From contig JAFUXT010000017.1 in assembly GCA_017470815.1 (NCBI GenBank), forward strand, positions 1-64,000: a stretch of DNA of 64,000 nucleotides, written 5' to 3'. Shown in pieces: positions 1-64,000 of the stretch. The notes below the pieces were generated by a model. That model saw only the letters and a program-made list of their open reading frames with translations. It did no database searches and had not been told where the DNA came from. Within the stretch, counting starts at the first letter, position 1. The number at the start of each line of letters is the position of its first letter. The position numbers and the translations under genes were made by a program. Origin of the DNA: a bacterium (GTDB lineage: Bacteria; Cyanobacteriota; Vampirovibrionia; Gastranaerophilales; Gastranaerophilaceae).

Positions 1-1752
1 CAATCTCAATCTGAAACAGTATGGCGTCAGGCTAACAGATACGAAGTTCCTCGTATGGTATTTGTCAATAAAATGGACAGAACAGGTGCAGACTTCTATC
101 GTGTAGCAGAACAAATCAAAACAAGATTAGGTGCTAATGCTGTTCCTATTCAGTTGCCAATCGGTGCTGAAGATAAATTTACAGGTTTAGTTGACCTTAT
201 GACTATGAAAGCCGAAATCTATACAAACGATTTGGGTACTGATATTAAAGAAGAAGAAATTCCTGCAGACTTACAGGCAAAAGCAAAAGAATACCATGAT
301 GCAATGGTCGAAGCGATTTGTTCTGAAGATGATGCTTTGATGGAAAAATTCTTTGAAGATCCTGATTCAATTACTATTGAAGAATTGAAAGCAGGTTTAA
401 GAAAAGCAGTATGTAACAACAAAATTGTTCCTGTTACTTGCGGTACAGCATTTAAAAACAAAGGTGTTCAGTTGTTATTGAACAATGTTGTTGATTATAT
501 GCCGTCACCTGTTGATGTTAAGGCTATCGAAGGTGAATTGGAAGACGGTACAAAAACAGTTCGTCATTCATCTGATGATGAACCGTTTAGTGCTTTGTCA
601 TTCAAAGTTATGACAGACCCGTTTGTTGGTCGTTTAACATTCTTGAGAGTATATTCAGGTAAAATCACATCAGGTTCTTATGTTTTGAACTCAACAACAG
701 GTAAGAAAGAACGTATTTCACGTTTAGTTCGTATGTATGCAGACCAAAGACTTGAAGAAAACGGAGTTTACGCAGGTGATATCTGTGCGGCAGTCGGTTT
801 GAAAGAAACTACTACAGGTGATACTTTGTGTGATGAAAAGAATCCGATTATCTTGGAAAGAATGACTTTCCCTGAACCGGTTATTTCTGTTGCAATTGAA
901 CCGAAAACAAAAGCCGATCAGGATAAAATGGGTATTGCACTTCAAAAATTGGCTGAAGAAGATCCTTCTTTCAGAGTTAAATCTGATGAAGAAACAGGTC
1001 AAACAATCATTTCAGGTATGGGAGAACTTCACCTTGATATCATCGTTGACCGTATGTTAAGAGAATTCAAAGTCGAAGCAAATATCGGAAAACCTCAGGT
1101 TGCATACAGAGAAACCATCAGAGGAACTGCCGATCAGGATTCTAAATTCATTCGTCAGTCAGGCGGTAAAGGTCAATACGGACATTGTAAAGTCAGAATT
1201 TCTCCTGCTGAAGAAAATGCCGGATTTGTATTTGAAAACAAAATTGTCGGTGGTGCTATTCCTAAAGAATACATTGAACCTGCAAGAAAAGGTATGGAAG
1301 AAGCACTTGAAGGCGGTATCTTGGCAGGCTATCCTATGATAGATGTTAAAGTAGAACTTTATGACGGAAGTTACCACGAAGTCGACTCTTCTGAAATGGC
1401 GTTCAAAATTGCCGGTTCTATGGCAATTAAAGAAGGTTGTAAAAAAGCACAACCTTGTATTCTTGAACCTATGATGAAAGTTGAAATTGAAATTCCTGAT
1501 GAATTTACAGGTACAATCATTGGTGATATTTCTCGTCGTAGAGGAAGAATCGAAGGTCAGGAACCTCAGGGTAATACAGGTAATGTAATTGTTCGTGCCG
1601 TAGTACCTTTGGCTAATATGTTCGGTTATGCAACTGACTTACGTTCAAATACTCAAGGCAGAGGTACATTCTCTATGGAATTCCAAAAATATGAACAGGT
1701 TCCTAAGAATGTTGAAGACGAAATTATTGCTAAAGCAGGCGCTAAGGCATAG
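1..1752 (+). CDS. fusA: Elongation factor G, 5' end outside window
   Basis: The reading frame is open from base 1, so the N-terminal roughly 110 residues (P-loop and switch I) lie upstream of the window. The first visible residues belong to the G domain, and NKMD, the guanine-specificity G4 motif, falls at visible residues 23-26. The remaining 560 residues cover domains II to V of a translocase that moves tRNA and mRNA through the ribosome using GTP. The length fits a standard EF-G of about 690 residues. A strong intrinsic terminator follows the stop codon, so fusA ends its transcription unit. Identification is secure; only the start is unseen. Confidence 0.97.
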
Positions 1753-1768
1753 TTTCTAAATATAATCA

Positions 1769-1805
1769 AAAAGAGTCCGATTGTAAAAATCGGACTCTTT
1801 TTTTA
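1769..1805 (+). terminator. Intrinsic terminator after fusA
   Basis: A perfect 11-base stem (AGAGTCCGATT with its complement) encloses a short loop and is followed by a run of seven T. It lies 17 bases after the fusA stop. Confidence 0.9.
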
Positions 1806-1839
1806 GCAAAAATTTTTATTTACTTGTTTTAAGGTTTAT

Positions 1840-2622
1840 ATGTTTGCAATATCACCGGTAAAATTTTATAATCCATCGTTTGGTATTTTTTTTAATAATA
1901 TAAAAGATGATGAAGGTAACCTAAAATACAGAGGAGATACTCGTATATGCCGTGATGATTTGTATTTCCCTGAAGTGGTTGATTTTTTGGATAAAAAGTA
2001 TAAAAATGTTCCAAAAGTTAATGTAATAATGCATGCCTGTTCAAACGGGGAAGAAGTTTACTCATTTTTGGGAGTTTTGGTTTCAAGACTTGGAGAAAAA
2101 GCATCAAAATTTTTGCCTGTGAGTGCAAGAGATTTTGATGCGGAACATTTAAAACTTGCAAAAAAAGGAGTTTATCAGATTACTAAATCTGAATATATGC
2201 TTGCAAACAATTATATGAACGGCAATTTTTACACATATTTTGATTATTTACCTAATAAAATAATTAAAGATCCCTTATTAAAATATACAAATACCGTAAA
2301 AGTAAATGACATGTTAAAAACACTTGTAAACTTTCAACAGAGTGATATACTTGAGGATTCTAAACGAACGGATTTTAAAAATACAATACTTTTTGCGAGA
2401 AATTTTTGGCCATATTTATCAAATGTTCAGCGACATGAACTTGCAAGAACTTTGTCAAAAAATATGGACAGTTCATCAACTCTTATCGTGGGGGATTTTG
2501 ATGAAGAAGAAGCAAACATTAGTGCATTATTAAAAATGTACGGCTTTGAAGAAACAGAAGCGGAAAATGTTTTTGAAAAACCGAAAATTAATAACTATAA
2601 ACGGATTGTTAAAAATATATAA
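1840..2622 (+). CDS. CheR-like SAM-dependent methyltransferase
   Basis: A 260-residue protein resembling the catalytic domain of CheR chemoreceptor methyltransferases. The glycine-rich SAM-binding motif ACSNGEEVYS is at residues 66-75. An acidic strand (SARDFDAEHL) and a GVYQI helix start follow, as in CheR. A later segment, NTILFARNFWPYL, matches the CheR region containing CRNVLIYF, although the Cys and several polar residues are changed. The N-terminus (residues 5-15, ending PSFG) resembles the short tag on several hypothetical proteins here. No chemotaxis genes are nearby, so the substrate is unknown. No clear ribosome-binding site precedes the ATG. Methyltransferase fold is likely; chemotaxis function is doubtful. 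Confidence 0.7.
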   Translation: MFAISPVKFYNPSFGIFFNNIKDDEGNLKYRGDTRICRDDLYFPEVVDFLDKKYKNVPKVNVIMHACSNGEEVYSFLGVLVSRLGEKASKFLPVSARDFDAEHLKLAKKGVYQITKSEYMLANNYMNGNFYTYFDYLPNKIIKDPLLKYTNTVKVNDMLKTLVNFQQSDILEDSKRTDFKNTILFARNFWPYLSNVQRHELARTLSKNMDSSSTLIVGDFDEEEANISALLKMYGFEETEAENVFEKPKINNYKRIVKNI

Positions 2623-2640
2623 AACTTTTTATAACAGGAA

Positions 2641-2871
2641 TTATTTTGTTGTTCTCTTTCTCAAATCATAAAAAATAATCTTATATTCCAAAATCTCTGC
2701 AATATGTCTTACTTCACTATATGGAATTGTTCCGTTACGCAATTTTTGAGATAACGATGCAAGCGAGTATTTTCGCCCTAATTTCTTTTCTAATTTTTGG
2801 GCAAGATAAGTCAGCGTAATATCTCTATCCGCAACAAGATTCTTTATTTCATTAAGGATTGGATTGTTCAC
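2641..2871 (-). CDS. Small helix-turn-helix protein
   Basis: A 76-residue protein with the layout of a lambda-Cro/XRE helix-turn-helix. Residues 16-60 contain LTYLAQKLEKKLG, then SLASLSQKLRNG, then SEVRHIAEIL, consistent with four to five helices. The C-terminus is basic (DLRKRTTK). The start is GTG, chosen because AGGAGG lies four bases upstream. Two palindromes of the TCAATAT type lie in its upstream region and could be autoregulatory operators. It is transcribed away from the downstream gene on the same strand. Target genes cannot be named. Confidence 0.72.
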   Translation of the reverse strand: MNNPILNEIKNLVADRDITLTYLAQKLEKKLGRKYSLASLSQKLRNGTIPYSEVRHIAEILEYKIIFYDLRKRTTK

Positions 2872-2909
2872 GAGTCCTCCTATTTCTTAATGATAAATTA
2901 TAAACTTGG

Positions 2910-2985
2910 ATTATAGGGAAATTTCAATATAAATATTGACAAATTTATATTAATATTGAACAATGTAATCAGTCAATAATATTGA
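2910..2985 (-). promoter_or_regulatory. Putative promoter and TCAATAT palindromes of the HTH gene
   Basis: On the minus strand TATAAT (2915-2910) precedes the HTH gene. Upstream lie the palindromes TCAATAT-AA-ATATTGA (2924-2939) and TCAATA-A-TATTGA (2973-2985), with a half site ATATTGA at 2953-2959. Repeated sites close to a -10 box fit a small repressor's operator; this is inference. Confidence 0.45.
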
Positions 2986-3037
2986 TTTAAGGACTTATAA
3001 AATAATTTATCCATCATTAGACTTAAAAATAAAAGTC

Positions 3038-3104
3038 GCAAACTGCCGAAAACATTAACGGCAGTTTTTTTTGCAAAAAAGCACCGTTTAAATCGGTGCT
3101 TTTT
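3038..3104. terminator. Two adjacent bidirectional terminator hairpins
   Basis: AACTGCCG pairs with CGGCAGTT and is followed by eight T on the + strand. GCACCG/CGGTGC follows, with A and T runs on both sides. The second would end minus-strand transcription coming from the coiled-coil gene to the right. Confidence 0.8.
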
Positions 3105-3130
3105 AAGAATTGTATATTTAGTTATAATGC

Positions 3131-3532
3131 TTATTTACCGCCTCCGCCTGAGCCTCCGTATGTAAATTCAACTTTGATATTATTAGCAAGTAATTTTTGC
3201 CATGAGTTTTCGTAGTTCTGAACCTCATTTAGTTGGGTTTCAAAAGACTCTTTCTGTGCTTCAAGTTCAGATTCCCAAGCAGTTAAACTTGCCATTTCAA
3301 ATTCGTGATCGTTTTGTAACTCTACAAGCACTTCCGCATATTCATCAGTTCCATAACCGATTTCAGGATCATAATACAAATTCTGCAACTTTTCGTTATA
3401 TGCCATTTGTGATGTTGATGATGTTCTTGTGGCAGATAATTGCTGCATTTGAATATTTGATAATTGATTATTTATTCTGCTCTTTTGCTGAGTAAAAAAT
3501 AATAATTTTTCTTGTAAATTTGCAACTGACAT
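3131..3532 (-). CDS. Small coiled-coil protein with Gly-rich tail
   Basis: 133 residues with no family I recognise. Most of it is Gln/Glu/Leu-rich and predicted helical (heptad-like runs at about residues 3-35 and 65-115). It ends in NNIKVEFTYGG followed by a glycine run. The plan of N-terminal coiled coil, Tyr/Asp-rich centre with a YYDPE-type segment, second coiled coil, NNxK strand and Gly tail is shared with the gene at 59763, and more loosely with 40768. The ATG at 3532 is chosen over an upstream GTG because GAGGTGAG sits four bases before it. Its promoter region is strikingly similar to that of 59763, so the two are likely co-regulated paralogues. Confidence 0.8.
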   Translation of the reverse strand: MSVANLQEKLLFFTQQKSRINNQLSNIQMQQLSATRTSSTSQMAYNEKLQNLYYDPEIGYGTDEYAEVLVELQNDHEFEMASLTAWESELEAQKESFETQLNEVQNYENSWQKLLANNIKVEFTYGGSGGGGK

Positions 3533-3560
3533 GGCTCTCACCTCGTATCTTTTTTATTCT

Positions 3561-3631
3561 CTCTTACACATGTAAAGTATTTTAAAAATGCCGGATTTCA
3601 CAACTAAAGTTTTTTGTTACATTTGTTTACA
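3561..3631 (-). promoter_or_regulatory. Conserved promoter region of coiled-coil gene
   Basis: Read on the minus strand, TGTAAACAAATGT (3631-3619) is followed 48 bases later by AAAATACTTTACA (from 3583). The same two blocks at the same 48-base distance, with similar bases between, precede the paralogue at 59763. AAAATACTTTATA blocks also occur at 18567-18579 and 28354-28366. Confidence 0.6.
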
Positions 3632-3726
3632 ATGAAATATTCAAGTTTTATATAAAAAAAACCGTCAACTATTATTGACTAAAAGAAAAATATCATTAAA
3701 TTTTCTTTAGAAAGGCTTGTGTATCT

Positions 3727-4185
3727 ATGTCAATAAATTCTATCGGACAAATAGGCTACTACGGAGGTGGTTTTGGCGGAGGCGGTATATCCGAAGAAAC
3801 AAGACGCAAACTTATTGCACTTGGAATAGACCCAAGAACAGTAACATCTGAAGCACAGGCTCAGGCTTTAATTCAAAATGCAATAAAAATTCGTAAAAGC
3901 GCAAAGATTCCTTTACCTGTAAATGTTTGCCAAGGTGAACAGGAAATTATATCAAATGCAAAAACTTTAGCATCAAAAATGGGGATAGTTATTTCCGGCT
4001 CAACTCCGTTGGAACAAATTATAAAAGATATTTCTGATAAAATTAATTCAGGGAAATATGAGGAATATAAATCCGAATTTGCATCTTTACAGCAAGCCTA
4101 TCAGAATGTAAAACAAAATAGAAATGCGGTTTTTGCAAGCATGAATTACAGTGCATCATTAAACAAAATGATGCTTGGATTATAA
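3727..4185 (+). CDS. Hypothetical protein with Gly-rich N-terminus
   Basis: 152 residues, not assignable to a named family. Residues 1-22 are Gly/Tyr-rich. Residues 23-55 are a helical segment (EETRRKLIALGIDP, then SEAQAQALI) that looks like a small helical repeat or linker. The C-terminal half is amphipathic helix. There is no signal peptide or membrane segment. It stands alone between the coiled-coil gene and the GH57 enzyme. The start is supported by AGAAAGG about eleven bases upstream, and the coding region reads like its neighbours. Confidence 0.7.
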   Translation: MSINSIGQIGYYGGGFGGGGISEETRRKLIALGIDPRTVTSEAQAQALIQNAIKIRKSAKIPLPVNVCQGEQEIISNAKTLASKMGIVISGSTPLEQIIKDISDKINSGKYEEYKSEFASLQQAYQNVKQNRNAVFASMNYSASLNKMMLGL

Positions 4186-4330
4186 TATTATCGATGTTGA
4201 ATATTACTATTTGTAAAATTATTCAATAGTATTAGTTAAAAAGTATTATATTTTTTATCGATTTGTGCTATATATATTGTGTACATAATTGGATTATACT
4301 GAATATAATTCAAAAGATTGGAGGCAATAG

Positions 4331-6058
4331 ATGGCAACAGGTCAATTTGTATTTATGTTACACTCACATTTACCATACTACCGTAAAGCAGGTATGTGGC
4401 CTTTCGGTGAAGAAAATCTCTACGAATGTATGGCAGAAACTTATGTTCCTTTGGTCAATGCAATTTCAGAATTGTATTATGATGAAGGAATTAAGGCTAA
4501 ATTGACTGTCGGTATTACTCCGATTTTAGCAGAACAGTTAAATGATGAATATTTACAAAACGGTTTTGTTGAGTATTTGGATGAAAAAATAAAGAGTGTT
4601 TCAAAAGATTTGGAAAGATATCCTGATGAAAAAGTTCCTCACTCACAGCATTTGAAATATCTTGCTAAATACTATTTTGATTGGTATACAAATATTAAAG
4701 ATTCTTTTGTAAATAAATATAATAAAGATTTGATTTCAACATTCAAAAAATTACAAGATTTGGGATGTATAGAAATCACAACATCTGGTGCAACTCACGG
4801 ATTTTCACCGCTTTTGGCAACCGATAACAATTTGAATGCACAATTCAAAGTAGGATCAGATACTACAAAAAGGCTTTTTGGTAAAAAGGCAAAAGGGGCT
4901 TGGTTGCCTGAATGTGCATATCGTCAGGGGTATGAATATGTCGGTAAAGACGGACAAAAACATTGGAGACCTGCTATTGAAGTCACTTTGCAAAACAATG
5001 ATATTGAGTATTTCTTTACGGAATCTCATGTAATTGAAGGCGGCAATTCAATCGGATGCAGACGAGTTGTAGGTATTTACGGAAACATTGAATATATTCC
5101 GTTACCTGAAAGAGAACCGACAGGATATGATACATACAGCGCATATTGGTTACCTGATGCACAGGTCGCAGTTATGGGCAGAAATGACAGAGCGGGTTAT
5201 CAAGTATGGTCTGCTGCAGACGGTTACCCCGGGGACGGTTGTTATAGAGAATTCCATAAAAAGGATGATAAATCGGGTATGAATTATTGGAGAATTACCT
5301 CTCCGACTACCGATTTGGGTGATAAAATGCTTTATGACCCTGTGCTTGCGCTAAATCAGGTTAATTCAAATTCTGATCACTATACAACGATGCTTTACCA
5401 TTTATTGAATGATTATAAACAATCTCATGGCGGTAAAGAGGGCTTGATTATGGTTTCATTTGATACTGAATTGTATGGTCACTGGTGGTTTGAAGGTATT
5501 GAATTTATAAAACAGGTAATCAGAAAGTTAAATAATTTCTTACCGCAGATAGAAAGAATGACTGCAGGCGAATATTTGCAGGCTCATCCTCCTGTTGAGG
5601 CTATTCAGATTCCTGAATCTTCATGGGGGCAGGGTGGTCACTTCTATGTTTGGAACAACCATCTGACTGAATGGATGTGGCCTATCATTCACTCTTGTGA
5701 AAAACGTATAACGGAGATTGCTGACAGATACCAGACAATTCCTGAAGATAAGTTGTTACACAGAGCCTTAAATCAATTGGCAAGAGAAAATCTGTTATTA
5801 CAAAGTTCAGATTGGCCTTTCTTGATTACAACGTGGCAGGCAAAAGATTATGCAACAGACAGATTCAGAGAACATGTTGACAGATTTGAATTTATCGCAG
5901 ATATGATTGATTCTGGCAATATTGATGATAGCAAATTAAAAGAAATTGAAAGCATTGATAATTGCTTCAGTGATATAGATTACAGAGTATATATGTCAAT
6001 TGAGGAAGGTGTAATTCCTCAGCAATCAGCAAAACTTGCACCATTATACACGGATTAA
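4331..6058 (+). CDS. GH57 1,4-alpha-glucan branching enzyme
   Basis: A 575-residue glycoside hydrolase family 57 protein of the branching-enzyme type. Conserved region 1 is HSHLPYY near residue 11. WLPECAYR at residues 191-198 carries the catalytic nucleophile Glu194. SFDTELYGHWW places the acid/base Asp at 378. The C-terminal domain contains SSDWPFLITTWQAKDYA, characteristic of this subgroup (DUF1957-related). Length matches the roughly 530-570 residue bacterial and archaeal enzymes. It introduces alpha-1,6 branches in glycogen-like glucans in the cytoplasm and pairs functionally with the second GH57 protein at 54988. GGAGG lies six bases before the ATG. A terminator follows, so it is monocistronic. 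Confidence 0.92.
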   Translation: MATGQFVFMLHSHLPYYRKAGMWPFGEENLYECMAETYVPLVNAISELYYDEGIKAKLTVGITPILAEQLNDEYLQNGFVEYLDEKIKSVSKDLERYPDEKVPHSQHLKYLAKYYFDWYTNIKDSFVNKYNKDLISTFKKLQDLGCIEITTSGATHGFSPLLATDNNLNAQFKVGSDTTKRLFGKKAKGAWLPECAYRQGYEYVGKDGQKHWRPAIEVTLQNNDIEYFFTESHVIEGGNSIGCRRVVGIYGNIEYIPLPEREPTGYDTYSAYWLPDAQVAVMGRNDRAGYQVWSAADGYPGDGCYREFHKKDDKSGMNYWRITSPTTDLGDKMLYDPVLALNQVNSNSDHYTTMLYHLLNDYKQSHGGKEGLIMVSFDTELYGHWWFEGIEFIKQVIRKLNNFLPQIERMTAGEYLQAHPPVEAIQIPESSWGQGGHFYVWNNHLTEWMWPIIHSCEKRITEIADRYQTIPEDKLLHRALNQLARENLLLQSSDWPFLITTWQAKDYATDRFREHVDRFEFIADMIDSGNIDDSKLKEIESIDNCFSDIDYRVYMSIEEGVIPQQSAKLAPLYTD

Positions 6059-6088
6059 AATAAATTTTTACAATTCATTTTATATTAC

Positions 6089-6121
6089 AGAGCCTTGATT
6101 TTTATCAGGGCTTTTTATTTT
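6089..6121 (+). terminator. Intrinsic terminator after branching enzyme
   Basis: AGCCTTGAT pairs with ATCAGGGCT across a TTTT loop and is followed by a T-rich tail, 30 bases after the stop codon. Confidence 0.85.
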
Positions 6122-6132
6122 AATAAAAACTC

Positions 6133-6166
6133 TTGCAATTAAAAATTTAGCAATTATAATTATAAT
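6133..6166 (+). promoter_or_regulatory. Promoter of tRNA-Asp
   Basis: TTGCAA (6133-6138) and TATAAT (6155-6160) are separated by 16 bases. A second TATAAT follows directly at 6161-6166. The tRNA begins 12 bases later. Confidence 0.75.
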
Positions 6167-6177
6167 ACAAAGCAGAT

Positions 6178-6255
6178 GGGAGCGTAGCTCAGTTTGGTTA
6201 GAGCGCATGCCTGTCACGCATGAGGTCGCGAGTTCGAGCCTCGTCGTTCCCGCCA
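6178..6255 (+). tRNA. tRNA-Asp (GTC)
   Basis: A complete cloverleaf. Acceptor GGGAGCG pairs with CGTTCCC, the D-arm is GCTC/GAGC, and anticodon stem CATGC/GCATG holds loop CTGTCAC with anticodon GTC. A discriminator G and an encoded CCA close the gene. The T-arm carries GTTCGAG. It marks the left border of the accessory island. Confidence 0.97.
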
Positions 6256-6260
6256 TTTAC

Positions 6261-6298
6261 ACAAAAAAAAAGTCCGCTTAGTCGGACTTTTTTTTGTG
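6261..6298. terminator. Terminator after tRNA-Asp
   Basis: AAAAAGTCCG and CGGACTTTTT form a strong stem with A and T runs on both sides, six bases after the tRNA. It can act in both directions. Confidence 0.85.
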
Positions 6299-6325
6299 AA
6301 AAATTGAGGATGTTTTGTATCAGGG

Positions 6326-6673
6326 AGTTTGACATAAAGTATCGCAAGTTTGACATACAACTCGGAAGTTAAAAATCTTTGTAAGTTATATAAGAAAAAT
6401 CTTTTTCAAATTTATAATTATCGGTATGTTTTTTTGGACACTTTTGAAATTGGTTTTTGCTTTTGTAGTAAAACAATCAGTTTGACAGAGATGGTTAGTT
6501 TGATAATTTTTTGCAAAGACCGCTCGTTGTAGGGCTTTTGGCGGTCGGAAGCAGGTTGATTTAAAAAATATCAAACTAATCTTTTTTGCACTTTATCTGC
6601 ATTTTAACTGCTCGCACTTTCACTTTATTTTCAATACTTTTCGGCAGTTTGATAGTTTACGGTTAGTTTGATA
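6326..6673 (+). repeat. Cluster of seven AGTTTGAYA motifs
   Basis: Copies on the + strand start at 6326, 6347, 6479, 6497, 6646 and 6665, and one inverted copy spans 6569-6577. They occur as three pairs with start-to-start distances of 21, 18 and 19 bases, roughly two helical turns. I see no gene in this stretch of about 400 bases between tRNA-Asp and the next ORF. The arrangement looks like iterons or a multi-site operator. Confidence 0.6.
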
Positions 6674-6700
6674 TTTTACGGCGATGTGAAAATAAAAAAA

Positions 6701-6910
6701 TCATTTTTCATTATCAATAAAAAATGCATTTAATAAATCTGCATTATCTCTTAAATTTTTAATTACAGGTGCGAGGTTGTAACATTCTTCTATTTCAGGT
6801 TGATTTGCAACAAAATAATCAATAACGACTGCTATGTTATAAATATTCTCTGCCCACTTGCTAATTTGCTTAAATTCTTTTTCTGTAATATTATATCCAA
6901 CTTCTTCCAT
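6701..6910 (-). CDS. Small hypothetical protein
   Basis: 69 residues, mostly helical (FKQISKWAENIYNIAVVIDYF), acidic, with no recognised domain. The ATG at 6910 is preferred over an upstream start because AGGAGG ends four bases before it. It is the first gene of the accessory island, divergent from the restriction-modification gene. Such small proteins beside restriction enzymes are sometimes controllers, but no helix-turn-helix is visible here. Confidence 0.6.
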   Translation of the reverse strand: MEEVGYNITEKEFKQISKWAENIYNIAVVIDYFVANQPEIEECYNLAPVIKNLRDNADLLNAFFIDNEK

Positions 6911-7051
6911 AATCCCTCCTAATATCAGGAAACACAATACATGAAAGAAGTCACAAAAGCGAAAACGCTATAAAAGATTTTACAATAAAACACAATTAAA
7001 TAAGCTTCCATGTTCATGATATAATCAACACAAATCATAGGAGAATTGAGT

Positions 7052-10000
7052 GTGGCGAAGTCGAGGTTTTATAATTTTCTAGGGTCTTATAATAAAGCAT
7101 ATAAAAGCAAAAATATTGACGAAAAAGATTTTAATTCTTTTCTAAAAAATTTGCGTGATTTTTTTACAGAATTAGAAACTGTGGATAAAACTAATGAAGA
7201 ATTGTTAAAAGGTGTTTTTAACAAGCATTTACTAAAAAATTATACTACTTTGCTCAATGAAAATCGTGTTGATTTATCTGTTAAAAAGGATGGTAAAACA
7301 CAGGTTATTTTTGAATTTAAATCTCCTAATAATAAAACTGAAATGTTGCAAGCAGACAGCGAAGATGTAAATAAAAAGGCTTTGCAAGAGGCTATTTGGT
7401 ATTTTTACAATCAAGACAGTAAAGAAATTAGTTATAATATTAAAAATGTCGTTATTACAGATACAGAACATTTATTTTTCTTCAATCCTAAACAATTCTG
7501 CAATAAGGATTTAGAGCGTATTTGTTTGCAATTCAGAAATAATCAAGTTGCTTATACAGATACCAAAACTCTTTACGACCAAATTGGAGCAAAAATCAAA
7601 GATAAATGTATTTCATTTGATTATGCTGAATTTGATTTAATCCAATATAAATCAAAGATTTTAAACAATTCATTAAACGATAACGATTTAAGACAGCTTA
7701 AATATTTGTACAAAGCATTACATCCGGATTTCTTGTTAAGAGAATATTCACCAAAGGATTCTAACGAATTAAATTCTAAATTCTATAATGAATTATTGTA
7801 TATTTTAGGCTTAAAAGAAGAAGGTAAAAATCAAAAGAAAATCGTGGCTTCTGATACAAAAGGTACATTGAGGGATAGAATTGCTTATGATTTGAACTGT
7901 AACAGATTTGATGATGTTATAAATTTAATTATTGTATGGTTAAATCGTTTGTTATTCTTGAAATTGTTTGAAAGTCAGTTAATTTCTTTTAATGACAATA
8001 ACAAAACTTATGCTTTTTTGAATTTTGACAAAATTCCAACATTTGCCAAGTTAAACAGATTATTTTTCAATGTTTTAGGAAAGCCGTTAGACCAAAGAGA
8101 TGAACACGAAATACCATATTTAAACAGTTCACTTTTTGAAAGGTCAGAACTTGAATCTAAATATGGCAACATTTCAAACCTTGATAGCGAAATAACTTTA
8201 CCTTTATGCAAAGGCAGTATTTTATCAAAAGTCAAAAATTATCCGCAGAATCCGACATTACTGAAATATTTGCTTGATTTTCTTGAAGCATACAGTTTTA
8301 GTTCAAACATAACTGAAAATGATGATAAAAAAGACATTATCAATTCTTCTGTATTAGGTTTGATATTTGAAAAATTGAACGGCTATAAAGACGGTTCATT
8401 CTTTACACCTGCATATATAACCGAATACATGGCAGAAACTTCAATAAATAACATTGTTTTGCAGAAATTCAATAAGGCTTTTGGAGAAGAAAAAGCACCT
8501 TGTAACACTATTGAAGACTTAAAATCTTTAATTTCTTATGATGTACATATTAAAGAACGCAGAGATTTTTATAACGAAATTATAGATAGTCTAAAAATAT
8601 GCGACCCTGCTGTTGGGTCAGGACACTTTTTAGTATCAGTTTTGAATTATATTGTTGCCCTGAAAAGTGAATTAGGCTTGTTGTCTGTTCGCAACAAAGT
8701 AGAAATACAAAATGATTCACTTGTTATATATGAGCAAGACGGAGAAACGCAATTTGAATACAAACGCAATAACCAAAATTCTTTAACAGTTCAAAAAGCA
8801 ATATTTGATGAAAAACGAAAGATTATTGAAAACTGTTTGTTCGGTGTTGATATTAACCCAAACTCTGTACAAATATGTTGTTTGCGTTTATGGATAGAAT
8901 TACTCAAAAATACATATTATATCGGTAATACTGACGAAATGCAGATATTACCGAATATTGATATAAATATAAAATGTGGTAACTCGCTTGTAAGTGCGTA
9001 TGAGGTAAAAGTAGGACATTGTGCATTAGAATCACTTGACGGCAGAACAGCCGAAGCCAAAAGCATAAAAGAATACAAAAATCTTGTAGCAGAATACAAA
9101 AATACCGAAAGCAAAATTTCAAAATCAGACTTAAAAGAACAAATTAAGACTATCAAAAACAAAATATTTCCAACACGCCAATTAAGCTTGTTTGAACAAA
9201 ATAACAACAAAGGTGTATATCAAAATTCTATGGAATGGATGATAGAATTCCCGGAACTGCTTGATGAAAACGGCGTGTTTAATGGGTTTGACTTGATTAT
9301 TGGAAACCCTCCTTATGGTGTAAAGTTAGAAAATCAAGAAAAAGCATTTTATAAAAATAATTATAATTGTTCAAAATCGATTAAAGGTAAGCAAAAAGGT
9401 TCTACAAATACTTATGTAGTATTTATTGAACGCGGTTTGCAACTTTTGAAAGAACACTCAAATTTGTTCTATATTGTTCCAATGTCAATAACATCAAGTG
9501 ATGAATGTGTGCCTATACAGAATATAATGGAACAAACAAGTGAAAAAATTAAAATTTCTTCTTATCAAGAAAGACCAACTCAGATTTTTGATAGTGCTTG
9601 CTTAAGAGTATCAATTATTGAATTATATAACACAATAAAATATAACCCCAATAAAGCAAAATTTATATGCAATAGCATAGAAAATACAAAATTACAACGA
9701 AAAAGAAAAACTGATAATCCAAATGAAATGATGAAATCATTGGAATTTATTAATTCTAAAGATTTTAATTTATACGGCAGATATGCAAAAATTGGGGAAA
9801 AAATTGACTTAAGCATTTTAGAAAAAATATTTAAGAATAAAAAACTTGAAAATTACTGTAATGATAATGGTAAACCCATTTATTACAGAACAACAGGTGG
9901 AAGATATTTTAAAATAATAACAAATCATTCAACTGGTTCAAATAAAGAGAGAGGTATCGGGATAGATGAAAAATATACTTCTGCAATTGGATGTATATTA

Positions 10001-10342
10001 AGTAGTACTTTATTTTGGTATTATGTTCAAGTATATTCTAATGGTTTAGATTTGAAAGATTATGAAATCAAGAATTTCCCAATACCTAAACTTACAGATA
10101 ATGACATTCAAGAATTAGAGAATATTTATGAGCAATATTTAGAAGATATAGACAAAAACGCAATTACACATGAGGCAAAATCATATAATGTTGCAACATT
10201 CAAAGAATACAAAATAGTTAAATCATTTGATTATATAAGACAAATTGATGATATTGTCTGCAAACTCTATGGCTTAACAGACGAAGAAACCAACTACATC
10301 AAAAACTATGAAATCGAATACAGACTAAGGGATACGGAGTAA
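7052..10342 (+). CDS. Type IIG restriction-modification enzyme
   Basis: A single chain of about 1,096 residues joins nuclease, methyltransferase and specificity parts. Near the N-terminus RVDLSVKK and IFEFKS give a PD-(D/E)XK-type site (Asp74, Glu88, Lys90). The adenine methyltransferase core has motif I CDPAVGSGHF at about residue 516, a motif II-like LFGVDINPNSVQ near 590, and the catalytic motif IV NPPY near 752. The C-terminal 300 residues resemble TaqI/Eco57I-type target-recognition segments. It should cut unmethylated foreign DNA and modify the same site. The GTG start has AGGAG eight bases upstream; an alternative TTG at 7046 is too close to it. The next gene begins two bases after the stop. 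Confidence 0.88.
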   Translation: MAKSRFYNFLGSYNKAYKSKNIDEKDFNSFLKNLRDFFTELETVDKTNEELLKGVFNKHLLKNYTTLLNENRVDLSVKKDGKTQVIFEFKSPNNKTEMLQADSEDVNKKALQEAIWYFYNQDSKEISYNIKNVVITDTEHLFFFNPKQFCNKDLERICLQFRNNQVAYTDTKTLYDQIGAKIKDKCISFDYAEFDLIQYKSKILNNSLNDNDLRQLKYLYKALHPDFLLREYSPKDSNELNSKFYNELLYILGLKEEGKNQKKIVASDTKGTLRDRIAYDLNCNRFDDVINLIIVWLNRLLFLKLFESQLISFNDNNKTYAFLNFDKIPTFAKLNRLFFNVLGKPLDQRDEHEIPYLNSSLFERSELESKYGNISNLDSEITLPLCKGSILSKVKNYPQNPTLLKYLLDFLEAYSFSSNITENDDKKDIINSSVLGLIFEKLNGYKDGSFFTPAYITEYMAETSINNIVLQKFNKAFGEEKAPCNTIEDLKSLISYDVHIKERRDFYNEIIDSLKICDPAVGSGHFLVSVLNYIVALKSELGLLSVRNKVEIQNDSLVIYEQDGETQFEYKRNNQNSLTVQKAIFDEKRKIIENCLFGVDINPNSVQICCLRLWIELLKNTYYIGNTDEMQILPNIDINIKCGNSLVSAYEVKVGHCALESLDGRTAEAKSIKEYKNLVAEYKNTESKISKSDLKEQIKTIKNKIFPTRQLSLFEQNNNKGVYQNSMEWMIEFPELLDENGVFNGFDLIIGNPPYGVKLENQEKAFYKNNYNCSKSIKGKQKGSTNTYVVFIERGLQLLKEHSNLFYIVPMSITSSDECVPIQNIMEQTSEKIKISSYQERPTQIFDSACLRVSIIELYNTIKYNPNKAKFICNSIENTKLQRKRKTDNPNEMMKSLEFINSKDFNLYGRYAKIGEKIDLSILEKIFKNKKLENYCNDNGKPIYYRTTGGRYFKIITNHSTGSNKERGIGIDEKYTSAIGCILSSTLFWYYVQVYSNGLDLKDYEIKNFPIPKLTDNDIQELENIYEQYLEDIDKNAITHEAKSYNVATFKEYKIVKSFDYIRQIDDIVCKLYGLTDEETNYIKNYEIEYRLRDTE

Positions 10343-10344
10343 AA

Positions 10345-11757
10345 TTGAAAGAAATATCTAAAGAAACTTTAAAGGATTATAAAAAAAAATTTATAGAAAT
10401 CTTAGGTGAAAAATTTATATCACAAGCTGAAAATTATTCTATGCAAATGTTAAAAAAACGATTTGATAAGAGTCTATATCCTAAACACCCATTTTTTTAT
10501 TTTTGGCATCAGTATAATTTAGATATTTTATATACGGCTAGTCATGATATATTATATTATTCAAAACCAGTCAGGTATTTGTTTAATATATTAGATAATT
10601 TAGAAAAAATAAAATCTCTTGAAAATAATAATAGAATCATAAAAAAAATATTGAATAAATCTGATTTCTATTCAGCTGTTTTCGAAGCAGAAATAGCGGC
10701 AATATACATGCGTAACTATTCCGTACAAATAATTGATGATTCAATTAATGAAAAAAAATCTCCAGATTTATGTTTAATAGATAGTAATAGTAATAAAATA
10801 TATGTAGAGTGTAAGGCACTTCAAAATGTAAAATTAGACCTTATAAAAGTGCTAAGTAATATTTCTGACCAAACAAAAACTTTTTGTAAAAAATATAAAT
10901 TTTTAGCTAAAATATTAATTAAAACAAAAATTGGTTTTAATAAAAAAGACAATAATGCTATTTTATGTAAAATAAGACAAATTATAAGAAACAAACAATA
11001 TGGCAGGTTTGTTATTGATACATTACATGTTGAAATAACAATAGAAAGAGTTTTTTATAATATTGGATCTGTAAAATATCAAATAGATAGTAATACGGAG
11101 TTTGATAATACTATAAAAAAGGAAATTAAAAAAGCAAGTAAGCAATTATACAAAAATGAATTTAATATTTTACATTTACAGTTACCAATAAATGAAGGGT
11201 TGGATTTTGAGCAATATATCAATAGCCATTATGATAATATAAAAAAAATATTAGAAAATGACACATCTAATATTAATACATTAGTAATTTCAGATTTTTC
11301 TTGTAATACCATAAATTATTTAAATCAAGAAATTGAGCAAATACAGTATTTTATAATGCCCAATATTAATGCTGAAAAAAATATTAATTTTGATTTTAAA
11401 TATCCGTGTACATTGAATTGTGATAATATCCTTCCAGATATTGATAAAAGTTGTATAAAATCAAATATTACATTAAATATCGATTTTACACCAAATTATG
11501 CTTGGGGAGATATACCATGTGGAACTATTATACTTAATTCAGTTAGTTCTTCAGCTTTCACACAATTTAGAATTTGGAAATCACATGACAATTTTATTAC
11601 TTTCGAATTCGTACTGAATGGTAATCATGAAATATATAAAACAAAAAACACTAATATTATTGTTCCCTTTGTACGGAATGAATTAAATATTATAATTGAA
11701 GTTGAAAATATAAATATTTATATTAACAATAAAAAAATAAATTTGACAAATATTTAA
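10345..11757 (+). CDS. PD-(D/E)XK-like protein of unknown function
   Basis: 470 residues with no family I can name. A nuclease-like core is visible: FEAEIAAIYMRN (Glu114/Glu116), then SPDLCLID (Asp141), then KIYVECKA (Glu155, Lys157), the order expected for the PD-(D/E)XK fold. Residues 370-470 look beta-rich, possibly a carbohydrate-like or lectin-like sandwich. It starts with TTG after GGAG, two bases after the restriction-modification stop, so the two are almost certainly co-expressed. The gene is visibly richer in A and T than its neighbours (many AAT, AAA and ATA codons), suggesting separate acquisition. It could be an accessory nuclease or a second effector. Confidence 0.7.
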   Translation: MKEISKETLKDYKKKFIEILGEKFISQAENYSMQMLKKRFDKSLYPKHPFFYFWHQYNLDILYTASHDILYYSKPVRYLFNILDNLEKIKSLENNNRIIKKILNKSDFYSAVFEAEIAAIYMRNYSVQIIDDSINEKKSPDLCLIDSNSNKIYVECKALQNVKLDLIKVLSNISDQTKTFCKKYKFLAKILIKTKIGFNKKDNNAILCKIRQIIRNKQYGRFVIDTLHVEITIERVFYNIGSVKYQIDSNTEFDNTIKKEIKKASKQLYKNEFNILHLQLPINEGLDFEQYINSHYDNIKKILENDTSNINTLVISDFSCNTINYLNQEIEQIQYFIMPNINAEKNINFDFKYPCTLNCDNILPDIDKSCIKSNITLNIDFTPNYAWGDIPCGTIILNSVSSSAFTQFRIWKSHDNFITFEFVLNGNHEIYKTKNTNIIVPFVRNELNIIIEVENINIYINNKKINLTNI

Positions 11758-11921
11758 ATTCTTAATAAATACTTATTCCAAAACTGACCGATTGTCAGGC
11801 AGGCGTGGAATCTTTCAAAATCTGATTTAAACGGATGGTGGATTGTTCTGCAAGCGTCGGTGTAATCATACATGTCTTTAAATAGTTGTAATTGTTGAAA
11901 TAAAGGGTAATTGTAATACAT
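11754..11921 (-). CDS. Small hypothetical protein (55 aa)
   Basis: Begins at an ATG preceded by GAAAGGAAAATAAA and encodes 55 residues starting MYYNYPLFQQLQLF, with HHPFKSDFERFHACL in the middle. The composition is protein-like (aromatics, charged helix). It lies downstream of the 106-residue gene on the same strand and overlaps the last bases of the convergent PD-(D/E)XK gene. No known family is recognised. Confidence 0.5.
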   Translation of the reverse strand: MYYNYPLFQQLQLFKDMYDYTDACRTIHHPFKSDFERFHACLTIGQFWNKYLLRI

Positions 11922-11965
11922 TTTATTTTCCTTTCTTCTTATTTGGAGTGTTTACTAATATATAT

Positions 11966-12286
11966 TTATTGTTCATCCAATTTATGTTTTAATATTTCGG
12001 CTATCGCTTTATCCCGTTGTTTTATATTTTCATTTATTTCCATGTATTCTTCAACTTCTACTGTAACTTCAATAGCATTTTTTCTCTGTTTTTTAGATGG
12101 CATTGGATTTTTTTTGCCCGGAAACATCAAATCGTTCATAAGTTTTTTATAACAGTACAGTGCATCAGAATATTTTTCTTTATCCTCATTCTTATGTTTT
12201 AATACAAACTCCATACATTTTTCTATAAATGAGATTTTATCTTTGTTTGTAATAGGATTACTTGTTAGTTGTTGGTAAATGTTCAT
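11966..12286 (-). CDS. Hypothetical protein, basic and helical
   Basis: 106 residues, with GAGG nine bases before the ATG. Residues 17-50 are a charged helix (IEKCMEFVLKHKNEDKEKYSDA), followed by a basic patch (GKKNPMPSKKQRKN) and a coiled-coil-like acidic end. No domain is recognised. It is divergent from the DUF1016 nuclease and shares a regulatory palindrome with it, and it is followed by a 55-residue ORF. The context suggests a small partner or antitoxin-like gene, but there is no sequence proof. Confidence 0.6.
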   Translation of the reverse strand: MNIYQQLTSNPITNKDKISFIEKCMEFVLKHKNEDKEKYSDALYCYKKLMNDLMFPGKKNPMPSKKQRKNAIEVTVEVEEYMEINENIKQRDKAIAEILKHKLDEQ

Positions 12287-12345
12287 AAAAATTTCCTCAT
12301 GTCTGGTTAATATTACTACAAAGATAGCAAATTTTCTAAAATCTG

Positions 12346-12421
12346 TAAAGGTAGATTATACCTTTATTTTACAAAACTTTACTTATTAGTATGTAAGCGT
12401 ATTTATGCTAAAATAAAGGTA
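12346..12421. promoter_or_regulatory. TAAAGGTA operator-like palindrome, divergent promoter region
   Basis: TAAAGGTA and TACCTTTA form perfect 8-base arms around GATTA (12346-12366). A third copy of TAAAGGTA lies at 12414-12421, immediately before the ribosome-binding site of the nuclease gene. The region separates divergent genes, so one regulator could control both. Confidence 0.5.
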
Positions 12422-12434
12422 TTCGGAGGTATTC

Positions 12435-13442
12435 ATGGCAAATGAAGTTTCTAAAATATATAATGATATAGCAGAGTTACTTAATATTGCACGTGCTAAA
12501 GCATATCACACAGTTAACTCCATTATGGTTGAAACTTATTGGAAAATCGGTCAACGCATTGTAGAAGAAGAACAAGGCGGAGCTTCAAGAGCTGAATACG
12601 GGACAAAACTTATTGAGAATTTGTCAAAATATTTAACCGATACTTTCGGCAAAGGCTTTTCTGAAGCCAATTTGAAGAATATGCGTCAATTTTATCTGAC
12701 TTATCCTGAATTCGATACGCAGTGCGTAGCGAATTTATCATGGACAAATATTAGAACAATTATCAGAATTGACGATAAAAAAGAACGTGATTATTATTTT
12801 AAAGAATCCGCAGAACAAAACTGGACTTCAAGGCAACTTGAAAGAAACATCAAAAGCGGATATTATCACAGGATTTTATCTACACAAGAAAATTCAAGTA
12901 ATGAAGAAAAATGTCTGCCGGCTGTAATTGATACAAAAGAATTTATAAAAGATCCGTATGTTTTGGAGTTTCTTGATTTACCGGAAAATATTGAAGGCAA
13001 AGAAAGTGCTTTAGAATCAGCCTTAATTAGTAATTTACAAAAATTCCTGCTTGAACTTGGAAAAGGTTTTTGTTTTGTTGCTCGTCAATTTAGAATTAGC
13101 ACAGAAACTGACCATTTTTATGCTGATTTGGTATTTTATAACTATTTACTTAAGTGCTTTGTTGTTATTGACTTAAAAACGACAAAACTATCACACGCAG
13201 ACATTGGGCAAATGGATATGTATGTCAGAATGTTTGATGAATTAAAACGTGGAGCGGATGACAACCCGACTATTGGTATAATTATGTGTACAGATAAATC
13301 TGAAACTATGGTTAAATATTCCGTTCTTCAGGAAAGTCAGCAAATATTTGCAAGCAAATATAAAACGGTATTGCCGACAGAAGAAGAACTTGCAGATATG
13401 ATTTCTAAAGAAAATACAAAATTTTTATCGGATAATTTATAG
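12435..13442 (+). CDS. DUF1016/YhcG-type PD-(D/E)XK nuclease
   Basis: 335 residues matching the YhcG (DUF1016) family in layout. The N-terminal winged-helix-like domain has YWKIGQRIVEEEQGG and RAEYGTKLI, then SEANLKNMRQFY, then the SWTNIRTIIRIDD region typical of the family. The C-terminal nuclease domain has FYADLVFYN followed by FVVIDLKT, the D and D-x-K catalytic positions. Members are frequent on mobile islands near restriction systems, and some behave as defence nucleases. Here it follows a type IIG system and faces a small gene pair. GGAGG lies five bases before the ATG. Confidence 0.9.
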   Translation: MANEVSKIYNDIAELLNIARAKAYHTVNSIMVETYWKIGQRIVEEEQGGASRAEYGTKLIENLSKYLTDTFGKGFSEANLKNMRQFYLTYPEFDTQCVANLSWTNIRTIIRIDDKKERDYYFKESAEQNWTSRQLERNIKSGYYHRILSTQENSSNEEKCLPAVIDTKEFIKDPYVLEFLDLPENIEGKESALESALISNLQKFLLELGKGFCFVARQFRISTETDHFYADLVFYNYLLKCFVVIDLKTTKLSHADIGQMDMYVRMFDELKRGADDNPTIGIIMCTDKSETMVKYSVLQESQQIFASKYKTVLPTEEELADMISKENTKFLSDNL

Positions 13443-14377
13443 TTCTGTAATATTTCTTCGTAATAATTATGCAGATTTTAAACGAAAAATCAATAGTTTT
13501 CAGCTCTCAAAATTTTCAAAAATTTGCCTCTAACATAATGAGTGTATGACAAACTGCCTTTTGCATAATTATTATTAAAAGATATTAAGAAGATGTTCAG
13601 GGACTTGAAATGTGATTAAAATAGAGTTAAAGTGTTAATGTAAAAAATATTTTTTGAAAGTTGCAAATTCCAAAAATTTATAATCGAGAGTTTCGGGTTC
13701 GTTTCTCGTCTTCCCCACATAAAAGAGTCATACTAACTGTGATAATAGATCAAACTGCAAGTCTTGGTACAGCTTTTCTTAATCGCTATGATTGGCTTTG
13801 TGTTTGAGTTGTACCCGCTTCCCCGAGTCTGAGAGTTGGGGTTTTGAAAAGTCCGAAATGTCCGGTTATTAGGACGAAAAAGTTCGGTATCTTTCCATAA
13901 AATTTTATAGAATCGCTGTACATAGACACTGTAAACAATCACTTAAAATGATAATTCTCAGACACAAAATGAGAATGTCTCAAACTGTTAAACAAAAAGT
14001 CGGAAAAACTTCAAAAATTAGTGATATAAAATTCAAAACTCTCTGATAATCTACACTCTGATAATCTACAACAACACTGATAATCTACAGCCGTAATTAT
14101 TGCTATTATTTAATTATAGGTACTATTTATTTAATTTATCCTACTTTTCATGTCAAAACCGCGATACTTTGTATCAAAATCCGTGACACTCAATAGGTTA
14201 ATTAAATATTTTATTCAGTTGTCATACACAATTTAACTCTGTTTCAAGCACTTTTCAAGTGCATAAAGTAATAATTAAGCTCTTTTGTATCATTTCAACA
14301 CAATCTGGTTTTAAAATACATGGAAGTACAGTTCCAAAAGCATATTAAATTAATTTATTTTGGAACTAAGTATCTTA
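13443..14377. other. Gene-free 0.9 kb with a tRNA-like 3' remnant
   Basis: I find no convincing coding region on either strand; short ORFs have poor composition and no ribosome-binding site. At about 13686-13722 the + strand reads like the 3' part of a tRNA: a GTTCG T-loop core, then CTCGTCTTCCCCACA. It resembles the end of tRNA-Asp (CTCGTCGTTCCCGCCA). This could be an attachment-site remnant at the right edge of an inserted island. A triple short repeat lies at 14043-14089. Confidence 0.4.
14043..14089 (+). repeat. Three copies of CTGATAATCTACA
   Basis: Exact 13-base copies start at 14043, 14058 and 14077 (distances 15 and 19). They are in non-coding sequence upstream of the glycosylase stop codon. 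Function unknown. Confidence 0.6.
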
Positions 14378-14872
14378 TTATTTTGCTACAATTTTAGTCC
14401 ATTCTCTCATAAGAGTATCTAAACTATATCTGGCATTAGCGGGGCTTGTTGATGGCATTTTGAGGCAAGTGTATTTTTCTAATAAATCCGGAAAATATTT
14501 TTTAAATGCGGTATATGATTTATTTCCGTTTAAGCATATGGTCTCAATATTTGGATATGTTTTCAAAAGTTTTCTTATATCGTTTGGTTTTTCATTTTGT
14601 ATATCAGAATCCAGACTCCCTTCTCTTTTGCAGGACTTTATTGTGTCCCAAAGAGCAATATTGCTATTTAGAAGTATTTTTAATCTTGTTTTATAATCAA
14701 ATTTCGGCAATTGTTGTTCATTACAAATAGTGCTCATAACTTTCCAAAACCTGTTCTGCGGATGTGCATAATACTGTTGTTCTTCCAGTGATTTTACTCC
14801 TGGCATTGAACCAAGAATAAGAATTCTAGAATTATTATCTATTGATGGCTTAAAGCTTTTACAGTTATTCAT
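14378..14872 (-). CDS. DNA-deoxyinosine (hypoxanthine/uracil) glycosylase
   Basis: 164 residues of the uracil-DNA glycosylase superfamily, most like the hypoxanthine-DNA glycosylase group (family 6). The signature ILGSMPG is at residues 19-25 and HPQNRFW follows at 37-43. NIALWD sits near 71-76 and the late motif STSPAN at about 145. The enzyme would remove deaminated bases, starting base-excision repair. It lies beside the truncated integrase on the opposite strand, an island-type position. There is no visible damage, and length is normal. Confidence 0.88.
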   Translation of the reverse strand: MNNCKSFKPSIDNNSRILILGSMPGVKSLEEQQYYAHPQNRFWKVMSTICNEQQLPKFDYKTRLKILLNSNIALWDTIKSCKREGSLDSDIQNEKPNDIRKLLKTYPNIETICLNGNKSYTAFKKYFPDLLEKYTCLKMPSTSPANARYSLDTLMREWTKIVAK

Positions 14873-14902
14873 AAGAAAATATTAACATTAAAACACATAT
14901 AG

Positions 14903-15511
14903 ATGAGTAAAATGTTTAATTTAGCAATAGATAATGGTGAACTCACAGAAAATCCCGTAAGAAAAGCAGGAACATTGAGAGAAGATAATCATACCATAAG
15001 GTACTTAACCATTGAGGAAGAAAAAAGATTATTTGAAAGTATTGATAAAGTTGCCCCATATCTCAGACCTATTGTAACTATGGCATTACAGACAGGCATG
15101 AGGCGGGGTGAAATTTTCAATCTTAAATGGGCTAATATTAAGAATGGTTATATTGAGTTATTGGAAACTAAATCTGGTAAAATGAGAACTATTCCAATAT
15201 CATCAACTTTAGATAATGTATTAAAGAATATTCCCCGTAAATCTATATATGTTTTTATCAATCCTAAGACAAATAAACCTTACATAGATGTAAAGAAGTC
15301 TTGGAAGAATGTACTTGATAAAGCCAAAATATCAAACTTTAGATTTCATGATTTAAGACACACCGTAGCTACCCGTATGGTTGAAAAAGGTATAGATTTA
15401 CTTGTTGTAAGAGATATATTAGGACATTCTCTAATTTCAACGACAATGAGGTATGCACACCCAGTTACAGAGAGAAAACAGGCTGCAATCGATATATTGA
15501 ATAATTATTAG
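14903..15511 (+). pseudogene. Tyrosine recombinase, N-terminally truncated
   Basis: 202 residues containing the full catalytic set of a tyrosine integrase: Arg67 in TGMRRGE, Lys93, His149 and Arg152 in FHDLRH, His175 in GHS and Tyr184 in YAH. The arm-binding and most of the core-binding domain are missing. The first residues (SKMFNLAIDNGELTENP) are the last helix of that domain, and an in-frame TAG directly precedes the ATG. I therefore read it as the remnant of an integrase of about 350-400 residues. It probably mobilised the island to its left, which is now likely immobile. A terminator follows. Confidence 0.8.
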
Positions 15512-15540
15512 TTCACTTTTTTTATTATTTTTCTCTTCTT

Positions 15541-15570
15541 TGCCATTCCATAACGGAATGGCTTTTTTTA
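15541..15570 (+). terminator. Terminator after integrase remnant
   Basis: GCCATTCC and GGAATGGC form the stem around TAAC, followed by seven T. Confidence 0.85.
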
Positions 15571-15703
15571 TGTTTACCATGATATATGCACTTAAAGAAC
15601 AAGTTGATAGCTATATCAACCAAAGATTTGAGTTAATTATCTATTTAAATAGTATTTAATTCAAAAGAAAAAATGGACACATAATGGACATGGAATTAAA
15701 AAA

Positions 15704-15777
15704 TAGCTGGGGACAGATTCGAACTGTCGACCTTTCGGGTATGAGCCGAACGCTCTCACCAACTGAGCTACCCAGCC
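15704..15777 (-). tRNA. tRNA-Met (CAT), elongator type
   Basis: On the minus strand the acceptor GGCTGGG pairs with CCCAGCT (the outer pair is G-U). D-arm GCTC/GAGC, anticodon stem TTCGG/CCGAA with loop CTCATAC, and T-arm GACAG-TTCGAAT-CTGTC are all intact. The anticodon stem lacks the three G-C pairs of initiator tRNA. It could alternatively be the CAT-anticodon tRNA-Ile that is modified to lysidine. CCA is not encoded. Confidence 0.93.
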
Positions 15778-15813
15778 ATGTCATTTTTTTATTTAGTTGT
15801 CAATTTTTACTTG

Positions 15814-15864
15814 TGGCACTCACGGGTATGAGCCGTGCGCTCTCACCAGCTGAGCTACCTTGCC
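15814..15864 (-). pseudogene. Truncated tRNA-Met-like copy upstream of tRNA-Met
   Basis: Minus-strand sequence reproduces a tRNA 5' half: GGCAAGG, D-arm GCTC/GAGC, then anticodon stem CACGG/CCGTG with the same CTCATAC loop. It then stops without variable and T-arms. The 5' GGCA could pair with a downstream TGCC. It lies 36 bases upstream of the intact tRNA-Met. Between them is ATTGACAACTAAATA, a sequence also found beside the tRNA-Leu repeats. Confidence 0.7.
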
Positions 15865-15946
15865 ATAAATCTTTTCTGTTTACTTGTATGTCAATTCTGC
15901 CACAAACATCTTTTTTTATCAAGTATTTTTTGAATATTTGATTTTA

Positions 15947-15955
15947 TGTTATAAT
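15947..15955 (+). promoter_or_regulatory. Extended -10 box before thioesterase gene
   Basis: TGTTATAAT ends nine bases before the ATG at 15965, leaving room for only a few untranslated bases. No ribosome-binding site is present, so translation may be leaderless or nearly so. Confidence 0.6.
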
Positions 15956-15964
15956 TTCTTTGTT

Positions 15965-16387
15965 ATGAAACACACATTTGAACAAAAAGTATATTTCTCG
16001 GATACCGATAATTACGGTGTAGTTTGGCACGGTTCATATTTGCGCTGGATGGAAATGGGCAGAGTTGATTATTGTGCTCAGGAAGGTTATACCCTCAAAG
16101 AACTTGAAAAAATGGATATTTTGCTTCCTGTTTCAAGTATAAATATCAAATATAAAGCAAGTGCTAAATTAGAAGATATTGTAATTGTTGAAACGGAAAT
16201 ATCAAAATTTAACGGATTAACTGCAACTTTTAAACAGACAATTAAATCCAAAGAAACTAATCAGGTATTCATAACGGCAGAAGTTGTTATCGTTGCCGTC
16301 CATTCTGACGGAAAACTCTACCGCAGAATCCCTGAACCGCTTAATTCCATATTTGAAAAGGAAGTCAAATGTCAGGAACTCGTTTAA
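15965..16387 (+). CDS. Hotdog-fold acyl-CoA thioesterase (YbgC/FadM-like)
   Basis: 140 residues of the 4-hydroxybenzoyl-CoA thioesterase family. The active-site stretch is FSDTDNYGVVWHGSYLRW, with the conserved Asp and His-Gly positions. The central VSSINIKYKASAKLED and later FITAEVVIVAV match the beta-sheet of the fold. It would hydrolyse short or aromatic acyl-CoAs in the cytosol. The ATG at 15965 is chosen because the -10 box lies just before it and earlier residues do not belong to the family. The 3' end overlaps rluB by 19 bases, giving a thioesterase-rluB-coaE operon. Confidence 0.88.
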   Translation: MKHTFEQKVYFSDTDNYGVVWHGSYLRWMEMGRVDYCAQEGYTLKELEKMDILLPVSSINIKYKASAKLEDIVIVETEISKFNGLTATFKQTIKSKETNQVFITAEVVIVAVHSDGKLYRRIPEPLNSIFEKEVKCQELV

Positions 16388-17103
16388 ATAAATACATAGC
16401 ATCGAGCGGTCTTTGTTCTCGTCGTAAGGCGGATGAACTCATTGAGTCAGGTGTTGTTATGGTGAACGGGAAAATCATAACAGAACTTGGTTACAGCGTT
16501 GCGCCAAAAGACAAAGTTTTTGTAAATAAGCAACTTATACACCCTGTAAAACACGAATATTACAGATTTTATAAACCGGCAGGTTATATTACAACTTCTG
16601 ATGATGAAAAAGGGCGCAAAACGATTTATGATTTGCTTCCTGAAAAACTGCACAACTTAAAGCCTGTCGGCAGATTAGACAGAGAATCAACAGGACTTTT
16701 AATTCTGACAAATGACGGCGATTTAATTAATGAATTAACACACCCGAGTGCTAAAGTGCCAAAATTATACAGAGTAACAATAAACGGCAAAATTAACAAT
16801 AATGATATTGATACAATGTATAAAGGTATTGAAATTGAAGATGGCAAAAAGGCTTATGCTGAAGTCAGCGTGCTTGAAATTGATAACAGCCATACAACAA
16901 TGGAAATTTTGTTGTATCAGGGAATGAACAGACAAATCCGTAAAATGTTCGAGCATTTGGGATTTGATGTTGTATCGCTAAAGCGCATACAGCATGCAAC
17001 ATTAAATCTTGACGGACTTAAAAGAGGTGAATTTAAACCGATAAAACCTCAGCAGATTAAAGAGTTAAAAAATTTTTTAAACAGGATAGCGAATAAAAAA
17101 TGA
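16369..17103 (+). CDS. rluB: 23S rRNA pseudouridine synthase (RsuA/RluB family)
   Basis: 244 residues. An S4 RNA-binding domain occupies residues 3-50 (LNKYIASSGLCSRRKADELI), followed by a pseudouridine synthase domain. The catalytic Asp104 lies in GRLDRESTGLL. GMNRQIRKMFEHLG further on is also typical. The family isomerises a uridine in large (RluB) or small (RsuA) subunit rRNA; the exact site cannot be told from sequence alone, though the length favours RluB. It overlaps the thioesterase upstream and its stop overlaps the coaE start (ATGA). Confidence 0.9.
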   Translation: MSGTRLNKYIASSGLCSRRKADELIESGVVMVNGKIITELGYSVAPKDKVFVNKQLIHPVKHEYYRFYKPAGYITTSDDEKGRKTIYDLLPEKLHNLKPVGRLDRESTGLLILTNDGDLINELTHPSAKVPKLYRVTINGKINNNDIDTMYKGIEIEDGKKAYAEVSVLEIDNSHTTMEILLYQGMNRQIRKMFEHLGFDVVSLKRIQHATLNLDGLKRGEFKPIKPQQIKELKNFLNRIANKK

Positions 17104-17663
17104 TAAAATATGCCATAACAGGAAATATCGCAAGCGGTAAATCCGCAGTCGAAAATATACTCATAAAAAACGGTGAAACTGTGATTGATACCGACAAAAT
17201 TTCGCACGAATTGTTAGAGGGTAACAACGAAATTATTGAAACTTTTAAAGATTTTGATATTTTATCAGATGGCAAAATATCGAGAGAAAAATTGGGCAAA
17301 ATTGTATTTTCTGATAAATCATTAAAAAAGAAATTAGAAAATATTTTACATCCTCAAATTATAGAAAAAATCAATGAATTTTTTGAACAAAATCAGGATA
17401 AAGAAAGAGTTTTTGTATCAATACCGCTTTTGTTTGAGACCAAAACAGAGGGAATGTTTGACAAAATAATATTTATATATTGTGATGACAAAATAAGACT
17501 AAATCGTCTTATGGAGAGGGAAAATTATACGAAAGAATATGCAAAAAGCCGTATGAAATCCCAGCAAAATCAAGACGGAAAAGTCAAATATTCCGACATT
17601 GTAATATATAATGATTCAACGCCTGAAGAACTCGAAAGGCTTGTTAAGAAGTTAATCTTATAA
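17100..17663 (+). CDS. coaE: Dephospho-CoA kinase
   Basis: 187 residues with an N-terminal P-loop GNIASGKS (8-15), the DTDKISHELL substrate motif and a VSIPLLFET segment typical of CoaE. It phosphorylates dephospho-CoA in the last step of coenzyme A synthesis. The start overlaps the rluB stop by four bases. The end overlaps the convergent CHAP gene by 20 bases, and I see no terminator between them. Confidence 0.93.
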   Translation: MIKYAITGNIASGKSAVENILIKNGETVIDTDKISHELLEGNNEIIETFKDFDILSDGKISREKLGKIVFSDKSLKKKLENILHPQIIEKINEFFEQNQDKERVFVSIPLLFETKTEGMFDKIIFIYCDDKIRLNRLMERENYTKEYAKSRMKSQQNQDGKVKYSDIVIYNDSTPEELERLVKKLIL

Positions 17664-18525
17664 ATCCGCTCAAATTCGGATAATCAGGACTGTAATGATA
17701 TTCTTTTACTCTGTCATCACGGTTACCTTCAATCGTATGTATAATGCCGTCAGAATCGACTTTTGTGACAAAACCGGTGTGAGAGTAGTTGTTCTCATTT
17801 ATAATCATTATATCTCCGGGTTTAATATTTTCTGAAATAAATTTGCCCTTTTGTGATTTGTTTGCCGTATTTATAAAACATCCGTTGCGTATAGCCCACC
17901 GTTTCATTGTTCTGACATCATGAGTACCAAATCCGTCAGGAACGTTTTTCCCTTCATTTCTATATGCTTCATTGACGACATAGGTGACAAAATCTGTGCA
18001 CCACTCCTGGTCATTCGGGTCATCATATTTGCATGTCGGATTTATGCAGAATTTTCTGTGTGAACCGTCAAATTCGGAACAATTTGAGTATTTTCTTGCA
18101 ATTTCAATAAACTTATCGCCTAAATGTTTAGTTGAGGTTGGTTTTGTTATTGTAACTGCACCTGTATTTGTCGCTGAAGAATGAATCGGATTTGTATGTC
18201 CGGAGTTATTATTTCTTTGTGTTGTTGATGGTGCAGAAGTTGGCGGAGTATTTACAGAATCTGTCCGCACTTGCCCGCCGCCAAAATTTGTGGGATATGT
18301 GTAATTATAAGCATACATGTTAGGATAGTAATTATTGTACTGATAATTGTTAAAATATGGTGATGCCATAACAGAACCTCCGCAATAATTCCAAGTAGGA
18401 GTAAACACAGATGTAAAAGGCATATAATTGTTATTGTAATAATTATATGCGTAATAAGCAGTATAACCGCCAAACACTGCATTTAAGTTAGTATTATAAC
18501 TTATTGGTGTGAATAAACCAAACAA
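17644..18525 (-). CDS. CHAP-domain protein with Tyr/Asn-rich N-terminus
   Basis: 293 residues. Residues 1-85 are low-complexity Tyr/Asn/Phe/Gly-rich and begin with the FxG-type segment NAVFGG. Residues 86-130 are a Thr/Ser/Pro linker. The C-terminal part is a CHAP (NlpC/P60-like) amidase/peptidase with Cys176 in EWCTDFV, His249 in YSHTGFV, and Glu266 as likely catalytic residues. There is no classical signal peptide, so how it would reach peptidoglycan is unclear. The start codon appears to be TTG, preceded by AAGGGG. The 3' end overlaps coaE. A peptidoglycan role is inferred. Confidence 0.8.
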   Translation of the reverse strand: MFGLFTPISYNTNLNAVFGGYTAYYAYNYYNNNYMPFTSVFTPTWNYCGGSVMASPYFNNYQYNNYYPNMYAYNYTYPTNFGGGQVRTDSVNTPPTSAPSTTQRNNNSGHTNPIHSSATNTGAVTITKPTSTKHLGDKFIEIARKYSNCSEFDGSHRKFCINPTCKYDDPNDQEWCTDFVTYVVNEAYRNEGKNVPDGFGTHDVRTMKRWAIRNGCFINTANKSQKGKFISENIKPGDIMIINENNYSHTGFVTKVDSDGIIHTIEGNRDDRVKEYHYSPDYPNLSGFIRLTS

Positions 18526-18560
18526 TTATATAATCCCCTTTTTACTTTCTATTTCCCCTA

Positions 18561-18580
18561 TGTTTATATAAAGTATTTTT
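18561..18580 (-). promoter_or_regulatory. AAAATACTTTATA promoter-like block
   Basis: On the minus strand AAAATACTTTATATAAACAT precedes the CHAP gene by about 40 bases. It matches the core block found before the coiled-coil genes at 3532 and 59763. The more distant TGTAAACAAATGT block is absent. Confidence 0.45.
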
Positions 18581-18603
18581 GAGATTAAAAATTGCCTTTT
18601 ATT

Positions 18604-18951
18604 TTAATTTATGTTAAGGAATGATGCTTCTGCTTTTCCCATATCAATAAGTCCCAAAGCATATTCAAAATCCTCGCTGAATTCGTAATCTCCAGTGGTG
18701 AAACCAAAAACTTCGATAAGATTTGAAAGTAAATCGTAATCACTTTTTGGGGTAAAAACATAAAATTTGTTAACATTTTTCATGTATAGAGCAAATTTTG
18801 AATTATCATCTTGAATATCATTTGACATTTTTTTTCTTTGGGCAATTTTATTAGAGCCGTCAAAAGTGTAGTCAGTCAATATACAATGCTCTTTTACTGT
18901 TTCTAAAAGCCTGTACGGTTCAATCCATTTTTTTATGATTAAATTTTTCAT
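18604..18951 (-). CDS. Hypothetical protein downstream of symporter
   Basis: 115 residues with no recognised domain and no membrane or signal segment. Mixed alpha/beta character (KFYVFTPKSDYDLLSNLIEVFG). Its ATG overlaps the stop codon of the DAACS symporter (TAATG), so the two are translationally coupled and probably functionally related. Confidence 0.7.
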   Translation of the reverse strand: MKNLIIKKWIEPYRLLETVKEHCILTDYTFDGSNKIAQRKKMSNDIQDDNSKFALYMKNVNKFYVFTPKSDYDLLSNLIEVFGFTTGDYEFSEDFEYALGLIDMGKAEASFLNIN

Positions 18952-20285
18952 TATGCTATTTCTTCGTATGCCTGAGGATTATTTAACAAATCATAATTTA
19001 TTTCGTTTTCGTTATCAGCAATGGTTGCGGCAACAACTGCATCAGAAGTGACATTGAGAGTAGTTCTGAGCATATCGGTCAATCTTTCTATTGTAAACAG
19101 GAACGCAAATCCTGCAACAAGTTGTTCCGGAGTTAATCCAAGTCCGTTGAGAATCAAAGCGATTGTAATTAGTCCGCCGCCGGGGATACCTGCACATGTA
19201 CTTGAAGCCACTATAGCCAAAAGTGCAATCGCAATTACCATGTAAGGTGTCAGGTGAATACCGTATGCCTGAGTAAGGAAAATAACCGCAACAGTTTGTA
19301 ATAGTGCAGTTCCATCAAAGTTAAGAGTTGCCCCAAGCGGCAGGACAAAACTTGAAATCTTGTGAGAAATTCCTCTTTTTTCGCAGCATGCCATAGTAAG
19401 CGGTAGTGTAGCAGAAGAACTTGCTGTACCAAATGCAACCATAACCGCTTCTGTTATGGCAGAAAAAAGTATCGGAGCAGACACTTTTGAAAAACATCTC
19501 AAAAATATCGGGTAAACCATAAACATTTGTATTGCAAAGCCTGCAAGTATTACAAGTAAATATTTTGAAATCGGTCCGAAAATATCAATACCGAAACTTG
19601 CAATAGCACTTGCTGTCAGTGCAAATATACCGGGAGCCGCAAAAAGCATAATCCAGTCGGTAATTTTCATTGTTGCTGCAAAGACCGATTCAAAAAATGA
19701 TACGATTGGTCTGTTTACATCACCTACTTTTGCAAGCGCAAGTGCGAACAATACTACAAATAAAATTATTGAAACCATATTTCCGTTTGAAAATGCTTCA
19801 ATAGGATTATTAGGAATAAATCCTAAAAACATATCAAGAATTTTGCCTTGTTGCTGCTGCATTGCAACTGCAACATGTGATTGAACATCCGCAGCAATAT
19901 TTTCGGCAATATAATGTTTTGCTCCTGCTCCGGGTTTAAAAATCAGTGCTAAAGCCCCGCCGATTGTTACGGCAATTGTTGTCAAAATACCGTAATATAT
20001 AATCATTTTCGATCCAAATTTTCCGAGTTGCTTGTTATCCCCGACACTTGTTATACCGATAATTATTGCTGAAACTACAAGAGGAATTACGACCATCTGA
20101 ATTAGTCTTATAAATAACTGACCGACAAAAGTCAGTAAGTTTAAAACAATTTCGCTGAATGCGTAATCTGCTTTTGAATGTAAAAATATTCCTAAAACTA
20201 CACCCAAAATAATACCTAAAAATATATGCCAATTTCTCTTAATTCCGAGACCTAACGCAATAAGAATCTGCATGTGGAGTTTCAT
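18951..20285 (-). CDS. Dicarboxylate/amino acid:cation symporter (DAACS)
   Basis: 444 residues with about eight membrane spans and the two re-entrant loops of the GltP/DctA family. Diagnostic motifs are FGTASSSATLPLTM (the serine-rich loop, hairpin 1), GATLNFDGTAL (NMDGT-like), AGIPGGG and a final segment with DMLRTTLNVTSDA that positions substrate residues. It imports dicarboxylates or acidic/neutral amino acids with Na+ or H+ across the inner membrane; the exact substrate is not readable. GAGG precedes the ATG by nine bases. It forms a two-gene operon with the 115-residue protein. Confidence 0.93.
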   Translation of the reverse strand: MKLHMQILIALGLGIKRNWHIFLGIILGVVLGIFLHSKADYAFSEIVLNLLTFVGQLFIRLIQMVVIPLVVSAIIIGITSVGDNKQLGKFGSKMIIYYGILTTIAVTIGGALALIFKPGAGAKHYIAENIAADVQSHVAVAMQQQQGKILDMFLGFIPNNPIEAFSNGNMVSIILFVVLFALALAKVGDVNRPIVSFFESVFAATMKITDWIMLFAAPGIFALTASAIASFGIDIFGPISKYLLVILAGFAIQMFMVYPIFLRCFSKVSAPILFSAITEAVMVAFGTASSSATLPLTMACCEKRGISHKISSFVLPLGATLNFDGTALLQTVAVIFLTQAYGIHLTPYMVIAIALLAIVASSTCAGIPGGGLITIALILNGLGLTPEQLVAGFAFLFTIERLTDMLRTTLNVTSDAVVAATIADNENEINYDLLNNPQAYEEIA

Positions 20286-20395
20286 ATATTAAATCCTCTC
20301 TTAAAACAAATGTAGTATAACTTTGCCATTATACAACTTTATGTTTAAAATTTCAATTAATATTAAGTAAAATGGTACAAATGGTGGGATTTTTC

Positions 20396-20430
20396 GCAAA
20401 AAAAAGCAATGTACATGAGGTGCATTGCTG
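20396..20430 (-). terminator. Minus-strand terminator left of secreted-protein gene
   Basis: On the minus strand AGCAATG and CATTGCT form a stem followed by seven T. No minus-strand gene lies between it and the M16 protease stop at 21096, so it may be where protease transcripts end, after crossing the gene at 20585 antisense. Confidence 0.6.
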
Positions 20431-20530
20431 TTGATTAGGGATATGTGTATCTTAGTCTCTAAGGAGTATATTGTTATGTTATCATTTTATTTTTATTTGA
20501 AATCATACAAATTGATGATATTTTAAAATT

Positions 20531-20559
20531 TTGCATTGAAAGCAGTCATTTGCTATAAT
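20531..20559 (+). promoter_or_regulatory. Sigma-70-type promoter of secreted protein gene
   Basis: TTGCAT (20531-20536), a 17-base spacer and TATAAT (20554-20559). The TTTGCTATAAT context is the same as that of the prepilin promoter at 61094. Confidence 0.8.
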
Positions 20560-20584
20560 CATGTTAAAGTACGGAGATTAAAAT

Positions 20585-21094
20585 ATGAAAAAGATATTTG
20601 TAATAACTTTGGCAGGTTTAATTTTGGGCAGTACTGTTATGGCTTCCGAATACACAAAGTTCTCAAGAAAATTCATAAGACATATCAAAGATTGTGACGC
20701 TTATGAGGAAACAGTAACTTCCAAATATGAGGATATGACCTTTAATACGACAAGAAAGATAACAGGCTGGAAAAACGGTTTTTGCAGATATTCAGAGACA
20801 ATAACATCTGAAGTTGGTGCATACAACCTTGATTGCAGATTTACTGACATCCAACTTGATGATTTGTACGAAGCGATGCGTAATCGTTCAAAAAAAGCCG
20901 AAAAATATTCGCTTGATGTCTATGTCGAAAAAAAGAATCCCAAAACGGGGGATTTAGAATATGTAAAAGATGGTGTTACTGAAATTAAAGGCAACAGGGC
21001 TTATGTTATTTGGGCTAAATACCAAAATAATCCGTTTATTTGTAAACCATCGGAAATTACTATAAAAGCGAGTGATATAGGTAAAAATAAATAG
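20585..21094 (+). CDS. Secreted hypothetical protein
   Basis: 169 residues with a clear signal peptide (MKKIFVITLAGLILGSTVMA, cleavage near residue 21). The mature part has beta-rich, charged sequence and three cysteines, two of them in the CRYSETITSE and LDCRFTD segments, so disulfide bonding is possible. No domain is recognised. The ATG is preceded by CGGAGATTAAAAT. The gene converges on the M16 protease with one base between the stop codons. Confidence 0.8.
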   Translation: MKKIFVITLAGLILGSTVMASEYTKFSRKFIRHIKDCDAYEETVTSKYEDMTFNTTRKITGWKNGFCRYSETITSEVGAYNLDCRFTDIQLDDLYEAMRNRSKKAEKYSLDVYVEKKNPKTGDLEYVKDGVTEIKGNRAYVIWAKYQNNPFICKPSEITIKASDIGKNK

Positions 21095-21095
21095 T

Positions 21096-23681
21096 TTATT
21101 TTGTTACTGTTGACAATACATAATCGTTATTGAAATATTTATTTGCGACTTCAATTATATCGGTATCTGTTACGCTGTTAATCAAATTGATATATTTATC
21201 TTTAAACTCGTAACCTAAGCCCATTGTTTCGTATTTCCCAAGGCTTGATGCCTTTTCTAAATTTGTTTCAAGCCCGATAACATAGTTTCCGATAAGTTTT
21301 TCTTTTGCGTCTTTAAGTTCTTTATCCCCGACATACTCTGTTTTAAGTCTTTTTATTTCTTCAAATAAACCTGCTTTTGCTTTTTCTAATGTTGACGGAT
21401 TTGTACCTATATACAACATAAAACTTCCTCTCAAAACATGCTGGGATAATCCTGAACCGAGTTGATAAGCAAGTCCCTGTTTTTCTCTGAGGTCTATAAA
21501 CATTCTTGAACTCATACCACCGCCCAAAAGAGAATCTATTACCTGCAAAACGGCATAATCTTTAGGGTTATCAATTCCGTCTGTCTGCCAACCGAGCATT
21601 ATCCATGCAGTTTCTGTATCTGCTTTTTGAGTTGCTGTTCTCGGGGTTGTCGGTTTTGAAATCAGTTTGTCAAAATTTTTATATTCAAATTTTTTAGCGG
21701 TATGCGGTTTATCAAAAATTTTATTCATATCTTTGGCAACTTTATCTTTATCAATATTCCCGTTGACTGAAATTATAATATTTTGCGTGTCAAATATATT
21801 ATTATAATATGATATTACATCTTCTCTTGTAATATCAGGCAGACTCTTTTCAAGCACATTAGACGAAATCGTATAATTGCTGTTTTGGAAAATCAACTCT
21901 CTGTATTTTTCAAGCGCAAGCATCAGAGGTTTATCTTTTGCCGCTTTAATCGTGTTTAGTTTATCTGATTTGATTTTTCCGATTTCAACTTCGTCAAAAG
22001 CAGGATTATTAATTATTTCGTTTAACATCTCTATTGTTTTTTCATATTGGTCTTTTGTTGTCAAAACAGAAATCGAAAAACTGTCGGCACTAATTGACGG
22101 CACAATTTTTATCCCGTTGTCTTCAAGAATTTGAGATAGTTCAACAGGTGAATAATTTTTTGTACCTTTTATAAGTGAGTTGCCTGTTACAAATGCAACT
22201 CCGGGTTTATTTTCAATAAGTTGACCGCCTTTTGCATTTATGCTTATTGCTATAATGTCATTGAAATCGTTTTTTGTGTATAAAAGTGTTGAACCGTTTG
22301 AAAGTTCATATTTTTGAGTTTGGGAATTTTCGCTTATAAGTTTTGCATGATAATTTTCGTCTTGTTTTTTATTGGCAACGGGAATATCTTTTTTATCTTC
22401 AGGTAAAAGTATAGAAACCACACTTCTGTCTTTACCTAAATATTTATTTGCTACACGTTTTACATCATCTGCCGAAACATTTTTTATGTTTTGCAGATAA
22501 TTTTCATAAAGTTTTATATCACCCGTTAATGCAACGGTATAACCTATCTCATTTGAAATATTTGAAACAGATTCTCTGGAATAATAAGTGGTTCTTTCAA
22601 TAATATTTTTTGCAAGACTTAATTGTTCTTCAGTTACACTTTTATCCTGAATTTTTTTTATTTCGTCAAAGATTACATCCTGAACGGATTTACATTTGTC
22701 AGGTTCAAAATTTGCACTTATGTAAAATATTCCGTCATCTTTATATGTCATATTCCCTGCGCCGACTGAATATGCAAGACGCTTTTTCTCTTTCAAAATC
22801 TGATTTAAAACAGATGAACGACCTTCGCCCAAAATTGTAGATAAAACATCCATTGCATAAGAATCTTTATCTGTTATGGATGTCCCTCTAAAACCTATAA
22901 GCAGATATCCTGTCTGAATATCAGTATATTCAACCTGTTTTTTTTGCTCCGTTAATTGCTTTTCTTTCGGATAAATATTTTTTTCTGTTTTTTTACTGTT
23001 GCTGTTAAAGACTTCTTTAATTTTATTTAGGGCATAATTTGTATCAATATCTCCTACAACCAAAGTAACCATATTTGATGGTGAATAGTGTGCATTGAAA
23101 AATTCCAAAACCTTTTCTCTTGTAATTGTTTCAATAACATCACTTCTGCCTATTACGCGTCTTTTGTAAGGATGGGTGGTGTAAAGCATTTTATCAATGC
23201 TTTCATACAATTTTTTTTGCGGGGATGTTGAATCTTTGTTTATTTCTTCCAATACAACTTTGCGTTCTTTTTCCATTTCGTTGCGTGGAATCATAGGATT
23301 TGTGAGCATATCGGCATGAAGTTCCATTGCCAGATCAAAATCTTTTGCCGGAATTGTTATGTAATAATGGGTAAAATCTTTGCTTGTCGCAGCGTTTGTA
23401 ATGGCTCCTTTTGTTTCAAGAATTTTATCAAACTCGCCGGGTGCGTGATTTTTTGTTCCTTTAAAAAAGAGGTGTTCTAAAAAATGAGCAACACCGCTAT
23501 TTGAGTCATCTTCATCAATTGAACCTGTTTTAATCCATGTGTCGATGGTTACAATCGGGTTGTTGTGAACTTCCTGAATGATGGCAGTTTGTCCGTTATC
23601 AAGTTTAAATACCTGCGCTCCTGCCCCCCAAGCCATATTTGCACATAATAAAATTGCAGTTATAAGTAAAGTTTTTTTCAT
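21096..23681 (-). CDS. M16 family zinc protease, two-domain
   Basis: 861 residues with a signal peptide (cleavage near residue 20, AWGA). The N-terminal half is a catalytic M16B peptidase. The inverted zinc motif HFLEH is at residues 66-70, with the third ligand Glu near 146 in VVLEEIN. The C-terminal half repeats the fold (DTETAWIMLGWQ, then GLAYQLGSGLSQHVLRGSFMLYIG) but lacks the zinc motif, as usual for the paired inactive domain. Such proteases degrade peptides in the periplasm or outside the cell. GAGG lies before the ATG. There is no terminator between it and the convergent gene. Confidence 0.92.
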   Translation of the reverse strand: MKKTLLITAILLCANMAWGAGAQVFKLDNGQTAIIQEVHNNPIVTIDTWIKTGSIDEDDSNSGVAHFLEHLFFKGTKNHAPGEFDKILETKGAITNAATSKDFTHYYITIPAKDFDLAMELHADMLTNPMIPRNEMEKERKVVLEEINKDSTSPQKKLYESIDKMLYTTHPYKRRVIGRSDVIETITREKVLEFFNAHYSPSNMVTLVVGDIDTNYALNKIKEVFNSNSKKTEKNIYPKEKQLTEQKKQVEYTDIQTGYLLIGFRGTSITDKDSYAMDVLSTILGEGRSSVLNQILKEKKRLAYSVGAGNMTYKDDGIFYISANFEPDKCKSVQDVIFDEIKKIQDKSVTEEQLSLAKNIIERTTYYSRESVSNISNEIGYTVALTGDIKLYENYLQNIKNVSADDVKRVANKYLGKDRSVVSILLPEDKKDIPVANKKQDENYHAKLISENSQTQKYELSNGSTLLYTKNDFNDIIAISINAKGGQLIENKPGVAFVTGNSLIKGTKNYSPVELSQILEDNGIKIVPSISADSFSISVLTTKDQYEKTIEMLNEIINNPAFDEVEIGKIKSDKLNTIKAAKDKPLMLALEKYRELIFQNSNYTISSNVLEKSLPDITREDVISYYNNIFDTQNIIISVNGNIDKDKVAKDMNKIFDKPHTAKKFEYKNFDKLISKPTTPRTATQKADTETAWIMLGWQTDGIDNPKDYAVLQVIDSLLGGGMSSRMFIDLREKQGLAYQLGSGLSQHVLRGSFMLYIGTNPSTLEKAKAGLFEEIKRLKTEYVGDKELKDAKEKLIGNYVIGLETNLEKASSLGKYETMGLGYEFKDKYINLINSVTDTDIIEVANKYFNNDYVLSTVTK

Positions 23682-23699
23682 ATTGTCCTCTTTTTCTCC

Positions 23700-23776
23700 T
23701 CGCCATGCCCTCTACCTTTGGGAGAGGGAGCAGTTGTAGCCGAAGTATAAGGCATACAAATGCGGGTGAGGGTTTA
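23700..23776. repeat. Fragment of long-type hairpin element
   Basis: TTGGGAGAGGG, GAAGTATAAGGCAT and GCGGGTGAGGGT appear in the same order as in the inverted interior of the element at 34216-34798 (about 34500-34566). It looks like a decayed internal piece without the terminal repeats. Confidence 0.5.
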
Positions 23777-23871
23777 ATTTAAGAAAATTATATATTAATG
23801 AAAGTTTTAAGTCTATAACGCAACAAGGCTATACATGGGCAAATTTTTTTTTGTGCAGGTTTAAAACAAAT

Positions 23872-24852
23872 ATGGAAATATATTCTTTATCCCCCCAAAC
23901 TTTTACAGGTTATAAATCAACATTTAGCAAAAAACTTGAAAAAGCACTTGCCGCACAAAGGACAACAAGTCAAAGTGCAAGTAAACTTTTAGACGATTTT
24001 GCTGATATGTATGATAAAAAAGTTTGCATAGATAAAAAAATAGGCTCCGGATTTTACGGTACGGTTTATAAAATTGATGATGGTTATGTATTAAAAAGAG
24101 GAAATGAGCGCTTGGAACCTGAGTTTGGCGGAATTGAAGTTGTAAGAAACAGAAAATTTGCACATTTAAAACACTATTTTGGTGAAGCAATAGCAAAAAT
24201 TTTCAACAATAACGGTGAAGATATGGCAATTTTAAAAAATGTTTATTCAAAAGGAATATCTATTCCTGCCGGTGTGCCTGATGATTTTGCCAAAACACAT
24301 ACAAAAGATGAATGTTTTAAATATTATGCTGATGTTTACCTGCCTAAATTTGCAAGTCTTCCTCAAAGGAGTTTTGACGGAATTGCCAAGGATTTTGCCT
24401 TATTAAATAAAATGTGTACAAAAAGAAAATCTTACTTTTTTGATTTTTTAAATCCGAATAATTTTGTACTTTGCGGTAAAACAATTCGTGTACTTGATGA
24501 AATAAATGAATACGAAAAGCCAACAAGAAACTGTATAACGGATATGTTAGATGTTTTTCTAAACAGGGTTGATTTGGATAATGATGCTGTTTATGATGAA
24601 AAATTGGTAAGTTTGAGAAAAAAATTAACCAAAAAGATTATACTTGCAGGGGCAAGACACAAAGTTCCAATGTGTTATCAAAATACTGATTTGGTTTCAT
24701 GGCAAAAGACATTTAACGATATTTTGGGAATGAATGACTTAAATGTCGGTGAAATGATATCTGATATTAATAACATTGTAAAATTGTATGACAAACCAAA
24801 AGTTCGGGTAGAAGCAGTAAATCAATATCTTGAAGAAATTGTCGGATTATAA
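23872..24852 (+). CDS. Protein-kinase-like fold protein
   Basis: 326 residues. After a short N-terminal tag (SPQTFTGYKS, residues 6-15) a glycine loop GSGFYGTVYK occurs near residues 58-67, followed by a Lys in YVLKRG (about 75), the arrangement of the kinase N-lobe. The C-lobe has DFLNPNNFVLCGKTIRVLDE, comparable to the catalytic loop (D-x4-N) and the metal-binding Asp. The canonical HRD and DFG are absent. It may be an atypical kinase or a pseudokinase. The ATG at 23872 is used because the sequence upstream in frame is not protein-like. No clear ribosome-binding site. Confidence 0.6.
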   Translation: MEIYSLSPQTFTGYKSTFSKKLEKALAAQRTTSQSASKLLDDFADMYDKKVCIDKKIGSGFYGTVYKIDDGYVLKRGNERLEPEFGGIEVVRNRKFAHLKHYFGEAIAKIFNNNGEDMAILKNVYSKGISIPAGVPDDFAKTHTKDECFKYYADVYLPKFASLPQRSFDGIAKDFALLNKMCTKRKSYFFDFLNPNNFVLCGKTIRVLDEINEYEKPTRNCITDMLDVFLNRVDLDNDAVYDEKLVSLRKKLTKKIILAGARHKVPMCYQNTDLVSWQKTFNDILGMNDLNVGEMISDINNIVKLYDKPKVRVEAVNQYLEEIVGL

Positions 24853-24860
24853 TTTTCAGA

Positions 24861-24869
24861 TGTTATAAT
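24861..24869 (+). promoter_or_regulatory. Extended -10 box six bases before ATG
   Basis: TGTTATAAT is followed by ATAAAT and then the ATG at 24876. The predicted transcript start falls on or next to the start codon, fitting a leaderless mRNA. Confidence 0.6.
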
Positions 24870-24875
24870 ATAAAT

Positions 24876-25253
24876 ATGCGCAGATTTCTTATAGCATTTT
24901 TGTTATTAATACAGTCATTTCTTTTGTGTGTCAATGCCGAGGAATTAAATTTCCCTATTCAAAATTCAGACAAACATATTGAATATATTATTAAAGCGCA
25001 GACTACACCCGTCAAAACAATTGGTGTTGATTTTAAAAATTATGAAAATGCACTAATAAGTTTGGGTTCAAAAACACAGGAAATTTTTGCGCATAGAAAT
25101 TCAAACAATTTTGACGGAATATTTATCGGATTTTTCAATTCCGATTTCAAAAATGAAATAAAAAAGCAATTTTTATTATCAAATTACATTTATTCAGAAT
25201 CTCATAATATATCTTCTTGTTTAAAGTATGAGATTCACACAAGAGCACCCTAA
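24876..25253 (+). CDS. Secreted small protein, possibly truncated
   Basis: 125 residues with an N-terminal signal peptide (MRRFLIAFLLLIQSFLLCVNA). The mature region (IEYIIKAQTTPVKTIGVDF) resembles no family I know. The stop codon lies three bases before the left tip of a hairpin element, so insertion may have removed or altered the natural 3' end. No ribosome-binding site is visible; an extended -10 box is six bases before the ATG. Confidence 0.65.
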   Translation: MRRFLIAFLLLIQSFLLCVNAEELNFPIQNSDKHIEYIIKAQTTPVKTIGVDFKNYENALISLGSKTQEIFAHRNSNNFDGIFIGFFNSDFKNEIKKQFLLSNYIYSESHNISSCLKYEIHTRAP

Positions 25254-25256
25254 AAG

Positions 25257-25742
25257 TACATAAAACATATTATCGGTAGTCCTTGAGAGATTAAAATTTC
25301 TGTTTGTTCATTCTTTCTCTTTTCTTGCGATGAAAAGAGAAAGAATGAACCAAGAAAGAGAAAATACGCTATTTCACTGCAATGCCTGACGGCATCGCTC
25401 CGCGCATAAAATATTGTAAGTTGGGCTTTCAGCCCAACAGAAGTTCATTCGTTTTTGTCCTTACGGACAAAAATCAATCAGGCGACTAAAACTACGGCGC
25501 CTTTGATGATAATTTCTCAAGCGCGCGCCGTTGTCCTTAGGCGCGCTAAGAGATTTTTGCCGATAGGCAAAAACACATATTACTGCGTAAGCAGTCTTAT
25601 GCCGCCGAAGGCGGTATTGTAATCAGCGAAGTTTTCTTTTCTTTGGTTCATTTCTTTTCTTTTGCCTCGCAAACAAAAGAAAAGAAATGAACAGGTAGAA
25701 AGTTTTAATCTCTCAAGGACTACCGATAATATGTTTTATGTA
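25257..25742. repeat. Hairpin-array element A (486 bp)
   Basis: The ends form a perfect 40-base inverted repeat beginning TACATAAAACATATTATCGG. Inside are consecutive hairpins: a 19-base stem of GTTCATTCTTTCTCTTTTC, GTTGGGCT/AGCCCAAC, TTTTTGTCC/GGACAAAAA, AGCGCGC/GCGCGCT, TTTTTGCC/GGCAAAAA, ACTGC/GCAGT, CCGCC/GGCGG, and another 19-base stem of GTTCATTTCTTTTCTTTTG. No ORF is supported. The short type is shared with element C at 54469. Confidence 0.9.
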
Positions 25743-25777
25743 AAGATTAAAAATTATGTAGATTTTAGGAGAAAATA

Positions 25778-25906
25778 ATGAGTAAAAATGATAAAAATAA
25801 AAAAGAAATACATACCTCAGAAGGTAATGATGTATTATTCCCTCTTGTGTTCGGAATTGCAGCAACAATTTTGATGGCGATAATTTCCCATTTTATCGGA
25901 GGATAA
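25778..25906 (+). CDS. Small single-pass membrane protein (42 aa)
   Basis: Starts MSKNDKNKKEIHTSEGNDV and continues with one hydrophobic helix of about 20 residues (LFPLVFGIAATILMAIISHF) ending GG. AGGAG precedes the ATG by nine bases and a terminator follows the stop, which together support a real gene. Topology and role are unknown. Confidence 0.65.
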   Translation: MSKNDKNKKEIHTSEGNDVLFPLVFGIAATILMAIISHFIGG

Positions 25907-25910
25907 ATAA

Positions 25911-25940
25911 AAAGGCTGAACGATTTTTCGCTCAGCCTTT
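25911..25940. terminator. Bidirectional terminator between small gene and mscL
   Basis: AAAGGCTGA and TCAGCCTTT form a nine-base stem, with A-rich and T-rich flanks on both strands. It serves the two convergent genes. Confidence 0.85.
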
Positions 25941-25958
25941 CATATAAATAATTTAAAT

Positions 25959-26462
25959 TTATTTTACTTCTGCAGGAATTTCAGATGTACAATACGGGCA
26001 TCTTGTTGCTCGAATATCAATTTGAGAGAAACAATGAGGGCAAGCCTTTTGAGTTGCTGCTGATTCTGTTGCTTCTTCTTTTTTCGCTGCTGCCTGTAAT
26101 TTGTTGATACCTTTAATTAGTAAAAATACTGCAAATGCAACTAAAATGAAACTGATTAATGTATTAATAAAAACCCCGTAATTAATGGTTACCGCACCTG
26201 CTGCCTTTGCGGCTGCCAATGAATCATAATGAGGCATATTGCCCAAATCATCCAATTTTGTCGGCATAGTAAAATACAGGTTTGTAAAATCAACCTTACC
26301 CATCAACCATCCTAAAGGCGGCATAATAACATCATTTACCATAGAATCAACGATTTTGCCAAATGCAGCACCGATAATTATACCTACTGCCATGTCAATT
26401 ACATTTCCTCTAACCGCAAATGCTTTAAATTCGCTTAATTGTCTTTTGCAAAAATCCAACAT
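25959..26462 (-). CDS. mscL: Large-conductance mechanosensitive channel with zinc ribbon
   Basis: 167 residues. Residues 1-115 are Msc[30 protein letters not shown] for TM1, a periplasmic loop, then [23 protein letters not shown] for TM2. The channel opens under membrane tension to release osmolytes. Unlike E. coli MscL (136 residues) it ends in a CPHC and CPYC pair spaced like a rubredoxin-type zinc ribbon (residues about 140-160). The ribbon would be cytoplasmic. GGAG precedes the ATG. It shares a bidirectional terminator with the convergent small membrane gene. Confidence 0.94.
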
Positions 26463-26480
26463 ATAACTTTCTCCTTTTCT

Positions 26481-27713
26481 TTACTGCTCTATTTTAGCAC
26501 AAATTTCCTTTAAATATTTCATCCTGTCAAAATTTATTTCTTCAAGTTCTTCTGACAGATATTTTTTTGCTCTTGAAAGTGTTGATGCGGTTTTTGTCAG
26601 TGAAAAATTCATTCCGATTTGAGAATAATAAATGCTGTCTTTTTCTTTTATTTTGATAAAATCAACATCTTCAAGGTCATCTAAGCCTTCGATTTCCTTA
26701 TTTTCAATGTCTGAATAAAAACACAAAGACACTGAAGAATAATCATTTGTTTTAATCTTTTCATATTCATCAGAGAAAAAACCGTTTATGCAGGAAGTAA
26801 AAATCTTTATTAAATCATCTTGACACAAATTCAAAATTGCTCTTGCATCATGATTTCGCAAAAACGGTTTTATTTCTGTTACAACAAAGTTATTTTCGCC
26901 TGTTAAGACACATTCAACCCCAATTATACCTGTATAGGAGTGACCGCTGTTATCAAGATTTGTCAATATATCTGATACAATTTTATCTATCCTTGTCATA
27001 ACAGTTGAATTTACCTTGTAATCAGGACAATAGCAACCTGCTCCGTCTGTATAAATACCCCCGTCTTTTCCTAAAAATTTGTAGTTCCCGACAATATTAA
27101 ACGGAATTGCACTGTAACCGTCTGTTATATAATAGGCCGTAAAATTATGCCCAAATGTATAATCCTCAATCAAAACATCTGTTTCCCCTTTTAAAAACAA
27201 TTTTTCAACGAAATCAGAAGCAGATTTCAAAGTCGGACACACCATTTTTTCATCCTGCAAAACTGAATTTTGTGCTGTAGAAATTATTACGGGGAAATTT
27301 GAGTTTTTCAGATAATCAATTATTGCGGAAGTTTTGTTATACATTGCAAATTTTGGGGTTTGGGCGTGAATTTTGTATAAAAATTTTTTACACTGAATTT
27401 TATTGAGCATAAAATCGCAACTGTCTTTTGAAGGACCAAAAATATTTTGACCGTTAGACTGAAAAAATGAAACAATATCTGCGCCAAGAGTTTTTTCGCT
27501 GATAGGGATTGTTAGACTGATTTCATTTTTCAGCGCAAACATCAAAAGACCTGTCAGGTCATCTTCTCTTATATCAATTGTTTCATAGAAATCGGATTTT
27601 CCTGAAGTTGCATATATTTTTTCGACATAATCAAAATTTTTAATGTATCTTGCAAGTGCAGTGGCAACCGCACCTCCCCCGACAATTAAAATTCTAATCT
27701 TTTCATTAACCAT
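26481..27713 (-). CDS. PurD-like ATP-grasp protein (divergent)
   Basis: 410 residues aligned in layout with phosphoribosylamine-glycine ligase. The N-terminal Rossmann-type ILIVGGGAVATALARYI is followed by an ISEKTLGADIVSFF segment, and FGPSKDSCDFMLNKIQCKKFL begins the ATP-grasp domain. The normal metal and substrate motif E-F-N-x-R-x-G-D-P-E is replaced by EIKPFLRNHDAR. The IDGxxLAAGKGV-type loop is also not evident. It may be a degenerate or repurposed PurD. No other purine genes adjoin it, although an AICARFT-like gene is elsewhere in the window. TATAAT lies seven bases before the ATG. Confidence 0.7.
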   Translation of the reverse strand: MVNEKIRILIVGGGAVATALARYIKNFDYVEKIYATSGKSDFYETIDIREDDLTGLLMFALKNEISLTIPISEKTLGADIVSFFQSNGQNIFGPSKDSCDFMLNKIQCKKFLYKIHAQTPKFAMYNKTSAIIDYLKNSNFPVIISTAQNSVLQDEKMVCPTLKSASDFVEKLFLKGETDVLIEDYTFGHNFTAYYITDGYSAIPFNIVGNYKFLGKDGGIYTDGAGCYCPDYKVNSTVMTRIDKIVSDILTNLDNSGHSYTGIIGVECVLTGENNFVVTEIKPFLRNHDARAILNLCQDDLIKIFTSCINGFFSDEYEKIKTNDYSSVSLCFYSDIENKEIEGLDDLEDVDFIKIKEKDSIYYSQIGMNFSLTKTASTLSRAKKYLSEELEEINFDRMKYLKEICAKIEQ

Positions 27714-27720
27714 AGTCTTG

Positions 27721-27726
27721 ATTATA
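27721..27726 (-). promoter_or_regulatory. -10 box before purD-like gene
   Basis: TATAAT on the minus strand ends seven bases before the ATG at 27713, consistent with a leaderless transcript. No ribosome-binding site is seen. Confidence 0.5.
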
Positions 27727-27780
27727 CTACATAAAACATACGATTTTTGTTAAGTTATATTAAAATATTAAGTATTTTGA

Positions 27781-27789
27781 TGTTATAAT
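27781..27789 (+). promoter_or_regulatory. Extended -10 box before 78-residue gene
   Basis: TGTTATAAT lies about 50 bases before the ATG at 27840, whose ribosome-binding site AGAAAGG is separate. This is a conventional leadered promoter. Confidence 0.5.
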
Positions 27790-27839
27790 AATGACAAAGA
27801 GAAATTCACTATTAAAATACGGATAGAAAGGCAAGTGAT

Positions 27840-28076
27840 ATGGCAGGTTTAGTAAATTTATTATCGAATGTATTTCAGGCACCGCAAATTGTATCAACAC
27901 CGGTTGTAAGAGAGTCATCTAATCCGTACGGAAATAATCCGTTTGTAAGTTACAACGGAAAAAACTTTTCAAATCAGTATTATGCTCAAAACAGACCTGT
28001 CAAAGGCGGATATTTTGCTGGGTATTACAACGGCAAACAAAATATTGTCGGCAGAAGATTGTTTGTAGAAGTTTAA
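27840..28076 (+). CDS. Small hypothetical protein, Asn/Tyr/Gly-rich
   Basis: 78 residues: an amphipathic start (GLVNLLSNVFQAP), a Ser/Asn/Pro-rich centre and a Tyr/Gly-rich tail (GGYFAGYYNGKQ). There is no known domain and no membrane segment. AGAAAGG lies nine bases before the ATG. The composition recalls the N-terminus of the CHAP protein and of the gene at 3727. Confidence 0.6.
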   Translation: MAGLVNLLSNVFQAPQIVSTPVVRESSNPYGNNPFVSYNGKNFSNQYYAQNRPVKGGYFAGYYNGKQNIVGRRLFVEV

Positions 28077-28345
28077 ACTTTGATGAGTGTAAAATTTTCA
28101 AAATAATATGTGGTATTATGTTTTCATAATATCACTTTTTTGTAACTGCATCTGTAAAAAATCCGGATGGCAATTATATAGATACCTTAATTAAATTTAG
28201 AGTACTAACCCCAAAAATATAATGCATGAATGAGTGGTTTATAATTACCCTGCTATTTCAGACAGGTGCAATGAAATAGCGTAAATTTATAATGTTACCT
28301 AATGTTAAGAATTATTAATGAGTATATATAAATTATAGCAATTTT

Positions 28346-28503
28346 CTATAAAAAAAATACTTTATATACATGTAAACACGAGGATGCTTAAAATAGAGGA
28401 CTTAAAAACCGAACTTTAAGCACACACTTCACACTTCACTATTACGAGGAATGAGACAAAAGTTTACATTCCAAAGGGTCTAATTATTAGGCTCTTTTTT
28501 TTT
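28346..28503 (+). other. Short transcription unit, sRNA or micro-ORF candidate
   Basis: AAAATACTTTATATACATGT (28354-28373) matches the promoter core of the coiled-coil genes. A GU-containing hairpin followed by nine T lies at 28471-28503. Between them are two tiny ORFs, each preceded by ACGAGG: MLKIEDLKTEL (from 28383) and MRQKFTFQRV (from 28450). Either a small RNA, two micro-peptides or a decayed gene would fit. The rest of the 28077-28765 gap is repeats. Confidence 0.4.
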
Positions 28504-28505
28504 GC

Positions 28506-28688
28506 ATGCGCAAGCCGGTGTGAAGCAACAGGTTGACCTGCGATGAGCAGGGCAAGCAGGTTGCGGAACATGATAAGACCGCCGTTGTGAACGGAACGCA
28601 AGTGAAGTGAACGGAGCAATCTAAGATTGCACAGGCGGGAAAAATGCACAAGCCGGTGTGAAGCAACAGGTTGACCTGCGATGAGCAG
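28506..28688. repeat. Direct repeat of about 45 bp
   Basis: Nearly identical copies at 28506-28550 and 28644-28688 (CAAGCCGGTGTGAAGCAACA and onward) lie 138 bases apart. The segment between them is GC-richer than the surroundings and contains further small inverted repeats. No ORF is supported. Confidence 0.7.
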
Positions 28689-28708
28689 TGTAAAATATCT
28701 GAATAAAA

Positions 28709-28741
28709 TAAAAATGTGAATATTTTCATATTCACATTTTT
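28709..28741. terminator. Terminator of the 28766 gene
   Basis: AAAATGTGAATAT and ATATTCACATTTT form a long stem with T runs on both strands, 25 bases past the stop codon of the minus-strand gene. Confidence 0.85.
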
Positions 28742-28765
28742 TATAAAATTTATTTTGTTATTGGT

Positions 28766-29551
28766 TTAATCAACATGCGGAACGTCAACTTTATGTTCAA
28801 TAACTGCAGATTTTTGGTTTGCTTCCAACCTGCCAGCAATTAAGTGTGCAGTAAGAACAAGTGCGCCAGCTGCAGCAGCAAGAATTTTGCCTGATTTACC
28901 TGCTGTTTTGAGTGGATTTTTGATTATATCTGAAACTGTTTTTTCATTTTTAATAACTGCGACTGCTCCTTTGGCTAATGTTGCGGTTGCAAGTACTGCT
29001 GCACCGGTCAAAGCCCCCTGCCATAAACCTTTTGCAGTTGCTACCCCCATTGTTGCGGATACCGTAAAGAACTTCCAAACATCAGCAACGGCTTCTTTAC
29101 CTTTTGTCCAAAGAGATGTTTTTGGCGCATTTGGATCTAATTTCTTTTTATATTTAGCAAAAGTTTTTGCACTTTCGCTATTCGGTTCAATTATTGTAAC
29201 TGCTTTATCTCGCAGACCTGTTTCCAAAACTGTTCCGTCATTTTTAATCATATATTCCAGTCCGTCTTTTACTCTTTTTTGACGAACTACTATGATATCA
29301 TTTTCGGGCAAATATTCCTTTTTCCATTTACGACTTTTTAGTCTTTCTGCAAAAATATTTGCTTTTTCATTCAACTCTGCATCATTGATTTCTTTGTCAA
29401 ACTTATCTGTTTTTGGTTCTGATATAGTTTGAATAGGAGCGGGTTGAGGTTGCTTTTCTACCGCTTCTTCCTGTGCAATGTTTCTCATTGCTTCTGCAAT
29501 TAAGTTTGATTCTGACTTAAAATTTACATTCGGATTAAATGTTACATTCAT
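28766..29551 (-). CDS. Hypothetical protein with hydrophobic C-terminal region
   Basis: 261 residues. It begins MNVTFNPNVNFKSESN, the short Phe-containing N-terminal tag seen on several proteins here. A charged, proline-rich helical region follows. Residues about 165-245 carry two or three alanine-rich hydrophobic stretches (LWQGALTGAAVLATATLA, ILAAAAGALVLTAHLIAG) that could be membrane helices. No family is recognised; the gene at 36235 has a similar plan. AAGGAG lies seven bases before the chosen ATG. Confidence 0.72.
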   Translation of the reverse strand: MNVTFNPNVNFKSESNLIAEAMRNIAQEEAVEKQPQPAPIQTISEPKTDKFDKEINDAELNEKANIFAERLKSRKWKKEYLPENDIIVVRQKRVKDGLEYMIKNDGTVLETGLRDKAVTIIEPNSESAKTFAKYKKKLDPNAPKTSLWTKGKEAVADVWKFFTVSATMGVATAKGLWQGALTGAAVLATATLAKGAVAVIKNEKTVSDIIKNPLKTAGKSGKILAAAAGALVLTAHLIAGRLEANQKSAVIEHKVDVPHVD

Positions 29552-29619
29552 ACACACACTCCTTGATGCTTCTTTTAAAACATATAAACCTAAATTTTTG
29601 CTCTTTTGTTAAGATTTCT

Positions 29620-32211
29620 TTACATTCCAAACAAAGATAATTGAGGAACTCCGTCCTCATTATGTACCATTTTTTTACCTGACGCAAGGTTTTTTGAAAA
29701 ATCTTTTTGCATTTTTGTCATAAGTTCCTGAGAACGGGTTATTACTTCGTTTGGCAATCCTGCCATTTTGGCGACCTGAATACCGTAACTTCTGCTTGCA
29801 CCGCCTGATACAACTTTTCTCAAAAATTCAATTTCACCGTTGTTTTCGGATATTGTTATTCTGTAATTTTTAATTTGCGGATATTTTTTTGTCATTACAT
29901 TTAATTCGTGATAGTGTGTTGCAAAAATACATCTTGCCTTAATTTTTGTTGCAATAAATTCTGCAACAGACCATGCGATTGCAACGCCGTCATAAGTGCT
30001 TGTACCTCTGCCGATTTCGTCTAAAAGAATAAAACTTTTTTCTGTTGCGGAGTTTAGAATAAATGATGTTTCAATCATTTCGACCATAAATGTCGATTGT
30101 CCGAGTGTCAAATCATCACTTGCACCTACTCTTGTGAATACTTTATCTACAACTCCGATTTTTGCGCTATCTGCTGGAACCCATGAACCGATTTGGGCTA
30201 AAATCGCAATAAGTGCATTTTGGCGCATGTAGGTTGATTTCCCTGCCATGTTAGGACCTGTTAAAATCATAAATTGGGTATCATCACCTGTTGTAACATT
30301 TGATTTTATTTCCAAATCGTTTGGGACGTATTCCCCTAACGGCAAAATGTTTTCTAATACAGCATGTCTGCCGTTTTTGACAAGAAAATCGTTTGACTCA
30401 TCAATAACCGGGCAACAATAATTATTTTCAACTGCAACTGTTGAAAGTGATGTCAGAACATCTGCAGTTGCAATAGCGTCTGCGATTTCACGGATTTTTG
30501 AAACATATTCTTTTGAATATTCTCTGAAATCGGTAAACAATTTATATTCAAGTTCAGTTGATTTGAATTTTGCACTCAAAACATCATCTTCATGTTTTTT
30601 GAGTTCTTCCGTGATAAATCTTTCTGCATTTACAAGGGTTTGTTTTCGGATGTAATCGTCAGGAATCATATTAAGATTTGAATTTGTAACTTCAATAAAG
30701 TATCCAAAAACTTTATTGTAACCGATTTTAAGGTTTTTAATTCCTGTTCTGTCCTTTTCTTTATCTTCAAAACTTTTTAGCCATTCCTCTCCGCCTGTTA
30801 ATAAATCTCTGAAATAATCAAGTTCTCCGCTTACCTGCGGTTTGATTATACCACCCTCTTTTAAAAGCATCGGAGGGTTGTCAACGATAGTATTTTCAAT
30901 CATTTGAACATAATCAGAAATTTCTTGTGCATAATCTCTGATGTTTGCAAATATGTCATAATCCAAATCTTTTGTAACATCCAAAACTTCAGGCAGGATT
31001 GAAAGCGATAGTTTCAGGCTTATGAAGTCTTTCGGACTTGCAGAAGCGTTGCTCATTCTTGTTGCGAGTCTTTGGATATCATAAATTTTATCAAGCAGTT
31101 CAGATAAATTCAGTCTTACATCACTTTTTTTGACAAGTTCGGAAACTGAATTTTGTCTTGTCATGATGTCATCTACATTTTTTAGCGGCTGACAAATCCA
31201 ATTTTTCAAAAGCCTTGCGCCCATATTTGTTTTGGTTTTGTCTATTGCCCATAAAAGCGAACCATATTTGTTCTTTTCCCTTAAAGTTTCCACAAGTTCA
31301 AGATTTTTTCTTGTCGAAGCATCAAGAATCATATATTCAGACAATTCATAAGATTCAATACGGTCAAATTTTGGCATATTATCTTTTGAAGTTTCCCAGA
31401 TATATGCAAGCAAAGCCCCTGCTGCCTGAAATCCGAGTTTATATTTTGAATACCCAAAACTTTCCAAACTTGTTGTTTTAAACACGGTTTTCAGATTATT
31501 TGACGCAAAATTTTCCTCAAAAACAGATGGCGGAATTTTGGAACAATTGTATTTTTTAGTAATTTCTTCAGGCAGATTCACGACTTCATCAGCCACAATC
31601 TGAAAAGGTTTTATGTCTTGTTTCAGACTTGGTGCAACAATTTCAGACGGATTTAGCCTTGCAAGTTCAGCCATAATAAGGTTTAAAGGTGCTTGTGTGG
31701 TTTTAAATTCTCCTGTAGAAATATCGGTATATGAAAACCCGAACAAATCTTTTTTATCGTCTTTATAAATTGCGCAGATGTAATTGTTTGAATTTTGTTT
31801 TAGCAGGTTGCTTTCTGTTAGTGTTCCGGGGGTTAAAACTCTTGTAACACCTCGTTTTACAACCTGACCTGCTTTTACAAATTTAGGGTCTTCAAGTTGG
31901 TCACAAATTACCACTTTGTAGTTTTTTTGCACAAGTTTTTGCAAGTACGCATCTGCTGCTTTAACAGGGATTCCTGCTAAAGGTACTCTGCCGAGTTTTG
32001 CTCCGGAATCTCTTCCTGTCAGGGTAAGTTCAAGTTCTTTTGCCATAATAACGGCATCTTCAAAGAAGGTCTCAAAAAAATCACCCATTCTATACCAAAG
32101 TAGTATTCCAGGATGCTCTTTTTTAATCTGCAAATACTGCTGCATAGCAGGGGTAGTGTCCTCAATATTCACATCCCAACTATTAACATGATTGATTTCC
32201 CCTTTGCTCAT
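29620..32211 (-). CDS. mutS: DNA mismatch repair protein MutS
   Basis: 863 residues, a standard MutS. The N-terminal mismatch-binding domain contains WYRMGDFFETFFEDA, where the usual F-x-E Phe/Glu pair is present. Connector, lever and clamp follow. The ATPase domain has Walker A GPNMAGKST near residue 652, Walker B LLDEIGRGTSTYDG, and the signature loop with ATHYHEL. The C-terminus ends PQLSLFGM, a possible beta-clamp-binding QLSLF motif. It recognises mispairs and small loops after replication. Intact, with no mutL adjacent. Confidence 0.97.
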   Translation of the reverse strand: MSKGEINHVNSWDVNIEDTTPAMQQYLQIKKEHPGILLWYRMGDFFETFFEDAVIMAKELELTLTGRDSGAKLGRVPLAGIPVKAADAYLQKLVQKNYKVVICDQLEDPKFVKAGQVVKRGVTRVLTPGTLTESNLLKQNSNNYICAIYKDDKKDLFGFSYTDISTGEFKTTQAPLNLIMAELARLNPSEIVAPSLKQDIKPFQIVADEVVNLPEEITKKYNCSKIPPSVFEENFASNNLKTVFKTTSLESFGYSKYKLGFQAAGALLAYIWETSKDNMPKFDRIESYELSEYMILDASTRKNLELVETLREKNKYGSLLWAIDKTKTNMGARLLKNWICQPLKNVDDIMTRQNSVSELVKKSDVRLNLSELLDKIYDIQRLATRMSNASASPKDFISLKLSLSILPEVLDVTKDLDYDIFANIRDYAQEISDYVQMIENTIVDNPPMLLKEGGIIKPQVSGELDYFRDLLTGGEEWLKSFEDKEKDRTGIKNLKIGYNKVFGYFIEVTNSNLNMIPDDYIRKQTLVNAERFITEELKKHEDDVLSAKFKSTELEYKLFTDFREYSKEYVSKIREIADAIATADVLTSLSTVAVENNYCCPVIDESNDFLVKNGRHAVLENILPLGEYVPNDLEIKSNVTTGDDTQFMILTGPNMAGKSTYMRQNALIAILAQIGSWVPADSAKIGVVDKVFTRVGASDDLTLGQSTFMVEMIETSFILNSATEKSFILLDEIGRGTSTYDGVAIAWSVAEFIATKIKARCIFATHYHELNVMTKKYPQIKNYRITISENNGEIEFLRKVVSGGASRSYGIQVAKMAGLPNEVITRSQELMTKMQKDFSKNLASGKKMVHNEDGVPQLSLFGM

Positions 32212-32247
32212 AATATAATATTGATATAAAAATAAGAGGATTTCAAC

Positions 32248-32847
32248 ATGGGTTGTCTTAAAAATGTTACAAGGTCAATATTTCTAACCGTTGTTGCCGT
32301 TGGGTTTATAGCCTTTGGCGGGCAAAAATGGATAAATGACGGAATAAACAATTTTTTACACCCAACCCATGATGTAATTTTGGAAAGAGCACAAAAAGTA
32401 GGTGATTTTTCGAAAATAGACAAAGAATTTGAAATAGAAAAGGCCGCAGGTGTAATGGGTTACAATGCTGTTGTTGCCGAACACAAAGCTTCAGGTCAAA
32501 AAATGGTTGTTGTTGATACCGCAAAGAAAAAAATTCTTACACCGCAGGATATTAAGGCAAATGATGTTGAAGACAGACTAAAAAAGGCTATTTCTAAAGT
32601 AAAATACCAATCTGCCGCTATTGAAGAATTCCATGTAACAGAAAAAGGTACAATGACGTCCTACGGGCAGAAAGTTCCTTATGCAAAATTCAGGGCAAAA
32701 ATCAAAAAACTTCCTATTGGTGAAATTTCAGGAATAGTTTCCGTTGTAGAAGACGAAAAAGGTAACGATAAAATTCTTGTGTCAATTAATCAGGGCGAAA
32801 AATATTCGCAGTTGATTTCTAATGAGTTTTTTAAAGATATAAAGTAA
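32248..32847 (+). CDS. Membrane-anchored hypothetical protein
   Basis: 199 residues with one N-terminal hydrophobic helix (residues 9-25, SIFLTVVAVGFIAFGG) and no obvious cleavage site, so probably anchored with the rest outside. The remainder is Lys/Glu-rich mixed alpha/beta. Unknown family. It is divergent from mutS and directly upstream of obg (48-base gap), with GAGG before the ATG. Confidence 0.72.
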   Translation: MGCLKNVTRSIFLTVVAVGFIAFGGQKWINDGINNFLHPTHDVILERAQKVGDFSKIDKEFEIEKAAGVMGYNAVVAEHKASGQKMVVVDTAKKKILTPQDIKANDVEDRLKKAISKVKYQSAAIEEFHVTEKGTMTSYGQKVPYAKFRAKIKKLPIGEISGIVSVVEDEKGNDKILVSINQGEKYSQLISNEFFKDIK

Positions 32848-32895
32848 TAAACCTATCTTGAAAGCGCATTTTGTTCATAGTAAAGTGAATTTGCT

Positions 32896-34191
32896 ATGCA
32901 ATTTATGGACAAGGTAAAAATCAGAATAGTTTCGGGCAAGGGCGGTAACGGAATTGTTGCTTGGCGCAGAGAAAAATATGTTGACAAAGGCGGACCTGCA
33001 GGCGGCGACGGTGGAAACGGCGGAAGCGTTTACCTGATTGCCGATGAAAATATGTCAACTTTGATGGATTTTACTTATAAAACGGTTTTTAAAGCCGAAG
33101 CAGGAGAAAACGGTTTTAAAAAGAGTATGCATGGCAAAAGTGCAAAGGATTTATTCATAAAAGTTCCTGTCGGAACGGTTGTAAAAGATTTAAAGACAGA
33201 GAATATAATTGCCGATTTGGATGAACATGAAAAGAAAGTTCTTGTAGCAAAAGGCGGTCGGGGCGGCAGAGGTAATATTCATTTTTGCACCCCTCAAAAT
33301 CGTGCTCCGCAGTATTGCGAACCGGGAGAACCGGGGATTGAAAGAAATTTGCAGTTAGAATTAAAACTAATCGCCGATGTCGGACTTTTAGGTATGCCAA
33401 ATGCAGGCAAATCAACATTCATAAGCCGAGTATCTTCTGCAAAACCAAAAATTGCAGACTACCCGTTTACAACGATAATTCCTAACCTCGGTGTTGTAAA
33501 AAAACATGATCATGATGCCTATGTTATCGCAGATATTCCCGGACTAATTGAAGGGGCATCTGATGGGGTTGGATTGGGGCACGACTTTTTGCGCCACGTT
33601 GAAAGGTGTCGTTTTTTACTTCATATCGTTGACGGGACAGAAGAAAATCCGCTTGAAAATTACAAAATAATTAATAACGAACTGAAAAAATATTCTCAAA
33701 AACTTGCCGATTTATTCCAGATAGTCGCAATAAATAAAATTGATGCGATTGAGCCTGACAGATTAAGCGAACTCAAAAACGAGTTTAAAAAAGAGGGAAT
33801 TGATAATATTTATACGATTTCTGCAGTAACTGGTGAAAATTTAGACGAACTGAAAAACGAACTTGAACACAGGGTTGATACGATTCCAAAACCTGTTTTT
33901 GATTATGTTGTTGAAGAAGATTTGGAAGCCACAAATAATGATGATAGTTATTGGGAAGTCTATAAAGCCGATAAAAATACTTATATAGTTGATGGCGGAA
34001 AGATTATCAGAATTTCGCAGGTTATAAATACCAGAAACACAGAACAGGTAATCAGACTTCAGAATACAATGCGCGCAATGGGGATTATTGATGAATTGAA
34101 ACGCATAGGTATTCAAAACGGTGACACTGTAGTTGTTGGTAAAATTGAACTTGAATATTGGGATGATGAGATGTATAAGCAGGAATTTTAA
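32896..34191 (+). CDS. obg: GTPase Obg/CgtA
   Basis: 431 residues. The glycine-rich Obg fold (residues 1-158) begins MQFMDKVKIRIVSGKGGNG and contains GGPAGGDGGNGG. The G domain has G1 GMPNAGKST near residue 165, G3 DIPGLIEGA and G4 NKID. A C-terminal OCT domain of about 70 residues completes the long form of the protein. It acts in large ribosomal subunit maturation and stress control. The first ATG fits the family N-terminus; no ribosome-binding site is visible. Element B begins 24 bases after the stop in place of a terminator. Confidence 0.96.
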   Translation: MQFMDKVKIRIVSGKGGNGIVAWRREKYVDKGGPAGGDGGNGGSVYLIADENMSTLMDFTYKTVFKAEAGENGFKKSMHGKSAKDLFIKVPVGTVVKDLKTENIIADLDEHEKKVLVAKGGRGGRGNIHFCTPQNRAPQYCEPGEPGIERNLQLELKLIADVGLLGMPNAGKSTFISRVSSAKPKIADYPFTTIIPNLGVVKKHDHDAYVIADIPGLIEGASDGVGLGHDFLRHVERCRFLLHIVDGTEENPLENYKIINNELKKYSQKLADLFQIVAINKIDAIEPDRLSELKNEFKKEGIDNIYTISAVTGENLDELKNELEHRVDTIPKPVFDYVVEEDLEATNNDDSYWEVYKADKNTYIVDGGKIIRISQVINTRNTEQVIRLQNTMRAMGIIDELKRIGIQNGDTVVVGKIELEYWDDEMYKQEF

Positions 34192-34215
34192 TTCCTTTTA
34201 TGCATAGCAGTCATT

Positions 34216-34798
34216 TACATAAAAAATATTATCGGTAGTTTTTGTTTCATCAAAACTACCCTGCCCCATTTCTTTGACCGCAAAGAAACGGGGCACAAAG
34301 AAACTCCCCGACCTGCACTCCGTTCGCTAATCATTTGTACGCCCTCGCATTGTTCCTCCCCAAAGGGGGAGGTTAGGTGGGTAAACTCTGCTCGGGCTAT
34401 GCTCCACATACAGGCGGGATAACTCACTATCGTTCAGACAAATCCCGCCTTGTTGCCGTGTCGCAAACAATGATTGCTCACTTCGTAAAGGTCGGGATTA
34501 CCCTCACCCGTTTTTCTAATGCTCATACTTCGCATTGAAAAACTACCCTCTCCCAAGGGGAGAGGGGTGGGGTGAGGGGTTAAATGCGCACCGTAGTTTT
34601 AGGTGCGCTAAGAGATTTTTGTCCGTCAGGACAAAAACACATATTACTGCGTTAGCAGTCTTATGCCGCCGTTAGGCGGTATTGTACCTCAGCGTGTTTT
34701 TCTTTTCGGTTCACTTTTCTTTTTGCGTTGCAATCAAAAAGAAAAGTGAACATATTAAGAATATCTTAGCGAGATATTCTCATAATATTTTTTATGTA
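34216..34798. repeat. Hairpin-array element B (583 bp, long type)
   Basis: Ends are TACATAAAAAATATTAT and its exact complement. The interior has hairpins including CATTTCTTTG/CAAAGAAACG, GGCGGGATAA with its partner, TTTTTGTCC/GGACAAAAA, CCGCC/GGCGG and a 17-base stem of GTTCACTTTTCTTTTTG. About 200 bases (34310-34500) are shared, inverted, with element D. No ORF is supported. Confidence 0.9.
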
Positions 34799-34841
34799 CA
34801 AATTACTTGGCATATATAACTGCGAGGTAAATAATTTATGG

Positions 34842-34867
34842 ACTTAAAACCAAAAGTGTGCTATAAT
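34842..34867 (+). promoter_or_regulatory. Putative promoter of small zinc-ribbon gene
   Basis: TATAAT (34862-34867) is preceded at about 17 bases by TGGACT, a weak -35. The ribosome-binding site AGGAGG follows ten bases later. Confidence 0.5.
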
Positions 34868-34890
34868 TTAGTCAAACAGGAGGAATTTAT

Positions 34891-35055
34891 ATGGCAAGAT
34901 TAATCAGACCTACATTGGCTATAAGATGCGTTCAGTCAGGATGCAAATGTTTATTTGAAGTTGCTCAGGTGGAAGACGGGAAACAGCAGGAAGTTGTTTG
35001 TCCTCAATGCGGCGAACACTATGTTTATCCGATTTATGACGAAGAAAGTAAATAA
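34891..35055 (+). CDS. Small zinc-ribbon protein (54 aa)
   Basis: 54 residues starting MARLIRPTLAIRCVQSGCKC and containing a later CPQCGEHYVYPIYDE. The Cys pairs C-x4-C/C-x-C and CPQC, spaced by about 20 residues, fit a small zinc ribbon. AGGAGG lies eight bases before the ATG and TATAAT is upstream. Such proteins often bind nucleic acid or stabilise complexes; the specific role is unknown. Confidence 0.75.
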   Translation: MARLIRPTLAIRCVQSGCKCLFEVAQVEDGKQQEVVCPQCGEHYVYPIYDEESK

Positions 35056-35065
35056 ATTTAATCGT

Positions 35066-35145
35066 AAATAGTGAATTGTGAATAGTACTTTACAGTTTTT
35101 TGATTTATAAAATGTGAGTCTGCACCGGTAACGACTATTCACATT
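35066..35145. repeat. Small inverted-repeat element, copy 1
   Basis: GTGAATTGTGAATAGT near the left and ACTATTCAC near the right face each other over about 75 bases, just upstream of the radical SAM gene. A related copy is at 42810-42898. Confidence 0.5.
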
Positions 35146-35151
35146 AAAATT

Positions 35152-36072
35152 ATGTTTAACAATACTGACAAAAGATACAACCAATTTAGTGCATATTTAA
35201 AAAATCGTTTTGGTGCAAAGGTTTATAAAATAACCATTGATGCCGGGTTTTCATGTCCAAACCGTGACGGTACTATTTCCAAAGGAGGTTGTATTTTTTG
35301 TGATGATTCGGGGAGTTTTTCTCAGGCTCATTCAAATCTTTTGAGTATAGAAAATCAAGTAAATGAGGGGATAAAAACACTTTCTGCAAGGTTTAAAGCC
35401 GAAAAATTCATGTCCTATTTTCAGGCTTATACAAATACATATCGTCCTGTAAATGAACTTGAAAAAATTTATAAGGCTTCGCTAAACAACCCCGATATTG
35501 TCGGAATTTCAATAGGAACAAGACCTGACTGTGTTGATGAGGATAAACTTAGTTTAATTTCAGATATTTCAAAAGATTATTATACTTGGCTTGAATACGG
35601 TTTGCAGTCAAGCCATGATAAAACTTTACTCAAAATAAACCGAGGACACGATTACGATTGTTTTTTAAGGGCTTATGACAAGACAAAAGAAAAGGGCATA
35701 AATGTCTGTGTTCATGTGATTTTTGGCTTGTGGGAAAGTTGTGATGAAATTTTGCAAACCGCACAAAGACTTGCTCGGTTGAAAATTGACGGTATAAAAA
35801 TTCATATGCTTTGTGCTCTGAAAGGAACTAAATTGGCGCAGATGTATGAGAACAAAGAAATTGATTTCATGAGCGAAGATGAATATGTAAGTTTAGTGTG
35901 TGATTTTCTTGAAATTTTACCTTCACAAACAACTGTTCACAGACTTGCGGGAAATGGTTTTCGCAAAACTCTGATTGCTCCGAGATGGCTCGGAGCAAAA
36001 CTTGACTGTCTGAATAAAATAGATAGAGAGTTTTTAAAAAGAAATTCATATCAAGGTGCAAAATTTAATTAA
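35152..36072 (+). CDS. TIGR01212/YhcC-type radical SAM protein
   Basis: 306 residues with the radical SAM cluster motif C-x6/7-C-x2-C in FSCPNRDGTISKGGCIFCDD (residues about 30-49). FQAYTNTY, VGISIGTRPDC and LEYGLQSSHDKTL are diagnostic of the YhcC family. It binds a 4Fe-4S cluster and SAM and resembles the tRNA-modifying Elp3 group, but the substrate is unknown. There is no ribosome-binding site in the 12 bases before the ATG, and a small inverted repeat is directly upstream. Confidence 0.9.
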   Translation: MFNNTDKRYNQFSAYLKNRFGAKVYKITIDAGFSCPNRDGTISKGGCIFCDDSGSFSQAHSNLLSIENQVNEGIKTLSARFKAEKFMSYFQAYTNTYRPVNELEKIYKASLNNPDIVGISIGTRPDCVDEDKLSLISDISKDYYTWLEYGLQSSHDKTLLKINRGHDYDCFLRAYDKTKEKGINVCVHVIFGLWESCDEILQTAQRLARLKIDGIKIHMLCALKGTKLAQMYENKEIDFMSEDEYVSLVCDFLEILPSQTTVHRLAGNGFRKTLIAPRWLGAKLDCLNKIDREFLKRNSYQGAKFN

Positions 36073-36234
36073 TTATTTGTTACTATTTTGCTTTAAAACA
36101 CTTTACAAACTGCTTATCATGTGAAATAATGCATGTGTAGGAATGTAACAAATTGTGAAGCATGGTAGCAAAAATTATTTTCTGCGTTTTTACTAAAGTC
36201 AAACAGTAATTTATAAATAGTGTGGAGAAATAAT

Positions 36235-36837
36235 ATGTTGACAGTTCAGCCGGTATCAATGAATACTTATTCTCAAAAAGTCAATTTCCAGAGAAATGAC
36301 AGACAGTCTTTTGAAGATGACAGAGAATTTTTTGAACAACAAAAACGTGAAATTGAAGGTTTAATCGACGATAACAGATTGCCTGGCGGAATGAAGAAAT
36401 TTTTAAAAGTCGCAAATGTTGTCACTGATGCTTTAATCGCAGGTTTTACGGTTGCTTGTGCAACAATAGCAAGTGCAACCTGTGGAAAAAATACATTTAA
36501 TAAACTTGCAGGCAACAAAATGGTACAAAGTACTGTTTCAGGGTTTAAACCTATGGAAGAATACGCAGGCAAGGGTTTTAAAGCATTAAAACATTTTGCT
36601 GCAGATGCGGTAAGAAAATTGTTTGGCAAAGATAAAGGTCAAAAAATAGTTGATTTTGCTAAAAAATCCATCAAAACAGTTAAAGAATTTTTAAATAAAT
36701 TAAATCCATTTAAAAGCGAAGAAATTTTTGATAAGGCAACAGCAAGAACTGCAACAGGCTTAGGTGTCGGTTCAGGTGTTGCAAGTGCTTACGCAAAAGC
36801 AGTTGAAAAATCTGAACAGGAAAGTGGTGAAATATAA
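36235..36837 (+). CDS. Hypothetical protein with N-terminal NFQ tag
   Basis: 200 residues. The start MLTVQPVSMNTYSQKVNFQR resembles the tag on other hypothetical proteins here. A charged helix and a short alanine-rich hydrophobic stretch (ALIAGFTVACATIASATCG, about residues 67-85) follow, then a basic amphipathic region. GGAG precedes the ATG by seven bases, which is why this start is chosen. Its stop overlaps the next ATG (TAATG), so the two are coupled. Similar in plan to the gene at 28766. Confidence 0.7.
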   Translation: MLTVQPVSMNTYSQKVNFQRNDRQSFEDDREFFEQQKREIEGLIDDNRLPGGMKKFLKVANVVTDALIAGFTVACATIASATCGKNTFNKLAGNKMVQSTVSGFKPMEEYAGKGFKALKHFAADAVRKLFGKDKGQKIVDFAKKSIKTVKEFLNKLNPFKSEEIFDKATARTATGLGVGSGVASAYAKAVEKSEQESGEI

Positions 36838-37298
36838 TGGATACTGCCGTAAGACCAAGATATTTTCACTCTAATCTGACTCCTGAACAAAGAGCGCAAC
36901 GCCGTCATGAAACACAAGAGGTTGCGGTAGGTGTAGGTGCTGCAGGGGTTACCGCTCATGTCGGAACTTCAAGAGGCACAATGCTTCGCAATATGTATGA
37001 AAGAGTTATCAAAACATCAAAATTGACTGCTCAGAATAATGAAATTGCGACAGGAATTTGGGCAAAATTAGTTCGTGACACCAAAAGATTTGGTAATCAC
37101 GCATTTAATTGGCTAAAAGGTTTTGAAAATGCAAAATTTATCGGACCGATTATTAAAAGTCCGATTACCAAAAAACTTACGGGTGTATTCGGTGGTGTTA
37201 CCGCCGTATTTGTCCTTATTTCAAGTTTGGGTGAAGCATCCAAAAACGGTAAAATTGCCGTTTCTGATTTAAAGGAAAAACTTGATATGCCGGCATAA
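36837..37298 (+). CDS. Hypothetical protein, coupled to upstream gene
   Basis: 153 residues, basic in the first half. Residues 25-45 are Gly/Ala-rich (AVGVGAAGVTAHVG) and a hydrophobic segment near 115-133 (LTGVFGGVTAVFVLISSL) may enter the membrane. No family is recognised. It overlaps the preceding gene by one base, so both probably act together. A terminator-like hairpin follows. Confidence 0.68.
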   Translation: MDTAVRPRYFHSNLTPEQRAQRRHETQEVAVGVGAAGVTAHVGTSRGTMLRNMYERVIKTSKLTAQNNEIATGIWAKLVRDTKRFGNHAFNWLKGFENAKFIGPIIKSPITKKLTGVFGGVTAVFVLISSLGEASKNGKIAVSDLKEKLDMPA

Positions 37299-37317
37299 AA
37301 TATAAATTTGAAATATA

Positions 37318-37355
37318 AAAAAAATCGTGCTAAGTTTATCTTATGCACGATTTTT
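37318..37355 (+). terminator. Terminator overlapping the folP start
   Basis: AAATCGTGC pairs with GCACGATTT and is followed by six T. The 3' arm and T-run are the first codons of folP (ATGCACGATTTTTTGG). It ends the two-gene operon but may also hide the folP start if read through. Confidence 0.7.
37328..37336 (+). promoter_or_regulatory. Extended -10 box six bases before folP ATG
   Basis: TGCTAAGTT is followed by TATCTT and then the ATG at 37343. It matches the leaderless pattern seen before recG, folD, nadD and yidD. It lies in the loop of the terminator hairpin. Confidence 0.5.
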
Positions 37356-38479
37356 TGGTAAAAAAACTAAGCACAAACAACCTTGAATCCGAACTTTTGA
37401 ATATCGGTTATGACAGTTCTTATGCCTTCAAAGGAAAAGAAAAATTTGAGTATTTGAATTTTAAAATTTTCGGTATAACTTCAGCGCAAGGTAATATTCT
37501 CAAACAACTTTCTCTGTCTGTCGGAGCAGATTGTGCTACACATAAACTTGTTATAACAGGTCAAATTGAAAAATCGGATTGTATTTTGGGCGGGAATTTA
37601 TCTCAACTCAAAACTATTTCGCAAAAACTTCAACTTCAGCCGTTTGGTCTGAAAGATTTGGGGCAAAGATTAGAAGAAAAAATTTGCATTAAAGATTTCG
37701 TTAAAACAAAAATAATGGGCATATTGAATGTTACCCCCGATTCTTTTTCTGACGGAGGACAATATTTTAGTACCGAGGATGCTATCAAACATTTGAATAA
37801 ACTCATAAGTGACGGCGCTGATATTATAGATATAGGTGCGGAATCAACAAAACCGGGAGCGAAAGAAGTTAGCGCCGATGAACAGTTAAAAAGAATTATT
37901 CCTGTACTAAATTATATTAATAAAAACAAAATAGACATACCCATCAGCATTGATACAAGAAACAGTGAAGTTGCCAATGTTTGTGCGGGGTTGGGTGCTT
38001 CTGTAATAAATGATGTATCGGGGTTAGAATTTGATAAAAATATGGCTGATGTTGTTGCAAAACACGGGTTGAAAGTTGTTATTCAGCATAGTAAAGGAAC
38101 ACCTGAAAATATGCAGAAAAATACTGAATATGAAAATCTGACAGATGATATTTTTAAATTTTTGAAAAATAAAATCGATTATGCGTTATCAAAAGGAATA
38201 CTCAAAGAAAATATTATCATAGATGCGGGAATAGGTTTTGGTAAGACAAGAGAGCAAAATTTTGAAATTTTGCACAGATGGAAAGAGTTTCAATCACTTG
38301 ATTGCCCTGTAATGCTTGGGGTTTCAAGAAAGAGCCTTTTAGATATGCCAAATTCCGCAAATGAAGAAAAAGATCTATATACGCTTGCACTAAACAGTAT
38401 TTTAATCAATGAAAATATTGATTATATACGAGTTCATAACGTAAAAATTCACAAAAAACTGCTTGAAATTTTAAATTAA
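37343..38479 (+). CDS. folP: Dihydropteroate synthase with N-terminal extension
   Basis: 378 residues. The DHPS TIM barrel begins at about 125 with [15 protein letters not shown] (pterin and pyrophosphate loop), followed by [31 protein letters not shown], and the C-terminal LGVSRKSLL and IRVHNVKIH motifs. It condenses p-aminobenzoate with the pterin to give dihydropteroate. The first 120 residues are an extra domain found in some clostridial and cyanobacterial-type FolP proteins, with no known function. No ribosome-binding site; the start may be leaderless. The stop overlaps yidD by four bases on the other strand. Confidence 0.92.
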
Positions 38480-38682
38480 GGTACAGGGTCATAGCCTCCG
38501 GGGTTTCCGGGATGGCAGCGGCAAATTCTTTTTATTCCGAGCCAAAGTCCTTTTAATACTCCGTATTTGATTATTGCCTGCTTCATATATTCTGAGCAGG
38601 TTGGTGTAAATCTGCATACAGGCGGAGTGAATTTTGAAAACCATTGATATATTTTTATAAAAAATAACAATACTTGTTTCAT
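38476..38682 (-). CDS. yidD: Membrane protein insertion efficiency factor YidD
   Basis: 68 residues matching YidD: an N-terminal amphipathic/hydrophobic helix, then [18 protein letters not shown], then [24 protein letters not shown], the full family signature with its conserved cysteines. It assists YidC-dependent insertion at the inner membrane. It usually sits in the rpmH-rnpA-yidC cluster; here it is alone, convergent with folP. An extended -10 box lies exactly six bases before the ATG. Confidence 0.96.
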
Positions 38683-38688
38683 AAAAAA

Positions 38689-38697
38689 ATTTTACCA
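38689..38697 (-). promoter_or_regulatory. Extended -10 box six bases before yidD ATG
   Basis: On the minus strand TGGTAAAAT is followed by TTTTTT and the ATG at 38682, leaving no room for a leader. Confidence 0.55.
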
Positions 38698-38719
38698 TAA
38701 TAACAAATATGTTTATCGC

Positions 38720-38749
38720 TTGTTAAGATTTCTTATTTTATGGTAAAGT
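38720..38749 (+). promoter_or_regulatory. Promoter of AI-2E family gene
   Basis: TTGTTA (38720-38725), an 18-base spacer and TAAAGT (38744-38749) with an upstream TG. AAAGGAGA follows before the ATG. Confidence 0.6.
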
Positions 38750-38768
38750 AACAAAAAAGGAGATAAAA

Positions 38769-39794
38769 ATGTTTGCTGCTTTTTCACAAAAATATTTGAC
38801 ACCAAAAAATGTTTTTTTTGGTATTATTGCAATTTTACTGCTGTTTTTTATTACGAAAATTCCCGATATTGCAATAATGTTTTTTGCTTCATTTGTGATT
38901 GCATGTTCTATGGAACCGTTGGTACAAAAACTTTCCAATAAAATGTCAAGGGCTACCGCAAGTGCTTTAGTAATATTAGCTTCATTGCTTGTTTTAGGGT
39001 TGTTATTTGTTCCTTTGATTATAATAGCGGCAAATGAAATTAAAGCATTTGCTGATTCTTTTCCGCAGCATGCCGAATTATTCAAAAAATTAATAATGGA
39101 TACACCGTTTTTGAATAAAAGTCATATAGAAAATATGGACATAGGCGGTATGATTGCATCTGCAGGTGATTTCTCATCAAAAGTCTTAACAGAAACGATT
39201 AATTTCGGTAAAAACATTGGCTCTGCCTTTGTTTATATACTTGTATCAATAATGATAATTTATTATTTTATGGTAGATAAAGATATTATAAAAAGTACTT
39301 TTTTAAAGTTGTTTCCTGTTCCGATGCGTAAAAGAACCTCTGAAATTTATGATTCAATATCATTAAAAATAGGCGGATATGTTGTTGCGCAAATTACTAC
39401 AATGGCAGGGATAGGCATAGTTGTAACCATAGGTCTTTTAATCTTAAAAGTTGATTATGCGCTGTTGTTAGGTTTTATTTCTGCCGTATTTGATATAGTA
39501 CCGGTTGTTGGTCCGACTATTGCATTTTTTGTTTGCCTTGTTGCAGTATATAAATTTGGACCTTGGGTATTATTAGGCACGGCAATAGTTTTTGGGGTGG
39601 CGCAACTTATAGAAAATAACTTTGTAAGACCGTTTGTATTTAGTAAATTATTAAATATTCATCCGCTTTTGGTATTTTTATTTATATTCTTAGCCGCAAA
39701 ATTCTTGGGCATAATCGGAGTGGTTTTTGCCCCTGCAATTGCAGCCATGGCTGTCGTTTTGACGGAAGAAATTTATATGAAATCGATTGAATAG
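38769..39794 (+). CDS. AI-2E transporter family membrane protein
   Basis: 341 residues with about seven to eight hydrophobic spans, arranged as in the PerM/YdiK/TqsA family. The family features are the long soluble helical segment between TM3 and TM4, the GYVVAQITTMAGIGI repeat-like region, and the conserved DIVPVVGPTIAF and NNFVRPFVFSKLLNIHPLLVF. Substrate in this family varies (autoinducer-2, Na+/H+), so no specific one is claimed. AAAGGAGA precedes the ATG. A bidirectional terminator separates it from tRNA-Leu. Confidence 0.9.
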   Translation: MFAAFSQKYLTPKNVFFGIIAILLLFFITKIPDIAIMFFASFVIACSMEPLVQKLSNKMSRATASALVILASLLVLGLLFVPLIIIAANEIKAFADSFPQHAELFKKLIMDTPFLNKSHIENMDIGGMIASAGDFSSKVLTETINFGKNIGSAFVYILVSIMIIYYFMVDKDIIKSTFLKLFPVPMRKRTSEIYDSISLKIGGYVVAQITTMAGIGIVVTIGLLILKVDYALLLGFISAVFDIVPVVGPTIAFFVCLVAVYKFGPWVLLGTAIVFGVAQLIENNFVRPFVFSKLLNIHPLLVFLFIFLAAKFLGIIGVVFAPAIAAMAVVLTEEIYMKSIE

Positions 39795-39796
39795 AT

Positions 39797-39828
39797 TAAA
39801 AAAAAAGAGCCTTTCGGTTCTTTTTTTT
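39797..39828. terminator. Bidirectional terminator between AI-2E gene and tRNA-Leu
   Basis: AAGAGCC and GGTTCTT pair across TTTC, with nine A on the left and eight T on the right, so it can end transcription from both sides. Confidence 0.85.
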
Positions 39829-39832
39829 AATC

Positions 39833-39911
39833 TGGGCATGAAGAGACTCGAACTCCCACGCTTTCGCACTAGTTCCTAAGACTAGCGTGTCTACCATTCC
39901 ACCACATGCCC
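39833..39911 (-). tRNA. tRNA-Leu (TAG)
   Basis: On the minus strand acceptor GGGCATG pairs with CATGCCC. Anticodon stem CTAGT/ACTAG holds loop CTTAGGA (anticodon TAG). A long variable arm TGCGAAAGCGT and T-arm GGGAG-TTCGAGT-CTCTT are typical of a class II tRNA. CCA is not encoded. The 5' side is directly joined to the tandem tRNA-like repeats. Confidence 0.95.
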
Positions 39912-40228
39912 ATATTCAATTGTCAATCGGTGCCTATGCACCGAGGCGTGTCTACCACCTCTCACAAAACTTGACATTTAGTCAACTTTTGTTCGGCAGA
40001 GTACCACATGCCCATATTTAGTTGTCAATCGGTGCTTATGCACCGAGGCGTGTCTACCCCTCTCACAAAACTTGACATTTAGTCAACTTTTGTTCGGCAG
40101 AGTACCACATGCCCATATTCAATTGTCAATCGGTGCCTATGCACCGAGGCGTGTCTACCACCTCTCACAAAACGATACTTAATCGTTTTGTTCGGCAGAG
40201 TACCACATGCCCATATTCAATTGTCAAT
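39909..40228 (-). repeat. Three tandem split tRNA-Leu-like 5' units
   Basis: Units are 39909-40010, 40011-40111 and 40112-40209, plus a partial end to 40228. On the minus strand each starts GGGCATGTGGTA, as tRNA-Leu does. A hairpin insert of about 45 bases follows in the position of the D-loop. The unit resumes with TGGTAGACACGCC, forms the hairpin CGGTGC/GCACCG, and ends with ATTGACAAYTRAATAT, the same flank that precedes the real tRNA. Stems of the insert differ in sequence but keep pairing between copies 1-2 and copy 3. Confidence 0.85.
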
Positions 40229-40278
40229 TATAAACAATACGTTACTACTAAATTATTATAACTGTACGCTGATGTCAA
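40227..40278 (-). promoter_or_regulatory. Candidate promoter of the tRNA-Leu leader
   Basis: On the minus strand TTGACA (40278-40273) is followed 17 bases later by TAATTT, and a separate TATAAT lies at 40232-40227. Either would make a transcript that crosses all repeat units before tRNA-Leu. Confidence 0.4.
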
Positions 40279-40488
40279 GCATATTTCGTCTTATATATTT
40301 TAAAATTATTTATATTTAATCCATTTTTATTAATTAAAGATTTTTTTGTTTTTATCCGTATAATATAAAGTAGTGAATACCAATGGACTTTCATGTAAAG
40401 AAATGTAACGGATAAAATCATAAAATTAGCAATTTATCTGTCAAATATGTTTTTAAATACATGTAGGTCTAAAGTGTAAGGATTATTA

Positions 40489-40761
40489 ATGTTCCAAGAA
40501 TCTTTAGAACTATATATCAGAAGACTTTTAGACTTTCTGTTATACACAAAAAACTATATAATAAGGACTAATCCGATTAAGGCTATGTCTGCATCAATAG
40601 TGGAAGGTATAAAAGATTTTCTGACAATAAAAAAGAAGTTAAAAATGGCTCAGTACAGGCTTAACTATCATCAACATCAACTTCAAAAGATGGAACAGTT
40701 AATAGCCGAAAATTCTGACCACAACTTCCTGAAAGGTTCCAATTTAGATCAGAAAAGGTAG
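40489..40761 (+). CDS. Small helical hypothetical protein
   Basis: 90 residues, basic. An N-terminal segment with alternating aromatic and Leu residues (LYIRRLLDFLLYTKNYII) may associate with the membrane, and a coiled-coil tail (MAQYRLNYHQHQLQKMEQLI) follows. No family is recognised. AAGGA precedes the ATG. Upstream, TGTAAAGAAATGTAAC and TTTTTAAATACATGT partly match the coiled-coil gene promoters. It is six bases from the next gene and probably co-transcribed. Confidence 0.65.
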   Translation: MFQESLELYIRRLLDFLLYTKNYIIRTNPIKAMSASIVEGIKDFLTIKKKLKMAQYRLNYHQHQLQKMEQLIAENSDHNFLKGSNLDQKR

Positions 40762-40767
40762 TGTAAA

Positions 40768-41100
40768 ATGGGATTACTGGTAGCAACAATTCAAAGACGC
40801 CAATTAAGGATGGAAAGATCCAATCTGCAATTCCAATTATTGTTGATTACCAAGGCAATTTCACAGGCGCAAAAATCTACAAACGAACTTATGCAGGTCG
40901 GAACTGATTATGAATCGGATTCTTTGATTACCAAACGTTTACAGGAAAGACAATACAAGTTCAAACTTCTTGAAGAATCTTTGGGGTTACAAAAAGAAGA
41001 AATTCAAACAAGATTACAAGAAATTGACACCGAATTAAAATCAGTTGATGAAATGATTAAGGGTGAAATTCAGGATTTGTTCTCTTACGGCAGTAAGTAA
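40768..41100 (+). CDS. Small coiled-coil protein
   Basis: 110 residues, almost entirely heptad-like helix (LRMERSNLQFQLLLITKAISQAQ, then LEESLGLQKEEIQTRLQEID), ending in a short Gly-containing tail (FSYGSK). The layout parallels the genes at 3131 and 59763: N-terminal coil, central Tyr/Asp patch (VGTDYESD), second coil and terminal strand. I treat it as a third, more distant member. It follows the 90-residue gene by six bases. Confidence 0.7.
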   Translation: MGLLVATIQRRQLRMERSNLQFQLLLITKAISQAQKSTNELMQVGTDYESDSLITKRLQERQYKFKLLEESLGLQKEEIQTRLQEIDTELKSVDEMIKGEIQDLFSYGSK

Positions 41101-41101
41101 T

Positions 41102-41734
41102 TTAAACACCCGTATTTAAAAACAGGTTTATTATGTCGTTCATAGAAACGGCTTGTTTTTGATATTGTTGACCTTTAACTTCAAGTGTTGCAATTTGTTT
41201 TTTGTATTCAATAATATTTTTTTGGCACTCTCTTGCTCGTGAGGTCAATGCTTCCTGAACCTGTTGTGCTTCTCTGATGACAGATTTCATCGGAATTCCA
41301 AGTGCTTCCATTGTTTGACGGATAATAAGTGCACCTGTTTGCTTTGTTACACCGGCAGGAAGTTTTGCTATCAAATGAGTCAAAATAGCCACATTGTTAG
41401 GGTAATCAAAATCTGCCTTTACATCTGTTACATCTATAGTCCCGAGATTTTGGTTTAAGGTATTTTGGAATATTGTATCAATATCAGGAGCCGGATTATT
41501 ATTCAGAATAGAACTGATATCAAGGGTCATCTTTGATGAATTTGCATCATTGTTTTCTTCAACTGCAGGCAAATCTTCCTCATGAATTTGAGGTTCTGTG
41601 ATTTCTTCCTGTTCTACAATTGTTTCTTCAACTTTTTCTTCAACCGCAACCGGTTTTTCTTCAACAGGAGCAGATTGCATTCTGAGTGCTTCAACTATCT
41701 TCTTCCCTACATTGTCACTTATTCTATCAGTCAT
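41102..41734 (-). CDS. Hypothetical protein with Glu-rich linker and coiled coil
   Basis: 210 residues. A short N-terminal helix (ISDNVGKKIVEALRM) is followed by an acidic Glu/Val/Pro linker (residues 22-65). A folded part with VAILTHLIAKLPAGVTKQTGALIIRQTMEALG comes next, then a C-terminal coiled coil. It resembles adaptor proteins in style only; I do not recognise a family. GAGG lies just before the ATG. It converges on the coiled-coil gene at 40768 with one base between stops. Confidence 0.68.
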   Translation of the reverse strand: MTDRISDNVGKKIVEALRMQSAPVEEKPVAVEEKVEETIVEQEEITEPQIHEEDLPAVEENNDANSSKMTLDISSILNNNPAPDIDTIFQNTLNQNLGTIDVTDVKADFDYPNNVAILTHLIAKLPAGVTKQTGALIIRQTMEALGIPMKSVIREAQQVQEALTSRARECQKNIIEYKKQIATLEVKGQQYQKQAVSMNDIINLFLNTGV

Positions 41735-41871
41735 AATAACCTCTTAAAAAAATATCTCTAATCTTGTTTAAATTATATAAAAGACATGGTATTTTTGCAA
41801 CAAAATTATGATTTCTTAAACTTGTACGGGCAATATATTCGTGATAATATTTTTTTGTAGAGAGGATATGT

Positions 41872-42804
41872 ATGGAAACAATTGAAATTAGTAATATAGA
41901 ATCTTTGCCTTGTGGTGCAAACCCTCATCAGAGTGCAGGTATTTCAAAAATATCTGACGGTGTGGAGTATGAAATTTTAAGCAGAAATAAAGATTTAGAG
42001 TATATTGATTATATAAATTTATCAGAAAACATAAAACTTTTGGGCGAATTTTTTGATGTCAATTCCGCTGTAATTGCAAAAGAAGGTTTTATATGCGCAG
42101 TTGCGCTTGGCTCAAGTATTGATGATGCGTTTGCAAAAGTCATGGATTCGGATCCTGTTTCTATTACAGGTTCAAGTGCAGGCTTTTCAAAGGAAGTAAC
42201 TCTTGAAGTCGCAAAACTTTTAAAATCGCTAAAAATAAAAAATGTAATCTCTGTTAAATTTTCAAAAGATGCATTTTCGTATCTTTTAGATACTGATATC
42301 AATATGATTTTAATAAAAACACCGCTTCATGAATTGCAGGGATTTTGTGCAAAAGATATAAAAGTTACTCCGTTTGGAATTTTGGTTCAGGAGCAGAATA
42401 CAAGCAAACTTTCAAAAGAAAATTTTAAAGTTGTATCAGTTGCAAAACCGACTCAGGAACAGGCAGAAGATGCTGTTTTTGGCTGGAAAGTTTCAAAGCA
42501 TTTAAAATCTGCATCAGTTGTAATTGCAAAAGATTTATGCGCAAAAGCAATAGTGCAGGGACGTTCAAATATGGTGGTTGCCGTCGAAAGTGCAATGGAT
42601 TTGGCATGTGAAAATTCAAAAGATGCAGTAATGGTGCTTGATTGTCCGATTGAAACTTCGCAGGTTTTAAATACCGCTATTCAGGGCAGAATTGGCTTGG
42701 TTGTAGAATCCGGAGATTGCAATATATCCGGAGATATTTTAAAACAGGCAGATAAATACGGAATATCAATGATATTTACCAAAATAAGGAACAAGAGGTA
42801 TTAA
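41872..42804 (+). CDS. AICAR transformylase-like protein lacking catalytic residues
   Basis: 310 residues related to the C-terminal formyltransferase domain of PurH. GANPHQSAG near residue 16 and PTQEQAEDAVFGWKVSKHLKSASVVIAKD match that domain. GRIGLVVESGD, followed by KYGISMIFTKIRNKRY, matches its end. The IMP cyclohydrolase domain is missing. The catalytic K-H-x-N-P-C-G is replaced by AKEGFICAVALG, and G-G-I-V-A by SITGSSAG. Enzymatic activity is therefore doubtful; it could be a regulatory paralogue. It is monocistronic, with GAGAGGATATGT before the ATG. Confidence 0.75.
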   Translation: METIEISNIESLPCGANPHQSAGISKISDGVEYEILSRNKDLEYIDYINLSENIKLLGEFFDVNSAVIAKEGFICAVALGSSIDDAFAKVMDSDPVSITGSSAGFSKEVTLEVAKLLKSLKIKNVISVKFSKDAFSYLLDTDINMILIKTPLHELQGFCAKDIKVTPFGILVQEQNTSKLSKENFKVVSVAKPTQEQAEDAVFGWKVSKHLKSASVVIAKDLCAKAIVQGRSNMVVAVESAMDLACENSKDAVMVLDCPIETSQVLNTAIQGRIGLVVESGDCNISGDILKQADKYGISMIFTKIRNKRY

Positions 42805-42809
42805 TCAGA

Positions 42810-42898
42810 GTGAATAGTGAGTTGTGAATAGTGAATTGTAGGTTTCAATGCTACGCACAATTAAAATAATTAATCCTGTAAAGAACTATTCACTGTTC
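42810..42898. repeat. Small inverted-repeat element, copy 2
   Basis: GTGAATAGTGAGTTGTGAAT begins the left side and ACTATTCAC closes the right, over about 85 bases. The copy at 35066-35145 shares GTGAATTGTGAATAGT and the facing ACTATTCAC. Both sit immediately before a gene start. Confidence 0.5.
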
Positions 42899-42926
42899 TC
42901 GATTTACATAAAAAAGAGGTATGAAA

Positions 42927-43379
42927 ATGACTAATATAAAACCATGGGATGAATATTTTTTAGATTTGGCAAAGACATGCGCAAGCCGTTCTAACTGCAT
43001 AAGAGCGCAGGTTGGTGCGGTTATTGTCGGGCAGGATAAAAAGATTAAAGCAACAGGATATAACGGGACACCGTCAAAGGTAGAATCTTGCGCAGAACGT
43101 GGTTCATGTTACAGAATTGACCATAATATCAAATCCGGTACGCAGTATGAAACCTGTCGTTCCATTCATGCTGAGCAAAATGCAATTATTCAGGCAGGAC
43201 AAGACAGATGTCAGGATGCAACAATATATATCTGGGGACATAATATGATTTGTATTTTATGCAAAAGATTTATTGTTCAGTCAGGTATAACTCACTGCGT
43301 GTTGCAAAAAGACGAAAACAGCCCGATTGTCAGGGTTTCAGTTGAAGATTTAAGACGAGAACTTGAAGAAGTAAAATAA
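42927..43379 (+). CDS. dCMP deaminase-family protein (ComEB-like)
   Basis: 150 residues. The zinc motif is SIHAEQNAI (His81, Glu83) with Cys109 and Cys112 in CILC. RSNCIRAQVGAVIV and ATGYNGTPS are typical of the deoxycytidylate deaminase group. It would deaminate dCMP to dUMP for thymidylate supply; the related ComEB role in competence is possible but not supported by context. The second ATG is used because AGAGG is eight bases from it and almost touches the first. Confidence 0.88.
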   Translation: MTNIKPWDEYFLDLAKTCASRSNCIRAQVGAVIVGQDKKIKATGYNGTPSKVESCAERGSCYRIDHNIKSGTQYETCRSIHAEQNAIIQAGQDRCQDATIYIWGHNMICILCKRFIVQSGITHCVLQKDENSPIVRVSVEDLRRELEEVK

Positions 43380-43389
43380 CATTATCTGA

Positions 43390-43824
43390 TTAGGATGGGA
43401 TTTTTTTTGGTCGGTTGTCAAACAACTTAAAGTGTGAGTGAATCCAAGCACCCAAACCTGAAAATACTGTTCCGGCGGTTTCAGGATGTGCCTGTGAAGA
43501 TGCTATCGTTTCAGGAGTCATATATGGTGCTGATTTTGCTATTGCACTCGGAGCAATACCAAAAGAATCAATTCCGCTTGCTTTTAAAAAATGTGCAGAA
43601 GCAATAACATCAGAAGTTGTTGCTGCCGTATTTGACGCCGTTCCAAGCGTCATAAGACCTGAACCGCTAGTACTCATTCCTGAACTTGATGCTGCCACAG
43701 CTAAACCTCTTTGTTCAGGTGGCATGTGCGTTATCATTTGGTTTGCCTGTGCTAATAATTCTTCGGGGGTTTTTATTCTTATCAATGCACCAAATTGCGT
43801 ATTATCAACTCTTTGTATTCTCAT
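43390..43824 (-). CDS. Hypothetical protein with N-terminal FxA-type tag
   Basis: 144 residues. It begins MRIQRVDNTQFGALIR, like other tagged proteins here. The centre is Ser/Thr/Gly/Ala-rich and low in complexity (SSSGMSTSGSGLMTLGTA), with no domain. It lies upstream on the same strand of no obvious partner; the TPR gene precedes it in the same direction with an eight-base gap, so the two may be an operon. Confidence 0.62.
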   Translation of the reverse strand: MRIQRVDNTQFGALIRIKTPEELLAQANQMITHMPPEQRGLAVAASSSGMSTSGSGLMTLGTASNTAATTSDVIASAHFLKASGIDSFGIAPSAIAKSAPYMTPETIASSQAHPETAGTVFSGLGAWIHSHFKLFDNRPKKIPS

Positions 43825-43831
43825 ATTTACC

Positions 43832-44326
43832 TTACTTACTGTTCATTAATTTATTTGAGGTATCTAAATCTTCATTTGCACCGTCCATATCACCCAAATC
43901 AAGTTTTACCATTGCACGCATTGAATATGCGCTGCCGTCTTGCGGTGCAAGTTCTATTGCTTTGTTATAATCTTGCAAAGCACCTTCTTTATCTTCTAAA
44001 TCTGCCTTGCAAATTCCTCTCAAAACATAGGCTTTGGCATTTTTTTCATCAAGTCCGATGGCTTTGTTAAAATCTTCGATTGCCGCCTGTTTTTCGCCCA
44101 TGGAGTTATGTATAGATCCTCTCCAATAGTACAAGAAAGATTCATTCGGGTATTTTTGAATTGCAGCATTGCATTTTGTCATTGCTATTTGGTACTTTTG
44201 AGCATTGACAAGTATTCCTATTTCCGTAATTGTCTTGCTCGCATCTACATCTGCGCCAAAACAAACGCTTGCAGGAATAATACTTAAACCTAAAATTAAA
44301 GATAAAATAAGAACATGCTTTTTCAT
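43832..44326 (-). CDS. Secreted TPR-repeat protein
   Basis: 164 residues with a signal peptide (MKKHVLILSLILGLSIIPASVCFGA). Three to four tetratricopeptide repeats follow: FLYYWRGSIHNSMGEKQAAIEDFNKAI and two similar 34-residue blocks with the W/Y-G-Y-A-F-A-P pattern. It probably mediates protein contacts in the periplasm. AGGGG precedes the ATG and TGCTATAAT lies upstream in the minus direction. It is followed closely by the tagged hypothetical gene. Confidence 0.85.
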   Translation of the reverse strand: MKKHVLILSLILGLSIIPASVCFGADVDASKTITEIGILVNAQKYQIAMTKCNAAIQKYPNESFLYYWRGSIHNSMGEKQAAIEDFNKAIGLDEKNAKAYVLRGICKADLEDKEGALQDYNKAIELAPQDGSAYSMRAMVKLDLGDMDGANEDLDTSNKLMNSK

Positions 44327-44401
44327 AATTTATACCCCTCAAATGTCAAAATTATTATAGCATATTATTGAATTTTTTGCGATTATATTTTTCCTGTTTT
44401 A

Positions 44402-44430
44402 TTGCAAAGGTTAAAAATTTATTGTAGTAT
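44402..44430 (+). promoter_or_regulatory. Promoter of def-fmt-aroH
   Basis: TTGCAA (44402-44407), a 17-base spacer and TAGTAT (44425-44430). The def ATG follows 32 bases later. Confidence 0.7.
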
Positions 44431-44462
44431 GGTGTTAAAGAAGTTGAGAAAGGTTTTAATCT

Positions 44463-45017
44463 ATGGCTATAAAAAGAGTTTTGCACTATGGCGAAGAATC
44501 ATTAAGACAACCGTCAAAAGAAGTACATAAAGTATCAAAAAAAATAAGCGATTTAATAAGAGATTTATTTGACACAATGTATGCCCAAAACGGTGTCGGA
44601 CTTGCCGCTCCGCAAATTGGCGTAAATTTGAGAGTTTTTGTTGTAGATGCTTCAACGAAAGAAGAACCGCTTGAACCGATGGTATTTATTAACCCGAAGA
44701 TTATAAAAAAGTCCGGAGCGGTAAAAAGTACCGAAGGTTGTTTGAGTTTCCCTGAAGCCTATTCTGATGTTGTCAGATACAAAGATATTATGGTAAAAGC
44801 AACTAATGAACACGGCAAACAATTTGTTATGGAAGCCAAAGACGGAACGCTTCTTGCAAGATGTATTCAGCATGAAAACGACCATCTCGACGGAATTTTA
44901 TTTATAGACCACTGTCTAAACAGATTTGAAACTGAAGAAATTTTGCAAAAAAATAATCTTCCCTCTATTGATCCTGACAAATTGTTAGACGAAGAGGAGT
45001 TAAAATCTCAGTTATGA
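44463..45017 (+). CDS. def: Peptide deformylase
   Basis: 184 residues with the three PDF motifs: GVGLAAPQIG (44-53), EGCLS with metal-binding Cys93, and QHENDHLDG with His137, Glu138 and His141. It removes the N-formyl group from new proteins. The stop overlaps the fmt start (ATGA), linking formylation and deformylation in one operon. Length fits type 1 enzymes. Confidence 0.96.
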   Translation: MAIKRVLHYGEESLRQPSKEVHKVSKKISDLIRDLFDTMYAQNGVGLAAPQIGVNLRVFVVDASTKEEPLEPMVFINPKIIKKSGAVKSTEGCLSFPEAYSDVVRYKDIMVKATNEHGKQFVMEAKDGTLLARCIQHENDHLDGILFIDHCLNRFETEEILQKNNLPSIDPDKLLDEEELKSQL

Positions 45018-45925
45018 TAAAAATTATTTTCTTTGGAACTCCGGATATAGGCTTAAAATCACTTGATTATCTGAATAATTCGGATAAAATCAATGTGTGT
45101 GCAGTAGTTACCCAGCCTGATAAGCCGGCAGGCAGGGGAAATAAACTTCAGGCTTCTCCGATAAAAAAGTATGCACTTGAACATAATATACCGGTGTTTC
45201 AACCAAAATCAATAAGAAAAGAGCCTGAAATTCAGGAAGAATTAAAGAAATTTGAACCTGATTTTTTTGTAACTTTTGCGTTTGGTCAGATTTTATCACA
45301 GGAAGTTTTGGATATACCGAAATATGAAACAATAAATCTTCACGCATCATTATTACCAAAATATCGTGGAGCAAATCCTATTCAGCGTGCAATTATTAAT
45401 GGTGACAAAGAAACGGGCATTTGCACAATGATAACAGAACTCGGACTTGATTGCGGTGATATTTGCCAAAAACTTGTAATTCCGATTTCTGACAGTATGA
45501 ATTGTGAACAACTATGGGACGAAATCGGAGAAAAATCCCCAAAAATGATTGAAGAAACTTTAATCGCACTTAAAAATGGAACCCTAAAACCTGAAAAGCA
45601 ATGCGAAAACGGGGTTTGTATGGCTCCAAAACTTACAAAAGAAGAATGTTTGATAGATTGGTCAAAATCAAACAGAGATATTCACAACCTTGTGAGAGGA
45701 GTTTGCAGAAGTCCGAGTGCTTATTTTATTCATAACGGTAAAATAATTAAAGTCATAGAATCAAAAGTGATTGATGGTAATGGCGTTCAGGGACAAATAG
45801 TTGCACATTCAAAAGATGGTGTCGATATGGGCTGCGGATACGGTTTAGTAAGATTAATTACCGTAAAGCCTGAAGGTAAAGGTGAAATGAAGGCATCGGA
45901 TTGGTATAACGGAGTAAGAAAATAA
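45014..45925 (+). CDS. fmt: Methionyl-tRNA formyltransferase
   Basis: 303 residues. The N-terminal formyltransferase fold has IFFGTPDIG and the folate and catalytic region HASLLPKYRGANPIQRAI (Asn/His of the family are in place), then ITELGLDCGDI. The C-terminal OB-like domain begins near 205. It formylates initiator Met-tRNA using 10-formyl-THF made by FolD (60186). Overlaps def by four bases and aroH by one. Confidence 0.96.
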   Translation: MIKIIFFGTPDIGLKSLDYLNNSDKINVCAVVTQPDKPAGRGNKLQASPIKKYALEHNIPVFQPKSIRKEPEIQEELKKFEPDFFVTFAFGQILSQEVLDIPKYETINLHASLLPKYRGANPIQRAIINGDKETGICTMITELGLDCGDICQKLVIPISDSMNCEQLWDEIGEKSPKMIEETLIALKNGTLKPEKQCENGVCMAPKLTKEECLIDWSKSNRDIHNLVRGVCRSPSAYFIHNGKIIKVIESKVIDGNGVQGQIVAHSKDGVDMGCGYGLVRLITVKPEGKGEMKASDWYNGVRK

Positions 45926-46278
45926 TGATTACAAAAGGTATAAGAGGCGCAATAACTGTTGAAGAAAACACCTCAAAAGCACTTGAAGATGCGACTTTAG
46001 AACTTTTGTGCGAAATGTTTGAACAAAACGGGATTAAAGGTACAAAAAATATTTCACATGTAATTTTTACAACAACAAATGATTTAAATGCTGATTTCCC
46101 TGCAAAATTCCCAAGGCTTGAGTTTGGCTGGGATGATGTTGCAATGATGTGTTATCACGAACTTGATGTTCCAAATTCACTCAAAATGTGTTTGCGTATT
46201 CTTATTGTATATAATTGCAACGAAGATTTTGAACCCAAATTTGTCTATCTTAAAGGTGCATCAAATTTAAGGAAATAA
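45925..46278 (+). CDS. aroH: Chorismate mutase AroH type
   Basis: 117 residues of the AroH (Bacillus) trimeric fold: GIRGAITVEENT at the N-terminus with the active-site Arg7, then FTTTNDLNADFPAKFPR, and a C-terminal LRILIVYN with another active-site Arg. It makes prephenate from chorismate. The first base overlaps the fmt stop. It converges on the acetyltransferase gene with a five-base gap and no terminator. Confidence 0.93.
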   Translation: MITKGIRGAITVEENTSKALEDATLELLCEMFEQNGIKGTKNISHVIFTTTNDLNADFPAKFPRLEFGWDDVAMMCYHELDVPNSLKMCLRILIVYNCNEDFEPKFVYLKGASNLRK

Positions 46279-46283
46279 TTATC

Positions 46284-46847
46284 CTATACTTCGCAATGCA
46301 AAGAACAAGGGCAATCTTTATCGTAAGTTTCAAATCCTAATTTTTTATAAAAATTGATTGCTGTATTTGAAGAATTTACATATATCGGTTTGCCTGTATA
46401 CTGATTTTTTATATATGACACAATTGCTCGTCCCACACCTTTATATGTTCTGTCAGCCGGACTGAAAACGGAATTATTTTTGGGCTGAACCTGAAGCCAA
46501 TTAAGTTCATTTTCAATATCCTCTTCTGAAAAAAGTGAAACACCCAAAACTTTTTTGGGGTCAATGTTTTCAAAATTATCGTCCTGTAATGTTAATATCA
46601 AACAGTGGTCTTGATTTACATCAGGCTTAAATTCGTCATCTTTTATAAAGTCTGAAAACAGATACGGAACAAAGTTTGAACTTTCTTTACTCCAGAGTAA
46701 AGATACATTATGTAGTGATTCCAAATCGTTTTCATTATTTTTATCAAGTTCAACAATCTTTGCCTTTTTTTCAGCAAAATCATCATTTTGTTTTGATTTT
46801 ATGTATATATCTGATTTAAAACTGCCACTAAAAGATACTGAATTCAT
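46284..46847 (-). CDS. GNAT-like acetyltransferase with N-terminal FSG tag
   Basis: 187 residues. The start MNSVSFSGSFKSD carries the short Phe-Ser-Gly tag seen on other proteins in the window. The last 50 residues contain a GNAT acetyl-CoA site (YKGVGRAIVSYI) and the closing NTAINFYKKLGFETY. The middle has an acidic, less typical sequence. The substrate is unknown. The ATG at 46847 is preferred because it begins the tag; no clear ribosome-binding site is seen. Confidence 0.75.
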   Translation of the reverse strand: MNSVSFSGSFKSDIYIKSKQNDDFAEKKAKIVELDKNNENDLESLHNVSLLWSKESSNFVPYLFSDFIKDDEFKPDVNQDHCLILTLQDDNFENIDPKKVLGVSLFSEEDIENELNWLQVQPKNNSVFSPADRTYKGVGRAIVSYIKNQYTGKPIYVNSSNTAINFYKKLGFETYDKDCPCSLHCEV

Positions 46848-46890
46848 ATTCAGTATAAAATACAAAAATAATATTATTTGCTATTAAAAA

Positions 46891-48984
46891 TTAAATTTTT
46901 TCAAAATCAGAAATGGATGGGTCTAATAATCTTCTGCCGACATTTTCAAAGTCTATTGAGCAAAGAGTTTTGTTTCCGTATTTGATGATTTTTTCAACGG
47001 TGCCGTTTCCGTATCTTGGGTGGGAAACTTTATCTCCGGCTTTGAAACCGATGTTTTCATCCGCAACATTTTCTCCGTCTTCAGTATCATAAACAGGCAC
47101 TACAGGTGGAGTATTTTCTTCATCTTCGTCAGTATCAAGAAAATCGTCGGCAACTTCATCGCCCGATTGAATTTGTCCCGAATTTTCTATCAAATCCAAA
47201 TCATCTTCGGTTAATTGTTCGGATGTCTCATCATCCTGCGGAAAATCTTCAACTTCGTTTTGTTGTTCTGTTTCTTCGCTTTCGGAATGGAAATCATTCA
47301 TAAAGGACAAATCATCTTCATCTTCATCTTCAGCCGTTTCATTCTCCTGCGAATGTACTTCTTGAATCACATCTTCATTATCTTCAATCTGTTCAAAAGT
47401 TTCCGTTTCTGATTCTGCTTCTGTTACGGGTTCTTCATCCTCATTATCGGCTAAAATATTTTCTATTTGAGGTTCGTTTTCAAGCGCATGTGAAACTATT
47501 TCTTCCTGTGGAACCTCTTCGTGAATATCCTGTTGTTCTATTTGTTCTTGCTCTTGTTCCTCTGTACCAAAATCTTCAATATCTTCTTCGGAGATATTTT
47601 CAAAATAATCTTCCTGTGTCTGTTCTTCCATTATTTCTTGTGTCGGAAGTTCCTCAACGGGAGCAGGAGTAGGTGCTTCCTGCAAATTATTTATTGCATA
47701 AATATCATCATTTGATAAAAGGTCTTCTTCTATTGCAGGAACAAATCTTTGTCTGTCTCCGAATACATCATCTTTTGTCAAATCAAGTTCCAAATCTTCA
47801 AGGGTTATAATAAGCGGGATTCCCTGTGTAAGATTTCCGTAAATAATTCCTTCTGACGGATTTAGTTTATTTAAAAATGTATTGTATGCCGCAAAATCGT
47901 TTTGCATAGTTTGAAGAGCAAATAACAATATGTTTTGAGCGTGAGATTTTAATTCGGATGCATATTTATATAAATGACTTGCAAAGAACGTTGTAAATAC
48001 ATGATTATGATTTATCAATCGTTTTACAAGTTTTTTATCCGAATTGTCGTCAGTAAGAGGTACAAAATAATATACATATTTATCAAATGTTTCAATTATT
48101 TTGTGAACATAATTTATAATTTCTCGTTGCAAATCGCCGTTTGCTTCTTTTATATTAATTACAATACAGTTTCTTTCTTTAAGTTTTTGTTCAAGTTGCT
48201 TGTATTCATCAGGTTCGTTTGCAAAAATCCCTGCATCTTTGTATTTTAAAAGTTTGTTTTTTAGCAGGGCAAGTTCAGGCATTTGTGTTTCTTTATATTG
48301 AGCCGTAACGACATCTATAAAACTTTCTATCGGCAAAAATTCATCATCGAGAGTTTTGATATACTGTTGTACTGCGTAGAATATATCTTGTATAATCGCT
48401 TTTGTAGCCGCATCAACTTTTTTTAAATCGTGTTCAAATATAAAATCAATAAATCCCGAATTGAGCGGAAGTTTAAAATCTTTGCTTAATGTAATTCTCG
48501 GGTATTCTTCAAATAGGTCGTCACAATCAATAATTACGCTTTTTTCTTTCATTCTGAACAGTTGTCTTACGCAGTTAGAAATAACAGTTGATTTTTCATA
48601 ATCAGTTTCACAAAATACTGTAAAATTATGTTCAAAAATAGAAATATCCACATTCAATTCGTCATTACAACCTGAAATTTGACCGATTTTTAATGCAGTA
48701 TCAACGGGTAATAAATCAAGGAGTTCATTTGCCGGCAATTCGACAATATTACTGTTAATACTTGGGGCAGAACCGTCGTATTCGCTGACTACTCCTTCTG
48801 CATTGAAAGAAAACATAAGTTTTGCAACTGCAAAATTGTTGATATTATCCGCTTTAAGGTTTACATATTGCGCAACATAAGATTTTTCAACACCGGTCAG
48901 CGCAATAAACTGACCTAAAGTCGGTCTTTCATTTTCTTCGTATGACAGTTTAATTAAGTTATTTCGTATTTCGATTAATTTCAT
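46891..48984 (-). CDS. Large protein: degenerate ATPase-like core, acidic linker, Tudor-like end
   Basis: 697 residues. Residues 1-430 resemble a P-loop, HerA-like layout: VFCETDYEKSTVISNCVRQLF where Walker A would be but without its G-x-G-K-S, and an IDCDD strand. Residues about 430-645 are an extremely Glu/Asp/Gln-rich disordered linker. The last 45 residues (GDKVSHPRYGNGTVEKII) match the Tudor-like domain at the C-terminus of PcrA/UvrD helicases, which binds RNA polymerase. A transcription- or repair-linked scaffold is plausible. GAGGGC precedes the ATG. No family is assigned with certainty. Confidence 0.65.
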   Translation of the reverse strand: MKLIEIRNNLIKLSYEENERPTLGQFIALTGVEKSYVAQYVNLKADNINNFAVAKLMFSFNAEGVVSEYDGSAPSINSNIVELPANELLDLLPVDTALKIGQISGCNDELNVDISIFEHNFTVFCETDYEKSTVISNCVRQLFRMKEKSVIIDCDDLFEEYPRITLSKDFKLPLNSGFIDFIFEHDLKKVDAATKAIIQDIFYAVQQYIKTLDDEFLPIESFIDVVTAQYKETQMPELALLKNKLLKYKDAGIFANEPDEYKQLEQKLKERNCIVINIKEANGDLQREIINYVHKIIETFDKYVYYFVPLTDDNSDKKLVKRLINHNHVFTTFFASHLYKYASELKSHAQNILLFALQTMQNDFAAYNTFLNKLNPSEGIIYGNLTQGIPLIITLEDLELDLTKDDVFGDRQRFVPAIEEDLLSNDDIYAINNLQEAPTPAPVEELPTQEIMEEQTQEDYFENISEEDIEDFGTEEQEQEQIEQQDIHEEVPQEEIVSHALENEPQIENILADNEDEEPVTEAESETETFEQIEDNEDVIQEVHSQENETAEDEDEDDLSFMNDFHSESEETEQQNEVEDFPQDDETSEQLTEDDLDLIENSGQIQSGDEVADDFLDTDEDEENTPPVVPVYDTEDGENVADENIGFKAGDKVSHPRYGNGTVEKIIKYGNKTLCSIDFENVGRRLLDPSISDFEKI

Positions 48985-49050
48985 TTAAAAGCCCTCGATT
49001 TTGACTTTGATTGTACCATGAAAATGGCATGCCTTGATAAATTTATTAAG

Positions 49051-49647
49051 TTAATTAACATTTATTGATTTTTGGAGATTATTATAAATTTCAATAGTCA
49101 GTGGACAAATTTTTAAATCTCTGTCAACAAGACTTTTTATAGTTTCTTTGTAACATCCCAAAATGGCTTTGTTTAATCCATTTTCACTATATAAATCTTT
49201 TGTAATTTTATTTCTGTATTCCTTACTTCTTGTGCGTAGTTCAATTTTATCTGCAAGAAAAATAATTTTTTCAAAATCAGTCATATTTATTTTGCCCAAA
49301 GTATGCCATCTGATTGATGAAAGCATTTCTGCATCTTCAAGCCCAAAAACTGTTTTTGCTATGTAATAACTGCCAGGAGCATGAAGTGTTTTTTTGTTTG
49401 AGCGTTCGTCAGAATCGACATCATCAAGATATTTGTCTATAATTTCAAGTAACTTTTCATCGCTAAAACACTTTGCGCAGTCATGTAAAAGTCCGGCAAT
49501 ATATGCTTTTTCTTCATTTTGCCCAAATTGTTTTGCAAGTTCTTTTGCACATTCCGCCGTACCAAGTGAATGTTGGTATCTTTTTTCGTTAAGATTTTCT
49601 TTCAGCCATTTGTCGGCTTCTTCCCGACTAAGTTTTATATAATCCAT
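49051..49647 (-). CDS. yqeK: HD-domain symmetrical Ap4A hydrolase YqeK
   Basis: 198 residues with an HD metal site: RYQHSLGTAECAKELA (first His), GLLHDCAKC (His-Asp), and a later RWHTLG and ADKIELRTR. The family hydrolyses Ap4A to ADP. The ATG at 49647 is chosen over an upstream TTG. It overlaps the end of nadD by 20 bases, the usual nadD-yqeK pairing; rsfS, often third, is absent here. Confidence 0.92.
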   Translation of the reverse strand: MDYIKLSREEADKWLKENLNEKRYQHSLGTAECAKELAKQFGQNEEKAYIAGLLHDCAKCFSDEKLLEIIDKYLDDVDSDERSNKKTLHAPGSYYIAKTVFGLEDAEMLSSIRWHTLGKINMTDFEKIIFLADKIELRTRSKEYRNKITKDLYSENGLNKAILGCYKETIKSLVDRDLKICPLTIEIYNNLQKSINVN

Positions 49648-50224
49648 TTTTTGCAATATATTCCTTTACACTGTTATTTATAAAACCGTCAATATTTTGT
49701 CCGTTTTTAATTTTTTCTCTCAATTCCGTTGATGAAATATCTTCAAAAGAAAGTTCATCAAAAATGAAATCATAACCTTTGTCTTTTAAATAATTATACT
49801 CTAAAGACGAAAAATTATTTTCTCTGATAAAAACCGTAAATTTAACAAGTTTTTTTAATTTATCTGCCTCATACCAATTTTCAATATCCTTAAACGCGTC
49901 CGTTCCGATAATGAAATTTATTTTCCCCTCTATTTCGTATTTTTTATAAAGTTCGCAAATAGTCAGATATGTATAAGATTTACCTTCTCTTTTATATTCA
50001 ATATCTGACACTTCAATTTTAGAATTATGTTCATCTTCAATAGCAAGTTTTACCATATTAAGTCTGTGCACACTCATATTATCATCATAATTTTTATGCG
50101 GTGGCTTGTAGGCTGGAATGAACAGGAGTTTATCAAAATCGTATTTATTCAACACATATTTTGCTACTCGCAAGTGTGCATTATGAATAGGATTAAAAGT
50201 CCCTTGAAAAACACATAATTTCAT
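49628..50224 (-). CDS. nadD: Nicotinate-nucleotide adenylyltransferase
   Basis: 198 residues. The nucleotidyltransferase motif GTFNPIHNAH is at 9-18, and FIPAYKPPHK and IIGTDAFKDIENW follow. ISSTELREKIKNG matches the family's I-S-S-T-x-I-R motif. It makes deamido-NAD. Directly followed by yqeK. No ribosome-binding site; the -10 box lies six bases before the ATG. Confidence 0.96.
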   Translation of the reverse strand: MKLCVFQGTFNPIHNAHLRVAKYVLNKYDFDKLLFIPAYKPPHKNYDDNMSVHRLNMVKLAIEDEHNSKIEVSDIEYKREGKSYTYLTICELYKKYEIEGKINFIIGTDAFKDIENWYEADKLKKLVKFTVFIRENNFSSLEYNYLKDKGYDFIFDELSFEDISSTELREKIKNGQNIDGFINNSVKEYIAKNGLYKT

Positions 50225-50230
50225 ATTTTA

Positions 50231-50239
50231 ATATTAGCA
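50231..50239 (-). promoter_or_regulatory. Extended -10 box six bases before nadD ATG
   Basis: On the minus strand TGCTAATAT is followed by TAAAAT and the ATG at 50224. It fits the leaderless pattern. Confidence 0.55.
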
Positions 50240-50256
50240 TAAATACGAGGTATAAA

Positions 50257-51183
50257 ATGAAAATTGCAAATGATTTAACTGAACTTATCGGACGTACTCC
50301 GATGGTAAAACTGAATAAATTAAACGACGGCTACGCTGATATAGCCGTAAAACTTGAATATTTTAATCCTGCAAATTCCATAAAAGACAGAGCCGCTTTG
50401 CAGATGATAATTGATGCCGAACGAACCGGAAAAATAAATAAAGAAACCGTAATAATAGAGCCGACAAGCGGAAATACAGGTATCGGACTTGCTATGATTA
50501 GTGCAATCCGAGGATACAAAATAATTTTGACTATGCCTGAAACTATGTCAATTGAGCGCAGAGCAATCCTAAAAGGTTATGGTGCGGAACTTGTATTAAC
50601 AGAAGGTTCTAAAGGTATGCAAGGCGCAGTTGATAAGGCTTTTGAACTCCATAGTGAAATAAAAAATTCTTTCATTCCATCCCAATTTGATAATCCGTCA
50701 AACCCCAAAGCGCATTATCTTAATACCGCAGAAGAAATCTGGTCAGATACGGACGGCAAAGTTGATATAGTCGTTGCCGGAGTCGGAACAGGCGGAACAA
50801 TAAGCGGGATTGCAAAAAAGTTAAAAGAAAAAAATCCGAATGTAAAATGTGTGGCAGTAGAGCCCTTTTCCTCTCAAGTTTTGGGTGGCGAAAAAGCAGG
50901 ACCTCACAAAATTCAGGGGATAGGTGCAAATTTTATACCTAAGAATTTTGCAGGTGAACTTATTGACGAAATTTTTCCAGTCAAAAACGAAGATGCGATT
51001 GATACTGCTCGTAATTTATCTGCCAAAGAGGGAATTTTAGCGGGATTTTCAGGTGGCGCAAATGTTTTTGCATCAATAGAATTATCAAAAAGAACTGAAA
51101 ATAGGGGTAAACTAATAGTGACAGTTTTGCCTGACTGTGGTGACAGATATCTAAGTTCTGAATTGTATAAATCAAACATTTAG
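50257..51183 (+). CDS. cysK: Cysteine synthase (O-acetylserine sulfhydrylase)
   Basis: 308 residues of the PLP-dependent beta family. PLP lysine Lys43 is in NSIKDRAAL, the substrate loop TSGNTG is at 70-75, and the phosphate-binding GVGTGGTISG is near 177. It converts O-acetylserine and sulfide to cysteine. ACGAGGT precedes the ATG. Divergent from nadD and monocistronic. CysK is preferred over CysM from overall length and the MPETMS motif. Confidence 0.94.
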   Translation: MKIANDLTELIGRTPMVKLNKLNDGYADIAVKLEYFNPANSIKDRAALQMIIDAERTGKINKETVIIEPTSGNTGIGLAMISAIRGYKIILTMPETMSIERRAILKGYGAELVLTEGSKGMQGAVDKAFELHSEIKNSFIPSQFDNPSNPKAHYLNTAEEIWSDTDGKVDIVVAGVGTGGTISGIAKKLKEKNPNVKCVAVEPFSSQVLGGEKAGPHKIQGIGANFIPKNFAGELIDEIFPVKNEDAIDTARNLSAKEGILAGFSGGANVFASIELSKRTENRGKLIVTVLPDCGDRYLSSELYKSNI

Positions 51184-51306
51184 TTGCATAAGAAATATTA
51201 TTCAAATATACTCGCAAAAATATATAGGTATTGCTAATTCTTTTTCGTATAGCAAATTTTATTTTTACCCGTGTTTATAAATATAAAATTGAGCAAGGAG
51301 GCAATT

Positions 51307-51732
51307 ATGGAAATAGAACTTGGTCCTTTCCCAAAATATGAAAATGTAAGAAGTAACGCTTATTGGTCAAGAGTGCATATTGATACATCTTTAAGAATTG
51401 ATGATTCGGATATAGAAGAATACAAAGCACATTTAAAAGATTGCAACGAAAACCCCACAATAGGCCTGCTTGCCAAAAGAAAATACATAACCAAAAAACC
51501 TATGAATTATCCCGAATATGCACACCGTAACATGCGAGATTTAGAAAGTCAGTCTGTTATCAGTGAATTAAAAAAGGATTTAAAGTCAAGAATTGATAAA
51601 CTCTATCCGAATACAAAGCGCATCAGAGATTATATAATTAACAACGACAGAGTTACGCTTGATATTGTAGAAAAACACAAAAAATATACAACCTTTAACA
51701 AATTGATGGTTATGCTGAAAAAAATAATATAA
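51307..51732 (+). CDS. Hypothetical protein, basic
   Basis: 141 residues, rich in Lys, Arg and Tyr, mostly helical in the second half (VISELKKDLKSRIDKLYPN). No family, signal peptide or membrane segment. AAGGAGG lies six bases before the chosen ATG. It sits between cysK and gyrB with its own spacing. Nothing links it to a process. Confidence 0.68.
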   Translation: MEIELGPFPKYENVRSNAYWSRVHIDTSLRIDDSDIEEYKAHLKDCNENPTIGLLAKRKYITKKPMNYPEYAHRNMRDLESQSVISELKKDLKSRIDKLYPNTKRIRDYIINNDRVTLDIVEKHKKYTTFNKLMVMLKKII

Positions 51733-51780
51733 AAAGATTTCTGTATGACTGACCTGTAAAAAGTGTAACAAAATACTTAA

Positions 51781-54435
<2,655 letters not shown>

Positions 54436-54439
54436 AAAT

Positions 54440-54470
54440 CAAAAGACCGAACTTAATGTTCGGTCTTTTA
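54440..54470 (+). terminator. Terminator of gyrB merged with element C tip
   Basis: AAAAGACCGAAC and GTTCGGTCTTTT form the stem; the last T of the tail begins the TACATAAA tip of element C. Confidence 0.9.
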
Positions 54471-54901
54471 CATAAATAATATTATGTGTATGTTCATTCT
54501 TTCTCTTTTCTTGTGATGAAAAGAGAAAGAATGAACCAAGAAAGAGAAAATACGCTATTTCACTGCAATGCCTGACGGCATTGCTCCGAGCATAAGATAT
54601 TGTAAGTTGGGCTTTCAGCCCAACAGAAGTTCATACGTTTTTGTCCTTACGGACAAAAATCAATCAGGCGCCTAAAACTACGGCGCCTTTGATAATTATC
54701 TTTCAAGCGCACGGCGTTATCCTTAGCCGTGCTGAGAGATTTTTGCTGACAGGCAAAAACACATATTACTGCGTTAGCAGTCTTATGCCGCCGTAAGGCG
54801 GTATTGTAATCAGCGAAGTTTTCTTTTCTTTGGTTCATTTCTTTTCTTTTGCCTCGCAAACAAAAGAAAAGAAATGAACTACTTATAATATTATTTATGT
54901 A
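54469..54901. repeat. Hairpin-array element C (433 bp, short type)
   Basis: Ends are TACATAAATAATATTAT and its complement. The interior repeats element A module by module: the 19-base stem of GTTCATTCTTTCTCTTTTC, GTTGGGCT/AGCCCAAC, TTTTTGTCC/GGACAAAAA, TTTTTGC/GCAAAAA, ACTGC/GCAGT, CCGCC/GGCGG, and the stem of GTTCATTTCTTTTCTTTTG. Some loops and stem bases differ from A. Confidence 0.9.
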
Positions 54902-54987
54902 AATATATTGGCAGAATGTTTATATATATTATTTAAAATTAAATAAATTTATGCTACTATATAACTTGAAAGAGTGGTCTTAAAAGT

Positions 54988-57249
54988 ATGATAAGTCAAA
55001 CCAAAAAGTTATCTATCGCTTTTTACTGGCACATGCATCAGCCTGTTTATCAACTTACGCCGCAAGGCGATTATATTATGCCTTGGGTCAGGCTTCATGC
55101 TGTCAAAGATTATCTTGATATGATGATGTGGGTTGAAAAATTTGACAACCTGAAACTCAATTTTAACTATGTTCCGGTTCTTTTAGATTCTCTTATAGAT
55201 TATGAAAACGGTGCTCACGATATCCACTCAAGAATTACTGTTACCCCAGTTGAACAACTCTCCCACGAAGATAAAATCTTTATTATTAATAACTTTTTTG
55301 ATGCAAATTATCAAACAATGATTTTGCAAAACGAACAATACCACAATTTATACAAAAAATATCAGCAAAATATTGAAAGTACGGATATTTTTACAGAACA
55401 AGAATATTCTGATTTGATGGCACTATTCAATCTCGCATGGATTGATCCGTCTTTTAAAAATTCTGATGAAAGACTGCAAAGACTTGTGCAAAAAGGTAAA
55501 GACTATACCCTTGAAGACAGAATTGAAATAATAGAAATTCAGAGAGAAATAATAAGACAAATTATTCCGAAATTAAAAAAACTTGTTGCGGAAAATAAAA
55601 TAGAAGTTTCCACAAGTCCTTACTATCACCCGATTGTCCCAATTCTGATTGATTATAAAGCGATTAGAAATGACAATTCCGATACGGATGAATTATCAGA
55701 ACTTCATACGGAGGAAGATGCAAAAATTCAGACTAAAATGGCATTAGACCGTATTGAAAAATTGATAGGCAAACGCCCAAAAGGTATTTGGGCATCAGAA
55801 CAATGTGTCAGCCCAAATACACTTGAAATGCTTTCAGATTTGGGAGTTGAGTGGTCAATATCTGATGAAGGAAATCTTGCCCGTTCAATAGATTTTGAAT
55901 TTGTCCATGATTTTAAGGGATACCTTGAAGACCCTTATCATTTGTTAAAAACCTATTCATACAAAACTCGAAACTCTGATATAAAAATGATTTTCAGAGA
56001 ATCAACAATATATAATCTTGTAAGTTTTGAATATGCGAACCATAATCCTGTCGCAACGGCAAACGATTTATACGACAGAATAAAAGTAATGCAGGGAAAA
56101 ATTTTATCTTCCCCTGACCAAGACCACCTTTTAACTATTGCAATGGATGGGGAAAACTGTTGGGAAAATTATATAGATGACGGCAACACATTCCTGCAAA
56201 CCCTTTATGAACTTATTAGCAAAGATGAATCATTAGAAACCGTTTTAATTAGTGATTACATTGAAAAGACAAAAGAGCATAAAAAACTTAATAAGGTTGC
56301 AACAGGTGCAAGTTTTAACAGAGGTTACAAACTCTGGATAGATGAACCGGTTAAAGATATTGCATGGAAATATTTAAAACGGGCAAGAGAAGATTTTATA
56401 TCATTTTCAAAACGAGAACCAAACCACCCGAATCTTATTGATGCACAAAGAGAACTGTTTATCTGTGAAGGAAGTGACTGGTTCTGGTGGTATGGTGAAC
56501 CGAATTCTTCCGGCAGAGATAATATTTTTGACTTTTTGTACCGAACACATCTGAAAAATATATACAAAACTTTAGATTTAGATTATCCGAAATACCTTGA
56601 CGAACCACTGACAGGAGTTTCACTTGCAAGGCCGTCAAATTATCCGAAAGCACTTATTAGTCCTGAAGTAAACGGGAAAAATACAACAGATGACGACAGT
56701 TGGCTGAATGCGGGATGTATAGATATTCCTGACGGACCTGTGTTGAGAGAATCAAAACTTTTTGATAAAATTTGTTTCGGCAACGACAGTGAAAATTTTT
56801 ATTTGAGATTTTATCTAAATAAATATATTAAAGAAAATCAAACAACAATTCCTCGTACTTATCAGATGTATATTTATTTAAGAAAAGCAGGCAGAACACA
56901 AGCACTTGCGCCTATAAGACTTGTAAATAAATCCTCAAATATTCCGCCAATCGCACTTGAAAAATTTCATAATGAAATACAAATTTCAATAAGAGATAAT
57001 GAATTAAGATTTTTAAGACTTGTCAAAGCAATTCCGGGAGATATGTGGGTTCTTGAAAATTATAAATCAATGGAAGTTGTTTATGATGAAGTTTTGGATT
57101 TGAAAATACCTTTTGAAACTCTTGAAATAGAAAATGGCGAAAATTTAGAATTTTTATTCATAAATGCAAATTACGGGATGACTGATTTTTATATCCCTAA
57201 TGAAATGGTCTTGTCAGTTCTGCGACCGGAAGTTTCCGTCAAAAAGTAA
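54988..57249 (+). CDS. GH57 alpha-amylase/4-alpha-glucanotransferase-type enzyme
   Basis: 753 residues. The GH57 catalytic barrel opens with FYWHMHQPVY. The nucleophile Glu271 is in WASEQCVSP and the acid/base Asp387 in AMDGENCWE. A helical region follows, and the last 200 residues form a beta-rich C-terminal domain (CIDIPDGPVLRESKLFDKICFG) that may bind glucan. It differs from the branching enzyme at 4331. Substrate is probably starch or glycogen; amylase, amylopullulanase and glucanotransferase activities cannot be separated by eye. No signal peptide, so cytoplasmic. Monocistronic or leading into recG. Confidence 0.88.
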   Translation: MISQTKKLSIAFYWHMHQPVYQLTPQGDYIMPWVRLHAVKDYLDMMMWVEKFDNLKLNFNYVPVLLDSLIDYENGAHDIHSRITVTPVEQLSHEDKIFIINNFFDANYQTMILQNEQYHNLYKKYQQNIESTDIFTEQEYSDLMALFNLAWIDPSFKNSDERLQRLVQKGKDYTLEDRIEIIEIQREIIRQIIPKLKKLVAENKIEVSTSPYYHPIVPILIDYKAIRNDNSDTDELSELHTEEDAKIQTKMALDRIEKLIGKRPKGIWASEQCVSPNTLEMLSDLGVEWSISDEGNLARSIDFEFVHDFKGYLEDPYHLLKTYSYKTRNSDIKMIFRESTIYNLVSFEYANHNPVATANDLYDRIKVMQGKILSSPDQDHLLTIAMDGENCWENYIDDGNTFLQTLYELISKDESLETVLISDYIEKTKEHKKLNKVATGASFNRGYKLWIDEPVKDIAWKYLKRAREDFISFSKREPNHPNLIDAQRELFICEGSDWFWWYGEPNSSGRDNIFDFLYRTHLKNIYKTLDLDYPKYLDEPLTGVSLARPSNYPKALISPEVNGKNTTDDDSWLNAGCIDIPDGPVLRESKLFDKICFGNDSENFYLRFYLNKYIKENQTTIPRTYQMYIYLRKAGRTQALAPIRLVNKSSNIPPIALEKFHNEIQISIRDNELRFLRLVKAIPGDMWVLENYKSMEVVYDEVLDLKIPFETLEIENGENLEFLFINANYGMTDFYIPNEMVLSVLRPEVSVKK

Positions 57250-57256
57250 TATTTTA

Positions 57257-57265
57257 TGCTAAAAT
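57257..57265 (+). promoter_or_regulatory. Extended -10 box six bases before recG ATG
   Basis: TGCTAAAAT is followed by CTACTT and the ATG at 57272. The match to the folD, nadD, yidD and folP arrangement is exact in spacing. Confidence 0.6.
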
Positions 57266-57271
57266 CTACTT

Positions 57272-59665
57272 ATGCTTGATAATCTGGATAAAATAAAGCA
57301 GGCTCTTGATATAGAAGCGGAGTATCGCTACATTGATATTCACGGGAGAGAAAAAACTTTTTCCCAATTTATTCGTGCTGAAATAAAAAAAGAAATTAAA
57401 AAAGATAAAAAAAATCCACGCTGGGCAGTTTTGTATGAGGCGTTTGATGTTTACCCGTACGCAGGTGTTCCGGAAAGGCGCAGAGCAATTGAGCAGTTAG
57501 TCAAAATAATTAAACTTGAATTAAAAAAACAAAAACAAGACAAAGAAGAACAGGAAGAGCGTAATATTCAAAGTCAAAAACACCCATCCGAAGTTGATGT
57601 TATGTATATCAAAGGAGTTGGGCCAAAAGTTGCGTACAAATTCAATAAACTTGGAATTTATACCGCTCAGGATTTGATGATGTATTTCCCTAAAAAACAC
57701 ATTGATTATTCCTCTCGCACATTGATAAAAAATCTAAAAGAGGGACAAACTACAACTGTTTTTGGATACATAAAATCGGTTTCATCATTCAATACAAGGA
57801 ATAATCTTTCTATTACAAGGGTAACTATAAAAGACGAAAGCGGAAAATTTGAACTTTGCTTTTTTAATGCCAAAGGTAACAGATATGTTTTGGAAAGAAT
57901 GAAAGCACAATTCCCTGTCAATGCTGGCATAATGGTTTCAGGAGTTGTAAAACGGGACAATTATACTTTCGGACTGACAATGGATAAGCCGACTTATTCA
58001 ATTATGAGTGGAGAGTTTTTGGATAATCCTGATTCAAATTTGAATTTGGCAAGAATTGTTCCAATATATACCGTTTGCGAAGGTTTAAGTATAAAAACTC
58101 TGCGCAGGGCAATATTTAACGCAATTGAAATGTATCAGGAACATATAATAAATGTTTTGCCTGATTTTATCAGAAATAAATACGGAATATTAGATAAAAA
58201 GGATGCAATAAAACAAATACATTTCCCTGAAACTATGGAAATTTTGGAACAGTCAAGATTTTCGCTCATTTTTGAAGAACTGTTTTTAATTCAGTTAAAA
58301 CTGATAAGGTTAAGAGAATCAACCGCTAAAAATGTGCCGTCCTATGCTTTGAGCGTGCATCCTGACGGCTTGGTACAAAAATTTATAAAAAGTCTGCCGT
58401 TTGAACTTACATCGGGACAAAAAAATGCGGTAAATGAAATTTTAAACGACATGAATTCTTCTACACCTATGCAAAGACTTTTGCAGGGAGATGTCGGAAG
58501 CGGGAAAACAGTTGTTGCGACAATTATGCTTCTTGCTGCAATAGAAAACGGATTTCAGGGCGCATTTATGGCTCCGACGGAAATTCTTGCACAACAACAT
58601 TACAATAATCTTGTAAAATGGCTTACCCCTTTAGGTTTAAGTGTCGGTTTATTTATGGGGTCACAGAGCAAAAAAGTACGTAATCAGTTTGAAACCTCGC
58701 TTCGCAACGGGCAAATAAATATTGCAGTCGGAACACATGCACTAATTCAGGATAATATTGATTTCAATAATCTTGGGGCGATAGTTGTTGATGAACAACA
58801 CAGATTTGGTGTTCGCCAAAGAAATATACTGAAGAAAAAATCTCAAAATCCGCAAATGCTTACAACGACTGCAACCCCAATACCAAGAACACTTGCTCTT
58901 ACGGTTCATGGGGATTTGGATTTGACAATAATAGATGAACTTCCAAAGGGCAGAAAACCAATTAAAACCTACCTGACAGGTTCGCATAAAAAAGTATGGG
59001 AACTTATAAATGAACAAATTGAACAAGGCAGGCAGGCTTATGTTGTTTATCCGCTGATTGACGAAAGCGAAACTCTGTCCGCAAAAGCAGCAACTGAAGA
59101 AGCAAAAAATCTGCAGGAAAATATATTCCCTAAATTTAAAATCGGATTGTTGCACGGAAAACTAAAACCTGATGAAAAAGATTCGGTTATGAACGATTTT
59201 AAAGAAGGTAAGTATGATATCCTTGTATCAACAACTGTTGTTGAAGTCGGAGTTGATGTTCCTAATGCAACGGTTATGGTAATAGAAAATGCCGAACGAT
59301 TTGGACTTTCGCAATTGCATCAGTTAAGAGGCCGTGTCGGCAGAAGTGATTTGCAGTCATATTGTATTTTAATAACATCTTCACGTAAACCTGAAACAAT
59401 GGACAGACTTGGTATTATGACACAAACTAATGACGGTTTTGTTATTGCCGAAAAGGACTTGCAACTTAGGGGACCGGGTGAATTTTTAGGTACAAGACAA
59501 AGCGGTTTGCCTGATTTGATTATTTCTGATATTGTGCGGGATGCCAAAATCCTTGAACTCGCAAGAAATGAAGCGATTGATTTTGTAAAAACACAAGATA
59601 TTGAAAAATATCCAGCACTTCAAACAGTTACATCTTTAGAGATGTTTACCGGACTTGATATTTAA
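57272..59665 (+). CDS. recG: ATP-dependent DNA helicase RecG
   Basis: 797 residues. An N-terminal extension of about 100 residues is Lys/Glu-rich. Then comes the wedge/OB domain (IKGVGPKVAYKFNKLGI and LMMYFPKKHIDYS). The helicase core has Walker A GDVGSGKT near 406, DEQHRFG near 507, and the C-terminal QLHQLRGRVGRS plus GPGEFLGTRQSG. It unwinds stalled forks and branched intermediates. No ribosome-binding site; see the -10 box. The N-terminal extension is longer than in E. coli RecG (693). Confidence 0.96.
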   Translation: MLDNLDKIKQALDIEAEYRYIDIHGREKTFSQFIRAEIKKEIKKDKKNPRWAVLYEAFDVYPYAGVPERRRAIEQLVKIIKLELKKQKQDKEEQEERNIQSQKHPSEVDVMYIKGVGPKVAYKFNKLGIYTAQDLMMYFPKKHIDYSSRTLIKNLKEGQTTTVFGYIKSVSSFNTRNNLSITRVTIKDESGKFELCFFNAKGNRYVLERMKAQFPVNAGIMVSGVVKRDNYTFGLTMDKPTYSIMSGEFLDNPDSNLNLARIVPIYTVCEGLSIKTLRRAIFNAIEMYQEHIINVLPDFIRNKYGILDKKDAIKQIHFPETMEILEQSRFSLIFEELFLIQLKLIRLRESTAKNVPSYALSVHPDGLVQKFIKSLPFELTSGQKNAVNEILNDMNSSTPMQRLLQGDVGSGKTVVATIMLLAAIENGFQGAFMAPTEILAQQHYNNLVKWLTPLGLSVGLFMGSQSKKVRNQFETSLRNGQINIAVGTHALIQDNIDFNNLGAIVVDEQHRFGVRQRNILKKKSQNPQMLTTTATPIPRTLALTVHGDLDLTIIDELPKGRKPIKTYLTGSHKKVWELINEQIEQGRQAYVVYPLIDESETLSAKAATEEAKNLQENIFPKFKIGLLHGKLKPDEKDSVMNDFKEGKYDILVSTTVVEVGVDVPNATVMVIENAERFGLSQLHQLRGRVGRSDLQSYCILITSSRKPETMDRLGIMTQTNDGFVIAEKDLQLRGPGEFLGTRQSGLPDLIISDIVRDAKILELARNEAIDFVKTQDIEKYPALQTVTSLEMFTGLDI

Positions 59666-59668
59666 ATA

Positions 59669-59741
59669 TGTAAACAAATGTTACAAAAAATCCTTATTGT
59701 GAAATCTGACTTTTTCAAAATACTTTATAGACATGAGAGAG
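59669..59741 (+). promoter_or_regulatory. Conserved promoter region of coiled-coil gene 59763
   Basis: TGTAAACAAATGT (59669-59681) and AAAATACTTTATA (from 59717) are 48 bases apart, as upstream of the gene at 3532. The sequence between, with TTGTGAAATC, is also shared. Confidence 0.6.
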
Positions 59742-59762
59742 TTTAAATAAGGAGACGAGATT

Positions 59763-60095
59763 ATGGCATTTTTAGCATTAGCAAGTCAAAAAAGTTTACT
59801 CAACTTGCAAAAAAACTTTTTACAGTTGCAGTACACATCAATTATGAATCAGACTCAAGCGGCAGAAGCACAAATGGCAGCAATCAAAAAATCACACAAT
59901 GGTGAAACTGATTATGATGAATCTGAAGATGCAACTTATTTGTACTATGAGCAGTTAGATGAACAATTGAGTTCGGAAAAAGACTCTATTGATACTCAAA
60001 TGACTGCAATAGAAAACGAAATTTCTTCATTAAAAACACTTGTAAACAACAATGTAAAATCTGCTTGTACTTTGAACCTTGCATCAGGCGGTTAA
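59763..60095 (+). CDS. Small coiled-coil protein (paralogue of 3131)
   Basis: 110 residues. Residues 4-40 form a Leu/Gln coil (SQKSLLNLQKNFLQLQ). The centre has TDYDESEDATYLYYEQ, then a second coil (ISSLKTLVNNNVK), then CTLNLASGG. The order and the NNxK-strand-Gly ending match the gene at 3131. No known family. AAGGAGACGAGATT precedes the ATG. The promoter region is also shared with 3131, so both probably belong to one regulon. Confidence 0.78.
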   Translation: MAFLALASQKSLLNLQKNFLQLQYTSIMNQTQAAEAQMAAIKKSHNGETDYDESEDATYLYYEQLDEQLSSEKDSIDTQMTAIENEISSLKTLVNNNVKSACTLNLASGG

Positions 60096-60103
60096 GGATA
60101 ATC

Positions 60104-60133
60104 TGTCATGCTGAACTTGTTTCAGCATCTCAC
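60104..60133. repeat. REP-like palindrome
   Basis: TGTCATGCTGAA is followed by TTCAGCAT, giving an imperfect hairpin with a CTTG loop. This type of sequence is a common dispersed intergenic repeat in several phyla. Confidence 0.55.
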
Positions 60134-60185
60134 ACCAAACGTATTGATATGAATTTCGAGATATATTCGGAAAGACAAAAGAAAA

Positions 60186-61022
60186 TTACAATGAGTTTTC
60201 AAACAGTTCCACTGTGTTGAGCATCAATGATGCAATAGTCATTGGGCCAACTCCACCCGGAACAGGCGAAATATATGATGCAATTTTTGAAGATGTCTCA
60301 AAATCTACGTCTCCATGCAACTTGCCTGAGGCATCTTTAAAAATTCCCACATCAACAACTACACAACCCGATTTTAACATTTCCCCTTTTATAATATTTT
60401 TTCCCACTGCAGAAACAATTATGTCTGCAGTTTTTGTTATTTGTTCAAGGTCTTTTGTATGACTGTGGCAAACTGTCACGGTAGCATTACGATTAAGAAG
60501 CATTTGTGACATCGGGCGGCCGACAATATTTGAACGACCTATAACAACGGCATGTTTGCCCTCAAGTTTTATGCCATATTCGTCTAAAAGTTTCAAAACA
60601 CCTTTTGGAGTGCAAGGATAAACATAAGGTTTTTCGCCTGAAAAAAGTTTGCCGAAATTGTGAGGTGTAAACCCGTCCACATCTTTTTCCGGGGCAATAG
60701 CATTTATAATATTTGTTTTTGAAATATGCTCAGGCAAAGGAAGTTGAACCAAAATAGCATGAACAGATTTATCACTATTTAATTCATTTATTTTATCAAT
60801 TAAAACCTGTTCCTTTACATCAGACGGATAATTTATAACTTCTGAAATTATACCGATTTTTTGAGCGCATTTTTGTTTATTGCCAACATATATTTTACTT
60901 GCGGAATCCTCTCCGACAAGTATAACAACAAGTTTTGGTTTAACAGAAAAACTGCTGATTTTTTTTGCCAACTCATCAAGAATTTTATCTCTTAATTTTT
61001 TACCGTCTAATATTATAGCCAT
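60186..61022 (-). CDS. folD: Bifunctional methylene-THF dehydrogenase/cyclohydrolase
   Basis: 278 residues. VGEDSASKIYVGNKQKCAQ contains the active-site Tyr-x-x-x-Lys. VQLPLPEHI and PEKDVDGF are family signatures. The nucleotide region VVIGRSNIVGRPM and PVPGGVGPMT finish the fold. It interconverts methylene- and 10-formyl-THF, the donor for Fmt (45014). -10 box six bases before the ATG; no ribosome-binding site. Confidence 0.96.
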   Translation of the reverse strand: MAIILDGKKLRDKILDELAKKISSFSVKPKLVVILVGEDSASKIYVGNKQKCAQKIGIISEVINYPSDVKEQVLIDKINELNSDKSVHAILVQLPLPEHISKTNIINAIAPEKDVDGFTPHNFGKLFSGEKPYVYPCTPKGVLKLLDEYGIKLEGKHAVVIGRSNIVGRPMSQMLLNRNATVTVCHSHTKDLEQITKTADIIVSAVGKNIIKGEMLKSGCVVVDVGIFKDASGKLHGDVDFETSSKIASYISPVPGGVGPMTIASLMLNTVELFENSL

Positions 61023-61028
61023 GCAAAA

Positions 61029-61037
61029 ATTATAGCA
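61029..61037 (-). promoter_or_regulatory. Extended -10 box six bases before folD ATG
   Basis: On the minus strand TGCTATAAT, TTTTGC and the ATG at 61022 follow one another, the best match of the leaderless group. Confidence 0.65.
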
Positions 61038-61093
61038 TAAAATTATTTTTTGCAGAAAGTTGAAAATCCGAGGGTTTGTATCAAAAAGGTTTA

Positions 61094-61122
61094 TTGCAAG
61101 AGTGCTAAATCTTTGCTATAAT
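61094..61122 (+). promoter_or_regulatory. Promoter of prepilin gene
   Basis: TTGCAA (61094-61099), a 17-base spacer and TATAAT (61117-61122) with TTTGC before it. AAGGAG follows before the ATG. Confidence 0.8.
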
Positions 61123-61140
61123 ATAGAAAAAGGAGTGAGT

Positions 61141-61815
61141 ATGAAAAAAGGCTTTACGCTAACGGAACTTTTAATGGCATTGACTATTGTCGGGGTTTTG
61201 GCGGTTTTGACAATCCCTATATTGATGAATAATATCCACAACCGTGTTTTTGCAAATCAGGTCAAAAATATGGCTGCGACTATCGAACAACTTGCTCAGG
61301 ACGAACTTATTACACACAGAACAAGAGATTTGTCAGACACAGATTTTGAAAGTGCAACAAAACTATTGACTGAAAATCACTTTTCTATTGCAAAAAGTTG
61401 TACATCTGATGAATCATTGACCAAATGTTGGAAAACTAATGCAACAGGAAAAGATAAGGTTACATATAAATCTTTGAATAAAGCAAACTATTCTTTTGGT
61501 GCAGGTCGTACAATAATTTTAAAAAATGGTGTAATGATTAAATACAGTAATGAATCTAATGATGGAAAAACAGTAGGTTTCATATTCATGGATGTAAATG
61601 GTAATGATAAACCTAACTTGTTAGGTAGAGATGTTTTTGGTTTTTATGTTACTCCGAAAGGACATGTAGCAGATTCTTCTATCTTGTCTGATACAGATAT
61701 TTCTATAGAAACAAAGGTAAATAATTGCAAAAGTAATACAACAGGCGGATTTGGGAAAAGTTCTGCTCATTGTTACGGCGCCCTTGCAGACAACGGCTGG
61801 AAGATGGATTATTAA
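61141..61815 (+). CDS. Type IV pilin/pseudopilin-like protein
   Basis: 224 residues. The N-terminus MKKG followed by FTLTELLMALTIVGVLAVL is a class III prepilin signal: cleavage after Gly4, Glu5 of the mature protein present, and a hydrophobic stem. The remainder is a globular domain with several Cys residues (CTSDESLTKC, NNCKSN, HCYG). It would be processed by a prepilin peptidase and assembled into a pilus or type II-like pseudopilus; no other pilus genes are in the window. AAGGAG lies seven bases before the ATG, which fixes the start. Confidence 0.88.
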   Translation: MKKGFTLTELLMALTIVGVLAVLTIPILMNNIHNRVFANQVKNMAATIEQLAQDELITHRTRDLSDTDFESATKLLTENHFSIAKSCTSDESLTKCWKTNATGKDKVTYKSLNKANYSFGAGRTIILKNGVMIKYSNESNDGKTVGFIFMDVNGNDKPNLLGRDVFGFYVTPKGHVADSSILSDTDISIETKVNNCKSNTTGGFGKSSAHCYGALADNGWKMDY

Positions 61816-61856
61816 TTGTCATTGCAGTACATGTCAGGCAATTATTTACATAAAAA

Positions 61857-62345
61857 ATATTATGAGAATATCTTGCTAAGATATTCTTAATATGTTCACT
61901 TTTCTTTTTGATTGCGACGCAAAAAGAAAAGTGAACCGAAAAGAAAAACACGCAAAGGTATAATACCGCCTTACGGCGGCATAAGACTGCTAACGCAGTA
62001 ATATGTGTTTTTGTCCTTACGGACAAAAATCTCTCAGCGCGCCTAAAACTACGGCGCGCGCTTGAGTAACGACCTTTACGAAGTGAGCAATCATTGTTTG
62101 CGACACAACAACAAGGCGGGATTTGTTTGAACGATAGTGAGTTATCCCGCCTGTATGTGGAGCATAGCCCGAACAGATTTTACCCCACCTAACCTCCCCC
62201 TTTGGGGAGGAACAGTGCGAGGGCGTACAAATGATTAGCGAACGGAGTGCAGGTCGTGGTTTGGAGGCACTTTTGCCACCAAAAGTGCCCCCGTCCGGAG
62301 GACCCTGCGGAGCATATTTTATATACCGATAATATTTTTTATGTA
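61857..62345. repeat. Hairpin-array element D (489 bp, long type, inverted)
   Basis: Ends are TACATAAAAAATATTAT and its complement. The interior runs in the opposite direction to element B: stem of GTTCACTTTTCTTTTTG, CCGCC/GGCGG, ACTGC/GCAGT, TTTTTGTCC/GGACAAAAA, then the shared 200 bases with GGCGGGAT and its partner. Near its right end CACTTTTG pairs with CAAAAGTG. Confidence 0.9.
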
Positions 62346-62536
62346 CAAAACATGTAACTAATTACTTGACATGTACAATTACGAGCAAACGCAGTTTGCG
62401 TAGTAATCTCATTAATTCAACAATAGAACAACTTTGACATGAGTTAGTTTCAACGGGTACAGATAATACCTTTCTCCCGTTGGTAGAGGGGGTAAGTTTA
62501 TAGGTCGGGTTGAAAACTGACCTATTCGCTATTCGC

Positions 62537-62770
62537 TTATACAACCTTTTCAAACTTAATTCCGAGTTCATTCAATTTGTTTATAACTGCAACAGTCGGA
62601 GTCGGAAATTCTATTCTGTCATTGTGAAAAGTTGCAGGAACACGATATTTTTTTGTAATATCCAAAATTTCATTATATAAATATGGTCTTGCCACATTCT
62701 TTTCAGACTTTGCAAATATATTTGCTGATTTCCAGCCTGTGTAAACTGAGGTAATTGCATTCGTACGCAT
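62537..62770 (-). CDS. Small hypothetical protein
   Basis: 77 residues, with an N-terminal SVYTGWKSAN segment and then a mixed region ending VINKLNELGIKFEKVV. No family is recognised. AAAGGAAT lies before the ATG. The 190 bases to its left, up to element D, contain no gene I can support. Confidence 0.6.
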   Translation of the reverse strand: MRTNAITSVYTGWKSANIFAKSEKNVARPYLYNEILDITKKYRVPATFHNDRIEFPTPTVAVINKLNELGIKFEKVV

Positions 62771-62919
62771 AATTATTATTCCTTTATTAGTAACAATACA
62801 ATTAAAGAATAAAGAAAGTGTATTTTCTACACTTTATAAACTTATATTAAGATTGTTCTTGACGAAAAATTTTAATTCAAGCATACTATAAGTGTTATAC
62901 ATTATATAAGGAGTTTTAT

Positions 62920-64000
62920 ATGTCAGCATTACAGACAACCATTTTAGAACACATTAATTCCCCGCAGGATGTAAAAAAACTTTCTTTAGATGAAATGAAT
63001 ACACTTGCAGGTGAGATAAGACAGGGAATTTTAAACAGAGTAGATAAAGTCGGCGGTCACTTAGGTCCGGATTTGGGTATTGTTGAGGCAACTATTGCGC
63101 TTCATTATGTTTTTAATTCGCCTGTTGATAAGTTTATTTTTGATGTTTCGCATCAATGTTATCCACACAAAATGCTTACAGGCAGAAAGCAGGGCTTTTT
63201 AGACCCGCTTAATCATCCTGAAATTTCAGGCTATTCAAATCAAAACGAAAGCGAACATGATCATTTTATGATTGGTCATACTTCAACATCAATCACGCTT
63301 GCAACAGGGGTTGCCAAAGCAAGAGATTTAAAAGGTGAGAATTATAATGTAGTTGCTTTAATCGGGGATGGTTCACTTTCGGGAGGTGAAGCATTTGAAG
63401 GTTTTAACAACGCATCTGTTTTGGGTTCTAATTTTATTATAATTGTAAACGATAATGAAATGTCTATTGCCGAAAACCAAGGCGGGTTATACAAGAATCT
63501 GAAAGAATTAAGAGAATCAAACGGAACTTGCGCAAACAATTGGTTTAAAGCGTTCGGATTTGATTATATTTATGTTGAACAGGGCAATGATATTGAATCA
63601 CTTATAAAAGCATTTTCTGATGTAAAAGATTCAACAAGACCTGTTGTTGTTCATATTCACACATTAAAAGGTAAAGGTTTTGAGAAAGCGGAACAAAATA
63701 AAGAATGGGGACACTGGTCAATTCCGGGGTTAATCAGCCAAAATCTTTCCCCATCAGGCTCTAATGCTCCTGAGTGTTATGAAACAATTACAAAAGAGTA
63801 TATTCTGAACAAAGTAAAACAAGACAGTTCTGTTATAGCCGTCAATGCAGCAACTCCGGGGGTATTTTGGTGGGATAGCGAATTTAGAAATAAGTTAGGT
63901 AAAAATTACACAGATGTCGGCATCGCTGAACAACATGCAACCGGTTACGCATCAGGGCTTGCAAGAAACGGGGCAAAACCGATTTTCGGAGTAATGACTT
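62920..64000 (+). CDS. dxs: 1-deoxy-D-xylulose-5-phosphate synthase-like, 3' end outside window
   Basis: 360 residues are visible and the frame is open at the window end. The Dxs signatures are DVSHQCYPHKMLTGR, ESEHDHFMIGHTSTSI and the thiamine diphosphate motif GDGSLSGGEAFEGFNN; NDNEMSI also matches. The second Pyr domain begins near residue 300 with VNAATPG and YTDVGIAEQH, where the Glu should activate the cofactor. The N-terminal part is a little shorter than in E. coli Dxs, so a Dxs-like transketolase variant is not excluded. It joins pyruvate and glyceraldehyde-3-phosphate in the MEP pathway. AAGGAG lies eight bases before the ATG. Confidence 0.88.
   Translation, partial: MSALQTTILEHINSPQDVKKLSLDEMNTLAGEIRQGILNRVDKVGGHLGPDLGIVEATIALHYVFNSPVDKFIFDVSHQCYPHKMLTGRKQGFLDPLNHPEISGYSNQNESEHDHFMIGHTSTSITLATGVAKARDLKGENYNVVALIGDGSLSGGEAFEGFNNASVLGSNFIIIVNDNEMSIAENQGGLYKNLKELRESNGTCANNWFKAFGFDYIYVEQGNDIESLIKAFSDVKDSTRPVVVHIHTLKGKGFEKAEQNKEWGHWSIPGLISQNLSPSGSNAPECYETITKEYILNKVKQDSSVIAVNAATPGVFWWDSEFRNKLGKNYTDVGIAEQHATGYASGLARNGAKPIFGVMT

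Follow-up and report, generated by a model that had tools for sequence, protein, structure and literature searches.

A locus in the window (the whole stretch of 64,000 nucleotides of Gastranaerophilaceae DNA analysed here) raises the question of what a protein may do that joins an ATPase-like body with no P-loop to an acidic stretch and a helicase-type Tudor domain. This architecture, pointed out in the initial annotation, was confirmed in a single minus-strand ORF, here called pHerA (Table 1). The ORF is a genuine gene and not a chance reading frame, because it was matched in 59 of 59 relatives and because dN/dS is low in both folded parts: in comparisons with four of five homologues, it was 0.007-0.07 in the N-terminal domain (N-domain) and 0.02-0.05 in the Tudor domain. 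Values against the fifth homologue, L006, were higher (up to 0.12) and partly saturated.

Table 1. pHerA, its parts and the two genes upstream: positions in the window
Feature	Position	Strand	Basis
pHerA, complete gene (697 aa) with degenerate HerA, acidic linker and Tudor	46891..48984	-	ATG start; matches in relatives
HAS-barrel-like N-terminus, residues 1-95	48700..48984	-	Collinear with HerA N-terminus (profile-profile alignment from query column 10)
RecA-like HerA core lacking catalytic motifs, residues 96-400	47785..48699	-	E 6e-12 against HerA; 4d2i; DUF87 in 13/33 members
CETDYEKS, residues 125-132, at the place of HerA Walker A (GSTGSGKS)	48589..48612	-	Profile-profile alignment
Acidic variable linker, residues 425-645	47050..47712	-	Composition and low genus conservation
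Conserved linker island LTEDDLDLI, residues 591-599	47188..47214	-	Conservation profile; dN/dS comparison
Conserved island PPVVPVY before the Tudor, residues 626-632	47089..47109	-	Pattern in 40/46 proteins tested
PcrA/UvrD-type Tudor, residues 646-697	46894..47049	-	PF21196, predicted model, structural neighbours
yqeK-like gene, upstream of pHerA	49051..49656	-	TIGR00488; order kept in home family
nadD-like gene, upstream of pHerA	49628..50224	-	TIGR00482; order kept in home family

Profile comparisons give good support to the assignment of residues 1-400 of pHerA as a degenerate HerA over their whole length. In the hhalign comparison with canonical HerA proteins, and in those with distant families described below, the N-domain was used by itself. 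Aligned with 10 canonical HerA proteins, the N-domain gave an hhalign probability of 97.5 (E 6e-12, score 98.4, 403 columns), compared with 18.8 for the best of 20 column shuffles, and the alignment ran from the HAS-barrel through the C-terminal strand. With a 33-sequence alignment as query, the PDB matches were HerA 4d2i (E 1.1e-7) and 8ziq (E 0.018). Similarly, Pfam DUF87 was found in 13 of the 33 family members (best 2.5e-9), the window protein itself being unmatched. Two weak matches of the N-domain, to SepF (E 0.099) and to KGGVGR-ATPase (E 0.48), were dropped. The fold assignment rests on profiles because the AlphaFold2 model of residues 1-416, computed from four near-identical sequences, was poor (pLDDT 36.8, pTM 0.24).

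In HerA (4d2i, 8ziq) as in pHerA, a HAS-barrel is followed by a RecA-like core and a C-terminal segment, but pHerA lacks the Walker A and EEAH motifs and has the linker and the Tudor in addition. Neither Walker A (G-x4-GK[ST]) nor an EEAH-type motif (Walker B/catalytic) was present in any of 67 family rows (65 distinct proteins), or in any of 10 distant members; the HerA Walker A aligned onto CETDYEKS. The HerA/FtsK-like N-terminal layout without a P-loop that had been claimed from the letters alone is therefore borne out as that of a degenerate HerA, and the profiles relate its fold to P-loop ATPases. Full-length retention of the HerA fold, together with the low dN/dS of this domain, could be read to mean that it still binds nucleotide, or forms a regulated HerA-like ring round DNA, despite the loss of the canonical motifs. 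The absence of Walker A and EEAH from all members tested argues against this reading, which we hold to be the least probable of those considered here.

Beyond the N-domain, 38% of 237 residues are D or E and 1% are K or R in the window protein, and about 220 residues are very acidic, in agreement with the huge acidic linker of some 215 residues first described. Across 37 rows, the linker had a median of 33% D/E and 2% K/R; it was acidic in every case, while its sequence varied and its length ranged from 174 to 613. Mean genus conservation was 0.22 in the linker (residues 425-625) compared with 0.66-0.81 in the domains, and a linker dN/dS of 0.23-0.35 indicates a weaker constraint than in the folded domains. 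Two islands, LTEDDLDLI and PPVVPVY, are conserved within it; of the six proteins without the PPVVPVY pattern, one is a PcrA. Constant acidity with variable sequence and length, and the presence of the two islands, would suit a decoy. Proteins that bind DNA would then be sequestered by the tether and the dead HerA fold, or these would cap a nuclease that binds HerA, and the Tudor would serve only to set the location. We regard such a decoy as improbable, as constraint is strongest in the Tudor and in the HerA-like part, not in the linker, and as no nuclease gene was found beside pHerA among the neighbours scanned in the window (nadD, yqeK, a GNAT, fmt, def, chorismate mutase and cysK; the GNAT-like ORF lies downstream of pHerA), whereas HerA has a nuclease or effector gene alongside.

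The C-terminal domain is well supported as a PcrA/UvrD-type Tudor, by family profile and by predicted model. PF21196 matched residues 650-685 with 22.5 bits (E 1e-4) in the protein scan, just under the 23.9-bit cut-off, and with 26.6 bits, above this cut-off, in the genome scan. The best of five predicted models had a pLDDT of 85.6 (range 45.3-85.6), and its closest structural neighbour by Foldseek and VIA-align was 7egs_B, a structure of the UvrD C-terminal domain with the RNA polymerase (RNAP) lobe (E 3.9e-5, Z 9.7, rmsd 2.0 over 55). The PcrA Tudor 5dma came next (Z 8.9, rmsd 2.1 over 52), followed by CarD 4l5g_B (Z 7.9) and unrelated small barrels (about 7). CarD_TRCF_RID (PF02559) reached 15.8 bits on the Tudor end (E 0.015) against a cut-off of 23; the CarD/Mfd RNAP-interaction domain has a Tudor-like fold, but resembles the pHerA Tudor less than the PcrA/UvrD type does, in sequence as well as in structure. 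The helicase-type Tudor end initially proposed hence models and aligns as a PcrA/UvrD Tudor. With the C-terminal Tudors of PcrA and UvrD (5dma, 7egs_B, 7egt_B), that of pHerA shares the fold, the RNAP-binding residues and a flexible linker ahead of it; the difference lies in the body, which consists of SF1 helicase domains in PcrA/UvrD and of a dead HerA in pHerA. No SF1 helicase core was detected in pHerA, the Pfam and NCBIfam matches being to the Tudor end only and the P-loop being absent.

The PcrA Tudor is a docking domain. One study reports a severe reduction of RNAP binding for each of the mutations H681A, W684A, K712A and L714A in a PcrA Tudor (PMC5397179). In the pHerA family, H and Y were present in all 75 rows caught by the Tudor pattern, a count that is conditional on the pattern, as it demands H/N and Y/F/W/L/M/I at two places. 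The four other rows of the 79 were L075 (T for H), L038 (cut short), L048 and L064; in the last two, H and Y were seen by eye. [KR]RL was present in 71 of the 75 rows and was uncaught in four, L055 being masked (N) there. We tentatively take R684 and L686 of pHerA to be the equivalents of PcrA K712 and L714, judging from the PcrA sequence and from the spacing given in PMC5397179.

Among 21 PcrA proteins of the window's own order, 18 have A or P at the equivalent of L714 and the other three, all from family f3, keep the leucine, compared with 31 of 31 PcrA proteins outside the order that keep it (L232 was unmatched, L237 was not counted because it is the pHerA of G094, and L238 and L239 gave an identical reading). 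In the home family, M or L replaces the equivalent of W684 in 10 of 11 PcrA proteins. It was observed that the PcrA Tudor of the order (families f1-f7; host copy at G000:C34:27662-27805) is without residues reported necessary for RNAP binding. Three further families of the class, f9, f14 and f15, have both a PcrA and a pHerA with an intact-looking Tudor; a hand-over of the Tudor role from PcrA can therefore not be general.

These residues bear on a transcriptional reading, in which docking of the Tudor on RNAP would place the dead HerA body at DNA under transcription. The closest structural neighbour of the Tudor, a UvrD domain with the RNAP lobe, and the conservation of the RNAP-binding residues speak for it. 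According to a second study, however, the PcrA Tudor docks on the motif [VIL]-D-x-x-T-G-E-[VIL]-[VILT] in UvrB as well as in RpoB, so that PcrA-type Tudors have partners other than RNAP (PMC8318588). This motif was found in none of 27 RpoB fragments of the phylum, of which 15 came from pHerA-bearing genomes (28 genomes were queried, two gave no RpoB, and the 27th fragment is the host's own). The host UvrB carries IDQISGEII, a near match with S for T (one genome). Of the initial interpretation, both structural readings stand; the step from Tudor to transcription is partly weakened by the RpoB and UvrB results, and we consider a transcription tether of this kind unlikely.

The distribution in related genomes, which had been proposed as a check, was determined at three levels. 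The host is probably a relative of the Cyanobacteria from gut or rumen (Gastranaerophilales). The pHerA gene is single-copy and core throughout the order: besides the 59 relatives, a phylum sample searched with the N-domain profile gave matches in 107 of 244 genomes, all within the window's order and with one match apiece. A class sample gave some match in 120 of 146 genomes, those outside the order being mostly to the Tudor end of PcrA. One home-family genome, G149, lacked a pHerA match in the class sample and in the phylum sample. No match was found in viral contigs, phages or plasmids, and a mobile or viral origin of pHerA was rejected.

Diverged forms of pHerA, alike in layout and with no Walker A, are present in f9, f14 and f15. 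They were counted via a second Tudor protein in the genome; G124 (f9) and G137 (f15) gave no second match. Pooled, the three families matched the home-order profile with a probability of 98.3 (E 1e-14; shuffles at most 15.3), rows L068 and L072 having been left out as incomplete. Taken singly, they gave probabilities of 96.9 (f9), 58.6 (f14) and 47.1 (f15) against the same profile. Against canonical HerA, single families matched weakly (1.1 for f9, 0.2 for f14 and 4.1 for f15), and the pooled set reached 65 (E 6e-5).

A HerA-like ATPase with a P-loop was found in 58 of the 146 class genomes, all from f8, f11 and f12, and in none from f1, f9, f14 or f15; in this sample, pHerA and the P-loop ATPase exclude each other by family. 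Neither was seen in f10 and f13, and three ATPase-bearing genomes (G062, G131 and G183) had a second Tudor match. In the sister families f8 and f12, the ATPase is a DUF87 protein of about 545 aa from the taxonomic class in which pHerA is also found, but it has a P-loop and is not the nearest HerA of pHerA. Descent of pHerA from it was unsupported (hhalign probability 2.2, score 26.8 compared with shuffles of at most 21.6). The ATPase set from same-phylum genomes gave a probability of 0.8.

A canonical HerA (GSTGAGKS) is encoded separately in the home-family genome G268, behind a 369-aa ORF (L183, G268:C2:65300-68600). On several named plasmids, SIR2 or DUF4297 genes precede relatives of this HerA, and for this reason the HerA and the 369-aa ORF look like a defence pair.

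The order nadD-yqeK-pHerA was found at 15 of 15 home-family loci listed. Elsewhere in the order, outside the home family, these two genes were not seen beside pHerA, and no repair operon surrounds pHerA in the home-family neighbourhoods. Two further loci of the order that were scanned, L037 and L040, have a divergent ComM-like gene (Mg-chelatase, ChlI) upstream. In the loci scanned from f9 and f15 (L062, L066), the upstream gene is RarA/MgsA-like and the downstream gene encodes a class I tRNA synthetase. A defence role for pHerA was set aside by inference, because the gene is single-copy and core and has housekeeping neighbours.

Taken together, the probable role of pHerA is that of an adaptor without catalytic activity, acting in repair or in transcription. 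Its dead HerA-type body, joined to the Tudor by a flexible acidic tether, would work without ATP. The Tudor would dock on partners that PcrA engages by its own Tudor, most likely UvrB, with RNAP as a possible partner through another contact; through the tether, the dead HerA body could keep DNA or another protein close at hand. In the home order, docking by the PcrA Tudor appears to have passed to pHerA. We tentatively favour this fuller version, that of an ATP-independent adaptor whose Tudor took over PcrA docking, more probably on UvrB than on the known RNAP site, while rating it at somewhat less than an even chance. A more far-reaching account, in which a DNA translocase became a motorless scaffold with a captured PcrA Tudor, and in one order took over the docking network of PcrA as the PcrA Tudor eroded, leaving an enzyme-less repair or transcription adaptor, is rather doubtful.

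We found no description of such an adaptor or architecture in the literature searched. If the adaptor reading is true, a single-copy core pseudo-HerA that carries the docking domain of a different enzyme would be a case of a motor recycled as a scaffold. It also raises a testable question, namely which partner a PcrA/UvrD Tudor has in a phylum whose RNAP is without the known docking motif.

Other features of the window were recorded. Two 110-aa ORFs about 19 kb apart (40768-41100, with no clear family, and 59763-60095) are helical and appear alike in kind. At 41872-42804 (+), a 310-aa protein matched the AICARFT/IMPCHase profile only at positions 71 to 309, and so looks like a shortened purH-type protein.
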